A model generated the notes under the pieces. The model saw only the letters and a program-made list of their open reading frames with translations, was not told the DNA's origin and searched no databases. This document shows positions 1 to 64,000 of a stretch of 64,000 nt of DNA, in pieces. Positions within the stretch are counted from its first letter, which is position 1; every line of letters begins with the position of its first letter. The position numbers were made by a program, and so were the translations under genes. This stretch comes from Methanosalsum zhilinae DSM 4017. Lineage in GTDB: Archaea; Halobacteriota; Methanosarcinia; Methanosarcinales; Methanosarcinaceae. The DNA is taken from NCBI RefSeq assembly GCF_000217995.1, contig NC_015676.1, positions 1,094,103-1,158,102 of the forward strand, given 5' to 3'.

Positions 1-2
1 TC

Positions 3-302
3 CTGCCTATATATGCCGGTGCCCTTTTCTGGAAAAGAATGACAAGGGAAGGTGCAATTGCAGGTCTGATCGTAGGCACGGTCTCAAGTCTGTTCTGGCT
101 GACCTTTGTACATGCTGCAAATGCAGTTCCACTGGGAATATCAGAATTTATATTCTCAACTGAAACAATTATTACAGGTACCTGGACTCTTGTAGATCCA
201 ATACTGATTGCAACACCGCTTGCAGCAATTGCAGCAGTTGTAGTAAGTCTTGCTACAGAGCCTCCGTCAGATGAACATCTGGAATGGTGTTATGGGAAAT
301 AA
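3..302 (+). CDS. Sodium:solute symporter, C-terminal fragment
   Basis: The frame is open from the left edge of the window, so the gene starts outside and only about 99 codons are seen. The visible part begins with LPIYAGALFWKRMT and GAIAGLIVGTV, typical of the late transmembrane helices of the SSS (solute:sodium symporter) family. Two further hydrophobic helices follow and then a short polar tail ending in WCYGK. Family members import small solutes with Na+; the substrate cannot be read from this piece. The internal ATG at 39 is not the true start. The family call rests on one short region, so it is moderate. Confidence 0.6.
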   Translation: MPIYAGALFWKRMTREGAIAGLIVGTVSSLFWLTFVHAANAVPLGISEFIFSTETIITGTWTLVDPILIATPLAAIAAVVVSLATEPPSDEHLEWCYGK

Positions 303-335
303 AATTAAAAAATAAGAAAATGGGTGTTTTCAAAA

Positions 336-1163
336 TCACTTATCATGGACCCAGTATTCACCATCAAAGGTAAATTCTTTTTTCCAGACCGGAACTTCTG
401 CTTTTAACCGTTCAATTGCTTCACTTAGTGCAGGAAAAAGCTGGTGTCTATGAGATGCTGCAATTACAATATATACAATATCCTGTCCAGGTTTGATCAT
501 TCCGGATTTATGATGAATAAGTACTTCATTTATGCCTTCTTTTTGTTTCAAACTTTTACAGATATCCTGGATTTTTTGTTCAGCAACATCTTCATATTTC
601 TCGAATACAAGCATTCTCGTCTTCAAATTGCCGGTCTGCTCTCTCACTATACCTGTAAAAGTGCCTATAGCACCGCATTCTTTAATATCAGGGTTTAATT
701 TGGCTTTTTTGATCAGAGATCCTAACGTTTCCCAATCAGGAAGAGATAAAATAATTTCGACCAGGTACTCGATTTCCTGTTCTTCATGGAGAGATATTTT
801 TGCTACAATGTTTGTAAGATCACATAAACCTGAACCATTTTCTATTATGATCTTTGGAAGATCTGTTTCCTTTCCCCCTTCCACTATGGCAAAATCAATC
901 CCATTATCTGCCAGAGTATTAAGTGAATCTTCTATAGAAGAACTTTTACTATAAGTTATGACTCCACTATTTACAATACCTGAAACTATTTCTGCTCCTG
1001 CAGCAAAATGTTTCCCTGTATCTGTGTCCGGATCGATGAACTCATGCGATCTCATGTGCTTAATTGTGCCAACAGAACCTTTTTTTACCAGCTTTCTGAT
1101 GATCTTTGTCACAATATCAGTCTTACCTGTATTTTTATATCCGACAACGGAAACAACTTTCAT
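336..1163 (-). CDS. MobB-MoaE fusion, molybdopterin cofactor biosynthesis
   Basis: The N-terminal half is a MobB-type GTP-binding domain with the P-loop GYKNTGKT right after the start, followed by IKHMRSHEFIDPDTDT. The C-terminal half (from about residue 140) resembles MoaE, the catalytic subunit of molybdopterin synthase, with GAIGTFTGIVRE and the HRHQLFPA region. MoaE makes the dithiolene of molybdopterin; MobB assists nucleotide attachment. The product would serve formylmethanofuran dehydrogenase or other Mo/W enzymes (inference). I start at 1163 (MKVVSVVG), where GGGTG lies upstream; the ATG at 1187 has no ribosome binding site. The fused arrangement is seen directly. Confidence 0.8.
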   Translation of the reverse strand: MKVVSVVGYKNTGKTDIVTKIIRKLVKKGSVGTIKHMRSHEFIDPDTDTGKHFAAGAEIVSGIVNSGVITYSKSSSIEDSLNTLADNGIDFAIVEGGKETDLPKIIIENGSGLCDLTNIVAKISLHEEQEIEYLVEIILSLPDWETLGSLIKKAKLNPDIKECGAIGTFTGIVREQTGNLKTRMLVFEKYEDVAEQKIQDICKSLKQKEGINEVLIHHKSGMIKPGQDIVYIVIAASHRHQLFPALSEAIERLKAEVPVWKKEFTFDGEYWVHDK

Positions 1164-1315
1164 AAAATAACACCCGTCCTTTGGCATGGAAATTAATTTT
1201 AAATATACTTTTATCCTAATATAAAATCTAACACATCACATATGTATAATAACTTTGTTTGCTTATCACCGGTTTCGTTCTTTTTTCTTAAATATCATAA
1301 GTTAAAAAGCTATTA

Positions 1316-2140
1316 TTAAAGATATTCCACACTTGCCTTAACATATCTAAAGTAATTCATGAACTCATAGACTTCCCCTGGAATCTCTGTTTTTACTGGA
1401 AGTCCAAGTTCAATGGCTTCTGATGGCTTAATAGGCGTTATGTGAATAAGTTCTCCACTAAAGAGTTTATCAGCAACAACTTTTAATTTCTTTTGATCTT
1501 CAAATCTATCAGAAAGTAATTCATGAACAACAGCACCTGTTAGATTCATGGCTTTTTGTGAAATGTCACTCATAATAATAGTTGAATCTTCCGCATTTAC
1601 TCCTTTTTTGTTTGCTGCATATATCCAGGAAGGTGCAGGATAAGTTCCACGTATGAAATCCCCAATCTGAGGGTCTATTGGTCCAATAACTGCATGTGGA
1701 TCCATTAAAATTTCATCTGCTGCCAGAGCAATAATAGTTCCGCCTGACATAGAATAATACGGAATAATTACACGTGTAGGTTCTGAATGGTTTTTGAGGG
1801 CACGAGCTATCTGAATACTGGAATGCATCTGTCCTCCTGGAGTATGAATTATAAGATCAATGGGACGCTTTCCGGTCTCTCTTATACCTTTTATTATCTG
1901 TTCAGCATCATCTGAATCAATGTACTGATAAATTGGGACACCAAATAACGACAATGCTTCCTTTCGATGAACCATCGTTAACACTTTCGTTCCCTGACTC
2001 TTTTCAAGTTTCTTTATCACCCGAAGTCTGCGGGCCTTTATGCCTCTCAGCTGTAGTTGAGGGTAAATCAATAAATATGCTACAAATATGATCATCAGAA
2101 CAGTAAGTACATTCCAGATGCTAATATCTTCAAATACCAC
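1316..2140 (-). CDS. Membrane-anchored SDH-family (ClpP-fold) serine protease
   Basis: One N-terminal transmembrane helix (roughly residues 7-25) is followed by a Clp/crotonase-fold domain. It has IDLIIHTPGG, the probable nucleophile serine in YYSMSGGT, and AADEILMDPHAVIGPIDPQ, all typical of the SDH_proteinase family (serine dehydrogenase proteinase, related to SppA). It probably degrades or processes membrane or surface peptides; the substrate is unknown. I prefer a GTG start at 2140, 8 nt after GGAG; the in-frame TTG at 2167 has no such site. It stands alone, divergent from radC. Confidence 0.75.
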   Translation of the reverse strand: MVFEDISIWNVLTVLMIIFVAYLLIYPQLQLRGIKARRLRVIKKLEKSQGTKVLTMVHRKEALSLFGVPIYQYIDSDDAEQIIKGIRETGKRPIDLIIHTPGGQMHSSIQIARALKNHSEPTRVIIPYYSMSGGTIIALAADEILMDPHAVIGPIDPQIGDFIRGTYPAPSWIYAANKKGVNAEDSTIIMSDISQKAMNLTGAVVHELLSDRFEDQKKLKVVADKLFSGELIHITPIKPSEAIELGLPVKTEIPGEVYEFMNYFRYVKASVEYL

Positions 2141-2278
2141 AGATATGTTCTCCTTTTTTGAGCACAAAAATATAATTTTTGATGCACATTTCTATATTAT
2201 AATTATCAGCTTTATTTAAATGCTTAATCGATAAACATTAGAAAATTTTATTAACTATTTACTTTATTAAAAGATATA

Positions 2279-2968
2279 ATGAGTGGATATAATATTAAGA
2301 TTAAAGAAATGCCTGATGATGAAAGACCAAGGGAGAGATTATTAAAACGTGGTCCTTCTGCACTTTCAAATGCAGAATTACTTGCTGTTATTCTTCGCAC
2401 AGGAACGAAAAATGAAAACGTGGTAAGCATATGTAAAAGAATTCTGTCATCCTACAATCTAAAACAGCTTAGTCTGGCAGATATGTCTGAACTGATTCAG
2501 ATACATGGTGTGGGATACGCAAAAGCTGCACAAATAATTGCTGTTTTTGAACTTGCAAGGAACCTGGAGACTTTCATAGATAATCCAAAAACTAAAATTC
2601 AATCCCCATTAGACGTTTATTCACTATTTTATCCCAAAATGCGTGAAAAGAAAAAAGAAGAGATGTATGCCCTTTATCTTGACACAAAAAATCAGATATT
2701 GAAAGAAGACATAATTTCCATAGGAAGCTTAAATGCCAGCATAGTTCATCCAAGAGAAATATTTAAGCCTGCACTTCTTGAATCCTCTGCTTCGGTAATC
2801 ATCACACACAATCATCCATCGGGGGATCCGTCTCCAAGCAGGGAGGATGTATCCATTACAAAAAAGCTGGTAGATGGTGGAAACTTGCTCGGGATTGAAC
2901 TTCTTGACCATATAATTATAGGTGATGGAAGATATGTAAGTCTAAAGGACGAGGGAATTATTTCATAA
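2279..2968 (+). CDS. radC: RadC-family JAB domain protein
   Basis: At 229 residues this is the usual RadC length. An N-terminal helix-hairpin-helix region (LLAVILRTGTKN, IHGVGYAKAAQI) precedes a JAB/MPN metalloprotease-like domain with the JAMM motif THNHPSGDPSPSREDV. RadC was named for a DNA-repair phenotype that was later questioned, so the true activity is uncertain. The conserved metal ligands (two His, Asp) are present. The gene is monocistronic. A short hairpin with AAAGC and GCTTT arms follows the stop codon. Confidence 0.9.
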   Translation: MSGYNIKIKEMPDDERPRERLLKRGPSALSNAELLAVILRTGTKNENVVSICKRILSSYNLKQLSLADMSELIQIHGVGYAKAAQIIAVFELARNLETFIDNPKTKIQSPLDVYSLFYPKMREKKKEEMYALYLDTKNQILKEDIISIGSLNASIVHPREIFKPALLESSASVIITHNHPSGDPSPSREDVSITKKLVDGGNLLGIELLDHIIIGDGRYVSLKDEGIIS

Positions 2969-3148
2969 AAAGCGAAAGCTTTATAATGAGATACTTCAAC
3001 GATTATGGAAACTTATGGGTCGTTCTTTGTAGAAAGCCGTTTCAATAATTACATCAATGTAAGTTCAATGATCCCATACAGAATATCCATAGAAAATCCA
3101 TCTTTATCGATGTAATGACAATCAACTTACAGAGAGGCAAATAGAACA

Positions 3149-4057
3149 ATGAGAGAACTCGAGCTGGACCATCCCTATACAGTACCATACAAAAGGATCT
3201 GCGCTGTCTGTGATCCTTATAATGAGGTGGCAGAGATTATAGAATATACCAATTGTTATGGCGGTGCAGCATGGGCAAAGTACCATTATTCTCATTCTCC
3301 CCTGATATTGGACATCCGTGTTATTGGGAATACGATTCGATACCTGGTAAAAGCCGGATATTCAAACCTTGAACTGAAACCTTCAACATCAGCTGCAGGT
3401 ATAGAGTCGGTAATTATCAATGGTGATCATGTTTCTATAACATATGCAGGTCTTGGTGGAGGAGGTGTTGGAGCAACTATGTGTAGAGCCTGTGCAGAAG
3501 GAGTTATATCCTATGATGTGACCGAATCTGGAGGAAGCCGTTCAGCTAAAGGCACTATCTCAGTTCCCAGAATGGAAAGGGTTATTATCGGAATAGATGA
3601 TACCGATACAAAATACGAAGGAGCTACATGGACCCTTTGCCACAATATTGCAAACTCACTGGATTCCGCAGATAAGACATATCTTTCTCAGGCACTTGTC
3701 CAATTATTTCCAGTCCCGGAAAAAACACAAAATTGTGTATCTACTGTGATCGAATTTGGATGTACTAATAATAATGCTAAAGAAACATTATTGCAAGAAT
3801 TCAAAAAAGCCCTTTTGAAATATAGTGTATCAAATGAAACTGGAATGGTGGCTATCACCTCGTTTGATCCGGTAGATACATATGAATACAGTAAAATATG
3901 TCGAAGTCAGAAGGTAACCAGGGATTTTGCACTCGAGTATGCTAAGCAGAATAATATTGAAGTATTACTTGATGGTAATGGAGTGATAGGAGCATTAGCT
4001 GCCCTTGCATGGGTTGCAAGACCAGATGAATCCATAATAATGGAAGCTGAAATCTGA
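3149..4057 (+). CDS. Methanogenesis marker protein 11
   Basis: This 302-residue protein has the layout I associate with methanogenesis marker 11, a protein found in nearly all methanogens and of unknown function. The C-terminal half carries IGIDDTDTKYEGATW, the GIDDTD motif shared with TiaS, the ATP-dependent tRNA-Ile2 agmatinylcytidine synthetase. The N-terminal half has a Gly-rich loop (GLGGGGVGATMCRAC). This suggests a nucleotide-dependent modification enzyme, but the substrate is unknown. The stop overlaps the next start (TGATG), so the two genes are probably translated together. Family assignment is from recall of the motif pattern. Confidence 0.75.
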   Translation: MRELELDHPYTVPYKRICAVCDPYNEVAEIIEYTNCYGGAAWAKYHYSHSPLILDIRVIGNTIRYLVKAGYSNLELKPSTSAAGIESVIINGDHVSITYAGLGGGGVGATMCRACAEGVISYDVTESGGSRSAKGTISVPRMERVIIGIDDTDTKYEGATWTLCHNIANSLDSADKTYLSQALVQLFPVPEKTQNCVSTVIEFGCTNNNAKETLLQEFKKALLKYSVSNETGMVAITSFDPVDTYEYSKICRSQKVTRDFALEYAKQNNIEVLLDGNGVIGALAALAWVARPDESIIMEAEI

Positions 4058-5652
4058 TGAAAAAAAACATTCCAGGAAAATTTGATGTATCTGATAATAA
4101 TATCTCAGATAAGAAAATATCAGGAATAGAGTCTATAATATCCGCATCAGTTGATAGTAATGTGGAGTTCGTTGTTGGAGTTCCCGGCTTTCCTATCACA
4201 GAGCTCATGAATTCTTTTCTGGATAGAACAAATATTGATTCAAAATGGATGACAAATGAAAAATCAGCTCTTGAAACTGCACTTGGTGCATCCGTTTCTG
4301 GAAGGCGCTCTATTGTTCTTATCAAACATGTAGGAATGAATGTTCTTTGCGACCCCCTTATAACATCCGTTACACATACTATAGGTTCGGGATTGGTAAT
4401 CATTGCAGGAGATGATCCTGGTGTAATTGCATCACAGAACGAACAGGATTCCAGATGGTATGGGCCAATTGCAGAAACTGCTGTTTTTGACCCATCTACT
4501 CCACAGGATGCATATGATGCAACTATTAAAGGATTTGAAATCTCTGAGGATACATCGATTCCAGTAATAATCAGAATAACTCATCGCCTGGAAAAAAGCC
4601 AGGAAATTGTCTCAAGGTCCAGCAAAATATTTCATGATTCATCAATGCAAAAGAAGCAGTTTGATCGTTCAATATGGGATCTGACCATGCGCGGCAAACA
4701 CCAGAGACTGCATGTAAAAACATATCCATTACTGGTATTTGAGTCTGAGAATTCATATCTCAATAGATGTAATATGAGGGGAAAAGATATAGGAATAATT
4801 TCATCAGGTTATCCCTCTTTAATAACTGAAAATGTTATCAATTCCTCAAAATTCAATTCTTCTATATCTCATCTCATACTTAATATGGTTCATCCTTTAC
4901 CCTTTGAGATACTATCCAGTTTCAGTAAAAATCACAAATATACCTTAATAATAGAAGAAACAGAACCTTTTATCGAGTCACATCTTCACATACTGGATAA
5001 TGTACTTGGCAAGATGAGCGGACATGTTCCCTACGGACGTATAGACAGAGAACACATAGAATTTGCTATTGATCACATATCTGAAACCAGGATAGACAAA
5101 TACAATGAATGTGTAGAAACAATTGCAAAAAGAGGTCCACGTCTATTGTGTGATGAATGTCCGTATCTTCCCCTCTATCACCTTCTCAAAAAGCTTAAGG
5201 TTAAACATAATGTGAATATTGCGGGTGATCTTGGATGTTCAATACGTAGTGCATCTTCTCCTCTTGAGGCTGTAGATACAGGATTTTCTCTGGGGTCTGC
5301 AATATCTGTTGCATGCGGATTTGATAGAAAAGGAATTGCTGTCATTGGAGATTTTGGGCTGGCTCATTCGGGAATAACCGGCCTTATAAATGCCCTGTAC
5401 AGTAATTCTGATGTATGTGTAATAATTTTAAAAAATGAAGTTGCAGCAATGACCGGAGGACAATGTGCTCCTGATCTCACGGATCTTTTGAAGTCAATGG
5501 TATCGGATTTTTCTATAATAAACATGAGCAATTATGATAGGACTTCACACCAGGGTTCATTATCGGCTATAATCAAAAATAAGCTCAGAAAAAAAGGAGT
5601 TTCAGTTTTGGTGCTCACAGGTAAATGTAGAAAATTCATGCAACTGGATTAA
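4057..5652 (+). CDS. IorA-like thiamine-diphosphate oxidoreductase subunit, no ferredoxin domain
   Basis: The protein resembles the alpha subunit of indolepyruvate:ferredoxin oxidoreductase. It has an N-terminal pyrimidine-binding domain (VGVPGFPITEL, TNEKSALETALGAS) and a C-terminal TPP-binding domain with GDFGLAHSGITGL, about residue 431, followed by NEVAAMTGGQ, matching GDSTFFHAGIPGL and TAMTGHQ of IorA. True IorA ends in two [4Fe-4S] motifs; this one stops at residue 531 without them. Only a short CDEC near residue 365 precedes the TPP domain. No IorB partner is adjacent. Coupling to the Mmp11 gene suggests a methanogen-specific role rather than aryl-pyruvate catabolism (inference). Confidence 0.7.
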   Translation: MKKNIPGKFDVSDNNISDKKISGIESIISASVDSNVEFVVGVPGFPITELMNSFLDRTNIDSKWMTNEKSALETALGASVSGRRSIVLIKHVGMNVLCDPLITSVTHTIGSGLVIIAGDDPGVIASQNEQDSRWYGPIAETAVFDPSTPQDAYDATIKGFEISEDTSIPVIIRITHRLEKSQEIVSRSSKIFHDSSMQKKQFDRSIWDLTMRGKHQRLHVKTYPLLVFESENSYLNRCNMRGKDIGIISSGYPSLITENVINSSKFNSSISHLILNMVHPLPFEILSSFSKNHKYTLIIEETEPFIESHLHILDNVLGKMSGHVPYGRIDREHIEFAIDHISETRIDKYNECVETIAKRGPRLLCDECPYLPLYHLLKKLKVKHNVNIAGDLGCSIRSASSPLEAVDTGFSLGSAISVACGFDRKGIAVIGDFGLAHSGITGLINALYSNSDVCVIILKNEVAAMTGGQCAPDLTDLLKSMVSDFSIINMSNYDRTSHQGSLSAIIKNKLRKKGVSVLVLTGKCRKFMQLD

Positions 5653-5674
5653 TTTCAATATCCAGCAGAATCCT

Positions 5675-6124
5675 TCATTCAGGGCTGAAGCCAACCTCAT
5701 TAAATTGATATTTCGTTAAATCAAGGTGATGCAGCAGGTTTTTTATATCGAAGCAGGGATTTTCAGCACTGAAAAACAGGTGAGAATCACATATGCAATC
5801 TGTACATCCAAATCCTTTAATTGATTTTTGATCCATGTTTTCTGCAAGAAGACATTCTATTCTTTTATTTGTAAAAATACATACTGCGAAAATTAAGTTA
5901 AAATGAGGATTCAATAAAAGATAATCAATATGCCATTTTGAACTGCGATCTTTCTTTTCATGAAGATTTATATGGCGAATAACTCTTTTGAGTCCACCGT
6001 TTCCCAGAGCAGATCCCACATATACATGATAGCCTTTACTGAATTTAATGGATCCAAGAGATCCTACATCTATAGTACACTCTTTATTCTGAAATATAAG
6101 AAAATAACTACCTTTTTCTCTCAT
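5675..6124 (-). CDS. DUF123 (GIY-YIG-like) family protein
   Basis: About 149 residues. GYHVYVGSALGNGGLKRVI and KWHIDYLLLN match the DUF123 family, which is related to GIY-YIG nucleases and is sometimes fused to endonuclease III. The function is unproven. The frame is open upstream to 6274, but that part overlaps the Mmp12 gene in another frame. The ATG at 6124 (MREKGSYFLIF) starts the conserved domain and overlaps the end of Mmp12 by 17 nt. A Cys-containing segment (CTDCICDSH) near residue 110 is also typical of the family. Confidence 0.75.
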   Translation of the reverse strand: MREKGSYFLIFQNKECTIDVGSLGSIKFSKGYHVYVGSALGNGGLKRVIRHINLHEKKDRSSKWHIDYLLLNPHFNLIFAVCIFTNKRIECLLAENMDQKSIKGFGCTDCICDSHLFFSAENPCFDIKNLLHHLDLTKYQFNEVGFSPE

Positions 6125-7121
6125 CTGGAAAATGCTCCATTTCTGCAGAATCAAAATTAACATTGATACCCAGTATTTTTCTGGAACCGTATGCAATATC
6201 GCGTGCAATTTCAGCACAACCGACTGCCGCACTCCATTTACCCAGTATTTGAGATTTAAGTCCCAGAGTTCCATTTATTTTATCTACAACATATTCAATG
6301 TCGCCTACTGAACCTGCCAGAAAAACCTCACCCTGCAAATCATAATCCTTTAAAAGAAGCTGAAGGCTGTTAATTTCCATTGCAGCAAAAAGAGCAATTG
6401 TATCCAGAGCCAGAATTGCATCTTTTTCATTCCTGGAAAAGGCATTCAAAAGTTCCTTGAGATTGGAATAAGGTGTGCGCTTCAGTACCCCACCTTTTGT
6501 AAAAGCATCATTTGCAGTATATAGCCCCTCATCAACATCCCGAATGGCCTGTACATCTAGGGGTCCATGATGCACTCCTGGTGCAAATATACATGCATCG
6601 ATCGCGCCTTTGATCTCTCCGTTTGCAACAGCAAGTGTAACTGTATTTGAACTTATATCAGATACAACATAATTATTGTATCCCATGCATTTTGCATGAT
6701 ATGCAATTCCAATTTTTTCAGGACTTGTAGAATGAGAAAATATGTTCAATCTTGGATCTGTACCGCTTTTAGAATGAATTCCCGGGATAACAACTGAAGG
6801 AATATCCGACTTTTTAACAGCATCAAAAACAAGCTCTCCGGCCCCAATTCGATTACCTACCCCTCGATTGCTTTTTATGCCTCTGTTTTTCAGGTGCTTA
6901 ATATCCTCAATTGAAATGATCCCATCTCCCATAGAATACGTAAGGGCGATGAGCTTTATTTTGTTCATATCAACATTTAAATTGAGACCAATATGTTCAA
7001 TTAACTCAGATTCGGGGATAGATATAAGTTTGCTTCGTGCAATCTCAAATTTATTTATAGTTCCATCTAACAGAGATGCAAATCTGATAGCTGTGGTTCC
7101 ATGGTCAATTCCTAGAAACAT
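6108..7121 (-). CDS. Methanogenesis marker protein 12 (ASKHA-like)
   Basis: The protein begins MFLGIDHGTTAIRF, an actin/hexokinase-like phosphate-binding loop. It continues with SMGDGI, a Gly-rich VGNRIGAGELVFDA and a late FLAGSVGD segment, as in methanogenesis marker 12, a sugar-kinase/Hsp70-fold protein conserved in methanogens. It probably binds ATP; the substrate is not known. I start at the ATG at 7121; the in-frame TTG at 7127 is possible. It overlaps the DUF123 gene downstream and is followed at 25 nt spacing upstream by the DUF2103-like gene, so the three look like one transcript. Confidence 0.8.
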   Translation of the reverse strand: MFLGIDHGTTAIRFASLLDGTINKFEIARSKLISIPESELIEHIGLNLNVDMNKIKLIALTYSMGDGIISIEDIKHLKNRGIKSNRGVGNRIGAGELVFDAVKKSDIPSVVIPGIHSKSGTDPRLNIFSHSTSPEKIGIAYHAKCMGYNNYVVSDISSNTVTLAVANGEIKGAIDACIFAPGVHHGPLDVQAIRDVDEGLYTANDAFTKGGVLKRTPYSNLKELLNAFSRNEKDAILALDTIALFAAMEINSLQLLLKDYDLQGEVFLAGSVGDIEYVVDKINGTLGLKSQILGKWSAAVGCAEIARDIAYGSRKILGINVNFDSAEMEHFPDERKR

Positions 7122-7145
7122 TGTCAATCATTACCTTGCAATAAC

Positions 7146-7496
7146 TCATTCATTAAACAGAATTGAATTCAGTTCTTTTCTGATTCTCTCGCCCTCCATC
7201 ACATTACCAACAGTTGTTATGATACGTAATTCCTGAGCTGTTGTTCCCTGTGATAAAAGAGCCCTAAGGTTACCTCTATTGTCAGATCGAAGTATTTTGA
7301 TATTCAAAAGGCCACCTGATGCACCTTTACCTTTAACCTTGATAACCGAAGGTATGATTTTTTTTATTTCGGGATGCTGGCTAATTATTCCCAGTAACTT
7401 TTTTCCCTGTCGTTCACCTATTATAGTTGTATGTGAACCACCGAGCTTGCATTTAAGGAGGTCTCTGTTATTCGGACTAAATATATCATCTGACAT
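7146..7496 (-). CDS. Conserved archaeal protein, possibly DUF2103
   Basis: A 116-residue soluble protein with KLGGSHTTIIGERQGKKLL near the N terminus, a Lys/Gly-rich central stretch (IKVKGKGASGGLL) and a basic segment LRSDNRGNLRALLSQGTTAQEL. The pattern resembles the DUF2103 family of predicted metal- or RNA-binding archaeal proteins, but I cannot confirm this. It is the first gene of a minus-strand group with Mmp12 and DUF123. No signal peptide or membrane segment is seen. Confidence 0.5.
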   Translation of the reverse strand: MSDDIFSPNNRDLLKCKLGGSHTTIIGERQGKKLLGIISQHPEIKKIIPSVIKVKGKGASGGLLNIKILRSDNRGNLRALLSQGTTAQELRIITTVGNVMEGERIRKELNSILFNE

Positions 7497-7594
7497 TTGA
7501 AGATTGATTTTTTTGAATGTATAAAACTATAATGATTTAAATTTACGATTGAAGCCAGAATCCGCCAGTGAAATAACATACTGGTTTATTTCCC

Positions 7595-8562
7595 TTAATA
7601 CTTTCTTTCAATCATATAATCTGCAATTTCAAGCAGAGTTGCTTTCGAATCGGAATCTGGAAGTACTTTTAGTTTCTCTTTTCCTTCCTGTATATAGGAA
7701 AATGCAAGTTCCTGAGCATAATCAATAGACCCTGATTCTTCGAGTACTTTAACAGCTTCCTCGATTTCACTTTTTTCAGCACTACCTTTACCAAAAATTT
7801 TCAAATCAACACCGTTGTTGATTGCATGCAGTGCGATCAATGTTTTTTTCCTTCCATTAGATCGCTGCCTCGCACTTTACCTAATACATCTTCTGGAGTT
7901 ATCAGGTCCAGAACATCATCATAAATCTGGAAACCTACTCCAATAAGCCTACCAAAGTCATATAAAGAATTAGCAACTTCATCAGAAGCTCCTCCAAGAA
8001 TTGCTCCTGACTTAGCTGCAGCTGCATAGAGGACCGATGTTTTTTTCTCCACCATTTCTAGATATTCTTCTTTGGTGACATCATCACGATGCTCAAATTC
8101 GATATCCATCCACTGGCCTTCACATATCTGGGTGCATGTCTGGGACAGGAGTTCTATACATTTATTCAACCGAGCCGGATCATTATCCATGCCTGCCAGA
8201 ATTTCAAACGCTTTTGAATAAAGTGTATCTCCTGCCAGAATAGCACCTGCTAGTCCCCATTTTACATGTACAGCTTCCATTCCTCTCCGGAATGAATCCT
8301 CATCCATGATATCATCATGAATAAGTGTAAAGTTATGCACCAGTTCAACAGAAACTGCAGCAGGAAGCACATCATTAAGATTAGAACCCACTGCCTGGGC
8401 TGCAAGAACAAGTGTGGCCGGACGCAGGCGTTTACCGCCTGCATCAGGAAGATATCTTGAAGCCTTATACAACTCATCAGGATAAGCTATAGGAAGCATT
8501 TCTGAAATTGCTTTATCTACATGGGTAGTTATGCTCTGTAATTGCTCAATGACATCTGACAT
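7595..8562 (-). CDS. Geranylgeranyl diphosphate synthase, split by a frameshift
   Basis: Two frames together give one trans-prenyltransferase of about 322 residues, which condenses IPP with allylic diphosphates to make the C20 chain of archaeal lipids. The first frame (8562 to 7837) holds the Asp-rich motif DDIMD (residues 83-87) and DDVLD (215-219), then ends at GSDLMEGKKH. The second frame (to 7595) continues with IALHAINNGV. A T7 run at 7843-7849 (A7 on the coding strand) is the breakpoint. One extra A, or a -1 shift on A-AAA-AAA, restores the expected EGKKTLIALHA. It ends the isoprenoid gene run after RNase J. It may be an assembly error, a real mutation or programmed frameshifting. Confidence 0.85.
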
Positions 8563-8591
8563 AATTGATCACAATATCCTCTATGCACTTA

Positions 8592-9932
8592 TTATTCGAT
8601 ATATAGTTCTTCTCCATTTCTCAACAGGTGCACAGTATCTCCCATTACGTAGCCAGCGTCTTCTGCCATTTCAATGTAAGAACTGTGCATATTTATATGG
8701 CCATGGGCAGGGATTACATGTTCAGGGTTTACCATCCTTAACAGTTCCCAGTGATCTTCACGGTATGCATGCCCAGATACATGAACATCTGTATAAAGTC
8801 TTGCACCCTGCATTTTAAGTTTGGTCTCAACTGCGTACCTGTTTGCCTGAGTCATTGGACTGGGAATTATGTTAGCAGAAAAAATAACACGGTCTCCAGA
8901 TTCAATCTTATAGGGTGTTTCACCATTTGCAACTCTTGTAAGTATTGCTCCGGGTTCACCCTGGTGACCAGTAACTATTGGAAGATATTTTTCCTTTCCT
9001 TCCTTCATTATTTTCTTGAATGCATTATCAATTTCTTTTCTTGATCCGTATATTTCTGCGTTTGGTGGGAGTTCTATATATCCCATATCAGCTGCAGTAC
9101 TTACATATCGATCCATGGAACGCCCAAGTAGTATAGGAATACGATCCATTTCTCCTGCAAATTGAATTATTGAATTCATTCTGGCTATATGTGAAGCAAA
9201 AGTTGTGACAATCATTCCAACATCCGGCTCTTCAGTTCCAAGCAAAACATCGCGTAGCATATCATGTGCAACCTGCTCAGATGGTGTTTTCCCCGAAATC
9301 CCAGAATTGGTGCTTTCCGTGATCAATGCTACAACACCTTCTTTTCCAAGAGAACGAAGGCGTGCAAAGTCTGGCGGTTCTCCAAGAGTGGGCATCCTGT
9401 CCAGCTTAAAATCACAACCATATAGAACAGCGCCTACAGGAGTATGTATTGCTATAAACACGCAGTCAATAATACTGTGTTGCATTCGGATAAACTCTAT
9501 AGAAATATCCTCTGTGACCTGATATATTCCTCCAGCATCAAGAGAAATGATCTTGTTCTTTACGCCAAACTTTCGCTCAGAGTCTATCTGGTGCCCTATC
9601 AAGGCTGATGTATAAGGAGTACTGATAATGGGTGCAGAATACCTGTGTGCCAGTTTTGAGATTGCACCAATATGATCAAGATGTCCGTGAGTACAGGCAA
9701 TTGCACGCACAGTTCCATTGATCTGTTTCATTATTGTATCATCAGGTATAGCTCCCATTTCTATCAGTTCAAGAGAATGCATTTTATCGATTTCTATATC
9801 CTCATGAATCTGTACCCTATCAAGTCTGAGACCCATATCAAGAATGATTATATCTTCATCAATTCTGACAGCAGTCATATTACGGCCCATTTCATTATAG
9901 CCACCAACTGCAATTATTCCTATTTCTGTCAT
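8592..9932 (-). CDS. Ribonuclease J (beta-CASP metallo-beta-lactamase)
   Basis: The metal-binding motif CTHGHLDHIGA lies in a metallo-beta-lactamase domain. A beta-CASP region and a late HVSGHAYREDHWELL with VIPAHGHINMH follow, typical of archaeal RNase J, a 5'-3' exonuclease/endonuclease in RNA decay. The start is ATG 9932 (MTEIGIIAVGGYNEMGRN), preceded at good distance by GGAGG; the upstream extension to 10001 has no such site. It sits between IPP isomerase and the GGPP synthase, an arrangement seen in other archaea. Confidence 0.88.
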   Translation of the reverse strand: MTEIGIIAVGGYNEMGRNMTAVRIDEDIIILDMGLRLDRVQIHEDIEIDKMHSLELIEMGAIPDDTIMKQINGTVRAIACTHGHLDHIGAISKLAHRYSAPIISTPYTSALIGHQIDSERKFGVKNKIISLDAGGIYQVTEDISIEFIRMQHSIIDCVFIAIHTPVGAVLYGCDFKLDRMPTLGEPPDFARLRSLGKEGVVALITESTNSGISGKTPSEQVAHDMLRDVLLGTEEPDVGMIVTTFASHIARMNSIIQFAGEMDRIPILLGRSMDRYVSTAADMGYIELPPNAEIYGSRKEIDNAFKKIMKEGKEKYLPIVTGHQGEPGAILTRVANGETPYKIESGDRVIFSANIIPSPMTQANRYAVETKLKMQGARLYTDVHVSGHAYREDHWELLRMVNPEHVIPAHGHINMHSSYIEMAEDAGYVMGDTVHLLRNGEELYIE

Positions 9933-10025
9933 AATAATCCTCCAATTTTTATTTAAATCAAAATCTGGCAATGCTTTATTAGCAATGTCGGATTTCCTCA
10001 AATCTTAACAATATGATTCTTAATT

Positions 10026-11114
10026 TTATACAATATTAGCTCTTAATGCAAAATCAGAGAGATCAAAACCTCTCTGCTTAAGGTATTGTTCGGTCCAGCC
10101 AGTGATGACCATAGGTGATCTTTTAAGCTGCTCTATATCTCTGCATCCTGCAAGAAACATCGCCACCTTTAATTCATCAATTATCGATGTTAGTTTTCTA
10201 GTAACTTCTTCAGGACCATTAAATGCAGGTTCGACAAAGGGAAGTGCTGAGCTTGCTACGCTGGCACCCAATGATATGGATTTTGCAACATCCAGGCCGG
10301 TTCTGATACCGCCTGTGGCGATTACCGGAAGTGACACATTACATTCTACAATACTGGATGCAGTTGGAATCCCAAAATCCCAGAACAATTCTCCCATATT
10401 TTTAGCTGACGTCTCTTTTCTGTCATCTGCACGATAAACTTCTACACCTGCCCAGCTTGTCCCACCAACTCCTCCCACATCAATGGAAGAAACGCCTGCT
10501 TTTTTGAGGAGTAACGCATCCTCATGAGAAATGCCTGAACCAGTCTCTTTAACAATGATAGGTATATTTAGAGAACATATCTCTGATATAGCATCAAGAA
10601 CTCCTGATGCATCAATATCTCCTTCTGGCTGAATAGCTTCCTGCAGAAAGTTTAAATGGATAGCAAAAGCATCTGCATCGATCATTTCTACCATTTTTTC
10701 AATGCCTTGAATACCATATTCTTTTATCTGAGCGGCACCGATGTTTCCATATACAAAAGCATTTGGCGCCTTCTCACGAACTACACTGAACGAATATTCC
10801 TGTTCAGGATCTTCAATAGCTGCTCTCTGACTTCCAACGCCTATTCCAATTCCAGTTTCCTCGACAGCTTCTGCAAGAGCTGAATTAATAGCAATAGTAT
10901 CAGGATGTCCCCCTGTAATAGAAGCAATCATAAAAGGTGCATTTAATCGTTTTCCAAGAAAATCTGTAGATAGATCAATATCATCAATGCTCATTTCAGG
11001 AAGTGCACGATGTACCAATATAACATCATCAAATCCAGATGTAGCTTTCTTTGATTCTACCGGCCGATTTGCACAGAATTTAAGGTGTTCTATTTTTCTC
11101 TGGGATGTACTCAT
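10026..11114 (-). CDS. fni: Type 2 isopentenyl-diphosphate delta-isomerase
   Basis: The 362-residue FMN-dependent enzyme interconverts IPP and DMAPP. Visible family features are the N-terminal RKIEHLKFC, MIASITGGHPDT, GSQRAAIEDP, IHLNFLQEAIQPEG, VKETGSGIS and the FMN-binding VATGGIRTGLDVAKS segment (read here as PVIATGGIRTG). It lies 28 nt downstream of isopentenyl phosphate kinase, which supplies its substrate, and before RNase J. Confidence 0.93.
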   Translation of the reverse strand: MSTSQRKIEHLKFCANRPVESKKATSGFDDVILVHRALPEMSIDDIDLSTDFLGKRLNAPFMIASITGGHPDTIAINSALAEAVEETGIGIGVGSQRAAIEDPEQEYSFSVVREKAPNAFVYGNIGAAQIKEYGIQGIEKMVEMIDADAFAIHLNFLQEAIQPEGDIDASGVLDAISEICSLNIPIIVKETGSGISHEDALLLKKAGVSSIDVGGVGGTSWAGVEVYRADDRKETSAKNMGELFWDFGIPTASSIVECNVSLPVIATGGIRTGLDVAKSISLGASVASSALPFVEPAFNGPEEVTRKLTSIIDELKVAMFLAGCRDIEQLKRSPMVITGWTEQYLKQRGFDLSDFALRANIV

Positions 11115-11142
11115 TATAAAACCTGTTTACAATCTATAATAT

Positions 11143-11913
11143 CTATTTTTTTATTGCAGTTCCTATGTTATGTCCACTTAAAAAATACGAAATGTTATTT
11201 GGTTTTTTCGCATTGAAAATGTAGGAAGTGGCACCGGTTATTTCACAAAGCTGAAGTAGTTCATTAACTTTTCCAAGCATACCACCGGTGACATCAGTAT
11301 TTTTGGATACGCCTAGAAATTTTTCTATTTCTTTAAAATTGGAACTGGTGATTTTGGTAAGAGTTTTTCCTTTATTGTCCATAACCCCATCTTCAATACT
11401 TCCAATTCCAACCCGGGAAGCTTTCAGTTTATTTGCAAGATACGAAACAATTTGATCCCCGGAAATAACAGAAAAAGTATTTGTTATGTCCATTACCACA
11501 TCACCATGTATCACCGGGACTAAACCGTTCTCCAGCATGATATGGATATTGGATAAAAACATGTCAGAAATTCGTCCATCATTTGAGACTGTGTTATTTA
11601 ACGGATGGACAGAAACTGCATCGATTCCAGCTTTTTGAAGTGAGCTTACCATAATCTCATTTAACGATTTTACAGAACTATGTGTTATAATTGCACCTTT
11701 TGGGTCTGGAATATTGTCCAGATCATATTTTTTTGCAAGGGGGTGACCATAGGAGCCGGCACCATGGACAATTATAAGATCATTGCTATATCCAGATATT
11801 TCCTGACATATACGTTCGATTTCTTCGATTTGAACCTTCCCAATATCAGAACTCTTATCAGTAATTACACTTCCACCTATTTTCAGAATTGTAATGTTTT
11901 TATGTTGACTCAT
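11143..11913 (-). CDS. Isopentenyl phosphate kinase
   Basis: An amino-acid-kinase-fold protein of 256 residues. It starts with ILKIGGSVITDK and has VHGAGSYGHPLA (about residues 49-60), with a histidine in the place used by isopentenyl phosphate kinases for substrate binding. It phosphorylates isopentenyl phosphate to IPP, the last step of the archaeal mevalonate route. The start ATG overlaps the end of mevalonate kinase by 4 nt (ATGA), so the two are translationally coupled. Confidence 0.9.
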   Translation of the reverse strand: MSQHKNITILKIGGSVITDKSSDIGKVQIEEIERICQEISGYSNDLIIVHGAGSYGHPLAKKYDLDNIPDPKGAIITHSSVKSLNEIMVSSLQKAGIDAVSVHPLNNTVSNDGRISDMFLSNIHIMLENGLVPVIHGDVVMDITNTFSVISGDQIVSYLANKLKASRVGIGSIEDGVMDNKGKTLTKITSSNFKEIEKFLGVSKNTDVTGGMLGKVNELLQLCEITGATSYIFNAKKPNNISYFLSGHNIGTAIKK

Positions 11914-12824
11914 GAGAATGACTCCACAAAGATTCCCCTTTCAGTAGTTTGGGTAATTATTGGGTCTCCTCCTCTGGAGTGTATTGCATATGATATGTCA
12001 GGCAGGATGGAACTATCTGCAATTGCAATCATACATCCGCCACCACCGGCACCTGTGATCTTGGCACCGTATGCACCATTGTTTCTGGCAGCATGTACAA
12101 GAGATGAGAGTTCATCACAATTTATTCCAATTGCATCAAGAAGTCCCTGATTTATATTCATGAGGTCCCCAACAGATGCATAATCCTTTTTGATTATCAG
12201 TTCTTCACCCGTCTTAGCGATCTTACCAATTATAGAAAATATAGGAGACAGAATATCTGAATACTTTGAATGAAGTTCAGAAACACCAGCTACCAGTTCT
12301 TTTGTAGAAGAACATTTTTTTGTATTTCCAATAATGATTCCACACTCAATCGCTGGCAGTTTCTTATGGCTGGATATTCGTACAACACCACCGTGTGCAC
12401 TAACGTAGGTATCTGTTGCACTTGCTGCATTCTGCACTTTCTTTTCAATACTATGGCCAATTTTTGCAATCTGCTCATGATTCAGTTCACATCCAAACAA
12501 ACTATTAAGAGCTCCCAGTGTTGCAACTGTTACTGCAGCAGATGATCCCAGACCAGAACCCGGCGGAATGTCTGAATCTACCTCAATTTCCACACCTCTA
12601 AATGGAACGATTTCCCTTATCGACTCTATAGCCCCTGAAACATAGGGATGTATTTCAAAGTCCAGAGATGTGGTTCCAAGTGCTGATTTAATCTGGATGT
12701 CCTCACTGGGATTTGCGCAAACCCTTGCCCTAAGATCAATTGCACAGCATATCGCATCTTCGCCATATACAACAGCATGTTCGCCGAACAGGTATATTTT
12801 TCCAGGTGCTGAACAAATAACCAT
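11910..12824 (-). CDS. mvk: Mevalonate kinase
   Basis: A GHMP kinase of about 304 residues. It shows CSAPGKIYLFGEHAVVYGE at the N terminus, the ATP loop PPGSGLGSSAAVTVA and the C-terminal AKITGAGGGGCMIAI. It converts mevalonate to mevalonate 5-phosphate. I start at 12824 (MVICSAPGK) because characterised homologues begin there; an in-frame ATG at 12836 adds four residues. Upstream lies the MEMO-family gene; downstream isopentenyl phosphate kinase overlaps. Confidence 0.93.
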   Translation of the reverse strand: MVICSAPGKIYLFGEHAVVYGEDAICCAIDLRARVCANPSEDIQIKSALGTTSLDFEIHPYVSGAIESIREIVPFRGVEIEVDSDIPPGSGLGSSAAVTVATLGALNSLFGCELNHEQIAKIGHSIEKKVQNAASATDTYVSAHGGVVRISSHKKLPAIECGIIIGNTKKCSSTKELVAGVSELHSKYSDILSPIFSIIGKIAKTGEELIIKKDYASVGDLMNINQGLLDAIGINCDELSSLVHAARNNGAYGAKITGAGGGGCMIAIADSSILPDISYAIHSRGGDPIITQTTERGIFVESFS

Positions 12825-12859
12825 TTCTATTACCATCAGTCATAAATATTTATGCCATT

Positions 12860-13657
12860 TTACTCTACAGTTATTGCTCCATAGCCCACAACAGAACTCA
12901 TATCTCCAATAACGTCTCCACTGGTTGAATATGTTAAAAGTTTTGCTTTTGTGGCATCAAGTAGCTTTGCTGCAGTGATCATAGCAGCAATTGGTCCAAA
13001 GCCACATGCTGAAGCGTTTTTTTCCATTATTCGCCTGTAGATTTCGGAAACATCCATTTTTTCTATAGCTTCAATAATATATTGATCCGTATCATATGCA
13101 ATATCCGCACTCTGGTAGTGGGTAAAATCGCTTGAGGCAATTATAACTACTTTTTTTCCAGCATCTTTGACTGCACGAACAATTTCATGTCCAACTTCAG
13201 ATGCGGTTTCTTCATCCTGAAGACCCATGCATATTGGAAGAATTTCAAAATCATGATCAAGTGTATACTGTAAGAAAGGTAGCTGGACCTCAATGGAATG
13301 TTCAAACCTGTGTGCAAGTTCATCTACATCAATGATGCTTCCTGCAAGAGCTTTTATAAGGTCTCCATCTGTTCTGATTTCACCAAGAGGTGTTGACCAG
13401 GTATCAGCTGAAGCTGAGATGGGTGATCCATACCCAGTATGGTTTGGTCCAATAATTATATAGGTATCTGCACTGGGAATCCTTGCATATACATGGGCTG
13501 CAACATGACCTGAAAAGCTGTATCCTGCATGAGGTGCCACTGCTCCTATTAGATCATGAGAAGAGACCTCAATGCCCTTAAAGCATTTTCGGATCTCTTT
13601 TTTAAGTTCTTTCGGATTAGATGGATAAAATTGACCTGCGACAACTGGTTCTCTCAT
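12860..13657 (-). CDS. MEMO1/AmmeMemoRadiSam family protein
   Basis: The sequence begins MREPVVAGQFYPSNP and carries GAVAPHAGYSFSGHVAAHVY, IIGPNHTGYG, HSIEVQLPFLQY, IASSDFTHYQ and a late CGFGPIAAMI. This is the complete signature of the MEMO family, whose fold resembles class III extradiol dioxygenases. The three conserved histidines are present. Biochemical function in archaea is unsettled, although its constant place between S2 and mevalonate kinase in archaeal genomes suggests a role linked to that operon. Confidence 0.9.
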   Translation of the reverse strand: MREPVVAGQFYPSNPKELKKEIRKCFKGIEVSSHDLIGAVAPHAGYSFSGHVAAHVYARIPSADTYIIIGPNHTGYGSPISASADTWSTPLGEIRTDGDLIKALAGSIIDVDELAHRFEHSIEVQLPFLQYTLDHDFEILPICMGLQDEETASEVGHEIVRAVKDAGKKVVIIASSDFTHYQSADIAYDTDQYIIEAIEKMDVSEIYRRIMEKNASACGFGPIAAMITAAKLLDATKAKLLTYSTSGDVIGDMSSVVGYGAITVE

Positions 13658-13692
13658 GAGATTCTTACCCCCTGTTAATTCTGATAGAGACC

Positions 13693-14466
13693 TTATACAG
13701 ATATTTTCAATTCAGCTTCAAAATCTTCCAGATCGTAATTGAACGGAATGTCATTGTTTTTTGCAATCTCTTTTGCCAGAAGCCAGTAAACAAGTGAAAG
13801 TGCTTTTCTTCCCTTGTTGTTGGTTGGAATTATAAGATCAACATTGGATGTCATGTTGTTCGTATCGCATAGTGCAACTACAGGAACACCTACCTTAACA
13901 GCTTCTTTGATAACCTGAGCATCACCTGCCGGATCAGTCACAACAACTACATCAGGTTCAAAAAACCCTCTCAGTTCAGGGTTTGTGAGTGTTCCTGGAA
14001 TAAAGCGACCAACCATTGCCTTTGCTCCAATTGCTTTTGCAAATTTCTTTGCAGGATATTGACCATATTGTCTTGCAGAAGCAACCAGTATTCTTGAAGG
14101 ATCATATTTAGAGAGAAAACTGGCAGCCATTCTTATACGTTCATCTGTAGACTGTATATCCAGCACATACAATCCATCTGTGCGTACACGATAAACAAAG
14201 TTCATCATGTCCTGGGTTTTCTGCTGAGTACCAATATGAACACCAGATGCCAGATATTCATCAATTGGAATCAGAGATAATGACTCTTTAGCTTCTTTAT
14301 CAGAACTGGAATCCATTTCCTGTTCTGTGGACATTTCACCTGAAGATGGTACATTTTCAGTAGCCTCTGCAATGGTCTCTTCTACAATTGTATTTTCAGT
14401 CTCTTCTGTTGCTTCCTGAGATGTAGTATCAGCAACTTTCTTATCGATGTTATTGTCAGTTTCCAT
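13693..14466 (-). CDS. rpsB: Small ribosomal subunit protein S2 with acidic N-terminal extension
   Basis: The conserved S2 domain starts near residue 66 ([18 protein letters not shown]) and includes [14 protein letters not shown] and [12 protein letters not shown]. About 60 residues ahead of it are mostly Glu, Thr, Asp and Ser without hydrophobic clusters, longer than the usual archaeal S2 leader. The start follows GAGGTGAT, which overlaps the end of rpoK. The protein is part of the 30S subunit. Confidence 0.93.
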
Positions 14467-14470
14467 ATAA

Positions 14471-14668
14471 TCACCTCATGTTAATAAAATATTTTTTATC
14501 TCTCTTTACAGTAATAGGAATCACTCCCTGTTCGAGTTCTTCCATTGCCAGATATAAGGGATCAATACCGGAATCATTGATTAAAACCGGTGCTCCCATC
14601 GCGATCTGTAAAGACCTTGCACCAATAATTCTCGCTCTTTCATATTTGGTAAAACCCTTCGTATTCAA
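14471..14668 (-). CDS. rpoK: RNA polymerase subunit K
   Basis: The RPB6/omega homologue shows [20 protein letters not shown] and APVLI. The frame is open to a TTG at 14701, but I choose the TTG at 14668 ([12 protein letters not shown]). It follows GGGTGAT closely and gives about 65 residues with the short N terminus usual for RpoK. No ATG is available in this frame at the right place. The gene is followed at 4 nt by S2. Confidence 0.85.
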
Positions 14669-14864
14669 TAAATCACCCTGTGCAGAACTCCTTACAATCA
14701 AAATTTGTAAAAATGTAATAGTTGCTACTTCAGTAAATAAGTTGCAAAATTGTTACTATATAGTAGTTTCAGTAAATCTGGTAATTAAGTTAGTTTATCC
14801 GGAGTCCCTCCGAATGTGGTCATATTACTATCCATCCTTAATATTCATTAAGATACAGAGGGAG

Positions 14865-14969
14865 TGGGACCGCTGAGATTTGAACTCAGGTACCGGCGTA
14901 ATTCGCATGAAAATATGAATGATTCATGTCCCGAACGCCGAAGGATGGTCCAGTCTACCCTACGGTCCC
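14865..14969 (-). tRNA. tRNA-Pro(CGG) with 30-nt intron
   Basis: Acceptor arms GGGACCG and CGGTCCC pair fully with discriminator A; CCA is not encoded. The anticodon stem is CGGCG/CGCCG and the spliced loop is TTCGGGA, anticodon CGG. The intron (14900-14929) lies after position 37, the canonical site. A textbook bulge-helix-bulge forms: central helix TTCG:CGAA, bulges GGA and TTA, and an inner CATGAA:TTCATG helix. The gene lies 2 nt from rpoN, inside the ribosomal operon, so it is probably cotranscribed and excised. Confidence 0.93.
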
Positions 14970-14971
14970 TT

Positions 14972-15160
14972 TTACTGGTATGGGGCAAGTGTATCTACCA
15001 GCTCAACATGAGATAAGAGCATTCTCCTGCAGCAATAGCGTACAACTCCAAGATCATCCATTACAGCAGAAGGATCTTCTCCTAGAGAAACACGCTGCTT
15101 GTATTCATCCCATTTACTGGCAACTACACTGCCACAACTGAAGCATCTTACCGGAATCAT
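14972..15160 (-). CDS. rpoN: RNA polymerase subunit N
   Basis: A 62-residue zinc-binding protein homologous to eukaryotic RPB10. [17 protein letters not shown] at the N terminus and [16 protein letters not shown] give the CxxC...CC zinc site. It is a core assembly subunit of archaeal RNA polymerase. It sits in its usual place after S9 and only 2 nt before the intron-bearing tRNA-Pro. Confidence 0.96.
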
Positions 15161-15180
15161 GTTTCAATACCCTCTCTGGC

Positions 15181-15585
15181 TCACCTGTATGACTTCTGAT
15201 ATTTTGCTCTTGCACCAGGTCCACCAAATTTCTTGGTTTCTTTCTGTCTGGAATCGTTAACCAGCAGATTACGATCATATTCTACAAAAATATCACGTAT
15301 CTTTGTATCGTTAGTCCATTCAACAATACCTCTTGAAATAGCAGTCCTGATAGCATTTGCCTGCCCTATGATTCCTCCGCCTCTTACATCAACTTCAATA
15401 TCAATATCTGATATTGCATCTCCTGCAAGAATAAGGGGTTCCATGATCTTGAGCTTTGCATATTCTGGCTGGTATATCTCTATAGGTATTTTGTTTATCC
15501 TAGCCTTTCCTGATCCTTTAGTCACAGTTGCACGTGCGATAGCTGTTTTGTTTTTTCCAGATGAAGTGATAACTTTAGTAGCCAT
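15181..15585 (-). CDS. rpsI: Small ribosomal subunit protein S9
   Basis: The 134-residue protein contains [19 protein letters not shown] at the N terminus, [19 protein letters not shown] in the middle, and ends [14 protein letters not shown], the universally conserved S9 tail that contacts the P-site tRNA. It is part of the L18e-L13-S9-rpoN operon. Confidence 0.96.
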
Positions 15586-15597
15586 TTACAGCACTCC

Positions 15598-16017
15598 TTA
15601 AAATTCTGCTCCCAGGCGCTTACTGACGTCTCCCAGCATTACATATTTGTTCGAACTCAAGCGATTGATGTTTGCTTCTTCAAGAGTAATTAACTCAGCA
15701 TCCTTAAGTTCAACGGGAACACCAATATATACTTTAAGCCTTGATAGTGAATCTCTTCCTCGTTCCCTTTTATATGGAAGCATTCCACGAATAGTCCTTT
15801 TCAGAATTCTGTCAGGCCTTTTAGGGAAATAAGGACCAAATTCACGTGTTCCGATTTCCTGAATTGTTCTATAATCTTCAAATGTTTTCACTTTAGACCC
15901 GGAAATCACTGCTTTCTCTGCATTTACAATTTTTATTTCTTCCCCATCCAGCAATCTTTTAGCAACAATGCTTGCAAGCCTTCCCATAATGAGTCTATTT
16001 GCATCAATAACTGTCAT
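15598..16017 (-). CDS. rplM: Large ribosomal subunit protein L13
   Basis: A 139-residue archaeal L13 with [28 protein letters not shown] and [16 protein letters not shown]. It lies between L18e and S9 with about 10 nt gaps on either side, typical of a tight operon. Confidence 0.95.
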
Positions 16018-16026
16018 TTAAAACAC

Positions 16027-16407
16027 CTACTTTAAAATTTTAACTCCAGACCCACTTGGATTTTCGTTAAGCATAGATTCAATCGATATGCACTTACCAC
16101 CAGCGCTGAGAATTTTTTTCTGAGCAGTTTCGCTAAAACCAAGTGCAGCAACTGTTACGGAATGTTTAAGATCTCCGGAGCCAAGCACTTTACCTGGCAC
16201 AAGCAGCAATTCATTTTCATCAGAGTGCCTGTTGATCTTGCTGAGATTTACCTGAGCATAACTTCTTCTGGGCTTCTCAAGCCTCTTTGCTATATCTTTC
16301 CAGATAGCGGCATTTTCACTTCGTGACTTCTCCTTCAATGAAGAGATCAATTCCGGTATATAGGGATTTGTTTTTCTTGCTATTTTTGTTTTAGATATTT
16401 TACCCAT
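16027..16407 (-). CDS. Large ribosomal subunit protein L18e
   Basis: The archaeal/eukaryotic L18e (L15 superfamily) shows [36 protein letters not shown] and [12 protein letters not shown] choose ATG 16407 ([12 protein letters not shown]), preceded by GGAGGAACATC; the TTG-led frame starting at 16422 contains that ribosome binding site itself. It is the first gene of the ribosomal/isoprenoid run. Confidence 0.94.
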
Positions 16408-16549
16408 GATGTTCCTCCGCAAGGATATTTATTCTTACTCACGCATTTGATGCGTTTGAACAGTGGGTTTGTTCGTAAGAATGTAATTTATTTAAGCTGA
16501 TGGATGAATAACACTCCTAGTACATAAATATTATGCGAGTATTGAAAAT

Positions 16550-17023
16550 TTACCGTGAATTGATTATCTTATCATATAATCTGTCATAGATGTCATCAAC
16601 ATTACAATCCATCTCACGTGCTACCATAAGGGCCAGTATTTCAATATTCAGCATTTCGGAAAACATTTCCTGCTTTTGATTTATCCTGGAAACTACTTCT
16701 TTTTTATTGATATCATTCCTTGAGATGATACGATTTATTATCAAATCCAGTATGCCAGGATTTTGGTCCAGCATATTTGCTATGCCTGAAGGTTTAAATC
16801 CATGATCAACTTCCATATCCTTAATATCAAAGAAAGGCTTTACCACTTCATTTTCAGCTTTTAAAATTCCAGAGTCTATAGCCAATTTTCTGATTCTGGA
16901 AGCTTCTCCAGGAGACATCCATTTAAAGTCCAGTGAAAGTATAAACTCAAACTCCTTAGCAGACAGTTCTTCTTTTTTCTTTTTCTTAAAAGGAGCAGCA
17001 ACAACAGTCATTAAATCGTTCAT
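16550..17023 (-). CDS. DUF2240-family archaeal protein
   Basis: About 157 residues, beginning MNDLMTVVAAPFKKKKKEEL. FEFILSLDFKWMSPGEASRIRKLAID is followed by a Phe/Lys linker (VKPFFDI, FKPSG) and a helical C terminus. This arrangement recalls DUF2240, an uncharacterised archaeal family with a possible winged-helix part. No catalytic motif is evident. The start at 17023 overlaps the upstream gene by a few bases, so the two are probably coupled. Confidence 0.6.
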   Translation of the reverse strand: MNDLMTVVAAPFKKKKKEELSAKEFEFILSLDFKWMSPGEASRIRKLAIDSGILKAENEVVKPFFDIKDMEVDHGFKPSGIANMLDQNPGILDLIINRIISRNDINKKEVVSRINQKQEMFSEMLNIEILALMVAREMDCNVDDIYDRLYDKIINSR

Positions 17024-17024
17024 T

Positions 17025-17507
17025 TTATATCCCGCGTCTGAGTTCATCAATTATAGTATCTGCCACTCTGTGGCAATCAGTACGTTTAATTCCCGAAACA
17101 TGATTGATCAGAATGGTTAACACATCACCTTCCTGACTGACCCTTACCAGATATGCATCTCCCCTAAAAGATATCCTATCATATTTTTCATCCAGATAAC
17201 TATACTTCAAAGCTATCCTGAAGTCAATTGTTCCTTCAGGTTCAATAGTATCAATTATCTGATCTGCGTTTTCACGGCTGAGAGGCTCAAAGTCAATACC
17301 ATTTACCACAATTCCCACTTCAATTTCCCTTTTTGCATTTATCATGTGGCCATTCTTTACCGGTGATTCAGTAACAAACTCCCCGGATTTACCATCCATA
17401 TTTGCAAGTATTTTAGCAAAATAAGGAAGGTTACGCTGGTACCTGTATTTTCTTTCAAAGTGCGCTTCTTGATGTGGGAACATGTGATAAATACGTTTTC
17501 GCATCAT
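17025..17507 (-). CDS. Conserved archaeal protein of unknown function
   Basis: About 160 residues. I start at 17507 (MMRKRIYHMFPHQEAHFERK), just after AAAGG; the open frame to 17609 has no supporting signal. The chain ends with IKRTDCHRVADTIIDELRRGI. The N-terminal segment is basic with several His, and the rest looks like a small alpha/beta domain (EVGIVVNGIDFEPLS, YLVRVSQEGDVLTIL). I do not recognise the family. It overlaps the DUF2240-like gene. Confidence 0.6.
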   Translation of the reverse strand: MMRKRIYHMFPHQEAHFERKYRYQRNLPYFAKILANMDGKSGEFVTESPVKNGHMINAKREIEVGIVVNGIDFEPLSRENADQIIDTIEPEGTIDFRIALKYSYLDEKYDRISFRGDAYLVRVSQEGDVLTILINHVSGIKRTDCHRVADTIIDELRRGI

Positions 17508-17695
17508 CTGTAAACCTTTAATTGTACTATTTGTTTGATATTTGAAAATTCTGACAGTGAATATAATTAATGGGTGAATACTGCCTGAGATGATATGAGA
17601 CAGATCCACCTAGAAACCTTATCAATAACATTGGCATTACTGAATATCTGATTACCTTATCAGCTTTCACTTAGTGCCTGACAGTTATTTAGATT

Positions 17696-19267
17696 TTAGA
17701 GTTTGATCAGATTTGCATCAATTATTCCTTCTATACTTCTTATTTCATCCAATATTGGTTCAGGTACTTCGGAATCAACATTCAGGGCCATAATAGTCAC
17801 TTCTCCGATACCAACTCTTCCTACCTGCATTCCGGAAATGTTGATATTATTTCTGCCAAGCACAAGGCAGCATGGACCTATTACGTTTGGTCGGTTAATG
17901 TGGTTTGATACGATCATGTATCCCCGGGGCACTATATCCACCCTGTAATTATCAATATTTACAATTTTTGCTTCATTGCCCACAACTGCTCCAGTTATTG
18001 ATCTTGTTTCCCCATCCTTAACCATCCTGATTGTGATTGTTGAGCTGTACTCTTCAGATTTGTCAGACTTACTCTCAATAACCTCTATCTTTCGTGCTTT
18101 TGCTACTTTATGGGCATTAACATAATTAATTCCGGACCCTAAGACAGTTTCAAGTAGTCCTTTTAAAGCGGCTGTTGTTACCGGCCTTATATCTTTTTCA
18201 GATATTTCACCATTATATGCAACTTCGACCTTTCTGTGTTTACCACCTACAAGCTGTCCAAGAACACTTCCCATGGTTTCTCCAAGGTCTATATAGGGCT
18301 GCAGAACGGACATCATTTCAGGTTTGATTGCAGGAATATTGATAGTATTTTTTGCAAATCCACCTTTCAGTACAGAAATAACTTCTTCTGCAATTGATAT
18401 TGCAACATTTATCTGTGCTTCTTCTGTTGATGCACCCAAATGAGGAGTTACGATAACATTCTCAAATTCAAGTAGAGGATTATCAAAAGGTGGTTCATTG
18501 ACAAAGACATCCAGAGCAGCACCTGCAACTTTTCCACTTTTAAGTGAATCTATGAGAGCTGCTTCATTGATTATGCCACCACGAGCACAGTTTATTACTC
18601 TTACACCATTTTTCATCAGGCCGAACTCTTCGTAGTCAATTATATTTCTTGTTTCTTTGGTAAGGGGAGTATGTACTGTTATAAAATCTGCTTTTTTCAT
18701 TATCTCATGAACAGAAGATAGCTCAACGCCCAGCTCATTTGCCCTTTCTTCAGAAATATAGGGATCATAGGCAACCACACGCATTTCAAGTCCCTGAGCA
18801 CGAATCGCAACTTCAGTTCCAATTCTTCCAAGGCCAATGACACCAAGGATCTTTCCATTGACCTCCACACCCATAAATTTTTTGCGTTCCCATTTTTTAG
18901 ATTTCAAAGACATGTTTGCCTGGGGAATATTCCTGGAAAGAGACATGATCATTGCGATAGTATGTTCTGCAGCTGAAATCATATTTCCTTCAGGTGCATT
19001 CACTACAATAATTCCTTTTTCAGTAGCTGCATCAACATTTATATTATCCACACCAACCCCAGCTCTACCAATTATTTTCAGGTTATCTGCTGAATCAATT
19101 ATTTTTTTAGTGACGTTTGTACCACTTCGAATGACCAGTGCACTATAGTCTCCAATTTTTTGTGCCAGTTCATCTTCTGAGAGTCCAGTAGCTATATCGA
19201 CTTCAAAGCTTTCTTTCAGTTTTTCAATACCCTCTTCAGACAGGGGGTCACTTACCAATATCTTCAT
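17696..19267 (-). CDS. serA: D-3-phosphoglycerate dehydrogenase
   Basis: A 523-residue long-form SerA that oxidises 3-phosphoglycerate for serine synthesis. Visible parts are the Rossmann loop GVIGLGRIGTEVAIRAQ, NCARGGIINEAAL, VTPHLGASTEEAQ with the catalytic His, an intervening domain (GSGINYVNAHKVA) and a C-terminal ACT domain (VIGPCCLVLGRNNINISGMQ) that suggests serine feedback. The start at 19267 follows GGAGAT; the frame is open further to 19306 without a better signal. It is monocistronic. Confidence 0.95.
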   Translation of the reverse strand: MKILVSDPLSEEGIEKLKESFEVDIATGLSEDELAQKIGDYSALVIRSGTNVTKKIIDSADNLKIIGRAGVGVDNINVDAATEKGIIVVNAPEGNMISAAEHTIAMIMSLSRNIPQANMSLKSKKWERKKFMGVEVNGKILGVIGLGRIGTEVAIRAQGLEMRVVAYDPYISEERANELGVELSSVHEIMKKADFITVHTPLTKETRNIIDYEEFGLMKNGVRVINCARGGIINEAALIDSLKSGKVAGAALDVFVNEPPFDNPLLEFENVIVTPHLGASTEEAQINVAISIAEEVISVLKGGFAKNTINIPAIKPEMMSVLQPYIDLGETMGSVLGQLVGGKHRKVEVAYNGEISEKDIRPVTTAALKGLLETVLGSGINYVNAHKVAKARKIEVIESKSDKSEEYSSTITIRMVKDGETRSITGAVVGNEAKIVNIDNYRVDIVPRGYMIVSNHINRPNVIGPCCLVLGRNNINISGMQVGRVGIGEVTIMALNVDSEVPEPILDEIRSIEGIIDANLIKL

Positions 19268-19501
19268 TATTAATCTCCATCTCCTGATAATAGCTATAAT
19301 AACCAATGGTTTCTATAATTAGTCTTAAATTCTGGAATAGCATTTAATAGTTTTCATCAAAATTACACAAAAATAATTATATTTCCAGTTGATATCTAAA
19401 CAGGATCTAACTGGTGCTCACAATTGTGAATAAATAATAATTCCTGCTTATTAACAAAATAAACAAAGCTTAGAAAAATGCCTTCTATTGTTTTAAAAAT
19501 T

Positions 19502-19533
19502 AAAAAAGATATATCTGGAAATAATTCCAGATA
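19502..19533 (-). terminator. Intrinsic-type terminator of mtbA
   Basis: On the minus strand a perfect 9-bp hairpin (TATCTGGAA with TTCCAGATA, 4-nt loop) lies about 20 nt after the mtbA stop codon and is followed by a T6 run at 19507-19502. Confidence 0.65.
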
Positions 19534-19553
19534 CAATTAATGACTTGATTCAC

Positions 19554-20573
19554 TCAGTATTTGTGACCTTTTGCAACTTCAACCATTGCCTGGAGGTTCT
19601 CGGTTGGGGTCTTGCTTACAATACCACAGCCAGGTGCGAGCAGATCAATACCTGCATCAATAATGTTCTGGCAGACTGTACGGACCTCATCAGGGGTCTT
19701 GTTCCACAGTGTGTTTACAGGATCAACATTTCCAATTAATACTGCATTCTCAACCTTGGATTTTGCAGTTGCTACATCTACTTTCTGATCAATACTGATT
19801 GCATTGAATCCTGAAGCATCCATCAATGGAAGTCCGTTGGTTGTGTTTCCACAGATGTGAAGTGTGATAGTAACTCCCATTTCCTGCATTGCATCAACAA
19901 TCTTTGCATGATATGGAACAACAAATTTTTCATAGAACTGTGCACCAATGAGTTCATAGCTTGCAGTTGGATCGATCAATACCATTGTGTCGGCACCATT
20001 TTCAACCATCTTCTTTGCGTATGCTATGTTGAACTCTGTTGTGAATTCAAGTAGTTTTAGACCAAACTCTTCATCGGTAAAGATTTTGGTAAACCATTCA
20101 TCACCATTCAGATGCTGTGCAAGGGAGAATGGACCAATCATACTTCCCATCACAGGAAGCTCATCACCATATTTGTCAGCCAGTATCTTGATCGCGTCGC
20201 ATACTACTCCTATTCTACCTTTGTCAAGGGAATAGCCTTTGAGGTTCTCAATATCTTCAGCTGTTTTTATCACATGTCCAACAACAGATGGTTGCTGTTC
20301 TTTTGTACTTGGTTTAATTTCACATCCGAAAAACTCTGCTTCTGCAGTAATGTCAAAAGGAACACGAACTGCTTCAAATCCTATAACAGTATGTCCTGCT
20401 TCTGCCAGCTTTGCCATCTTTTCAGCATCTTCGTGTGCCTCAGGCCAGAAAGCATCCACAGCTTCCATCTGTTCAACAGTTCCGGTCTGGGTTGGACAGA
20501 TCGCCGGCATTCTGTCTACGGATTCACCATTCAATACGCGTGCTAATCTCTCTTTAGGTGTGTATTCAGCCAT
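19554..20573 (-). CDS. mtbA: Methylcobamide:CoM methyltransferase MtbA
   Basis: A UroD-fold zinc enzyme of 340 residues that moves the methyl group from methylamine corrinoid proteins to coenzyme M. The zinc site is LHICGN plus the later [42 protein letters not shown] and [12 protein letters not shown] closely resemble MtbA rather than the methanol-specific MtaA. The start is ATG 20573 ([10 protein letters not shown]), 9 nt after GAGGAG; the upstream TTG is not needed. It is divergent from ramA, its pathway partner. Confidence 0.9.
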
Positions 20574-20628
20574 TAAAGTCAACTCCTCTAGTCGTTTATC
20601 AAGTAGTAGTGCTTAAAAGTATTTTCGC

Positions 20629-20638
20629 ATATATATAG
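20629..20638 (-). promoter_or_regulatory. Probable TATA box of mtbA
   Basis: On the minus strand CTATATATAT lies about 55-65 nt before the mtbA start codon, which predicts a 5' leader of about 30 nt. The rest of the 393-nt mtbA-ramA gap is A+T rich and, apart from the ramA promoter elements, shows no gene. Confidence 0.5.
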
Positions 20639-20870
20639 CTTTTTATCTTGTTGTAGAACCTATATTTGATCTTTTCGAAGTAAATATTGGAAATTGAATA
20701 TTCGATTATAGAAGCCTGAAATTGAATAATGGGCACATTAACTGACAGATAATTTTATCAGCAACTTAGATTTGATCAATCATATGAATTTTAAGCTTGT
20801 TTTTAATTGAATCATTGAATACATTTTATGTTCTGGAATCGTTTATTATACAAAAAAACCAATTAACTAG

Positions 20871-20911
20871 TATATATAAATTTCTTAGCAGTAATATTCT
20901 TAGCGATAATA
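20871..20911 (+). promoter_or_regulatory. ramA TATA box and tandem 15-bp repeats
   Basis: A TATA box (TATATATAAA, 20871-20880) is followed directly by two tandem copies of a 15-bp unit, TTCTTAGCAGTAATA (20882-20896) and TTCTTAGCGATAATA (20897-20911), which differ at two adjacent positions. The predicted transcription start falls within the second copy. A regulator bound there would block or adjust initiation; this is inference. Confidence 0.5.
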
Positions 20912-20966
20912 TTTTTGATGAGCTGTTGATTATCTAGCACAAAGAAATTTCAGGAGAAAGATAGGA

Positions 20967-22616
20967 ATGTACGGAATTGCATTGGATCTTGGAACAAGTG
21001 GATTCCGAATGCAACTTTTAGATCTCGAAAGCGGAAAAACAAAAAAAACCGTAATTACGATGAAACACCCTCTTCCAGGAGGGAATGTAACTGATCATCT
21101 TGATTTTGCGATCCATGTTGGAAGCGATATTTCAAACAAAATAATAGTAAATACCCTTCTTAAAATGATGAACAGGCTGAATGTATCTCCAGAAAAAATA
21201 CAAAAGATAGTAGTCTGTGGAAATCCGATCCAGTTATCCTTATTTCAGGATATAGAAATCAGAGATCTTGCCTATGCAGGCCGAAATATGCAAAAAAGGC
21301 TCGGTATTGAAAATGTAGACCGAAGCGGCAGAATATATTCAGGTACTGAGCTACTTGGAAGTGAATCCGGCCTTGACAATTGCGAAGTAATAGTATTACC
21401 ATCAATAAAACACGAGATTGGTGCAGATGCCCTTGCCATGATGATCAAGACCGATTTCATGAATCAGCAGGAAATTTCACTTGTAACTGATTATGGAACC
21501 AATGCGGAAATGGCCTTAAAGATTGGAGATCGCATCATAACAGGCAGTGCTGCTGCAGGGCCTGCAATTGAAGGCCAGGGTATAGACTGTGGGATGCTGG
21601 CAAGTCCGGGTGCGATATCCAATGTGAATGAGGAGGATGGTGTATGGAGACTCACTGTGCTCAACGAGCGCATGGAAGAGAAAAAAGGATACCTGATAGA
21701 TCCTGTAACAGGTGAGATCAGAGATGAAGGAGAAGTAAAGCCTAAAGGAATCACCGGAACCGGTGTCATTGCTGCGATCTCACTGGCAGTGAATACAGGA
21801 ATTATAAAAAAATTACCTCACCTACCCAATGGAAAGCTGATACTTGGAGAAGATATTGTTCTAAGGGATAAGGATATTGAGGAAGCAGGTAAGGCAATAG
21901 GTGCAATAAGAGCTGCTCACCTTACATTGCTTGTGGAATCCGGAGTCAAATATGAGGATCTCAAGAACATGTATATGTCCGGTGCTTCAGGTACATATGT
22001 GGATGCAGATAAAGCCCGCAAAATAGGGCTTGTTCCAAATTTTTCGAAAAAGATAGTTCAGTTTGGAAATACTTCAATAGCACTTGCAAAGGATGTCTTA
22101 CTTGGCACCTACGATCTAAATGAGATTATTGAGCTAGCAGAAAAGATAAAGGCAGATCATCTCATGATGGCCCTGAGTGAAACTTTCAAGAACATCTATT
22201 CATGCGAACTTGCATACTGGACAGAAGGTATGTCCGAAGAGATGTATAATAGCTTCTTTGAAATGTATGGTTTACCCAGCCTACCGGTTCCTATAGAAAT
22301 TCCAGTGATTGAAAGAAGGGTAAAAAAAGATATTCAGGATGCAGGTTCAAACGGCATTGTCATAATGGATGATCTTGACATAATAATCGAAGAAGAAGCT
22401 ATTGGGTGCATAAGGTGTCAGACGTGCAAATCTAATTGCCCAGAAAATGCCATAAGCAATGTTGACAAGAACGGAACTCTTTATACATGCTATATAGCTC
22501 ATCGCTGTCTTGGAACAAGCTGCAAAAGGTGTGTCCGATCCTGCCCTGTTAAAGCTATTACTTACCGTAATATAAAAACCACAGGTATTCCTGCTGGAAA
22601 ATTGATAGAGATCTGA
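20967..22616 (+). CDS. ramA: RamA, ATP-dependent corrinoid-protein reductive activase
   Basis: The 549-residue protein has an ASKHA-type ATPase domain (MYGIALDLGTSGFRMQLL, VTDYGTNAEMAL, TGTGVIAAIS, MSGASGTYVD) and two C-terminal [4Fe-4S] motifs, CIRCQTCKSNCPENAI and CKRCVRSCPVKAI. RamA reduces oxidised corrinoid proteins from Co(II) to Co(I) so that methylamine methyltransferases can work. It has its own promoter and AGGAGA binding site, and faces mtbA. Confidence 0.93.
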   Translation: MYGIALDLGTSGFRMQLLDLESGKTKKTVITMKHPLPGGNVTDHLDFAIHVGSDISNKIIVNTLLKMMNRLNVSPEKIQKIVVCGNPIQLSLFQDIEIRDLAYAGRNMQKRLGIENVDRSGRIYSGTELLGSESGLDNCEVIVLPSIKHEIGADALAMMIKTDFMNQQEISLVTDYGTNAEMALKIGDRIITGSAAAGPAIEGQGIDCGMLASPGAISNVNEEDGVWRLTVLNERMEEKKGYLIDPVTGEIRDEGEVKPKGITGTGVIAAISLAVNTGIIKKLPHLPNGKLILGEDIVLRDKDIEEAGKAIGAIRAAHLTLLVESGVKYEDLKNMYMSGASGTYVDADKARKIGLVPNFSKKIVQFGNTSIALAKDVLLGTYDLNEIIELAEKIKADHLMMALSETFKNIYSCELAYWTEGMSEEMYNSFFEMYGLPSLPVPIEIPVIERRVKKDIQDAGSNGIVIMDDLDIIIEEEAIGCIRCQTCKSNCPENAISNVDKNGTLYTCYIAHRCLGTSCKRCVRSCPVKAITYRNIKTTGIPAGKLIEI

Positions 22617-22682
22617 AAATAACAGTATCTCTATAATCTTTTTTTCTTGACCATCTTATGATAGGATCCACAACTTTCTGTT

Positions 22683-22818
22683 CAAAAATGAGCATTTGTT
22701 TAAGTGAAAATCATATCTGAAACCGGCTCTGAGCGTAATATAATAATATCCTGCAGAACTTCTTCAATTATTTCTGCGTCTTCTATATTATCACCCATAT
22801 CCAGTCATGTTAAACATA
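22683..22818 (-). pseudogene. Decayed fragment related to the membrane protein at 59186
   Basis: On the minus strand a stretch reads MGDNIEDAEIIEEVLQDI, then LRSEPVSDMIFT and a stop. The intact gene at 59186 encodes LGDIEDAEQIKEALRDI and LRSEPVPDPIFTS in the same order, and the DNA also aligns upstream (ATGTTTAACA) and after the stop. The fragment covers only part of the C-terminal domain, is shifted upstream and has two in-frame 3-nt insertions. The remaining intergenic sequence (22617-23003) shows no other gene. Confidence 0.7.
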
Positions 22819-23003
22819 GATTTTTTTTCGTTTTGAGTGCTCTAAAATATATCTATTCCTTACTAATCCAGTTTTACCTATTTACAATTTATCAAAGATA
22901 CTTAAAAAGTATAATCTAATATAGATATATATTAAGCAGTCATACTAAGCAATCTAATAAATGAAGGTTAAATAGCCCTACTACTGGATCACTGGGGATA
23001 AGA

Positions 23004-24476
23004 ATGATAATTTATCTGGCAATACTTCTAATACTTGCAGCCCTCTCCAGCCGAATAGCATCAAAAATAGGCATACCTGGTTTGATCATCTTTCTGGGAC
23101 TGGGAATGTTGTTTGGAAGTGAGGGATTAAACCTCATATATCTGGATGATCATGTGCTGGTTCAGCAAATAGCTATTGCAGCCCTTATAATTATTTTATT
23201 TGAAGGTGGTTTCAGTACTCAGAAGAAGCAGATAGAATTGAGTCTAGGACCTGCAGTTTCTCTGGCAACGGTGGGAGTAATTGTAACTGCCATATGTCTG
23301 GGAATATTATCTCATCTGATACTGGGCCTTGACATATATTCCTCAATCCTCATCGGGACAATTGTAGCGTCTACAGATGCAGCAGCTGTTTTATCCATGT
23401 TTCGCAATAAAAAAATTGAGCAAAGAACATCTTCTACACTGGAAATCGAGTCTGCATCCAATGATCCCGTAGCCATCCTTCTTACAATAACTATGATTGA
23501 TCTGATCCTTGATACACTTGCAGCTCCTGCATTTCTTGTTTTGCATCTTATATGGCAGATCGGTGCAGGGTTTGGTGTTGGGATAATCATTGGAAAAGCC
23601 GGGCCCTATATGCTCAATAAACTAAAACTTGAAAGTGGTGGCTTCTATTATGTCCTGGCACTTGGACTCTGCTTCCTAAGCTACAGCTTAGCAGATGAAA
23701 TTCATGCTAACGGATTTCTTGCAGTCTTCATGGCAGGTTTGATCATTGGAAATAAAGAATTTGTATATAAACAGGGAATACTGAGATTTCTTGAGGGGAC
23801 CTCCACTTTCAGTCAGGTACTTTTATTTTTGATGCTTGGACTTCTAGTAATACCTTCCGAACTAATAGATCTGTGGAAGCCAGGAATAATTATTGCAGTC
23901 ATACTGATGTTTGTTGCAAGGCCGGTTGCAGTGATAATATCTACCTTTTTCTGGAAATTCAGTTTGAACCAAATAGTGGTACTTTGCTGGGGAGGTATGA
24001 AAGGAGCTGTACCAATAGTTCTGGCAACATATCCAATGGTTGCAGGAGTGGATCCCGGAGGGTTTTATTTCAATATTGTTTTTTTCGTGGTTCTGCTGTC
24101 TGCGCTGATTCAGGGATCGACCATAGATATTGTTTCAAAGAAGCTGGGATTACTGACTGGCAGTTTTGAACAGTCTCCCCATTCAATGGAATTGATATCT
24201 CTTGAAAAATCAAGATGTGAATTATTGGAATTTGATGTAAGTCAGAACTCCCACTTAATAGACAAGCAAATAGAAAATATGAACCTTCCACCAAACAGTC
24301 TTATTACCGCTATTGTACGAAAAAACGATATAATTACTCCCAAAGGAAAAACATCAATACATGCAGGAGACCTTTTATTTATACTAACAAGGTATAAAGA
24401 TAAAGAAAGGTTACTGCACTTGTTGCAGTCTGCAGAAAATAATGAAAAAAATGAACAAACTGAGGTTAAAAATTGA
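23004..24476 (+). CDS. CPA1-type cation/proton antiporter with TrkA-C domain
   Basis: A 490-residue integral membrane protein with about 12 hydrophobic segments. GLGMLFGSEGL, LFEGGFSTQ, ASTDAAAVLSMF and IESASNDPVAI are hallmarks of the NhaP2/CvrA branch of K+(Na+)/H+ antiporters. After the membrane part a cytoplasmic TrkA-C-like domain (ELLEFDVSQNSHLIDKQIE, HAGDLLFILTRYKD) may sense ligands. The start ATG follows GGGGAT. The ion cannot be deduced. It is probably monocistronic. Confidence 0.85.
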   Translation: MIIYLAILLILAALSSRIASKIGIPGLIIFLGLGMLFGSEGLNLIYLDDHVLVQQIAIAALIIILFEGGFSTQKKQIELSLGPAVSLATVGVIVTAICLGILSHLILGLDIYSSILIGTIVASTDAAAVLSMFRNKKIEQRTSSTLEIESASNDPVAILLTITMIDLILDTLAAPAFLVLHLIWQIGAGFGVGIIIGKAGPYMLNKLKLESGGFYYVLALGLCFLSYSLADEIHANGFLAVFMAGLIIGNKEFVYKQGILRFLEGTSTFSQVLLFLMLGLLVIPSELIDLWKPGIIIAVILMFVARPVAVIISTFFWKFSLNQIVVLCWGGMKGAVPIVLATYPMVAGVDPGGFYFNIVFFVVLLSALIQGSTIDIVSKKLGLLTGSFEQSPHSMELISLEKSRCELLEFDVSQNSHLIDKQIENMNLPPNSLITAIVRKNDIITPKGKTSIHAGDLLFILTRYKDKERLLHLLQSAENNEKNEQTEVKN

Positions 24477-24541
24477 TACGTTTTAAGAAAATGCAGAAAT
24501 ATTCAACAGATGTTGATCATAGCCCTGGGGATCAATAGCAT

Positions 24542-24976
24542 TCAAGGTACAACCATTACAGGTTTTTTTGAATGCCAGACTACATTTTCTGCAACACTTC
24601 CCATAAGAAATTTTTTTATACCTGACATTCCCTTGGTTCCCATTACAATCAGATCAATGTCCTTTTGTTCTGAAAATTTCTTTTCTGCATAATTTATCAG
24701 CATCTCTGCAGGATTTCCTACAAGAATTACTTTCTCAACACTAACACCTTCATCAATGCCCCTTTTCTGGATATCTTCAACGATTTTTTCAGCCTCTTTT
24801 TTTAGATCTGAATCAACCTCCGTACCCCAAACCGAATGTATCACATGTACTGCAACTACAGAGGAACCTGTTGATCGGGCCAATCTGATTCCTGTATTTA
24901 CAGCATTTTCAGAATTCTCCGATCCATCGGTAGCAATCAATATCTTCTTAAATGGAATTTCACGCATTTCTTCCAT
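24542..24976 (-). CDS. Universal stress protein (UspA family)
   Basis: A 144-residue UspA domain with KILIATDGSENSENAV at the N terminus and the ATP-binding signature VMGTKGMSGIKKFLMGSVAENV near the C terminus (read in two overlapping parts: MGTKGMSG and GSVAENVV). It likely binds ATP. The gene is convergent with the antiporter. Confidence 0.9.
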   Translation of the reverse strand: MEEMREIPFKKILIATDGSENSENAVNTGIRLARSTGSSVVAVHVIHSVWGTEVDSDLKKEAEKIVEDIQKRGIDEGVSVEKVILVGNPAEMLINYAEKKFSEQKDIDLIVMGTKGMSGIKKFLMGSVAENVVWHSKKPVMVVP

Positions 24977-25108
24977 GCCATACCCCAGTATATTTTCAAA
25001 TTATTTTTATGAACCCTGTATACAGTTTCTTGAAATGATAATTTATTTTTTTATTTTGCAATCAAGGCGAAAAACAATATGATCAGAATTTGTTCAGGAT
25101 TAAAAATC

Positions 25109-25393
25109 TTACTGTATATAGCCACTGAACTCGTTTACCGGTATGGCAGTATAAGTTTGAGTCCTTATACTTCCACGGGATGCAAGTTCAACCACAGCTT
25201 TTGAGATTGCAGCTTCATCCCGTGCTTCAACAATATTTAGGAAATCGAACTTCCCAAGTATAAAGAACTGTTCCAGAACTTCAACACCCATTTCTTTTAG
25301 TTCCTGGTTAACTTCTTTAATTCTTTTTGGGTTTTTCTTTAACGTTTTTGCTCCATCATCCGTTAGTTTCGAAATTATAACATATTTTGTCAT
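25109..25393 (-). CDS. GYD-domain protein
   Basis: A 94-residue protein starting MTKYVIISKLTDDGAKTLKKN, with GVEVLEQFFILGKFDFLNIVEA, characteristic of the small ferredoxin-like GYD domain family of unknown function. GGAGGT lies 6 nt before the chosen ATG; the longer frame to 25420 includes that site. Confidence 0.75.
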   Translation of the reverse strand: MTKYVIISKLTDDGAKTLKKNPKRIKEVNQELKEMGVEVLEQFFILGKFDFLNIVEARDEAAISKAVVELASRGSIRTQTYTAIPVNEFSGYIQ

Positions 25394-25671
25394 TGCTTTA
25401 CCTCCACATCCTAAACACATTATCTATAATTGTAATCATATCTGTTGGGATTTATATTTTGCTACTATTATCAAAAGTATTAGTTATAGCAATAATTTAT
25501 TCAATTTAGTTATCACCGGTCAGCATACATTGCAATCAGATATTTGCATAGCACCCATAAATTTAAATATCAGAGCAATTGACTAAAAATGTCTATATCA
25601 AATATAGAATTGGCGATAATTTTCACCAAAATAATTATATTACATCAGATTATGTCAGGAATATGAATATG

Positions 25672-25678
25672 TATAAAA
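25672..25678 (+). promoter_or_regulatory. TATA box of the pyl locus
   Basis: TATAAAA begins 33 nt before the first base of tRNA-Pyl, the expected archaeal spacing. No other start-like signal was seen in the 311-nt gap before tRNA-Pyl (25394-25704). Confidence 0.6.
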
Positions 25679-25704
25679 GAATTTATGCAATTTTCAATAT
25701 ATGT

Positions 25705-27115
<1,411 letters not shown>

Positions 27116-27126
27116 GGTGAATATTT

Positions 27127-28179
27127 TTGTTTGAAAAAATGGATTATGATGACTTGGATCGTTTCTTTGAAATGATAGTAAATGGCCATGAACTTTCGGA
27201 TAAAGAGATCAAAAGCCTTCTTTCGATGGATCAGCCTGAAGATATTGAAAAATTATATTATCTATCTCGAAATATCAGAAACCATTTTTTTAGTAACAAA
27301 GTTTTTTTATATAGTTTTGTTTACTATTCAACATACTGCAAAAACAGATGTTCTTTTTGCTATTATAACAGTATTAACGATATCAACAGATACCGTCTGA
27401 GCATTGAGGATATTATCAATATCAGTCGACAGCTAAAAGATGAAGGAGTACACATGGTGGATCTGACCATGGGTGAAGATCCGTATTTTCACTCAGATCC
27501 TTCAAAACTTGTTGATCTTGTGAAACTTGTAAAAAATGAAATCCAGCTTCCAATAATGATATCTCCTGGTGTTATAGACAAAAATACTCTGAATGCTCTG
27601 CGAATAAATGGTGCTAATTTTTATGCACTGTATCAGGAAACTTATGATTCAGGTCTATATAAAGACCTTCGTGTTGGACAGTCATATCAGGACAGGATAG
27701 ATACAAGAAACTACGCCAGAAAAATTGGATACTGTATCGAAGATGGAATTCTCACAGGAATTGAGGATAATCTGGATTCTACAATTATCTCCTTAAAAGG
27801 TCTGAAAAAAAGTGATCCTGATATGGTAAGAGCTATGACATTTGTTCCTCAGCCAGGAACACCTTTTGAAAATCAAATACAGAACTCAAGCCAGATGGAA
27901 CTTAAAATAATAGCTATACTTCGATTGATGTTCCCTGATCGGTTGATACCTGCATCTCTTGATCTGGAAGGCATTGAAGGAATGATAAGCAGACTTAATG
28001 CTGGAGCAAATGTTGTAACTTCGATCATTCCCTCAGATTCAACCCTTGAAGGTGTTGTAAACTATGACAGAGATTTTGAAATAAGAAAAAGAGATGCAGT
28101 AAGTGTCATTAAAAAAATAAGAGAGATGGGGATGGTTCCTGCAGAACAATCTGATTTTAATAAAATTTTAGGGCTTTAG
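27127..28179 (+). CDS. pylB: PylB, lysine mutase (3-methylornithine synthase)
   Basis: A 350-residue radical SAM enzyme that rearranges lysine into 3-methylornithine. The cluster motif is CKNRCSFC (Cys 71, 75, 78). HMVDLTMGEDPYF, PIMISPGVID, YQETYD and IPASLDLEGIEGM match PylB of Methanosarcina. It starts with TTG, six bases after AAGGTGA that overlaps the pylS stop. The gene ends with TAG, the codon that this organism also decodes as pyrrolysine. Confidence 0.95.
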   Translation: MFEKMDYDDLDRFFEMIVNGHELSDKEIKSLLSMDQPEDIEKLYYLSRNIRNHFFSNKVFLYSFVYYSTYCKNRCSFCYYNSINDINRYRLSIEDIINISRQLKDEGVHMVDLTMGEDPYFHSDPSKLVDLVKLVKNEIQLPIMISPGVIDKNTLNALRINGANFYALYQETYDSGLYKDLRVGQSYQDRIDTRNYARKIGYCIEDGILTGIEDNLDSTIISLKGLKKSDPDMVRAMTFVPQPGTPFENQIQNSSQMELKIIAILRLMFPDRLIPASLDLEGIEGMISRLNAGANVVTSIIPSDSTLEGVVNYDRDFEIRKRDAVSVIKKIREMGMVPAEQSDFNKILGL

Positions 28180-28180
28180 T

Positions 28181-29296
28181 ATGAAAACAATTTGTCTTAT
28201 TGGCGGCAAATTGCAGGGTTTTGAAGTAACCTATCTTGCAAAAAAAGCCGGGTACAGAACTGTTTTAATTGACAGAAATAAAGATGCCCTTATCAATAAT
28301 TTTGTTGATGAATTTTACTGTTTTGATATAATTGAAAATTATGAAAATCTAATTGATATTTCAAAATGTGTAGATGCAATCATACCTTTAAATGAAAACC
28401 TTTCTACAATTAACTTCCTAAAATATATGAAACATGAACTTTCATGTCCATTACTTTTTGATTTCAATGCATATTTCCTGAGCAGAGATAAAAAAAGGTC
28501 CAAGGAATTTTTTAAAAAAATCGGAGTGCCCACACCTCTAGATAAACCCCTTGATCCGCCATTCTTTGTGAAGCCTTCCTGCGAAAGTAGCAGTGTTGGA
28601 ACTGCTATAATATATGATATTCGTGAATTGGATCGCTTAGGCAATGACATGATTATTGAAGAATATGTTCCAGGAGACGTCATATCCCTTGAAGTTGTAG
28701 GTGATGGGGTTAATTTTACAGTTGCCCGGGAAACAAAAGTGCATATAGACGATACTAATGACTGTAATATGATAACCCCTTATAAGAATCATCCATATTT
28801 CAGGGATATTACATATGATCTTGCAAAGAACCTCAAATTAAAAGGAATAATGGATGTTGAAGCAATTATCAATGAAGATGGACTTAAAGTAATTGAAATA
28901 GATTCAAGATTCCCAAGTCAAACACCTATTGTTGTATTTCATTCATCTGGTATCAACCTCCTGGAACTTCTTTTTCAGGCTATCACAGAAACTGTCACAG
29001 AAATAAAAAAAGCTCCTGAAATGTCATATTGCATATTGGAGCATCTGATGGATAAAAACGGACAGGTTGTATCAATAGGCGAACAGCTATTATCCCATGG
29101 GAGCAATTATAATGAATACTATACGAGCAAAGGAATTGAAATATTTGAATGCTGTAGTAAAGAGAGAATGTTTACATTGATAACATGGGGACATGATGTT
29201 TCAGAGGCGGAGAATAATAGAAAAGAAGGTATTGAAATAATTGAAAAACGATGCAAATCATTGCAGGAGAAGAAAAATGGCACTTCTAACACCTGA
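28181..29296 (+). CDS. pylC: PylC, 3-methylornithine-lysine ligase
   Basis: An ATP-grasp enzyme of 371 residues that joins lysine to 3-methylornithine. It begins MKTICLIGGKLQGFEVTYLA, with PPFFVKPSCESSSVGTA and IEEYVPGDVISLEVVGDG in the ATP-grasp core, then IEIDSRFPSQTP. The start lies one base after the pylB stop (TAGTATG), and the end overlaps pylD by 20 nt. Confidence 0.94.
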   Translation: MKTICLIGGKLQGFEVTYLAKKAGYRTVLIDRNKDALINNFVDEFYCFDIIENYENLIDISKCVDAIIPLNENLSTINFLKYMKHELSCPLLFDFNAYFLSRDKKRSKEFFKKIGVPTPLDKPLDPPFFVKPSCESSSVGTAIIYDIRELDRLGNDMIIEEYVPGDVISLEVVGDGVNFTVARETKVHIDDTNDCNMITPYKNHPYFRDITYDLAKNLKLKGIMDVEAIINEDGLKVIEIDSRFPSQTPIVVFHSSGINLLELLFQAITETVTEIKKAPEMSYCILEHLMDKNGQVVSIGEQLLSHGSNYNEYYTSKGIEIFECCSKERMFTLITWGHDVSEAENNRKEGIEIIEKRCKSLQEKKNGTSNT

Positions 29297-30080
29297 AGAT
29301 CTCGAAAACCTTTTAGATAAACTTGAATATAATGAAAAGGTCATAAAAAAAGTGACCGGTTTTGAAATAAAGCAAATATGTGAAGAGACATATGGTACAT
29401 TTCCAGATTCTGAGGTTGTAGGAATTGTCCCGGTAACTTCTGGAAATGGAATTATTGACAACTTTACGGCTTCACTTGCTGCGATTGTGAATCATTTCGG
29501 ACTGAAAGGATTCGTTACAGAGCATACTGACATATCCGGATATAATGAAGCTGTAAGCAGAAGAGCAGATATAATAATGATGGCAGACGACCATATTTTT
29601 ATTGCACATAATCTGAAGAACGGAAAGATATCCACTAATCATGAATGTACAGGAATCATCTATTCCGAAATAGCAGCCAGATACCTGCATGCAGATTCAA
29701 CTGATATACTTGTTATAGGGCTTGGAAGGGTTGGGTATGCCGGTGCCTCTCATCTTGCAAAAAAGGGATTTAACGTGTATGCATGCGATCCGAATATTGA
29801 ATTCCTCGAAAAAGCAGTAAAGGAACTTGGGGTCAAGCCCTATGAAAGAAATAGTGGAAAGAAATTTTCAATGATCATGGAAGCAACCCCATGCAAGGAT
29901 ACAATATCTGAAGGAATGGTTTCAGATAGATGCCTGGTGTCCACTCCTGGAATTCCGTGTGGACTTCCGGAAAATATAGGTAAAAAATATAAAGTAGATA
30001 TGGTAATGGAACCTCTTGTTATTGGAGTTGCTTCAATGCTCTACTCGGTATTTGATGAAACCGCAAAATTTAATGACTAG
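29277..30080 (+). CDS. pylD: PylD, pyrrolysine synthase
   Basis: The 267-residue NAD-dependent dehydrogenase oxidises the PylC product, closing the pyrroline ring. ALLTPEDLENLLDKL at the N terminus and the Rossmann loop VIGLGRVGYAGASHLAKKG are present, with VVGIVPVTSGNGIIDNF. The ATG at 29277 follows AGGAGA inside pylC. It ends in TAG. Confidence 0.95.
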   Translation: MALLTPEDLENLLDKLEYNEKVIKKVTGFEIKQICEETYGTFPDSEVVGIVPVTSGNGIIDNFTASLAAIVNHFGLKGFVTEHTDISGYNEAVSRRADIIMMADDHIFIAHNLKNGKISTNHECTGIIYSEIAARYLHADSTDILVIGLGRVGYAGASHLAKKGFNVYACDPNIEFLEKAVKELGVKPYERNSGKKFSMIMEATPCKDTISEGMVSDRCLVSTPGIPCGLPENIGKKYKVDMVMEPLVIGVASMLYSVFDETAKFND

Positions 30081-30169
30081 AGTGAGCATATGGAGTATTG
30101 ACAATAAATATTATAGTTTTTAGAATATAAATATATTTAAAATAAAATAATTTGTGGGGAAATATAATT

Positions 30170-30700
30170 ATGGTAGACAGAAGACGAAGAAGAAAAAGTT
30201 TTTTTGATGATTTCTTTGGTTCCGGATTTGAAGATTTTGAAAATATGATCGAAGAAATGATCGAAAAATTTGGAGTAGATGCAAATGAACTTTCACGACA
30301 CCCCTTTGTCTATGGTTTTTCACTCACACAGAAACCAGGTGAAGAGCCGGAAATCAGAGAATTTGGAAATGTCCCTTCCTCCAAGCGTGGAAATGATACA
30401 GAAGGACATAAGGTGCGGATTGATGAACGAAAGCCCTTAATAGACGTACTTGAAACAGATAGCGACATACATGTGATCGCTGAGATGCCTGGTATAGAAA
30501 AAGAAGATATAAGTCTAAACGCAACCGATTCTTCAGTTGAACTCAAAGCATCACGTGGTGATAGAAAATATTCAGAGTACATAGATCTGCCTGCAAAGAT
30601 CGATCCTGACACTGCAAAGGCAACTTACAAAAATGGTGTCCTAGAAATCATTTTCAAAAAATCAGCATCTCAAAAGAGCAAAACTATCGACATCGAATAA
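30170..30700 (+). CDS. Hsp20 (alpha-crystallin) chaperone
   Basis: The 176-residue protein starts MVDRRRRRKSFFDDFFG. Its alpha-crystallin domain includes VIAEMPGIEKEDISLNA, IDLPAKIDPDTAKATYKNG and VLEIIFKK. Such proteins hold unfolded clients under heat or salt stress. The start at 30170 follows GGGGAAA; the frame is open to 30152 with GTG. A clear terminator follows. Confidence 0.92.
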   Translation: MVDRRRRRKSFFDDFFGSGFEDFENMIEEMIEKFGVDANELSRHPFVYGFSLTQKPGEEPEIREFGNVPSSKRGNDTEGHKVRIDERKPLIDVLETDSDIHVIAEMPGIEKEDISLNATDSSVELKASRGDRKYSEYIDLPAKIDPDTAKATYKNGVLEIIFKKSASQKSKTIDIE

Positions 30701-30727
30701 AATGGGATTTGATCCCATTATTTTTTA
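30701..30727 (+). terminator. Intrinsic-type terminator of hsp20
   Basis: AATGGGAT and ATCCCATT form an 8-bp hairpin (3-nt loop) immediately after the hsp20 stop, followed by ATTTTTT. Confidence 0.65.
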
Positions 30728-30800
30728 ACAGCATAATAAACTCTTCTGGAAATAGATAACAAATGAACTTTTAAATCTTTAAAAAATGATTTATGGTGAA

Positions 30801-31118
30801 TCAATCGAATTCAATGCTAATGTTTTCAACCTTTTTTACAAGAGATTTTGACATCATTCCCATTTCTAAATAACATGCATGAAGAACAGCACATGGTACC
30901 AGACATGTAGGAGTACATTCTGCTTCCTGGGCTTTCTGTGTTACATAATTATCCCTGAATCCAAAGATTTCAGATATTGGTACCTCCATGTGTGACATTT
31001 TCTGGATCTTTTTACATGGAGTCTTGATATTGATTTCTATGGTATCTCCTTTCATTTCTCCCTTTATTTTATGGACAAAGTCACACACATTTGAGTTAAC
31101 GGTAAGTTCTGATGTCAT
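30801..31118 (-). CDS. Small cysteine-rich protein of unknown function
   Basis: The 105-residue protein has five cysteines in its C-terminal half, four of them in CTPTCLVPCAVLHAC, and two more earlier (NVCDFV, TPCKKIQ). A metal or Fe-S site is possible. I recall uncharacterised methanogen proteins with this pattern but cannot name the family safely. No signal peptide is seen. The gene stands alone between hsp20 and the Mrp operon. Confidence 0.6.
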   Translation of the reverse strand: MTSELTVNSNVCDFVHKIKGEMKGDTIEINIKTPCKKIQKMSHMEVPISEIFGFRDNYVTQKAQEAECTPTCLVPCAVLHACYLEMGMMSKSLVKKVENISIEFD

Positions 31119-31372
31119 GTCGCTATCATTCCTTCGTAAAGCTTTTTGATTTTATTAGTAATTATTAAATAGTAGATAAGTACCTATATACGTTTGATTT
31201 TACATCCCTATATACCTATCGTATGCAACAATTACTCTGTACCTAAGATGCAGAAAAACTTATTGAAACGTTTATCAGTTTAGATAAATAAATCACCATC
31301 TAAATATTTATAATTATAATACATTACAATAAGAGAAAAAGAATATATATCTTTAAAGGGATTAGGGATTCC

Positions 31373-33745
31373 ATGGATCAATCGGTTGCAATTATACTGG
31401 CTATTTTTCTACCGTTCATATTTGCAATCCTGGTTCCATATGTAGAAAAAATTTTCAAACATCGTATTGGGTGGTATGCTTCTTTTACTGCCTTGCTGAC
31501 CTTTATTCTTATAGCAACTGCTGCTCCAACAATTATTGCAGGGAAAACTGTACAGTATTCAGTCAAATGGCTTCCAAGTGTCGGAGTGGATTTTGGTATA
31601 TATGTAGATGGCCTCAGTCTATTAATTGCGTTTCTAGCCTCTGGAATTGCAATTATGATAATGGCCTATTCCAATGAATACATGTCTCATAAAGAGGATC
31701 TTGCAGCATACTACAAGTATATCTTGCTTTTCATGGGATCCATGATTGGAATGGTTTTTTCTGCAAACACAATACAGCTATTCATATTCTGGGAGCTAAC
31801 CAGTATTACTTCATTTCTTTTAATCGGATACTGGAAACATAAACCTCAATCAGTATATGGGGCAAAGAAATCACTTATTCTCTCAGCCGGTTGTGGTGGC
31901 CTAGTAATGTTTGTAGGCTTTTTGCTTCTCCGGTCTATAACCGGTACTTTTGATATTCCCACCATTATTTCAGATCCTTCAATGATTAGCACAATCCAGG
32001 GGCATGAATTATTTGTAATAACACTTGTCTTTATATTCATAGGCGCAGCAGCTAAATCTGCGCAGGGGCCTTTTTATATATGGCTGCCAAACGCAATGGA
32101 AGCTCCGACACCTGTTAGTGCCTTTTTGCATTCCGCCACCATGGTAAAAGCAGGTCTGTACCTGGTAGCCCGGGTCCACCCTATATTTTCAGGTACTGAA
32201 GCGTGGTTGATTCTAGTTGCAGGTACCGGGATGATCACAATGATAGGAGCTGGGTTTCTGGCTCTTCGTCAAACTGACATCAAAGGCTTACTTGCATATT
32301 CCACAATAAGCCAGCTGGCCTATATTATGACAATGTACGGATATACCACATACCAGGAGCCAGGTATAGGAGTGACTGCAGCAACCTTTCACTTATTAAA
32401 CCATGCAACATTTAAAGCAACATTATTTTTGATGGTTGGTATTGTAGCCCATGAAGCAGCAACAAGGGACATCAGAAAACTCGGGGGCTTACGTCGCGAG
32501 ATGCCATTCACATTTATTATTGCAACTATTGGAGCTCTTGCCATGGCCGGGGTTCCACCTCTTAATGGTTTTCTTAGTAAAGAGATGTTCTACGAGTCTT
32601 CTGTAGTGATGGGAAATACCCTTGGTACCCCTTACACATTTATCATACCAGCAGTAGCGGTACTGGGAGGAGTACTTACATTTGCTTATTCAATAAAAAT
32701 AATTGATGGGATTTTTCTTGGAAAAAGACAGGATGACCATCTGCCAAAAAAAATACATGATCCATCTGCAGTTATGCTTGTTCCAACCGCAGCCCTTGCA
32801 TTTTTAGTAGTTCTGTTTGGAGTATTCCCCTCAATTCCAGTAAACCTTATAATAGAACCAGCTGTAGCTGGGATCCTCTTAGAGACAGTGTCACTGAACG
32901 TTAAATTATGGCATGGTTTGACTCCGGAGCTTTTCATGACCGTAATTACATTCGTGCTGGGAATACTTCTATACACAAAATATGATGATATAGCCAGATG
33001 GCAGGATAGATTCAATGTAAGACACCCAAGGATCAGTATCAACTATTATTATGATAAAATAGTGGGCAATGCTACCTACAATGCTGGCCTATTTTCTAGT
33101 AAATTCCAGATAGGACCGGTTAAATATTATATGATCCCAATTCTTCTGCTGGCAATATTATCAATCCTGATCCCGATCACACTACTTTCTCTAGAAATGT
33201 TGCCGGTAACATTAAACTTTGAAATACCTCCTTATGAGCTGATCGTGTTCTTACTAATAATAATCACAGCTCTTCTAGCGGCAATATTGCCATCATATCT
33301 ACCAGCTGTAATTGCGGTATCTGCAATGGGATTCCTGGTAGGAATTGTCTTCATATTCTTCCTGGCACCGGATCTTGCAATCACTCAAATACTTGTAGAA
33401 ACACTTACTACAATCATATTTGTTCTTGTGATAGCAAAAGTACCACAGACATTCAAAGAGCACATCCCAAGGGGGACCCTAATAAGAGATATTTTAATTT
33501 CAGTAACTGTTGCTTCAACGGTTTTTATTATAATGCTTTATGCGGCCCAAGGAATTATACCACCATTTGAGTCGGTATCACACTACTTCCTGGAAAAAAG
33601 CGTCCTTCTGACGGGGGGGCACAATGTTGTTAATGTAATTCTTGTAGACTTTAGAAGTTTTGATACCCTTGGTGAAATTGCTGTGATATTCCTTGCTGCA
33701 CTTGGCGTCTACAACCTGATACACAGCAGGGGGGAAAGAAAATGA
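31373..33745 (+). CDS. mrpA: Mrp Na+/H+ antiporter subunit A
   Basis: The 790-residue protein has a NuoL-like proton channel domain (about 1-480; IFWELTSITSFLLIGYW, GPFYIWLPNAMEAPTPVSA) and a C-terminal MrpA extension with MbhD/MbhE-like segments (FLAPDLAITQILVETLTTI). It is the main ion-path subunit of the multisubunit antiporter that expels Na+. It opens a seven-gene operon with overlapping ends; mrpB starts 4 nt inside its 3' end. Confidence 0.93.
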   Translation: MDQSVAIILAIFLPFIFAILVPYVEKIFKHRIGWYASFTALLTFILIATAAPTIIAGKTVQYSVKWLPSVGVDFGIYVDGLSLLIAFLASGIAIMIMAYSNEYMSHKEDLAAYYKYILLFMGSMIGMVFSANTIQLFIFWELTSITSFLLIGYWKHKPQSVYGAKKSLILSAGCGGLVMFVGFLLLRSITGTFDIPTIISDPSMISTIQGHELFVITLVFIFIGAAAKSAQGPFYIWLPNAMEAPTPVSAFLHSATMVKAGLYLVARVHPIFSGTEAWLILVAGTGMITMIGAGFLALRQTDIKGLLAYSTISQLAYIMTMYGYTTYQEPGIGVTAATFHLLNHATFKATLFLMVGIVAHEAATRDIRKLGGLRREMPFTFIIATIGALAMAGVPPLNGFLSKEMFYESSVVMGNTLGTPYTFIIPAVAVLGGVLTFAYSIKIIDGIFLGKRQDDHLPKKIHDPSAVMLVPTAALAFLVVLFGVFPSIPVNLIIEPAVAGILLETVSLNVKLWHGLTPELFMTVITFVLGILLYTKYDDIARWQDRFNVRHPRISINYYYDKIVGNATYNAGLFSSKFQIGPVKYYMIPILLLAILSILIPITLLSLEMLPVTLNFEIPPYELIVFLLIIITALLAAILPSYLPAVIAVSAMGFLVGIVFIFFLAPDLAITQILVETLTTIIFVLVIAKVPQTFKEHIPRGTLIRDILISVTVASTVFIIMLYAAQGIIPPFESVSHYFLEKSVLLTGGHNVVNVILVDFRSFDTLGEIAVIFLAALGVYNLIHSRGERK

Positions 33746-34158
33746 CAACACTCATTACCAGAACGATTACTAAAATATGCGTTCCACTGTGTGTATTTTT
33801 TTCTATTTCATTGCTACTTACAGGACATGACAAGCCAGGTGGCGGATTTATAGGAGGGGTCATGTTTGCAGCTTCAATTTCACTGCTATATATCTCATTT
33901 GGGCTGGAAGATTCAAAAAAATATTTTAATCCTGACTGGAGCCGTTATTTCAGCATTGGCCTTTTACTGGCTACCCTTGCAGGTCTTGGGTCGGTATTTG
34001 CAGGATATAATTTCTTCAGAAGTGCCTTCACATTTGTCAATATTCCACTAATAGGAGAACTGGAAATATCTTCGGCTATTGTATTTGATATAGGTGTGTA
34101 TCTTGTAGTTATTGGTGGATTACTGTTCATTTTCAAAAAAGTTGGTGATGATCAATGA
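33742..34158 (+). CDS. mrpB: Mrp antiporter subunit B
   Basis: A 138-residue membrane protein with LLTGHDKPGGGFIGGVMFAAS, the conserved MnhB motif, and four hydrophobic segments. Start and stop overlap neighbouring genes by four bases on both sides, indicating translational coupling in the Mrp operon. Confidence 0.93.
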   Translation: MTTLITRTITKICVPLCVFFSISLLLTGHDKPGGGFIGGVMFAASISLLYISFGLEDSKKYFNPDWSRYFSIGLLLATLAGLGSVFAGYNFFRSAFTFVNIPLIGELEISSAIVFDIGVYLVVIGGLLFIFKKVGDDQ

Positions 34159-34568
34159 ATATCTTCTTACTACTTACAATATCAATTGCTTTTGGAATTG
34201 GCACATTCCTGATCCTAAGAAGAGATATCATTAAGATGATCATTGGTATTGTGATTCTATCCCATTCAGTCCACATGATGATCGTAGCAATGGGAGCATT
34301 TGACGGAATAAAAGCGCCAATTATTGAAGGATCCCCTGATAAAGAATCAGGAATTATTTTCCAGGATTCTCTGGCCGAAGGAATTCTTGCACCTGTGGTT
34401 CCTCACACAACAGAAGTATTGCATATGGACCCTCTTGTCCAGGCTATTGTGCTAACAGCTATTGTGATTAATCTGGCAATAACAGCGTTTCTGTTAATAC
34501 TTGCATACCGGATATATGAAGAATATGGAACTATGGACGCTGACGAATTGCGGAGGCTAAGGGGATGA
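34155..34568 (+). CDS. mrpC: Mrp antiporter subunit C (NuoK-like)
   Basis: A 137-residue NuoK/MnhC-type subunit with three membrane helices. LVQAIVLTAIVINLAITAFLL matches MnhC in its third helix (read as DPLVQAIVLTAIVI). A longer loop between helices two and three (residues about 55-90) is polar. Overlaps mrpB and mrpD by 4 nt. Confidence 0.92.
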   Translation: MNIFLLLTISIAFGIGTFLILRRDIIKMIIGIVILSHSVHMMIVAMGAFDGIKAPIIEGSPDKESGIIFQDSLAEGILAPVVPHTTEVLHMDPLVQAIVLTAIVINLAITAFLLILAYRIYEEYGTMDADELRRLRG

Positions 34569-36100
34569 ATTTTCTGGATCATGTAGTAGTATTATTGATA
34601 GCCATTCCCATTTTAGTGGCAGCTCTAATGGTTATAATAAGACCATTTCCTAATATCCAGAAATGGCTGAACCTGACAGTTTCAATTGTGCTCTTTATCC
34701 TAAGTGTTCACCTCTTCATGCAAGTATGGAATAACGGAATAATTGTTTACGATCTGGGAAATTGGGGTAAATATGGGATTATTCTGGTAGCAGATCTCCT
34801 CAGCTCAGGTATGGTTGCACTAAGTTCAGTAATTACATTTCTTGCATTATTGTTTTCCATTGATTACATAGAAAAAAAATCACTCAATTCAACATATCAT
34901 TCCCTGTTCAATCTGCTGGTAGCAGGGCTGAATGGTACATTTCTTACAGGCGACCTGTTCAATCTATTTGTATTCTTCGAAATACTGCTCATAGCCTCAT
35001 GCGGTCTGCTGATCGCAAATGAAAAACTTGAGATCACGCCCAGCTCCCATAAAATGGAAGCGGTATACAAATATCTTGTATTGAACATAGTAGCCACCCT
35101 GTTCATGCTAATTGCAATTGCTTCCCTATACGCTACTGTAGGTACTCTTAACATGGCAGACATGGCAGCTAAAATAGCCCTGATGAATGAAGAAGGAACA
35201 CTTCCATGGCACTTAATTCCAACAGCGTTATTATTTATGGTGGTCTTTGGAAATAAAGCTGCCATTTTTCCACTTCATTTCTGGCTCCCTGATGCTCATC
35301 CAACAGCACCATCCCCGGTTAGTGCGATATTGAGCGGGATACTCATAAAAGTGGGAGCATATGGGTTTATAAGATTCTATTATCTGATATTTGAAGGAAA
35401 CCTTTCGGTTTTTCAGCCCATAATAATATTCCTGGGTCTTGCAACAATTATTATAGGTTCAGTATCTGCAGTGGGACAGGATGATATTAAAAAAGTACTG
35501 GCATATCACAGTATAGGCCAGATAGGATATGTATTCATCGGGATTGGTATGGGAACTGCATATGCTCTTGCAGCATCGATAGTATACCTGATGAACCACG
35601 CAATCTCAAAGTCAATGCTTTTTCTGGTTTCAGGATGTATCGTTCATAAGATTGGAACGCGTGACATGAGAAAAATAGGTGGACTATCAAGTAGTGAACC
35701 ATTTCTTGGACTAATGTTTCTTATAGGAATTATGTCAATTGCAGGCTTGCCTCCAACGTCAGGCTTTATCGCAAAGTTTGTACTATTTGATGCAGGAATA
35801 GACGGAAAATTCTATATACCAGTACTGATTGCAGTAATATTTTCACTGTTCACACTTTTTTCCATGTTCAAATCGTGGCAGAGAATATTCTGGGGGGAAA
35901 TAAAGGATAATGTTTTTGATGATACACATATCCATGAAAATTCGCATATGATGCTGCTCACCCTGGTCATAATGGCGATTATTATACTTGCTATAGGATT
36001 GTATGCAGAACCAATACTTGCAATTACAATCGAAACCGCAAATCAAATCCTTGATCCTCAGGCTTATATAGATGCGGTGCTTGAAGTGGAGGTAAGATAA
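34565..36100 (+). CDS. mrpD: Mrp antiporter subunit D (NuoM/N-like)
   Basis: A 511-residue proton-channel subunit with about 14 helices. NLFVFFEILLIASCGLL, PLHFWLPDAHPTAPSPVSA and AISKSMLFLVSG are typical of MnhD. It pairs with MrpA in ion translocation. It overlaps mrpC by 4 nt and is followed by mrpE after 2 nt. Confidence 0.93.
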   Translation: MNFLDHVVVLLIAIPILVAALMVIIRPFPNIQKWLNLTVSIVLFILSVHLFMQVWNNGIIVYDLGNWGKYGIILVADLLSSGMVALSSVITFLALLFSIDYIEKKSLNSTYHSLFNLLVAGLNGTFLTGDLFNLFVFFEILLIASCGLLIANEKLEITPSSHKMEAVYKYLVLNIVATLFMLIAIASLYATVGTLNMADMAAKIALMNEEGTLPWHLIPTALLFMVVFGNKAAIFPLHFWLPDAHPTAPSPVSAILSGILIKVGAYGFIRFYYLIFEGNLSVFQPIIIFLGLATIIIGSVSAVGQDDIKKVLAYHSIGQIGYVFIGIGMGTAYALAASIVYLMNHAISKSMLFLVSGCIVHKIGTRDMRKIGGLSSSEPFLGLMFLIGIMSIAGLPPTSGFIAKFVLFDAGIDGKFYIPVLIAVIFSLFTLFSMFKSWQRIFWGEIKDNVFDDTHIHENSHMMLLTLVIMAIIILAIGLYAEPILAITIETANQILDPQAYIDAVLEVEVR

Positions 36101-36102
36101 TA

Positions 36103-36597
36103 ATGAAAAGATACTTATTATTCTCCATAGCATTTGGCGCTCTCTGGTGCGGTGTTCATGGTATTGTTGACCTGAGCAATTTCTTGTTTGGGATGTTTCT
36201 GGGATTTTTTGTAATTGTGGCACTTAAAAGCCTTTATAATTTTGATGAAGAGATTTCATTCATTAGTGTTTTGGCCAGAATACCCAGTAAAATCAAATTT
36301 GGCATGGTTCTGGTAATAGAGATACTAAAGGCAAATATAATACTTGCAAAAATCGTATTAAGTCCAAAGCTTAACATAAAACCAGGGACAATCGAATATC
36401 CCCTTGACGTAAAAAGTGATACTGGAATTACAGTAATAGCCAATACTATCTCATTGACCCCTGGAACAATCACACTGGATGTATCAGAAGACAGGTCTAT
36501 GCTGTACATACACACCATAAATGTTGAGGATCCAGATGAAATGAGGGAAAATATAAAGAATAAGCTTGAAAAATATGTGGTGGAGGCTTTCGAATGA
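36103..36597 (+). CDS. mrpE: Mrp antiporter subunit E
   Basis: A 164-residue MnhE with two N-terminal helices, KFGMVLVIEILKANIILAK and the conserved TVIANTISLTPGTITLDV segment. The C-terminal domain is cytoplasmic. It overlaps mrpF by 4 nt. Confidence 0.9.
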   Translation: MKRYLLFSIAFGALWCGVHGIVDLSNFLFGMFLGFFVIVALKSLYNFDEEISFISVLARIPSKIKFGMVLVIEILKANIILAKIVLSPKLNIKPGTIEYPLDVKSDTGITVIANTISLTPGTITLDVSEDRSMLYIHTINVEDPDEMRENIKNKLEKYVVEAFE

Positions 36598-36860
36598 GCT
36601 CAATCTTATTAAATTTTGCACTTACCTTCATGGCTTTTGCACTTGTCCCATGTATTTATAGAATCATTCGTGGCCCTACAATACCAGATAGAGTTGTTGC
36701 CCTGGATGCCATGGCAATGGTTATCGTTGTTATGCTGGGTGTTTTCTCCTATGTAAGGGATTCGGTGTATTTCATGGATGCAGCACTGGTTCTTGCAATC
36801 ATTGCTTTTGTTGGAACAATTGCAATTGCAAAATATATTGACAAGGGTGTGGTATTCTGA
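36594..36860 (+). CDS. mrpF: Mrp antiporter subunit F
   Basis: An 88-residue protein with three helices and the MnhF motif RIIRGPTIPDRVVALDA. It ends with a TGA at 36858-36860, where the reading frame of mrpG is already open. Confidence 0.92.
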   Translation: MSSILLNFALTFMAFALVPCIYRIIRGPTIPDRVVALDAMAMVIVVMLGVFSYVRDSVYFMDAALVLAIIAFVGTIAIAKYIDKGVVF

Positions 36861-37231
36861 TAATTCCTGAATCATCGATCAACCTTCTCAGTGATGCAAT
36901 TCTGATTATGGGTCTTTTTTTTGTGTTCCTTGGTATGGTAGGGCTTCTGAGGATGCCTGATGTGTACAATCGTCTACATACAACTACCAAGATAGGTACC
37001 CTTGGTGCCTTTGGAGTAATGATCAGCCTCTTTGTCAGAGTTGGTCTTGAGCCCATAGGCATTAAAGCTCTTACTCTTGGCCTCTTTCTTATGCTTACCG
37101 CACCCATTGCAGCCCATATGATCGGGAGGGCAGCATTCCATCATGGAATTTCCGTAAGCTACGGAGAGAGAGTCATAGATGATTATAAAGATGCATGTGA
37201 AAGTGAAGAATGTACAGAATCTGAAAAGTAA
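36857..37231 (+). CDS. mrpG: Mrp antiporter subunit G, apparent non-AUG start
   Basis: MnhG motif GLLRMPDVYNRLH is followed by LGAFGVMISL and two further helices, with a polar tail. The first ATG in frame (36908) leaves only 11 residues ahead of the motif, cutting the first membrane helix short. Codons back to a TGA at 36839 include no ATG, GTG or TTG; CTG (36857) or ATT (36854), 4-7 nt after GGTG, would give the usual N terminus. I place the start at CTG with low certainty; the gene itself is sure. Confidence 0.8.
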   Translation: MIIPESSINLLSDAILIMGLFFVFLGMVGLLRMPDVYNRLHTTTKIGTLGAFGVMISLFVRVGLEPIGIKALTLGLFLMLTAPIAAHMIGRAAFHHGISVSYGERVIDDYKDACESEECTESEK

Positions 37232-37372
37232 ACAATAACTGTTACAATACAGGTCCACATTTATGATTGTACAATAATATAGTAGTTGTATTATAGCCGT
37301 ACATATCCTATCTAAGGATTCAGAATAGAGTTTAAAAATCCAATTTAGATTTCAATTATATAGAACTATTTT

Positions 37373-37438
37373 CGTGAGCGGGTTGGGGAGTGGGGGTAAA
37401 TTTGGGAGTGGGGTTTAAAAAAGAGTAACCCGCTCACG
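37373..37438. other. G-quadruplex motif inside a 12-bp perfect inverted repeat
   Basis: CGTGAGCGGGTT (37373-37384) and AACCCGCTCACG (37427-37438) are perfect complements. Between them, four G-runs sit at 37385-37388, 37392-37396, 37404-37406 and 37410-37413, separated by loops AGT, a 7-nt A/T stretch and AGT, a good G-quadruplex pattern on the plus strand. It lies 140 nt after mrpG and 180 nt before Sua5 in an otherwise A+T-rich 389-nt gap with no gene. It has no T-run after it, so it is not an obvious terminator. It could be a structured RNA or a regulatory DNA element. Confidence 0.75.
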
Positions 37439-37620
37439 TTAGAATCACCAACGTAGTTATATTATATAAAGTTTACTTAATTCTACATAATTAATCAGAT
37501 TTTTTTCTTAGTATTAATATAAGTTATTTCTGGTAATTTTAAAGAGAAGTGTTTGGGGACAGCCATAATTTAAAATATCACTTTATGCAATATCATTGCT
37601 AATCAAATTGGACAGCACAA

Positions 37621-38709
37621 ATGATCAAAGAAATGATACACAAAAAACACACTCGTATTTTTAATGTGAACAACAATCAATTTGAACAAACAATTGAAGC
37701 AGCTTCACAGATTATTAAAGATGCAGGCACCGTTGCATTTCCAACTGAAACAGTGTACGGACTGGGAGCAAATGCGCTAGATCCTGTGGCAGTGAACAAA
37801 ATATTCAGGGCAAAGGGCAGACCCGCGGATAATCCATTAATAGTTCATATTGCCACAAAAAAACAGCTTTTTGAGATAGCAAAAAATATACCTACAGAAG
37901 CTTTAGATCTTATCGATACCTTCTGGCCCGGTCCGCTTACAATAATTCTAAACCGTAGAAGATGTGTACCCAATATTACCACCGGTGGACTGGATACTGT
38001 TGCTGTAAGAATGCCATCTAACAGAATAGCAATTGAATTAATTAAAAGAGCAAATACTCCCATCGCAGCTCCCAGCGCAAACATTTCCGGAAGACCCAGT
38101 CCCACCAATGCACAGCATGTAATTGCAGATATGGAAGGAAAGATTGATGCAATAATCGATGGTGGTAGCGTTGAGATAGGAATTGAATCGACTGTGCTTG
38201 ACCTTACATCTATAAAGCCAACAATATTAAGACCTGGAGAAATTGGAATTGCAGACCTTAAAGAGCATATGAAAGATATTGTAATTGGATATACAGATAA
38301 TCAAACTGACAGGGCAGATAAAGTAAAATCACCTGGAATGAAATATACTCATTATTCTCCAAAGGCAAAGTTAATTCTGATTGAAAGTAAAAGCAATGAT
38401 AGATCAATATCACAGGAAATTGAAAAACTATATTCAGAAATGAACGATTGTGGCATAAAAATAGGTCTTTTACTGACGGAAGAAAACGCTAAATTTATTT
38501 TAGATGGAAAAATGCCGGAATACATATTTTCCCTTGGAAAAAAAAATGAGCCTGAGCAGGCTGCAAGAAATCTATTCATGGGTCTTAGGCATCTTGATAA
38601 TCATGATGTTGATATTATCATAGTTGATGGACAGATAAAGAATGAGGGGATTGGCATAGCAGTAATGAACCGGATGAAAAAGGCAGCAAACGAGCATATT
38701 TTGGTTTAG
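37621..38709 (+). CDS. Threonylcarbamoyl-AMP synthase (Sua5 type)
   Basis: A 362-residue protein with the YrdC/Sua5 domain (AGTVAFPTETVYGLGANAL, KGRPADNPLIVHI, APSANISGRPSPT) and a C-terminal Sua5 domain after about residue 235. It makes the intermediate for the t6A modification at position 37 of ANN-decoding tRNAs. The gene ends in TAG. Confidence 0.93.
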   Translation: MIKEMIHKKHTRIFNVNNNQFEQTIEAASQIIKDAGTVAFPTETVYGLGANALDPVAVNKIFRAKGRPADNPLIVHIATKKQLFEIAKNIPTEALDLIDTFWPGPLTIILNRRRCVPNITTGGLDTVAVRMPSNRIAIELIKRANTPIAAPSANISGRPSPTNAQHVIADMEGKIDAIIDGGSVEIGIESTVLDLTSIKPTILRPGEIGIADLKEHMKDIVIGYTDNQTDRADKVKSPGMKYTHYSPKAKLILIESKSNDRSISQEIEKLYSEMNDCGIKIGLLLTEENAKFILDGKMPEYIFSLGKKNEPEQAARNLFMGLRHLDNHDVDIIIVDGQIKNEGIGIAVMNRMKKAANEHILV

Positions 38710-38719
38710 GGTGAAACAT

Positions 38720-38953
38720 ATGAAAAACAATAAGAAAAACAACCTTGTTGAAAGGCAGAGATATCAAACATTGCTTAAAAGAAACCGAAAGATCAGTCAG
38801 GTAAATATATTTATTATTGGTTCTGCCCTTGTAGCACATTACGCAGGTTATGAAAACATCGCATCTCCGCTCCTCTGGCTGGGTATTATACTGCTGATCT
38901 ACACGATTGGGTCAAATCTGCTAATAAGGCATAAGATAAAAAAAATGAGATAA
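38720..38953 (+). CDS. Small two-helix membrane protein
   Basis: A 77-residue protein with a basic N terminus (MKNNKKNNLVERQRYQ), two hydrophobic segments (VNIFIIGSALVAHYAGY and PLLWLGIILLIYTIGSNLLI) and a basic tail. No family recognised. GGTGA, overlapping the 3' end of Sua5, lies 6 nt before ATG 38720; the GTG at 38711 is a less likely start. Confidence 0.6.
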   Translation: MKNNKKNNLVERQRYQTLLKRNRKISQVNIFIIGSALVAHYAGYENIASPLLWLGIILLIYTIGSNLLIRHKIKKMR

Positions 38954-39030
38954 TTTTGAAAAGGTTTTTTGAGGATGTTTCTTTAAAATATCTTAATTTA
39001 AACAATCTATAATGCCTTGTCAGATATGAG

Positions 39031-40404
39031 TCATATAAGCTCATATCCAGCTTTATACCAGGCAGTTGTGCCACCCAGTAGATTATAGACATTTTTATAT
39101 TTTTTTCTTTTAAGTATTGATGCTGCAAGACTGGATCTTTTCCCTGTGCTGCAATATACTACGATCGTTTTATTATGTGAAATATCTAATTCAGTACTTT
39201 CAAGATCCCCTACATATATGTGTCTTGCTCCTCTGATGTGACCTAGCTCCCATTCATTGTCATCCCTGACATCAAGTACTTCAATATCTTCATTACTGTC
39301 AATTTTACTCTTAAGATCGTCTACGGTTAAAACTGAAATACTTTCAACCGGTAAATTATCCAGATACCATGACTCTATTCCACCTTTAAGATAGCCTTCT
39401 ATATTATCATACCCCAGTCTGAAAAGATATTTTACCGCTTTAGTTAAACAATTATATCCATCATATGTAACAAGAATCACGTTATCATTATGCGAAATAA
39501 TCCATCCTCCAAAAGATGCTAGGCCATCAAGCCATATATTATATGATCCTTTAATGTGAGCTGTTGAAAAATCCTCAGGTGTGCGTGTATCTATCAGTAC
39601 ATGAGATTGCTGACTAAATCTTTTTTTAAGTTCAGTTGCCGACAATGGAGAAAGAGATGGTGGATGTTTAGATCCATGAAATCCAGATAAATTATATATT
39701 TCCATCTGTTTGAAATATGGTGGATACCTGTGTTTTTCCTTCATTTTCATCTGTATGAATTCATTTTTTGTAGATACCTGAAGAGAAGGATTATTTTTTT
39801 TCTCAAACCCAAGTGTTGTATGCTCCATAGAATTTATGTTTCCTCCGCATACTGATCCTGCACCATGAGCCGGGCACATGATCACACCATCACCAAGCGG
39901 GAGTATCTTATTAAAGATACTATCATACATCATTGAAGAAAGTCTATACTCATGTTTATCTCCATAAAGATCAATTCTTCCAGTATCACCTGCAAAGATA
40001 AGGTCTCCTGTAAACACCATAATCGCTTCATCAGAAAGTGAAGGGATTGATACTATGTAGGAAATACTTTCATCAGTGTGCCCTGGTGTTTCTAATGCAT
40101 TTATTTTTAAGTGTCCCAGATAAAATTCATCATTATCACTCAGACCAGTACCATATTCAAAATTAAGATTCGACCCATGATATATTCCTGCACCCGTTAA
40201 TTTTGAAAGGCTCTGTGACCCTATTACATAATCTTCATTTCTGTGAGTTTCAAATATATACTTCAATTTCAGCTCATTTCTGGCCAGGTGATTCAGATAT
40301 ACACCAAAATCACGACGTGGATCAATTACAGCTGCTTCTCCATCGGACTCAATAATATATGAATTATGGGCTATTCCTTTTGATCTTATGCATTTTACTT
40401 TCAT
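39031..40404 (-). CDS. Metallo-beta-lactamase fold protein with two rhodanese domains
   Basis: The 457-residue protein joins an N-terminal MBL domain resembling persulfide dioxygenases with two rhodanese domains (HVLIDTRTPEDFSTAHIKGS; IEVLDVRDDNEWELGHIRGA). The second rhodanese carries an active cysteine loop VVYCSTGKRS. The first metal-binding motif is altered: the expected THxHxDH reads ETHRNEDY, losing two His. The first rhodanese has YDGYNC in place of the usual CxxGxR loop. Persulfide handling is likely, dioxygenase chemistry doubtful. GGGGGAAG precedes the ATG. Confidence 0.82.
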   Translation of the reverse strand: MKVKCIRSKGIAHNSYIIESDGEAAVIDPRRDFGVYLNHLARNELKLKYIFETHRNEDYVIGSQSLSKLTGAGIYHGSNLNFEYGTGLSDNDEFYLGHLKINALETPGHTDESISYIVSIPSLSDEAIMVFTGDLIFAGDTGRIDLYGDKHEYRLSSMMYDSIFNKILPLGDGVIMCPAHGAGSVCGGNINSMEHTTLGFEKKNNPSLQVSTKNEFIQMKMKEKHRYPPYFKQMEIYNLSGFHGSKHPPSLSPLSATELKKRFSQQSHVLIDTRTPEDFSTAHIKGSYNIWLDGLASFGGWIISHNDNVILVTYDGYNCLTKAVKYLFRLGYDNIEGYLKGGIESWYLDNLPVESISVLTVDDLKSKIDSNEDIEVLDVRDDNEWELGHIRGARHIYVGDLESTELDISHNKTIVVYCSTGKRSSLAASILKRKKYKNVYNLLGGTTAWYKAGYELI

Positions 40405-40832
40405 TTTATCTTCCCCCTGAATAAATGAATCAGAAAATTTGGATCAGAAATTATGTATGAAAGTGTGATTCAAACAGAGATATACTTTTTGTGAAATAGA
40501 ATCATTTTATTATGTGATTCTACAATATAGCGTTAAAATCATCTGCTTATAGATAGAATCAGATAATTGCACCAACTTAATAAATAAATATATATCATTA
40601 ATTACTTATATTATGAACTGAAATTAAAAGAAGAAGTAAATAAAGTGTTTTAGCAAAAATAATTAATAAAAAAGTTTATTTTTAGATTTACACATTTAAT
40701 TGAGTTTTGAATATACTGAAAACAAAGATACATAATCTTACAATTTTGAAAATATTTATTCAGTAAACACAAGGTTAATAATCGGATAATCCAAATTAGC
40801 CATTAAATAACCCTTAAAAAAGTGATCATATT
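40405..40832. other. Gap before ablA with repeated GAATCA elements
   Basis: This 428-nt divergent A+T-rich region holds no ORF I can support. It contains an 8-bp inverted repeat, TAGAATCA (40497-40504) and TGATTCTA (40515-40522), plus at least two more GAATCA/TGATTC half-sites near 40425, 40467 and 40553. A TATA-like element for the minus-strand gene lies at about 40479-40486. Confidence 0.5.
40497..40522. promoter_or_regulatory. Candidate operator upstream of the MBL-rhodanese promoter
   Basis: TAGAATCA and TGATTCTA are separated by 10 nt, so half-sites repeat at about two helical turns. The pair sits just upstream of the minus-strand TATA element, the position for an activator of the MBL-rhodanese gene. 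Confidence 0.4.
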
Positions 40833-42146
40833 ATGGTACAATATACAGAAAATCAGAAAAGTATTGCAGAAAAAATAGATACAGATACTGTTATTTCCAA
40901 CTGGAAAAACTGGAAGTGGCAGCTAAAACATTCAATTCAGGACATTGACACATTTGAACACTTACTTGATATTAAGTTCCCACCAGAAGAAAGAAAAGAA
41001 CTGGAAAAAACACTAGCTAAATTTCCATTATCAGTTACACCATATTATCTTTCTTTGATTGAAGCCGAAGATTACAAAAATGACCCTATATTTCTTCAGG
41101 CATTCCCTTCACCAAGTGAATTAATACTGAACAAGTGTGAAATGAATGACCCACTTTCAGAAGACGAGGATAGTCCTGTACCGGGTATCACTCACAGGTA
41201 TCCCGACCGAGTGTTGTTTCACATAAGTAACACATGCTCCATGTATTGCCGGCATTGCACAAGAAAGCGAAAAGTAGGGGACAGAGATTCAATCCCGCAA
41301 AAGGACGAGATCGTTGAGGGGTTAAAGTACATACATAGCCATCCGGAAGTAAGAGATGTTCTGCTTTCAGGTGGAGATCCTTTAATGCTCTCAGACGATT
41401 ATCTTGACTGGATACTCACTGAATTAGATCAGATCCCACATGTGGAAGTTGTCAGAATAGGTACCAGAATGCCTGTTGTACTACCCTACAGAATTACGGA
41501 CAATCTTGTCAATATGCTTAAGAAGCATCATCCAATCTGGTTAAATACACATTTCAATCATCCACGTGAAATAACCACATCCTCTAAACAGGCACTGCGC
41601 AGACTTGCAGATGCAGGAATACCACTGGGTAACCAGACGGTCCTTCTTGCAGGAATCAATGACTGTCATCGGATCATAAAGAGTTTGATACACAAACTGG
41701 TACATAACAGAGTAAGACCTTACTATCTATATCAGTGTGATATGTCTGAAGGTCTGGCTCACTTTCGTACACCTGTAGGAAAAGGCATTGAAATTATGGA
41801 AAACCTCATAGGACATACCAGTGGTTTCTCAATTCCAACCTATGTAATAGACGCTCCTGGCGGCGGTGGAAAAATACCGGTAATGCCAAATTATATGGTT
41901 TCATGGTCCACGAATAAAGTGATATTGAGAAATTATGAAGGGGTTATCACTTCTTATAAGGAACCTGATTCCTATGAAGCAATATTCTGTGACCGCAATT
42001 GTGATGACTGCAAACTTCAGTTAAAACTTGATGATGCCCAGGAGTATAAAGCAATAGGAATTTCCAAATTACTTTCAGACCATGATGAACTGGTAAGCCT
42101 TGTTCCTGAAGATACTGACAGGATGGAGAGACGAAATGGAGAATGA
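40833..42146 (+). CDS. ablA: Lysine 2,3-aminomutase
   Basis: A 437-residue radical SAM, PLP-dependent enzyme that turns L-lysine to L-beta-lysine. The cluster motif CSMYCRHC gives Cys 135, 139 and 142, and APGGGGKIP holds the PLP lysine. Paired with ablB it makes the compatible solute N-epsilon-acetyl-beta-lysine, induced by salt in methanogens. The gene overlaps ablB by 11 nt. Confidence 0.95.
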
Positions 42147-42975
42147 TACGGTCACAACAGTAGGAAAATCCATTATCCAGCATGGTAAATTCAATGATCG
42201 GATCTACCTGATGAAACTGGATAAGAGCGACAATCCTGAAATATTGGATTACATGGATGAGCTTGCTTTAAAGAAAAAATATTCAAAAATATTTGCCAAA
42301 GTTCCAGAGTATGCAAAAAAAGATTTTCTTGAACATGGATATACAGTAGAAGCTCATATTCCCGGGTTCTTTAACAGTAAAAAAGATGTTTATTTTCTGG
42401 GAAAGTATTTTTCAGAAGACAGAAAAAATGACAGTAATTCTGAATTGGATGAAAAGGTGCTTAAAACCGCAATTTCAAAATCAAATGAGTCATTCAGTGA
42501 AAAACATGCTGATAACTTCAGTTACAGGATATGCACTGAAAAAGATATTCCAGACATTGTGAATGTTTACAAAAAAGTCTTTGAAACCTATCCATTTCCA
42601 ATACATGATCCTGCATATATCAAAAAAACAATGAACATGAATGTAATCTATTTTGCTTTTTTTGACAGGGATAAAATAGTTTCACTGTCTTCTGCTGAAA
42701 TAGATCCAGATTCATGCAATTCAGAAATGACAGATTTTGCCACACTTCCAGAATACAGAAGACTTGGACTTTCAGGTTTCCTTCTTAATATAATGGAAAA
42801 AGAAATGAAAAAAATGGATATAACGACAGTCTATACCATTGCAAGAGCATGTTCATATGGAATAAACATAGTATTTTCAAAATCAGGATACACTTACAGT
42901 GGTAAACTTATCAATAATACAAATATTGCAGGAAGTTTTGAAAGTATGAATGTATGGTATAAGCATCTTATATAA
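42136..42975 (+). CDS. ablB: Beta-lysine N6-acetyltransferase
   Basis: A 279-residue GNAT-family enzyme with [20 protein letters not shown] and the acetyl-CoA region [19 protein letters not shown]. Its position right behind ablA with an 11-nt overlap identifies it as the beta-lysine acetyltransferase that completes the osmolyte. I start at ATG 42136 (MENDTV) rather than 42100. Confidence 0.9.
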
Positions 42976-43128
42976 TTCATATTCCAATTTTTCAATTTTT
43001 GTGCATATAAGAAGGCTTAATTAGATCTTTATACTACATTCCACACAGCAGAAAATCATATATTTACATTTCCTGACTTACAATTGAAATATTTTTCCAG
43101 TACATCAATCTTTAAGGAGCAATATATA

Positions 43129-46100
43129 ATGGGCAAAAAAGTTGTGGGTGAGCTAACGGATACTTATTTTAACTGGCTTGAATCAAAGGTAAAAAGAGAA
43201 ATTGAAGTTGCAAACCGTGCCCGCTCTAATGGCAAGGATCCAAAGCCACATGTAGAGATCCCTCTGGCCAAGGATCTTGCAGATCGTGTTGAAAACCTTA
43301 TTGGTGTACCTGGTGTTGCAGACAGGATCCGTCAGCTGGAAGAGACGATGTCCAGGGAAGAAGCTGCCCTTGCCATTGGAAAAGAAATTGCTGAAAACAG
43401 GATAACAACCTTTGATTCAAGGGTTGAAGCCGTTGAGAATGCTATCAGAGTCTCTGTTGCAATGCTGACTGAAGGAGTTGTTGCCGCGCCCATTGAAGGT
43501 ATTGACAGAGTTGACATAAAGAAAAACGACGATGGATCTGAATATATCAGTATATATTATGCAGGTCCTATAAGAAGTGCAGGCGGTACTGCCCAGGCAC
43601 TTTCAGTTCTGGTTGGGGATTATGTGAGACGGGGTATAAATATTGATAAATACAAGCCCCGAAAAGAAGAAGTTGAAAGGTATATTGAAGAAATCATAAT
43701 TTACAAAAATGTTGCAAGTCTTCAATACATGCCCTCAGAAGATGAAATGAGACTAATAGTTGAAAATTGTCCGATATGTATTGACGGAGAACCCACAGAA
43801 CAGGCTGAAGTAGAAGGTTACAGGGAACTTGAAAGAATACCTACAAACCGTGTACGTGGAGGAATGGCTCTTGTTCTTGCAGAGGGTCTGGCACTGAAAG
43901 CTCCGAAAGTGCAGAAACATGTCAAAAAGCTCAATATTGATGAATGGGAATGGCTGGATACTTTAATTTCAGGTACAGGTAGTGGAAAGAGTGATAGTAC
44001 CAGTAATGATTCAAAAATAAAACCAAGTGAAAAATATCTTCGAGATCTTATAGCCGGAAGACCAGTCCTATCCTATCCTTCAAGACCTGGGGGATTCAGA
44101 CTGCGATATGGTCGATCAAGAAACACATCTTTTGCTGCAATCGGGATCAATCCTGCCAGCATGGTACTGATGGATGAATTCATTGTTACAGGTACCCAGC
44201 TGAAAACTGAGCGCCCAGGTAAAGCAGCAGGTGTGGCTCCTGTAGATACAATCGAAGGGCCCACTGTGAGACTTAAGTCAGGGGACTTTTTGAGAGTAGA
44301 TGATGAAAAAGGTGCACGTGCCATACAGTCACAGGTGGATTGTATCGTGGATATTGGTGAGATTCTAATAAATTATGGAGACTTTCTTGAAAATAATCAT
44401 CCACTTGTTCCATCTTCGTTCTGTTTTGAATGGTGGGTTCAGGAATGCAGGGAGATGTGCCCTGAAAATATTATCTCTGAAGAAGAGTTGATCGATCCGG
44501 ATCAGAGTACTGTGCTTCAACTGTCAAATACTCATAATGTTCCTCTTCATCCAAAATTCACATACCTATGGCATGATATTGAAATTGAAGAGCTTGGAAT
44601 ACTGGCCACATTTATCTCAGAAAATGGTAGGCTGGATGCCGAGCAACAGGAACTGGTATTGCCCAGGAATGATAATTCCCTTAAAATTAAGGCAATACTT
44701 GAAAAATTACTGGTACTCCATAAAGTACATGGTTCCACAATTGTGATCAAAGAGCCCCTTCCATTGATATATTCTCTAGGACTTGATGATAACCTGAAAC
44801 TCAAATGGGAACTGTCAATTCTGGAAAGTATCAATGAAACATTATCTGTTGTTAACTTAATAAGCGGAATGAAAATATTTGCCCGTGCCCCGTTTCGTAT
44901 TGGGGCCAGAATGGGCAGACCGGAGAAATCCAATCGAAGAAAAATGTCTCCGGCTCCACATGTACTGTTCCCTATTGCAGAATTTGGAGGAAATAAAAGA
45001 GATCTGAATGCAGCCTCATGTTTTACAGAATCCATGAACAGCAAGGTAGGGGAGATTGCTGTTGAGGTTGGAAATCGAGTATGTCCTGCCTGTTCAATGG
45101 AAACACATGAGTGCAGATGTGAGTGTGGAGAATTTACTGTCCCCAGACTGTACTGCCAGCGATGCAAAATATCTGTGAATGTAGATAAATGCCCAAGGTG
45201 TGGAAGTTATGCCACATCCACTGATGCTAGAAATATTGATTTTAAATCTATATATATGAAAGCTTTTGAAAACCTGGGAGAGAGAAACTGTCTCGATTCA
45301 TTCAAAGGTGTCAAGAAACTTATGTCTAAACATATGACACCAGAGTCCCTTGAAAAAGGAATACTGCGTGCCAAATATGACCTCTTCACCTTCAAGGATG
45401 GGACCATTCGCTATGATATGTCAGATATTCCTCTGACACATATAAGGCCATCAGAAATTGGAGTATCTGTTGAGAAAATGCAGGAAATGGGATATTCCGA
45501 AGACATCCATGAAAAACCACTGGTAAATGAAAATCAGGTATTGCAGCTTAAAGTGCAGGACCTGGTAATATCATATGATGCAGCAGAATATCTTCTAAGA
45601 ACTACCAGATATATTGATGAACTGCTCACAAAGCATTATAAGTGCGAACCATATTACCAGGCTAATTCGATAGAGGATCTTGTAGGTTCAATGATGATTG
45701 GCCTGGCTCCTCATACATCTGCAGGTGTTCTTGGAAGGCTTATCGGGTTTACAAAAGCAGCTGTCGGCTTTGCTCATCCATATTTCCATGCTGCTAAAAG
45801 GAGAAACTGTGATGGAGATGAAGACTGCGTAATGCTGCTTATGGATGGATTGCTGAATTTTTCCTATGAATACCTTCCAAACAAGCGTGGTGGTAAAATG
45901 GATGCTCCACTTGTACTTACTACCCGAATTGATCCAAATGAGGTTGATAAAGAGGCACACAATATCGATGTCTGTGAAAGGTATCCGTTAGAATTCTACA
46001 GGGCAACTGAAAAATATCTAAACCCTAAAGATCTGGAAGAAATCATGGATATCGTAAGCAACCGCCTTGGTACAACGCAGCAGTATGAAAATTTTATGTA

Positions 46101-46560
46101 TACACATGATACCTCTGATATTGCAGGCGGGCCTGTTAGAAGTGCCTACAAGACACTTGGTACGATGATTGAAAAGATCAATGCACAGCTTACACTTGCA
46201 GATAAGATCAGAGCTGTGGATGCATCAGATGTTGCTGAAAGAGTACTTGTGTCCCACTTTCTACCGGACATGTATGGAAACCTGAGAGCTTTTTCCAGAC
46301 AGGGTACACGCTGTGTTAAATGCGGTGCCAAATTCAGAAGACCTCCACTTACTGGGAAATGTACAAGATGCGGGGGAAAGGTGATCCTCACGGTGCATGA
46401 AGGTTCAGTTAAAAAATATCTTGATATATCCCTTAAGGTCTCGGAAAAATATAATGTGTCCAGTTATACCAGACAGCGACTTGAACTTATAGGTCTGGAT
46501 ATCAAGTCATTATTTGAAAATGATCAATCAAAGCAGATGGGTCTATCAGATTTTATGTAA
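43129..46560 (+). CDS. polC: DNA polymerase D large subunit DP2
   Basis: The catalytic subunit of the archaeal replicative polymerase, 1143 residues. [39 protein letters not shown], the Cys-rich zinc modules ([55 protein letters not shown]) and the acidic [15 protein letters not shown] catalytic segment are present. The tail KQMGLSDFM resembles a PCNA-binding PIP box. No intein is present. The start 43129 follows AAGGAG; the small subunit DP1 is elsewhere. Confidence 0.96.
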
Positions 46561-46574
46561 TTTAGGTACCTCTA

Positions 46575-47798
46575 TTATGTACCTATAGCATTGATTTGCT
46601 CGATGAGTTCAGTAAGTTGTTCAATTTCAAACTCAAGAACCTCATCCAGGCTCATACTGATCGACATCTCACCATCATAAGTAAGGGTATCCGGTCCTCT
46701 TCTAACCAGTCGATCTACACCATCACTGCAGAGAACTTCTTTTACTTCAGGATCATGAACAAAGGAGCGACCAGGAATTATAACAGTTTCTCTGATCTGA
46801 GATAGATCAATATTTTTGAAATCATCAATCGTAATCAGACAGCCAATATCTTTTGGCACTGGAACAACATTCACAGAACCTCCAAGACTCTCAAATATCT
46901 GATTCAGGCGCGGAGCACCTACACATCCACTTATAACAGTGGCCTCTTTAGTTACAGCCGGCAACCTTGCAAGAGCATCAGCATTATTTCTTATTGCAAA
47001 GGGCGATCCTGTGACCGGATCTTCGAGCGGTGTTGCAGAAATTCTAATGCTATGTTTTTCATTGCATTCATGCACAAGATCAATAAATTCATTAATGGTA
47101 TGTGGATAAATTCCGGGAAGCAGGGGTGAATTACCAAGTATAAGGCCCTGTTCAGATGAGTTGGCAAAACGCATCAGTATAGCTCCCTTTGCACCCATAT
47201 CTTCCAGATCATTTAGAGTATTTTCAAGAACCACTCCATCATTTACACCCGGTATTACAACAATTGCAGCATAAACATCGCAATTACTGCAAAATTCACG
47301 CAGTGCTCTGAGTGAAACATCTGGGTATTGATCATTCATATATTCTTTCCGAATATCAGGATCTGTAGAAAAAACGGTATAAGATACTTCCTTAACCCCG
47401 TTTTCAAGGAGAATCCCGGCTTCATCTCCCCTGGTAAAACCTTTTCCACTTGTGTATCCCAGATGTATTGGTGCATTATAATTTGATAGATGATTTACCA
47501 GTTCAATCAGGCCAGGATAACAACTTACATCGCCTCCTCCACTTATTGTGATCTTATCAATGTTATCAGGACCAAAGTGAGCCTTCTGGTTGACCTGCTG
47601 AATCACATATTGGGGATGGTTGAATCCAGAGTATGATTCCCTGACACTTCTTGTACAATAATCACAGCCCTTTTGGAATGGGAAACAGTTCTTACAGCCA
47701 AAAGGAGAGACATCCTTTACATTCTTAAAATAGCAGTATTTACAAAAACCCTGACAGTCAATACCAGGACTTCCTCCAATATCAGCAACGATCTCCAT
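46575..47798 (-). CDS. mmp10: Mmp10, methyl-coenzyme M reductase arginine methyltransferase
   Basis: A 407-residue B12-dependent radical SAM enzyme that 5-C-methylates an arginine in McrA. The cluster motif CQGFCKYC gives Cys 15, 19 and 22, followed by a second Cys-rich stretch ([14 protein letters not shown]), [10 protein letters not shown] and [12 protein letters not shown]. The match to methanogenesis marker 10 is complete along its length. It is convergent with polC and 14 nt from it. Confidence 0.92.
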
Positions 47799-47996
47799 GT
47801 GCCTGAAAGTTGTTACTGCCTCTATATAAGTGTTTATGCAGAGAAGTCGGTGGCTGGGTGTATTGATGCTTCGAATGAAAATATTTCATTTCGAGTACAT
47901 GTATAATTGAGGCTATTGAAAATAGATATTTAAGAAAAATCATCATTTTTAGCGAAAATGTTATATTCCAGAAATACTACTATGTGTTACAAAAGT

Positions 47997-48071
47997 GCGT
48001 TGATGGTCTAGTGGCTATGACTGGGGCCTTCCAAGCCCTAAACCCGGGTTCGAATCCCGGTCGACGCACCA
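47997..48071 (+). tRNA. tRNA-Gly(UCC)
   Basis: Acceptor GCGTTGA pairs with TCGACGC (one G-U), discriminator A and encoded CCA. The anticodon stem is GGGGC/GCCCT with loop CTTCCAA, anticodon TCC. The T arm CCGGG/CCCGG with TTCGAAT is canonical. No intron. Confidence 0.95.
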
Positions 48072-48248
48072 TTTAATTCTAATAACAACTTTTCTGATCT
48101 CATATTTTGATCTGGGTTTTTATCTGATCTATGAATTGATATCTGACACTTTAAGCATCAATCATACTGACTATTATAAATTCTGTTGCTTATCATGTGC
48201 ACACAAAACCCATTGCTTAATAGTATAGATGTCACAATAAATTAATTC

Positions 48249-49622
48249 ATGAGATCAGATTATTATATATCATTATTCATTTTTCGAAGAGACCTTCGCA
48301 TTGATGATAATACTGCATTGATCAATGCTCTTGAACAGTCAGATGCAGTAATTCCCTGCTTTATTTTTGATCCGGCACAGATAAAGAACAATGAATACTT
48401 CAGCAAAAGTGCTTTTCAGTTTATGATAGAATCACTCAGGGATCTGAAACAGCAGTTCGATAAGAGAAATTCACATTTATACCTATTTTACGGAGATAGT
48501 ACAGATGTTATCCGTAACCTGAAGCATGAAGTTGATCCTGAAGCAGTGTTTTTGAATAAGGATTACACACCATTCAGCAAAAAGCGTGATTCAGCCATAA
48601 AACAGATATCCACCGAATATGGCATGGATTTTATAGATTTCCATGATCTGCTTTTGACCAGTCCTGATGAAATAAGTACAGATCAGGGAAAGCCCTATTC
48701 TGTGTACACTCCATTCTTCAGGAAAGCCTCAAAGGTCGCAGTTCATATTCCTGAAGCCGTTCATCAAAATAATTATTACACTTCGGGTCTGAGTACTGAT
48801 AAAGATGATCTACTCCCCAAAATGGAGCATGAATACGGATTTCATTCTTCTGTGGGAGGTGGCAGGGATAATGCACTGGCGATACTTGCAGATCTGTCAA
48901 AATTTGCAGATTATGAAATGGATAGGAATTATCCCTCCAAGGAGACAACCCGCTTATCAGCACACAATAAGTTTGGAACTGTTTCAATAAGGGAAGTATA
49001 TCATTCTATTGCATCAGAACTTGGACCTGATCACCCTCTTATTGGCCAGCTGTACTGGCGGGATTTTTTTACACATGCTGCCTATCATAATTCTTTTGTT
49101 TTTGGAAAGTCCCTCAGGGAAAAATTTGAGAATATAGAATGGAGTTCAGATAACGAGGCACTCAGTCGCTGGTGTGCTGGAAATACAGGCTTTCCCATCA
49201 TTGATGCAGGTATGCGCCAGCTCAATATTACCGGATATATGCACAACAGGATAAGAATGATTACTGCCTCATTTCTGGTAAAAGACCTTCATATTGACTG
49301 GAAATGGGGTGAAAAATATTTTGCCCAGAAACTTGTTGATTATGACCCCTGCGTGAATAACGGAAACTGGCAATGGGCTGCATCCACAGGATATGATTCA
49401 CAGCCATATTTTAGAATGTTTAATCCATGGAGCCAGCAGAAAAAGTATGATCCAGAATGCATCTATATCAAAGAATGGGTTCAGGAACTGAATGAACTTG
49501 ACCCTGTCAGCATACACAATCTGGAAACCAGAAGACCGCCGGAAAAAATTAACTACCCATTGCCTATGGTCGACCACAGTAAAGAGAGACAAATAACCCT
49601 TGAGATGTACAGATCACTATAG
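48249..49622 (+). CDS. phr: Deoxyribodipyrimidine photolyase (class I-like)
   Basis: The 457-residue protein starts with an antenna-binding domain (FIFRRDLRIDDNTAL) and a FAD-binding helical domain with LYWRDFFTHAAYH, GFPIIDAGMRQLNITGYMHN, RIRMITASFLVKDLHIDW and CVNNGNWQWAASTG, the photolyase signature. It repairs UV-induced pyrimidine dimers using light. It is monocistronic and ends in TAG. Confidence 0.93.
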   Translation: MRSDYYISLFIFRRDLRIDDNTALINALEQSDAVIPCFIFDPAQIKNNEYFSKSAFQFMIESLRDLKQQFDKRNSHLYLFYGDSTDVIRNLKHEVDPEAVFLNKDYTPFSKKRDSAIKQISTEYGMDFIDFHDLLLTSPDEISTDQGKPYSVYTPFFRKASKVAVHIPEAVHQNNYYTSGLSTDKDDLLPKMEHEYGFHSSVGGGRDNALAILADLSKFADYEMDRNYPSKETTRLSAHNKFGTVSIREVYHSIASELGPDHPLIGQLYWRDFFTHAAYHNSFVFGKSLREKFENIEWSSDNEALSRWCAGNTGFPIIDAGMRQLNITGYMHNRIRMITASFLVKDLHIDWKWGEKYFAQKLVDYDPCVNNGNWQWAASTGYDSQPYFRMFNPWSQQKKYDPECIYIKEWVQELNELDPVSIHNLETRRPPEKINYPLPMVDHSKERQITLEMYRSL

Positions 49623-49726
49623 CCAGACAACATTGCATATCACAGTATAATAAAAACAATATTCGCAATATTAATATATCAGAGCCATGTTTTATCACTG
49701 AGCCTTCAAAACAACCTATTCAAACA

Positions 49727-49811
49727 GCGGGGGTTGCCCAGCCAGGTCAAAGGCGCAGGGCTTAGGACCCTGTCTCGTAGGAGTTCGTGCGTTCGAATCG
49801 CACCCCCCGCA
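49727..49811 (+). tRNA. tRNA-Leu(UAG)
   Basis: An 85-nt type II tRNA with acceptor GCGGGGG/CCCCCGC, anticodon stem CAGGG/CCCTG, loop CTTAGGA (anticodon TAG), and a long variable arm (TCTCGTAGGA). Discriminator A, CCA not encoded. No direct repeat of its 3' end was spotted nearby. Confidence 0.95.
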
Positions 49812-49916
49812 TTATTTTTCGGGGTAATAGGTATCTTAAAAAAAGTTCAAATAATCGACAATGAGAATTTAACTTAAGTGCTGTCAACTTAAAGTTTTAG
49901 TTCACATTAACCAATA

Positions 49917-50711
49917 TTATTTGGTTAAATTTCTCGTAGCTTTCCTAAAATTATTAATTTTATTCCTATCTTGATACCAAAAATCATAATCAGTTCTTGA
50001 TGCTATAATAATAAATATCCACACTAAACCAACAAAAAGAAAAATAAATGGATATAATGTCCATTGGTTGAAATCTATTACATCAAAGGAGAATCCAAAA
50101 ACCAATAAAATTGTATTTATCCACAAAACTTGCTGATAAACCATTGGTCTAATGTCTTTTTTTCCTTTTATTTTAGAAAAAGTATAGATTTTCCCATTTA
50201 ACAACTTTGTGCCAAAAGGAAACTTCCAATTGATTCCTGTAACAGTACATGAATCTTCCAACAAGTGTAAAAATTGACCAAACAATAATCCTATGAATAT
50301 GAGTAAAACCATAATTAAGTTTATACCCTGAAAGATAAAGAAACCAAAAAGAGCAGATATTAGAGTTAATATCAAAGAACTTAGGAATATTCCTATCGGA
50401 GCATGCATAATCCCTCTATGCCTATTGTTTACTTCATGCTCTAAATTTAGATCATACTTTAAACTGAGACTTCTAAAAGCGAAAATAACGGCTTTTTGTA
50501 AAGGGAGCATGATATCATAGATCAGTTTGAAGTCATAATATAATTTAGGTTTACCTCCACAATCAGCATCGGGTGTTAATGAGCCAATAGTTACTGCAAT
50601 CAATAAAGTAATGTAGTAAATTGGGTATTCAACATTGCCTGAAAATATTAGCGGGATTATAAAAGGAATAATTGTTGCCACAGATATAGAAACATGCTCT
50701 TTTCCCAACAT
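49917..50711 (-). CDS. YdjM-like membrane-bound metal-dependent hydrolase
   Basis: A 264-residue membrane protein with about six hydrophobic segments. The conserved motifs GSLTPDADCG, NRHRGIMHAPIGIF and GQFLHLLEDSCT, with His and Asp residues near membrane ends, match the YdjM/DUF457 family of predicted membrane hydrolases, whose substrate is unknown. Codon use is more A+T rich than that of its neighbours. It sits directly behind tRNA-Leu in opposite direction, a spot that often holds acquired genes. Confidence 0.75.
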   Translation of the reverse strand: MLGKEHVSISVATIIPFIIPLIFSGNVEYPIYYITLLIAVTIGSLTPDADCGGKPKLYYDFKLIYDIMLPLQKAVIFAFRSLSLKYDLNLEHEVNNRHRGIMHAPIGIFLSSLILTLISALFGFFIFQGINLIMVLLIFIGLLFGQFLHLLEDSCTVTGINWKFPFGTKLLNGKIYTFSKIKGKKDIRPMVYQQVLWINTILLVFGFSFDVIDFNQWTLYPFIFLFVGLVWIFIIIASRTDYDFWYQDRNKINNFRKATRNLTK

Positions 50712-50792
50712 TGTTCAAATGTTTGCAATAATGTATATAAATATTTTTATTTAATTTTAATATTTTTTGTCTCTGTAGAATTCTTTCCTTTT

Positions 50793-50989
50793 TTATAGCT
50801 GATTACTTAACTTTTCTAATTTATTTTCCAGAAACTTCTCAATCCATTCTCCTGCAAAACTAAGATTTGATGAACAACTAATAAACGTCTAAACAATCCT
50901 TTTCTTAGATGGTGAGATCTTTGTTTCAGGAACTTCTTGACAGGCAGATGTTTGCTGAATACAGGGATGCGGTCCTTTAATCCCATCAT
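50793..50989 (-). pseudogene. Frameshifted small ORF coupled to the malic enzyme gene
   Basis: The ATG at 50989-50987 overlaps the TGA of malic enzyme (ATGA). The first frame runs 57 codons to a TAG at 50818-50816 and begins MMGLKDRIPVFSKHLPVKKF, strongly basic. A second frame, shifted, encodes a good-looking C terminus, SFAGEWIEKFLENKLEKL, ending at 50795-50793. The two parts look like one protein of about 65 residues broken by an indel around 50875-50900. I do not recognise the family. The rest of the gap to 50712 is featureless. Confidence 0.45.
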
Positions 50990-52209
50990 TTTTTACGTGC
51001 AACACCACTCTTAATAGCCGCATCTGCAACAGCCTTTGACACACCAGGTACAACTCTTTTGTCAAGGGGATTAGGTATTATGTAATCTTCTTTGATACCA
51101 TCATCTTCCACAATTGCTGCAAGGGCATTAGCGGCTGCAAGCTCCATCTCCAGGTTGATCTGGGTGGCTCTGGTTTCCAGTGCACCTTTGAAGATACCCG
51201 GAAATCCCAAACAATTGTTAATCTGGTTGGGACAATCAGATCTTCCGGTCGCCACTACACGCGCGCCTGCTTCAAAAGCTTTATGTGGCATGATTTCAGG
51301 TATGGGATTTGCCATTGCAAAGATAATAGCGTCATTGTTCATGGAAGCGACCATATTTTCTGTAACTATTTCGGGAACAGATACACCTATAAATACGTCA
51401 GATCCGGATACGGCTTCAGCAAGACTCCCTTTTATTTCTTCCGGATTTGAAAATTCGGCGATTTCTTTCTTTTTAGGATTCATCCCTTCTGTACGTTTTC
51501 TGCTGATAATTCCATTTCTGTCACAAACAAGCAGGTTTTCAGGCCTCACTCCTGTATGAATGAGTTTTTTAGCAATGGCCATGCCGGCAGCACCGGCACC
51601 AGATATAACTACCTTAATCTCGTTGATTTTTTTGCCGGTAAGTTTTAGTGAATTCAACAGACCTGCTATTGTAACAATCGCAGTTCCATGTTGGTCGTCA
51701 TGCATTACAGGTATTGACAATTCCTTTTTTAGCCGCTCTTCAATCTCAAAGCAGCGAGGTGCACTTATGTCTTCAAGGTTAATTCCTCCGAAAACCGGAG
51801 CAATGTTTTTGACAGTTTTAATAATTTCTTCGGTGTCCTGGGTATCAAGACATATCGGGAATGCATTGATTCCTGCAAGTTCCTTGAATATGATTGCTTT
51901 ACCTTCCATCACAGGTAAACCTGCAGCTGCACCGATATTTCCCAGTCCGAGAATGGCCGATCCGTCTGTTATGATTGCGACGGTGTTCTCTTTCAGTGTA
52001 TATCTATATACATCATCACTGCTTTTAGCGATCCGTTTGCAGGGCTCGGCAACACCGGGAGTATAGACAATGCTTAAGTCCCGGGTATTTTCCAGATGGA
52101 CTTTGCTTGCCACTTCAAGAACACCATGATGCTTTCCATATAATTGAAGAGACTCTTTGCCCAGTAAGTCATCGGTTTCCATGCATGATTTTACTGTCAA
52201 ATGTTTCAA
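50986..52209 (-). CDS. Malic enzyme (malate dehydrogenase, decarboxylating)
   Basis: A 407-residue short-form malic enzyme interconverting malate and pyruvate plus CO2 with NAD(P). YTPGVAEPCKRIA, VMHDDQHGTAIVTIAG and the Rossmann loop ISGAGAAGMAIAKKLI are visible. The TTG start at 52209 sits 6 nt after GGGGAG, a strong signal; an in-frame ATG at 52182 lacks one. It is divergent from fumC-frdAB, suggesting a shared pathway with fumarate and succinate. Confidence 0.92.
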   Translation of the reverse strand: MKHLTVKSCMETDDLLGKESLQLYGKHHGVLEVASKVHLENTRDLSIVYTPGVAEPCKRIAKSSDDVYRYTLKENTVAIITDGSAILGLGNIGAAAGLPVMEGKAIIFKELAGINAFPICLDTQDTEEIIKTVKNIAPVFGGINLEDISAPRCFEIEERLKKELSIPVMHDDQHGTAIVTIAGLLNSLKLTGKKINEIKVVISGAGAAGMAIAKKLIHTGVRPENLLVCDRNGIISRKRTEGMNPKKKEIAEFSNPEEIKGSLAEAVSGSDVFIGVSVPEIVTENMVASMNNDAIIFAMANPIPEIMPHKAFEAGARVVATGRSDCPNQINNCLGFPGIFKGALETRATQINLEMELAAANALAAIVEDDGIKEDYIIPNPLDKRVVPGVSKAVADAAIKSGVARKK

Positions 52210-52620
52210 TTTTTACTCCCCTTTGTTCTGGTTAACTCCCCAATTTACAATTGTGAAGGTTATCTATTTATAATCTCCTTATCTGCTTATAGTCCCATGA
52301 CTGGGGATTTTATCCAAACACCGAAGTAAGGTATCATTCACGCTAATATTGATGCTATAAATACACTGATTTTAAGGCAAAAAAGATGAAATCGTAGAAA
52401 TTGACGTTAAATAGTTAAGACTGTCAAATGAGTTTTCCTGACAAAAAACGAAAATTTGGGTTTCAAAGAGAAAACGGTATTTTCATTAAGGAGTGGATAC
52501 TGTCAAAACAGGGATACACTTATTGCTGAAGATATTTTCTTTTTATAAAGGAGTTTTGAAATTGCCGGTTTGAAATGACTAAAAGCCGGTGTATAAATAC
52601 CCGTTACAGGTGGTGCAATA
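52210..52620. other. Divergent promoter region between malic enzyme and fumC
   Basis: No gene is seen in these 411 nt. TATAAATA at 52592-52599 would start transcription close to the GTG of fumC (52621), giving a near-leaderless RNA; a second TATA-like element, TTTATAAAG, lies near 52540. The motif GCCGGT occurs twice, 20 nt apart, before the first element. Confidence 0.4.
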
Positions 52621-54018
52621 GTGAGGGTTGAAAAAGACACACAAGGGGAGGTTGTGGTGCCAGATGATGTTTATTATGGTCCACAAACAACCCGTGCTGT
52701 TAAAAATTTCAGGGTAAGTGGACAAAGGTTGCCTCCCGCTTTTATTAGGGCACAGGCTGCTATCAAAATGGCATCTGCAAAAGCCAACATGAAAGCCGGC
52801 AAGCTTGACTATATGCTTGGCGAGGCAATCTACAAAGCCGCTCAGGAGGTGCGGGATGGGAGACTTGATGACAATTTTGTACTAGATGCTTTCCAGTCAG
52901 GAGCTGGCACTTCCCAGAATATGAATGCCAACGAGGTTATTGCCAACAGGGCTCTTGAGATACTGGGTTACCATAAGGGTCGCTACGATGTTATCCATCC
53001 CAATGACCATGTTAATATGTCCCAGTCCTCCAATGATACAACTCATACAGCAATCCATATTGCTGCCACGGAAACAATAACAAATGAACTCCTGCCTGTG
53101 CTTAATAGTTTGCAGGATGAACTTGATACAAAGGTCAAAAAGTACATGCAGGTAGTAAAACCTGGCAGAACCCACCTGCAGGATGCAGTGCCCGTTACTG
53201 TTGGTCAGGAATTCAGTGGCTATTCAAGGATGCTGGAGTTGGGAATAATGCAATTGGAAAGTGCATTGGAGGATTTGAAGGAGCTTAATATGGGTGGTAC
53301 GGCCACAGGAACTGGTCTCAATAAACCAGAAGGATTCAGTGAAGCTGCTATTCAGGAAATGAATCACATAACAGGCGTTGATTTCAGACTAACAGAAAAC
53401 ACCTTTGAAGCTACTCAAGGAGCAGGTGCTATTTTGTTCGTATCATCGGCTTTAAAGGGTATCTCTGTGAGCCTGATTAAACTTGCAAATGATCTAAGGC
53501 TCTTATCCAGCGGTCCACGCACAGGTTTTGGTGAAATCGTGCTACCTACAGTACAGCCAGGCTCATCTATCATGCCTGGGAAGGTCAATCCAGTGATGGC
53601 TGAGATGTTGAATATGGTATGTTTCCAGGTGATAGGCAATGACACTGCCATAATGATGGCGGCACAGGGAGGACAATGTGAATTAAACGTATTTACACCC
53701 GTGCTTGCCTTTAATATTCTCAATTCGATAACAATTCTGAAAGGGGGAATTTATTCTTTCAATGAACGTTGTCTCAAAGGTTTAACTGTCAATGTGGATC
53801 ACTGTTCAAAACTGGCAGAATCCAGTCTTGCACTGGGAACTTCACTGGCACCTAAAATCGGGTATGAAAAAGCTGCGGAAATAATCTACGAGGCACACAG
53901 AACAAATAGTACCATACGTGAAGTGGTAGAAAGAAAGGAACTGGGTCTTTCAAATGATGAAATTGAGGAATTATTGAATCCACTTAATATGACGGGAGAA
54001 GGACATGATAGAACATGA
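52621..54018 (+). CDS. fumC: Class II fumarate hydratase
   Basis: A 465-residue member of the aspartase/fumarase superfamily. It has the signature GSSIMPGKVNPVMAEM, THLQDAVPVTVGQEFSGY and SSNDTTHTAIHIAATE. FumC converts malate to fumarate. Most methanogens use the two-subunit class I enzyme, so class II is notable. It starts with GTG after GGTGGTG and overlaps frdA by 14 nt. A related ammonia-lyase function is less likely, given its partner genes. Confidence 0.88.
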   Translation: MRVEKDTQGEVVVPDDVYYGPQTTRAVKNFRVSGQRLPPAFIRAQAAIKMASAKANMKAGKLDYMLGEAIYKAAQEVRDGRLDDNFVLDAFQSGAGTSQNMNANEVIANRALEILGYHKGRYDVIHPNDHVNMSQSSNDTTHTAIHIAATETITNELLPVLNSLQDELDTKVKKYMQVVKPGRTHLQDAVPVTVGQEFSGYSRMLELGIMQLESALEDLKELNMGGTATGTGLNKPEGFSEAAIQEMNHITGVDFRLTENTFEATQGAGAILFVSSALKGISVSLIKLANDLRLLSSGPRTGFGEIVLPTVQPGSSIMPGKVNPVMAEMLNMVCFQVIGNDTAIMMAAQGGQCELNVFTPVLAFNILNSITILKGGIYSFNERCLKGLTVNVDHCSKLAESSLALGTSLAPKIGYEKAAEIIYEAHRTNSTIREVVERKELGLSNDEIEELLNPLNMTGEGHDRT

Positions 54019-55681
54019 TATTATAGTGATTGGAGGAGGTTTATCTGGCCTCAGGGCAGCTCTTGAGTGCAAAAAACATGGTGCTGACGTGGCAGTAATC
54101 TCTAAGGTTCCACCCATTCGTAGCCATTCCGTAGCTGCACAGGGAGGGATAAATGCATCCATAGGTCATGATGATAGCTGGTATAGTCATGCCTATGATA
54201 CAGTAAAAGGGAGTGATTACCTTGCAGATCAGGACACTGTCGAAATCCTGTGCAAGGAAGCCCCGGAGAGGGTTTATGAAATGGAAAATTGGGGGACATT
54301 GTTCTCTCGTACTGATGACGGGAAAATAGCCCAGCGACCATTCGGAGGTGCTGGTTTTCCCAGAACATGTTATGCCGGGGACAGGACGGGGCACAACTTG
54401 TTGCATACCCTGTACGAACAGGTATTAAGGACCAGGGTCAGGATTTACAATGAGTGGATGGTGACCCGTCTTGCCACAGATGATAATAGGTGTACTGGCT
54501 TTGTGGCACTCAATCTGCTTGATTCTGAACTGGAAGCTTTCAGGGCCAAGGCAGTTATACTCGCAACCGGTGGTTACGGACGTATATATCAGCGTTCTAC
54601 AAATTCTGTTATCAATACGGGTTTTGGAATAAGTCTGGCCTATCGCGCCGGAGTTCCTATTCAGGACATGGAATTTGTACAATTCCATCCGACTACCTTG
54701 TGGGGAACTAATATCTTGATTACTGAAGGTGTAAGAGGAGAAGGAGGCTACCTCTACAACAAGGAACATGAGAGATTCATGGATAAATATGCACCTCAAT
54801 CCATGGAACTGGCCCCCCGAGATGTCGTTGCACGTTCTATCCAGACCGAGATAGATGAAGGACGGGGATTTGCTGGAGGATATGTGCAGCTTGATATAAC
54901 TCATTTGGGGAAGGAATTGATCAATGAGCGGCTGAGCGGAATCCGTCAGATATGTATTGATTTTGCTGGACTTGATCCCATCAAGGAACCTATACCCGTA
55001 CAGCCAGGACATCATTATTCCATGGGTGGCATCTCTTCCAACAAAGATGGATTGACTCCCATGGAAGGATTGTATGCAATTGGGGAATGCGCTTGTATCA
55101 GTGTGCATGGAGCAAACCGTCTAGGAGGCAATTCATTGCTTGATACAATTGTATTTGGAAAAAGAGCAGGGAAACATGCGGCTAATGCTGTGAAAAACAT
55201 TGCTATGCCTTCTGAAGATAGTCTCAATGAGGATCTTGTGGAAGAAAAATCCAACATTGATTCTATGATGGGTGACGGTGGAGAAAGTTTTGCCGATATA
55301 AAGGATGAATTGAGACAGACCATGCAGAAATATGTGGGTGTTTATCGTAACCGTGGAGATCTTGAAAACGGGCTTGCAAATGTGAAGTCCCTGGAAAACC
55401 GGGGTGATGATATCCGCGTGAAAAACAGGATCAAGACATTCAATATGGAATTGATGAATGTACTGGAAGTAAAAGGAATGCTGGATATTGCCCGGGTTAT
55501 AACTGAAGGTGCACTGGTGCGAGAGGAAAGTCGGGGTGCACATTACAGGACTGATTTCCTGGAAAGGGATGACAAAAATTGGCTCAAACACACCCTTGCT
55601 TATCTGAAGGATGGTGAGCCCAAATTGGAATACAAAGATGTGACTATTACCCAGTTTCAACCAAAGAGGAGGCAATACTGA
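54005..55681 (+). CDS. Fumarate reductase/succinate dehydrogenase flavoprotein subunit
   Basis: The 558-residue FAD subunit has DIIVIGGGLSGLRAALE at the N terminus and SHSVAAQGGINASIG, whose His is the covalent FAD site in FrdA/SdhA. FVQFHPTTLWG, LAPRDVVARSIQTEI, GHHYSMGGI and GANRLGGNSLLDTIVFGKRAG complete the active site. It reduces fumarate or oxidises succinate. The stop overlaps frdB (TGATG). Close relatives include thiol:fumarate reductase TfrA. Confidence 0.92.
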   Translation: MIEHDIIVIGGGLSGLRAALECKKHGADVAVISKVPPIRSHSVAAQGGINASIGHDDSWYSHAYDTVKGSDYLADQDTVEILCKEAPERVYEMENWGTLFSRTDDGKIAQRPFGGAGFPRTCYAGDRTGHNLLHTLYEQVLRTRVRIYNEWMVTRLATDDNRCTGFVALNLLDSELEAFRAKAVILATGGYGRIYQRSTNSVINTGFGISLAYRAGVPIQDMEFVQFHPTTLWGTNILITEGVRGEGGYLYNKEHERFMDKYAPQSMELAPRDVVARSIQTEIDEGRGFAGGYVQLDITHLGKELINERLSGIRQICIDFAGLDPIKEPIPVQPGHHYSMGGISSNKDGLTPMEGLYAIGECACISVHGANRLGGNSLLDTIVFGKRAGKHAANAVKNIAMPSEDSLNEDLVEEKSNIDSMMGDGGESFADIKDELRQTMQKYVGVYRNRGDLENGLANVKSLENRGDDIRVKNRIKTFNMELMNVLEVKGMLDIARVITEGALVREESRGAHYRTDFLERDDKNWLKHTLAYLKDGEPKLEYKDVTITQFQPKRRQY

Positions 55682-56454
55682 TGGTTGACCTGAAAATTAA
55701 GCGTCAGGATGAAAGTGGGGAATGGTACGATACTTTTGAGATTAAGGAAACATCGGGAATGACGGTACTTGAGTCCCTCTTTTATGTGCAGGAACACATA
55801 GATGGCAGTCTTTGTTTCAGGTATGCCTGCCGGGGTGCTGTATGTGGCAGCTGTGCCATGCTTATCAACAAGGTTCCCCGGCTTGCCTGCAGGACGCAGG
55901 TGGATCTTGCTAAAAAAGAAAATACCAGAGAAGGTTCAGGAGACATTTTTGTAGCAGGCCAGAAATCAGAATCCGAAGAAAAAAATGAAGAAATCCTAAT
56001 TGAGCCTTTACCCAATCTGGAGGTAATTCGTGATCTTATTGTGGATATGGACACCTTCTACAATCTGGTTGATTCTATCAAGCCGTGGATAAGTTCACCT
56101 GAAAAGCATCCTGAAGGTGGTAACCTGATGGATTCTGATTTGCGGGAAAAGATTGAGAAGTATACCAACTGTATCCTGTGTGCCTGCTGTCACGGTGCGT
56201 GCCCGGTTGCTGCCAGGGATGAAACATACCTCAGCCCGGCAACTCTTGCAAAGGCCTGGCGTATTCATCTAGATCCACGTGAGGATAATCCCAGCCGACA
56301 GGAAAGACTGGATTTTGTTGATTCAGAGTCCGGTGTTTGGGGCTGTGACCTTGTCTATAAATGTGTGGCAGTCTGTCCGAAAAAAGTTCCTCCTACACCG
56401 GGCATTAAAGCACTCAGAGAGGAAATCGAAAAGAACAAAGGAAAATTAAAGTGA
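55681..56454 (+). CDS. Fumarate reductase/succinate dehydrogenase iron-sulfur subunit
   Basis: The 257-residue protein has the plant-type [2Fe-2S] site CRGAVCGSCAMLINKVPRLAC (read as CRGAVCGSC plus RLAC) and the other two clusters in CILCACCHGACPV and CDLVYKCVAVCPKKVPP. It ends there, unlike TfrB of thiol:fumarate reductases, which carry an added HdrB-like CCG domain. No membrane-anchor genes follow, so the electron donor is unclear. An intrinsic terminator overlaps the stop codon. Confidence 0.9.
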   Translation: MVDLKIKRQDESGEWYDTFEIKETSGMTVLESLFYVQEHIDGSLCFRYACRGAVCGSCAMLINKVPRLACRTQVDLAKKENTREGSGDIFVAGQKSESEEKNEEILIEPLPNLEVIRDLIVDMDTFYNLVDSIKPWISSPEKHPEGGNLMDSDLREKIEKYTNCILCACCHGACPVAARDETYLSPATLAKAWRIHLDPREDNPSRQERLDFVDSESGVWGCDLVYKCVAVCPKKVPPTPGIKALREEIEKNKGKLK

Positions 56455-56479
56455 AGGGATAATTCAATCCCTTCTTTTT
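56453..56479 (+). terminator. Intrinsic-type terminator of fumC-frdAB
   Basis: GAAGGGAT (56453-56460) and ATCCCTTC (56467-56474) form a perfect 8-bp stem with a 6-nt loop, followed by T5. It begins inside the frdB stop codon. Confidence 0.7.
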
Positions 56480-56590
56480 GCTATCCATAACATAAACATC
56501 AGACCAATTACTGCAACAATTACTTCAAAGCCGGTTGTTCGACAGACTCTTCTTTTTCGGTCACAGAATCGAGAAATTTCCGATGAACCC
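56464..56590 (-). pseudogene. Remnant of a PGF-CTERM surface protein tail
   Basis: On the minus strand a hydrophobic segment GFEVIVAVIGLMFMLWIA and the basic end KRRD, then TGA, look exactly like the archaeosortase-recognised PGF-CTERM signal (PGF, hydrophobic helix, basic cluster). The preceding residues VTEKEESVEQP, typical of the linker, are in a different frame. One missing G at CCGGC would join them as EQPGFEV. No longer open frame precedes it, so it is a decayed gene end. Confidence 0.6.
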
Positions 56591-56734
56591 CTCCTAGCCA
56601 GACTAAGTAAAGATGATTTAGATTAACCCTCTTTTTAAAGTATCGGATAAATCCAAGTTGTTTACTCTTCCCACTTTAGAACTTCCCAATGATAAATGAA
56701 AAATCATTCTGACTATTTACTATAATCATTTTAG

Positions 56735-57085
56735 TTACTTATCATTTTTAGAATTTAATTTTTCTTTCTCTATGTATTCTTCAGCTACACGTGACCCGAA
56801 GTAGAATACAATAATAAGCCCTACCACATAAGTGAAATGCCCTATGATGGTTTTAGTTAACTCTGTATCTGTAATAACATCATCCATTAATGTAAGTATA
56901 GATAAAATTGTTAAATAAACAACAATAAAAGATGCAGTTATGGCTTTTCTCATTTCTCCTTTATCGATTCTCTTGCTTTCAGATAAAGTATTAGCTATCA
57001 TTAATGTACCCAGGAAGGTTATTAGTCCCACAGAAGCAACGACCATTCCAAGATAGTCCGGCCAGATCACCCCTGAAAAGAGCAA
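56735..57085 (-). CDS. Membrane protein of unknown function, start unclear
   Basis: At least 116 residues with four hydrophobic segments, ending in a charged tail (EEYIEKEKLNSKNDK). No family recognised. The TTG at 57085 has no ribosome binding site. The frame is open upstream to 57238 and reads like protein (GELLSQILRPRGWAIFIAAL) but contains no ATG or GTG, so the 5' end may be lost or the start unusual. The sequence from 57239 to 57454 shows nothing further. Confidence 0.5.
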   Translation of the reverse strand: MLFSGVIWPDYLGMVVASVGLITFLGTLMIANTLSESKRIDKGEMRKAITASFIVVYLTILSILTLMDDVITDTELTKTIIGHFTYVVGLIIVFYFGSRVAEEYIEKEKLNSKNDK

Positions 57086-57454
57086 AATTACATTTAATGC
57101 CGCAATAAAAATAGCCCAGCCTCTTGGCCTGAGAATCTGTGATAGGAGCTCGCCCGATGTAATAATCCCAACCTTCCAGTTAAAGTAATCTACATTTAAT
57201 GCATACTTATTTTGTAGGTAATGAAACTCAAGACTTAACTAATTTGAAGCTTTAAAAAGAAATATAACTTTGGAATTTTATTTACTGATTACTATTACTG
57301 ATCTAATATGTATCTACATTTTTTAGAACATTTAAGACTATTTTAACTCATGATCCTCAATTATACATTGAGAGGACAAACTCTAAAAAATAGAATTTTC
57401 ATTGCCTACTACCTAAATGGAGTAGACAAAACTATGAAAAATTTAATTTTTGCG

Positions 57455-58162
57455 TTATTTATTCAGTAGATAATCACGGAAGTCCACTGCATCCTCAGCC
57501 TGGGGATTGATCTCAATCGCTTTATTGAAGTAATTCAATGCACTTTCCTCATCGTTTAAATGATAATATGAGGAACCAATATAGTAATAATTTTCATATG
57601 TATTTGAATTAAAATCATCATGTTTATTTGAGTTTAAATCAATCGCTTTTTCCAGAGACCTGATAGCGTCTTCATAATTTCCAATTTCATGTAACGAGTA
57701 GCCAAGATAGCTCCAGATAGATGGATCATCTGGATCTTCTATTAATACATTTTCAAATAAATTGATAGCATCTTCATAACTTCCTGTACCGAATAAAGCA
57801 GTCCCATATACAGAATATGCGTGATATTTTCTGGTTTCAAGATCTTCATAGCCAAGTTCAAGTCCTTTTTCATAATTCAATGCAGCTTCTGAGTACATAC
57901 CCAAAGCATAGTAAGCCGATCCTCTATAAGCCCAAACCTCTGGATGCTCTGTTGAATCAATAGAAATCGCTTCATTATACTTATTTATAGCATCCTGATA
58001 TTGGCCATTTTGCAGATACATGTTTCCCTGTTCAAAATAATACCAGAATTCATTATCCTGATCTCCTTCATTCAATGGTTCAGAATTATCGGATCCGATA
58101 CATCCACCCAAAAAAACAATTAATAAAATAAGAAATGTATACACAAATATTTTAGATCTCAT
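57455..58162 (-). CDS. TPR-repeat lipoprotein
   Basis: The N terminus MRSKIFVYTFLILLIVFLGGC is a signal peptide (read here up to LLIVFLGGC) with a lipobox at Cys 21, so the protein is probably anchored outside the membrane. About five to six tetratricopeptide repeats follow, with AINKYNEAI, EVWAYRGSAYYALGMY and SLEKAIDL among them. TPR proteins mediate protein contacts. The in-frame ATG at 58180 lacks a binding site; 58162 lies 10 nt after GGAGAT. Confidence 0.8.
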   Translation of the reverse strand: MRSKIFVYTFLILLIVFLGGCIGSDNSEPLNEGDQDNEFWYYFEQGNMYLQNGQYQDAINKYNEAISIDSTEHPEVWAYRGSAYYALGMYSEAALNYEKGLELGYEDLETRKYHAYSVYGTALFGTGSYEDAINLFENVLIEDPDDPSIWSYLGYSLHEIGNYEDAIRSLEKAIDLNSNKHDDFNSNTYENYYYIGSSYYHLNDEESALNYFNKAIEINPQAEDAVDFRDYLLNK

Positions 58163-58340
58163 CCTTTCAACAATCTCCATTTTTTAAATTTAAAAATATA
58201 AAACTATTTTATATATATACGTATCGTTTAGTTCTAGGAGTCTTTCATTTAGCAAAGACCAACCTGGCAACCATAAGTAAAACAGTTAAATAACAAATAG
58301 CAATGGTAAGCTCAATTAAATGTCAGATAAAATGAAAATA

Positions 58341-58358
58341 GAAAGGATATATCCTTTC
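58341..58358. repeat. Perfect 18-bp palindrome
   Basis: GAAAGGATATATCCTTTC is its own reverse complement, in the 275-nt gap between the TPR lipoprotein and the DUF4870-like gene. It could be an operator or a weak terminator stem. Confidence 0.6.
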
Positions 58359-58437
58359 CCTGAAAGTAGAACACTTCAAACGTGATCAGCAATAAATCAT
58401 ATATCCCGTCACATTAGCCAGAGATATTTTTGAAGGT

Positions 58438-58764
58438 TCATACATTAAGTTTATCTGCAAATTCTGATATTACAGGCAATCGGATCAAGTTGCCGGTGTA
58501 AGCCATATACATGAGATAAATCCACAATACTAAGCTAACGAGTCCTATTAAAGTAGATATTAATCCACCTATAACTGGAATCATTGAAAGTATTATATTC
58601 AATATGAAAAGGCCGCCAAATAAAACGGTGGATTGTGCTGCATTGAATCTTACAGATTCATTTTCCTTCTCTATCAAAAGAAAAATTATGCCGGTTATAA
58701 ACCCTAAAAGATATGTCAGAACGCCAGCTATATTTTCACTAAGTCCAGTACTTGTTTCACTCAT
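58438..58764 (-). CDS. DUF4870-family membrane protein
   Basis: A 108-residue Tic20-like small membrane protein. LSENIAGVLTYLLGFITGIIF is followed by SVRFNAAQSTVLFG and a hydrophobic C-terminal half, as in DUF4870. The function is unknown. ATG 58764 (MSETSTG) is preferred over the TTG at 58785. Confidence 0.75.
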   Translation of the reverse strand: MSETSTGLSENIAGVLTYLLGFITGIIFLLIEKENESVRFNAAQSTVLFGGLFILNIILSMIPVIGGLISTLIGLVSLVLWIYLMYMAYTGNLIRLPVISEFADKLNV

Positions 58765-58785
58765 TTTAACCCATCCTTTTTTCAA

Positions 58786-59185
58786 TGTATTGTGATTTCA
58801 ATCTAAGATATTTAATATACACAAAATTTTACATTTGTGTTTTCACTAATTTTCGCTAATATTGCAAAATCTTTTTTTAAAGTAGTCTTTTGTATACTCC
58901 AGAATGCTAAAATTTTTCACATAAACATTCTGTGAAGAATCTTAGTTTCTAATCTAAGATCTGTATTTATTTCTATATATATGTGTCTGCCAGAATAATT
59001 AAATCCTCATATTCCTACTTCTGTAAGACTCTTTTTTGTATTCTCAAGCAGGATCTGTATTTCTGCTATAAAATATGGGGAACGTATTTTTACCTGCAGA
59101 ATAGTGATGCAAAAAATTAAATTTTGTTCATCTTTATTGTGATCAAGGAATATACTTATTTCACGTCAAGAACATAATTGTAACT
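58786..59185. other. Gene-free A+T-rich gap
   Basis: No supportable gene. On the minus strand a 52-codon open stretch without a start (about 59010-59165) ends with SLTEVGI and could be a gene remnant, but nothing confirms this. Confidence 0.3.
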
Positions 59186-60007
59186 ATGGATATTAACATC
59201 AGAACTATACTGGCAGGTATAGGTGGACTTACAGGTATTGGAGCTGTAATATCATTTCTGCAAACTGATTTATTTAGTTCACCACTTACAACAACCATTG
59301 CGTTGATAGCTGTTGGTACTCTTATTCTTGCAATTACATATCGTACAGCAGACAGAGCAATCAAAAATGTAGGAGTGGTTTTATGTTCATTTTCAGTAAT
59401 TGCTTCTCTATTGTATGGTGTTACCTCCCTGACTACTGGCGCTCTTATGATCACTCTTACACTGGCCATATTATCAGCTGGATTTCTCTTTGCAGCATAT
59501 ATCTCGCAGACAGATCGAAATATACTAACTCAACGTAATCTAACAGTGCTTTCAATAATATTCATGAGTTTATTCGTATTGACAGCCACTGTGGATGCTT
59601 TGATGGGGGAGCCGGTATATGAACTTGAACTTAAAGACACTATAACAGAAGTAGAACCTACAAATATTCGAAGCACATATATTGTAGGGACTGTTACAAT
59701 TACTAACCCTTCTTATCTTCCCCTGCATGCTGAAAGACAATCTTATCAGGCATGTTTAACAGGATTGGATCTGGGTGATATAGAAGATGCAGAACAAATT
59801 AAAGAAGCTCTGCGAGATATTACATTACGCTCTGAGCCGGTTCCAGATCCGATTTTCACTTCAGCAGAAGCTGATCTAATTTTTGTTCCAGGTTTTGCGG
59901 TTCGTTTAGAAGAAGCTGGCATATCTATTACAGATATTCCCATAGTAGGAAGTACTCAGTGTCCGCAAGCAACACAAGAGCCACAACTTACTATTATCAT
60001 CCCCTGA
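59186..60007 (+). CDS. Membrane protein with four N-terminal helices, unknown function
   Basis: The 273-residue protein has four hydrophobic segments in its first 140 residues and then a soluble domain, probably outside the cell (VGTVTITNPSYLPLHAERQ, LRSEPVPDPIFTSAEADLIF), ending in a Pro/Ile tail. No family recognised. A fragment of a related gene lies at 22683-22818. It stands alone on the plus strand. Confidence 0.65.
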   Translation: MDINIRTILAGIGGLTGIGAVISFLQTDLFSSPLTTTIALIAVGTLILAITYRTADRAIKNVGVVLCSFSVIASLLYGVTSLTTGALMITLTLAILSAGFLFAAYISQTDRNILTQRNLTVLSIIFMSLFVLTATVDALMGEPVYELELKDTITEVEPTNIRSTYIVGTVTITNPSYLPLHAERQSYQACLTGLDLGDIEDAEQIKEALRDITLRSEPVPDPIFTSAEADLIFVPGFAVRLEEAGISITDIPIVGSTQCPQATQEPQLTIIIP

Positions 60008-60227
60008 TTTAATAATGAATATCCATTATTTTTTACTGAAACACCAATAAAGTTTCGTACCAGATAAGTTTCAGCCACAATACTATAATAATTTCAATAG
60101 CTGGTATAAAAACACAAATGAAGATAATTGTAGAAAATGATATTAAGTAGTTACAGTGATAATTGATGAATAATCAGATTTTTTTAACCTTTAAAGCAGG
60201 ACTAATCTCAAAAGAGGAATATGGATA

Positions 60228-60941
60228 ATGAAAATAACTATTTTTAATGGAAGTCCCAGGGGAAGAAAAAGTAATAGTAACGTTATAGCAGAATCTCTGC
60301 TGGAAGGAGCAGAACTTGCAGGGGCTCAGACTGAACAGGTATTCCTGATCGAGAAAGACATAAAACAATGCCTTGGTTGTTTTAGTTGCTGGGAAAAAAC
60401 TCCAGGGTCCTGTATCCTGAATGATGATATGAAAGAATTGATCAATCTTTATCTGGAATCGGATTATGTCGGAATGGCAACACCCGTCTATAATATGTAT
60501 ATGACAGGTTTGCTAAAGAATTTTACAGATAGATTTTTACCGCTGGTAACGCCACACCTTCAAAGAAAAGAAGATGGCAGTTTCTATCATGAAGGCAGAG
60601 TTAAGCATTTCCCCCGCCAGTTTTTTATTGCAAATTCCGGATTTCCAGGCGAGCATAATTTTGATGTGCTCAAAAAATTCTTTGAAAATCAAAATCTTGT
60701 GCTTGAAATTTATCGTGATTGCGGGGAAGCACTACAGGCTACAGTCGAAAATCCTTCACTTATCGAAAAGATCAATCAATACCGAGAGCACTTAAAAAAA
60801 GCTGGTTCAGAGATAGTACAAAATGGTCAGGTGTGTGGTGAGACTAAAGATCAAATTCACTCAAAACTGATCCGCGATGAGGAGTATATGGAAGAAGCTA
60901 ACCGACAGTGGAATGAAATGCTTGAAGAAACTGACTGTTAG
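60228..60941 (+). CDS. Iron-sulfur flavoprotein (Isf-like)
   Basis: A 237-residue flavodoxin-fold protein starting MKITIFNGSPRGRKSNSN, the FMN phosphate loop. CLGCFSCWEKTPGSC has the compact Cx2Cx2Cx7C pattern that binds a [4Fe-4S] cluster in Isf of Methanosarcina. Such proteins shuttle electrons, for example to reduce oxygen or peroxide. The C-terminal part is charged and longer than in the homologue at 62851. Confidence 0.8.
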   Translation: MKITIFNGSPRGRKSNSNVIAESLLEGAELAGAQTEQVFLIEKDIKQCLGCFSCWEKTPGSCILNDDMKELINLYLESDYVGMATPVYNMYMTGLLKNFTDRFLPLVTPHLQRKEDGSFYHEGRVKHFPRQFFIANSGFPGEHNFDVLKKFFENQNLVLEIYRDCGEALQATVENPSLIEKINQYREHLKKAGSEIVQNGQVCGETKDQIHSKLIRDEEYMEEANRQWNEMLEETDC

Positions 60942-61373
60942 TAACGTATTTAAAGGAATATCTATAAACAAAAGTTAATCCTTTAAAAAGGGACAAGCTG
61001 AAATACAATTCCAGCTTGTCACCGAATTCAACCCAGACCCCATCCGCTCACTTCTATATCTAAGTTTTCTCTTTAAACATATAACTATAGACTGGATTAC
61101 ATATAAAACTTTTGTTAACACTGATAATTGATGATGTACTGATTTACTCATTACAAGATTCTCGATTAGCGAATGTATGATCTCAATAAAATAACGTACT
61201 ATTGATAATTCCATTTAGCTGTTACGATTAACTTTGATTTTAGCATAATTGAGTTATGAATATTACTTTTGGCATGTTAATCAATAATTTTAAATCGACT
61301 GCATATCATAATTGATTAGTGAAAAATACATTATAACATCATGATTTTAGATGATTTCAGGGGGAGTGGCTAG
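60942..61373. other. Intergenic region with a minus-strand hairpin
   Basis: A 432-nt A+T-rich region. An 80-codon minus-strand frame (61214-60975) exists but overlaps the hairpin and G-rich stretch at its end, so it is not called. Apart from that and the ribosome binding site of the dehydrogenase gene, I see nothing. Confidence 0.4.
60985..61051 (-). ncRNA. Candidate small RNA 3' end with intrinsic terminator
   Basis: On the minus strand, GTGAGCGGATGGGG (61051-61038) is followed by a 9-bp hairpin GACAAGCTG/CAGCTTGTC (61020-60992) and CCTTTTT. No supported gene on this strand precedes it. The element resembles the left part of the G-rich hairpin at 37373. Its 5' end is unknown. Confidence 0.3.
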
Positions 61374-62741
61374 ATGAAGAAAATAAAATCTATAAATCCT
61401 GCAACCGGAGAATTAAATGAAGAATTTGACCATTATTCCAGCCAGGCTGTCAGCGAGAAACTGAAAATTTCAAGAAAGGCGTTCAGTGACTGGAAAAATG
61501 AATCCATAGATCAAAGATGTTCCTCAATTCAAGAGGTAGCTAAAGTTTTGAGAGGCAATAAAAAGGAACTTGCTGAGATCATTACAAACGAAATGGGAAA
61601 ACCAATAAAAGAATCAATTGCTGAAATCGAAAAATGTGCATGGACATGCGATTATTTTTCAAAAAACGTCGAGAATTTCCTTGAGCCGGAATTTGTGGAA
61701 TCGGATGCAAAAAGTTCCTGTTATGTTTTTGAACCTGCAGGTGTTGTCCTGAGCATAATGCCATGGAACTTCCCCTTCTGGCAGGCATTGAGATTTGGAA
61801 TACCTGCACTGGCAGGAGGAAATACAGTATTGCTAAAACATGCAAGCAGTGTACCTATGTGCGCCCTGGAGATAGAGAAAATTTTCATAAAAGCAGGCCT
61901 TCCGGAAGGTACCTATCAGACAATCCTTGTTAATGGGGAAACAGCATCGTCATTGATCGCAAAAAATGAGATCAATGCAGTTTCTTTTACAGGAAGCAGA
62001 CCGGCTGGAGAAAAGGTTGCACAAGCTGCAGGAGGCAGCATAAAAAAGTTCATTCTTGAACTTGGTGGTAGTGATCCCTTTATTGTAATGGATGATGCAG
62101 ATATCCCGGAAGCAGCAAAAGCAGCTGTTACTGGTCGATTCCAGAACTGCGGCCAGAGCTGTATCGCAGCCAAGCGCCTGTTAATCAATGAAAATGTTAT
62201 GGATGATTTTACAGAACTTTTCCTGAAAAATATTGATGACATGAAAATAGGCGATCCAATGGATTCAGATACCGATATTGGACCAATGTCAAGTGAAAAA
62301 CAGAGGCAGATCCTGGATAAACAGGTAACTGAGAGTCTTAGAAAGGGAGCTAATGTTTTGCTGGAAGGAGGTATGACAGATGAAGATGGCTTCTTTTACC
62401 TCCCTACAGTACTCAATAAAATCAACAGAGAAGCTCCTGTTGTTACTGAAGAGACATTCGGACCTGTAGCTCCGATTATAACCTTCAAAGACGATAATGA
62501 AGCCATAAAAATTGCCAACAATACCGAGTTTGGGCTGGGAGCCAGTATTTGGAGTAGAGATCAGAATAGAAGCATGCGGGTAGCAAAACAGGTAGAAGCT
62601 GGTGTTATTGCCATCAACAGCATAGTGTCATCTGATCCAAGACTTCCCTTTGGAGGCATGAAAAAAAGCGGTGTTGGCAGGGAACTGTCTCGTATTGGAA
62701 TGCTGGAATTTATGGAAGTAAAATCAATGAAAATATATTGA
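61374..62741 (+). CDS. NAD(P)-dependent aldehyde dehydrogenase, succinate-semialdehyde type
   Basis: The 455-residue enzyme has PWNFPFWQALRFGIPALAGG, FTGSRPAGEKVAQAAG, the general-base segment FILELGGSDPFIV and the catalytic cysteine in FQNCGQSCIAAKR. SDPRLPFGGMKKSGVGREL closes the family pattern. It most resembles short succinate-semialdehyde dehydrogenases (GabD/Sad-like), making succinate. The substrate is inferred. GGGGGAG precedes the ATG. Confidence 0.85.
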   Translation: MKKIKSINPATGELNEEFDHYSSQAVSEKLKISRKAFSDWKNESIDQRCSSIQEVAKVLRGNKKELAEIITNEMGKPIKESIAEIEKCAWTCDYFSKNVENFLEPEFVESDAKSSCYVFEPAGVVLSIMPWNFPFWQALRFGIPALAGGNTVLLKHASSVPMCALEIEKIFIKAGLPEGTYQTILVNGETASSLIAKNEINAVSFTGSRPAGEKVAQAAGGSIKKFILELGGSDPFIVMDDADIPEAAKAAVTGRFQNCGQSCIAAKRLLINENVMDDFTELFLKNIDDMKIGDPMDSDTDIGPMSSEKQRQILDKQVTESLRKGANVLLEGGMTDEDGFFYLPTVLNKINREAPVVTEETFGPVAPIITFKDDNEAIKIANNTEFGLGASIWSRDQNRSMRVAKQVEAGVIAINSIVSSDPRLPFGGMKKSGVGRELSRIGMLEFMEVKSMKIY

Positions 62742-62760
62742 AGAATAAAAAATAACTGTT

Positions 62761-62788
62761 CTGTACAATAAATACAGGAGTTGTACAG
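62761..62788. repeat. Inverted repeat after the aldehyde dehydrogenase
   Basis: CTGTACAA and TTGTACAG form an 8-bp perfect stem with a 12-nt spacer, between the ends of convergent genes. It may act as a terminator stem. Confidence 0.5.
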
Positions 62789-62850
62789 GATTCAAGTATT
62801 ATCCAATAACTCCCTTTCATTATTGATGGGTATCTAATACTGCACTGCAT

Positions 62851-63537
62851 TTAGCTATCGATGTCACCAGCTCTTTCCTGATATCTTAGCTTTTTAGCGA
62901 TATTTCGACCCATCTCTTTTGCAGCTTCTACAGCTTGAGGCTGTTCTTCAAAATCATTGATTCCCACGGATTCAACTGTAGCCTCTGGACCAAATATCAT
63001 GGAAAGGCCACTCGTCTCACAATCATCCCCATAACCGCATCTTACACATGGAACATTGCCCTGGACTTTCACTCCGCCAGCAGGTTCCATCCCTTCTTCC
63101 ATCATATAATAATATATAGAATTCAAGCCACAATCTCCTGCAGGCGGGAGCATCTCTGATCCATCAGGTATCGCATGTGTGACTATGGCCCCTCCCGGTT
63201 TACCGCGCATGAATCCGTACTTGTGGCGAAGTGGATAGAGCCTTTCAATAAAAGCCTTGGTACGCGAATCCAGTGAAGAGTATGGGGTATAGCCTGCAAT
63301 TATTAAAGCATCTGCATTCTTTGCCTTTTCAGTCAGTTCTATTCCATCATCTTTGATTACACAGACATTCGTATCCACACACCTCAGGCATGCAAGGCAT
63401 GGAGCAACCTTATAATCTCTTAGGCTAATCATTTCATAATCCAGACCTGTTGCCTCCAGAGCCGTTTTTAGAGCACGATCTGTATTGCTGTTCTTTAGAG
63501 GGGACCCTGAAACTCCCATAATTTTTTTTGAAGACAC
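62851..63537 (-). CDS. Iron-sulfur flavoprotein (Isf-like) with extra cysteine motif
   Basis: A flavodoxin-fold protein with KIMGVSGSPLKNSNTDRA and CLACLRCVDTNVC, the compact cluster motif of Isf. A second cysteine group, CVRCGYGDDC, lies near residue 165 and is absent from the homologue at 60228. I choose the GTG at 63537, just after GGTGGTAAAT; an in-frame ATG at 63549 has no binding site. Confidence 0.8.
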   Translation of the reverse strand: MSSKKIMGVSGSPLKNSNTDRALKTALEATGLDYEMISLRDYKVAPCLACLRCVDTNVCVIKDDGIELTEKAKNADALIIAGYTPYSSLDSRTKAFIERLYPLRHKYGFMRGKPGGAIVTHAIPDGSEMLPPAGDCGLNSIYYYMMEEGMEPAGGVKVQGNVPCVRCGYGDDCETSGLSMIFGPEATVESVGINDFEEQPQAVEAAKEMGRNIAKKLRYQERAGDIDS

Positions 63538-63748
63538 ATTTACCACCATTAATGAGATGAAAATATAGCAATATATAGTTAATTATTATAACATAATGTA
63601 AAAATTTGAATCAAAAACAAACTTACAAAGGTAGTTATTGGAATTGTTTCTTAAAAAATTAGCAATTACAAAATAGGAACTTATATATATTATTTAGTCA
63701 GATTTTTAAATACTATTCGTTATTATATTAATTTTAAGGAGAGACAAA

Positions 63749-64000
63749 ATGATATTTAGTGCAATTATATATCTCATTATTCTATTTGCTGTGATAGTGG
63801 GTATGTTTTTATATACCGGGGAACTCTCTACAGCTCTTGGAGTAGCAGCAATATTTGTTATTGTATGGATTGCCGGAGTCTATTATCAACGCAAACTCAA
63901 AAACGAAGAGTGGATTGGCCAAATTGTTGATATTAAGAACGAAGATAACTATGATGATGAAGGACATGTTGTCGGTACTCACACATATGCTCATTTAAGG
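63749..64000 (+). CDS. Membrane protein, 3' end outside the window
   Basis: The first 84 codons are visible. Two hydrophobic helices (MIFSAIIYLIILFAVIVG; LGVAAIFVIVWIAGVYY) lead into a soluble part with GQIVDIKNEDNYDDEG. AAGGAG lies 7 nt before ATG 63749. No family recognised. Confidence 0.6.
   Translation, partial: MIFSAIIYLIILFAVIVGMFLYTGELSTALGVAAIFVIVWIAGVYYQRKLKNEEWIGQIVDIKNEDNYDDEGHVVGTHTYAHLR

Follow-up and report, generated by a model that had tools for sequence, protein, structure and literature searches.

A predicted family of multi-copy hairpin small RNAs with C-rich loops in the archaeal class Methanosarcinia, seen on the opposite strand as a G-quadruplex motif

What is a G-quadruplex motif enclosed by a perfect inverted repeat doing behind the mrp operon of Methanosalsum zhilinae DSM 4017? 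The element occupies positions 37373-37438 of the window (the whole stretch of 64,000 nucleotides that was analysed, from a genome consisting of a single contig of 2,138,444 bp) and sits between mrpG (Pfam PF03334, ending at 37231) and a Sua5-type gene for threonylcarbamoyl-AMP synthase (Pfam PF01300/PF03481, starting at 37621). The original prediction described 12-nt arms around G-runs of 4, 5, 3 and 4 bases, a repeated AGTGGGG and a gap free of genes, and the sequence bears out each of these: AGTGGGG occurs twice, and no ORF crosses the element interval between mrpG and the Sua5-type gene. The arms CGTGAGCGGGTT (37373-37384) and AACCCGCTCACG (37427-37438) form a perfect 12-bp inverted repeat with a 42-nt spacer, the sole perfect inverted repeat of at least 12 bp with a spacer of 3-60 in the 64-kb window. 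The element also contains the window's only motif of four runs of three or more Gs (loops of up to 12, both strands), compared to a mean of 0.07 such motifs in each mononucleotide-shuffled window. The fold of its minus strand, which we argue below is the transcribed one, has a z-score of -7.8 relative to dinucleotide shuffles.

The element belongs to a family. Two more places in the same genome carry the same arms and core, and a search of 100 relatives gave matches in 80, nearly all of the fetched ones with arms GTGAGCGGG...CCCGCTCAC or close variants and the core GGGGAGTGGGG (G-rich plus strand). A covariance model built from 15 sequences found homologues in 54 of 60 sampled relatives, with at most seven detected copies per genome and some of these in tandem pairs; among relative genomes of good quality, the family was present in 42 of 43. 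The host genome itself has three clear copies and two weaker candidates, one detected by the covariance model at 2091167 and one with an altered stem at 1567709. Within a single genome, the copies are not alike in their loops and flanking sequence. All 35 genomes that matched in a sample of 197 from the phylum fall in the window's own class, Methanosarcinia. An exact search for the 19-base core in one genome per species returned 107 stretches; the 80 of these that were listed come from Methanolobus, Methanoperedens, Methanomethylovorans, Methanococcoides, ANME-2 and other Methanosarcinales or archaea, and one from a Treponema MAG. No match to an Rfam 15 family at the element reached the curated threshold. 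Judged by comparison of sequences, it is nearly certain that we are dealing with a gene family of small RNAs of the Methanosarcinia. Divergent sRNA copies with the stem GAGGCATGT/ACATGCCTC were also noticed at two loci (L348, in genome G006, and L111), the L348 copy scoring below the covariance-model threshold.

In an alignment of 111 homologues, pairing is kept in 94% of stem cells and 11 of 11 stem pairs show two-sided changes, with 140 double-change cells compared to 41 in shuffles and 27 or fewer with slid partners. The stem is 9-12 bp long across the family, and its variants GUGAGCGGG, ACGAGCGGG, GCGAGCGGG, AUGGGCAGG, GAUAAGCGGG and GGCAUGUGG each come with a matching 3' arm. Arm covariation in relatives, which the original prediction had proposed as a check, is thus strong, and the stem stands as a real conserved RNA structure; the other half of that interpretation, an RNA quadruplex held in its loop, does not. 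Loops are composed of 43% C, 28% U, 27% A and 1.9% G, with UUUU in 98%, CUCCC in 89% and CCCCACUCCC in 72% of members, and the C-rich repeats are expanded in some copies and lineages. Since the loop is so poor in G and the four-run motif is kept in only 33 of 122 members (19 in the loop alone), what the family conserves is a C-rich loop, open and free of G, that contains a U-tract, and not a quadruplex. Some loops are swollen by tandem C-rich units, for example three of AATTCATACTCCCC at L114 (1468-1575), and similarly at L098, L119 and L093; the number of units varies between related genomes.

The strand that is read was deduced from several features. An A-rich BRE and a TATA box precede the stem in the reverse complement, and across 121 copies a TATA box (a match of 6/8 or better) was found at -42 to -25 in 91%, with a peak at -29 from the model start; the mirrored interval of the opposite strand has one in 23%. 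Across the alignment, the nine inner stem pairs are G-U 28 times and the mirror-image A-C 4 times, a count that leans somewhat towards the minus-strand reading as the alignment was fitted in that orientation. The first seven bases past the stem are nearly free of G (2-6%), and T5 runs occur within 60 nt downstream in 45% of cases compared to 27% further away. Together, the TATA position, the G-U excess, the G-poor bases after the stem and the downstream T5 runs argue for transcription of the RNA from the minus strand, with the G-rich strand as its template. This overturns the earlier picture of a stem presenting an RNA quadruplex as its loop, because promoters and wobble pairs place the RNA on the C-rich strand.

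In the window, the conserved core of the sRNA gene corresponds to the covariance-model match at 37372-37440 on the minus strand (85.8 bits, with alignment and covariation in agreement), from which the RNA is predicted to start at about 37440. The TATA box TTTATATA, at 37463-37470 with an A-rich BRE-like stretch before it, lies where such boxes are enriched family-wide. The predicted order along the minus-strand RNA is 5' stem, U-tract, C-rich loop and 3' stem: the 5' arm reads CGUGAGCGGGUU (37427-37438; inverted repeat and covariation), the U-tract UUUUUU (37417-37422), the first C-rich repeat CCCCACUCCC (37404-37413), and the second, CCCCCACUCCCC (37385-37396), is the most conserved and the presumed pairing seed. 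The 3' arm AACCCGCUCACG (37373-37384), supported by covariation, is also complementary to the partner sites described below, as judged by duplex comparison. Further upstream, a TGACAATTATGACAT-like repeat was seen about 70-110 nt before the sRNA at loci L008, L012 and L019, and more loosely at L009, all mrpG-linked copies of one genus; it is a possible operator and could relate to a published 'cold box'. As a family-wide operator the Methanolobus upstream motif was rejected, being confined to mrpG-linked copies.

The family copies are intergenic, and their neighbours are oriented in all four ways (33/32/24/17). The position between mrpG and the Sua5-type gene recurs in a second genus of the same taxonomic family beside the window's own, and the mrpG neighbourhood is retained only in orthologues of the 37373-37438 copy. 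Other copies stand beside unrelated genes which, as read from sequence, resemble replication factor C, a pyrophosphatase, RuBisCO-like and ACDS-type proteins, RNA 3'-phosphate cyclase, an MgtE-type transporter and a transposase; a neighbour gene or operon common to the family was accordingly ruled out. The suggested link of the motif to Na+ and K+ at the antiporter operon found no support, the mrpG neighbourhood being limited to orthologues of this one copy. Varied neighbours in all orientations argue for action in trans. Of the features expected of a stand-alone archaeal trans-acting sRNA gene, the element shows a promoter of its own at a fixed distance and a conserved secondary structure, and it is not the leader of a fixed downstream gene. 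At the locus of the second sRNA copy of the host genome (L002), which includes an MgtE-type gene, an M-box (Mg2+) riboswitch match of 137 bits was seen at 2855-3028 on the minus strand, about 1.3 kb from the sRNA.

These observations bear on three other explanations of the element. Lying 3' of the mrp operon, it could have been a terminator or 3'-end processing hairpin of that operon, or a 5' leader element; its promoter, however, faces mrpG and not away from it, the neighbours of other copies face all ways, no T-run follows directly after the stem and the loop is 42 nt long, all of which makes this explanation extremely improbable. A dispersed palindromic mobile element of the MITE type, with the inverted repeat as its ends, would explain why genomes have several copies and why these end in perfect inverted repeats, and a few copies do lie near transposase genes, but such an element would not be expected to show a covarying stem, a constant promoter distance, loops and flanks that differ among copies of one genome and a position (mrpG-Sua5) common to different genera, and we regard it as very unlikely. 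Much the same holds for a function of the G-quadruplex itself, in DNA or in a plus-strand RNA: while the four-run motif is unique in the window and improbable by chance, persistence of the G-runs in relatives, on which the original prediction had staked its case, extends to the 33 of 122 homologues mentioned above only, and wobble and promoter evidence favour a C-strand RNA. With a C-rich transcribed strand and four G-runs in that minority of homologues, the family does not qualify as an RNA G-quadruplex element, and a functional quadruplex is scarcely to be expected. The DNA template strand may form a G-quadruplex, which is not the conserved feature.

We looked for RNAs with which the C-rich loop could pair. 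Exact GGGGAGTGG sites were discarded as targets because they lie mostly within ORFs, with few at start codons, and were uninformative; the longer GGTTGGGGAGTGG sites were informative, and some intergenic GGGGAGTGG sites bear the longer complement GGGTTGGGGAGTGG. A search of 100 relatives used GGTTGGGGAGTGGNH, which by its form leaves out most sRNA loci, and found 20 sites, of which 4 were sRNA copies and were removed; the remaining 16 compare to 1 (reversed), 0 (permuted) and 5 (permuted and reversed) sites for control patterns in the same 100 relatives, and the complementary sites are enriched about eightfold over permuted patterns. For core plus arm, the predicted duplexes reach -35 to -47 kcal/mol, where the 1% background of the window is -16. 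The comparison was restricted to core and arm because long-range pairing confounded the energies of whole-length duplexes, for which shuffled controls approached the value of one site, that of a DUF5658 gene. In both the host genome and a congener, this DUF5658 site follows a TATA box by about 26 nt and is therefore at the inferred 5' end of the mRNA; the ribosome-binding site of the gene in the host genome is GGGGTTGGGG. A second partner site begins another inferred transcript with a long hairpin. At two partner sites the promoter distances are incompatible with a transcript starting at the site, and some of the G-rich sites may be remnants of former sRNA copies.

Within the window, the best non-self duplex is with a candidate G-rich small RNA (GUGAGCGGAUGGGGUCUGGGUUG...) at 60982-61051 on the minus strand, for which pairing is predicted from the duplex calculation. 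This candidate, near 61.05 kb, ends in a 13-bp terminator hairpin (61020-60992) followed by T5; TATA-like boxes lie further upstream (at about 61108-61101 and 61074-61068), and a congener has a homologue at 85% identity. Its region (60982-61108, minus strand) also carries the sequence of the sRNA's 5' arm. A weak candidate target is the GGGGAGTGG site at 61361-61369 on the plus strand, with 9 bp complementary to the loop. It lies at the ribosome-binding site of an aldehyde-dehydrogenase-like gene with its ATG at 61374, and could simply be a conventional Shine-Dalgarno sequence.

Three other genera (L366, L360 and L105) also have similar G-rich stretches with a hairpin behind them. In two loci, L370 (G000, 345414, minus strand) and L364, a candidate transcript has the G-rich complement first and then a long hairpin; it lies near an S-layer-like gene and is conserved in two congeners. 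In L355 and L357, two genomes of one family, probably Methanoperedens, the G-rich complement precedes a chorismate-synthase-like ORF by 344 nt in each case. Three related genomes of one genus (L361, L362 and L363) share an intergenic GCAGGTTGGGGAGTGGG stretch that precedes a hairpin and may mark one more G-rich RNA.

We propose that the element encodes one member of a trans-acting sRNA family that has several copies per genome, nearly all with promoters of their own, and that uses its C-rich loop and 3' arm to pair with G-rich sites in other RNAs. The probability of this reading, built from sequence analysis, we put at roughly two in three; the pairing mechanism by itself we consider likely. 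The RNA is predicted to begin at or near the 9-12 bp stem, which closes a nearly G-free loop with a U-tract and one or more C-rich repeats, mostly CCCCACUCCC. The loop, kept open as a pairing seed, would nucleate pairing at GGUUGGGGAGUGG-like G-rich sites of other RNAs, close to their ribosome-binding sites or 5' ends, and the duplex would extend into the 3' arm as the hairpin opens. This would block ribosome access or alter RNA stability, as reported for sRNAs of M. mazei. G-rich RNAs that end in a terminator could be antagonists that titrate the sRNAs, and the U-tract could be a binding site for an Lsm protein. A more elaborate regulatory circuit of two RNAs, specific to the class, is put forward tentatively: paralogous hairpin sRNAs with the C-rich loop would act together with G-rich RNAs dedicated to antagonising them, each stem variant would suit particular partners, and the circuit would control mRNAs tagged by G-rich sequence at their 5' ends. 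We consider it less likely than not.

The strongest competitor keeps the same sRNA family but gives its U-tract and C-rich loop a protein as binding partner, for which the RNA would be a decoy or scaffold, in place of other RNAs. The G-free and repetitive loop, the multiplication of C-rich repeats in some lineages and the near-universal U-tract all suit it, since a titrating RNA is expected to show repeated short motifs. It leaves the eightfold enrichment of complementary G-rich sites, some of them at inferred 5' ends, without explanation, and we consider it rather unlikely. The partner sites are few, occurring in 16 of 100 genomes with sRNA copies included, and only some are conserved between species. 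Given this patchy distribution compared to that of the near-universal sRNA, the main targets of a pairing sRNA may instead be shorter, Shine-Dalgarno-like sites.

To our knowledge, few archaeal sRNAs have known targets. The family spans methanogens and anaerobic methanotrophs (Methanolobus, Methanosarcina-type genera, ANME-2 and Methanoperedens), and its fixed seed and computable partner sites offer a direct route to test base-pairing regulation, sRNA sponging and the use of Lsm in archaea that produce or consume methane. The locus also illustrates that what appears as a conspicuous quadruplex motif can simply mirror a C-rich RNA encoded by the opposite strand.

A literature search by sequence and by Methanosarcina sRNA returned no paper with the element sequence, and copies may stand unrecognised in published Methanosarcina and Methanolobus transcriptomes. 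Among described systems, the cuckoo RNAs of alphaproteobacteria (SmelA075/SmelA099, CcsR1-4) have variable stems and constant anti-Shine-Dalgarno C-rich loops in several copies (PMC3927594); they are intergenic and were proposed to pair with G-rich ribosome-binding sites (PMC3927594, PMC10253847). The archaeal family resembles them in its several intergenic copies per genome, variable stems and constant C-rich loop, but differs in the loop core (CCCCACUCCCC compared to the cuckoo motif CCUCCUCCC), in having one hairpin per RNA, archaeal promoters and a long U-tract loop, and in complementarity that reaches into the 3' arm. By analogy, it would work like cuckoo RNAs while, lacking CCUCCUCCC, it is not a member of that group.

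Closer in phylogeny are intergenic sRNAs of M. mazei, from the same archaeal class, which are reported to mask ribosome-binding sites: sRNA162 (PMC3510493) and sRNA41 and sRNA154 (PMC5867862). sRNA162 is 191 nt long, has three stem-loops and is found in Methanosarcina only (PMC3510493), and sRNA154 is reported to have a leaderless 20-aa ORF (PMC11456600). sRNA41 or sRNA154 may be a family member. In Methanolobus psychrophilus R15, nine conserved cold-induced intergenic sRNAs share a motif upstream of their promoters (PMC5378194). Like the family described here they are conserved, multi-member and intergenic, and Methanolobus carries the C-loop family; these nine sRNAs are the best lead for a possible identity with it.
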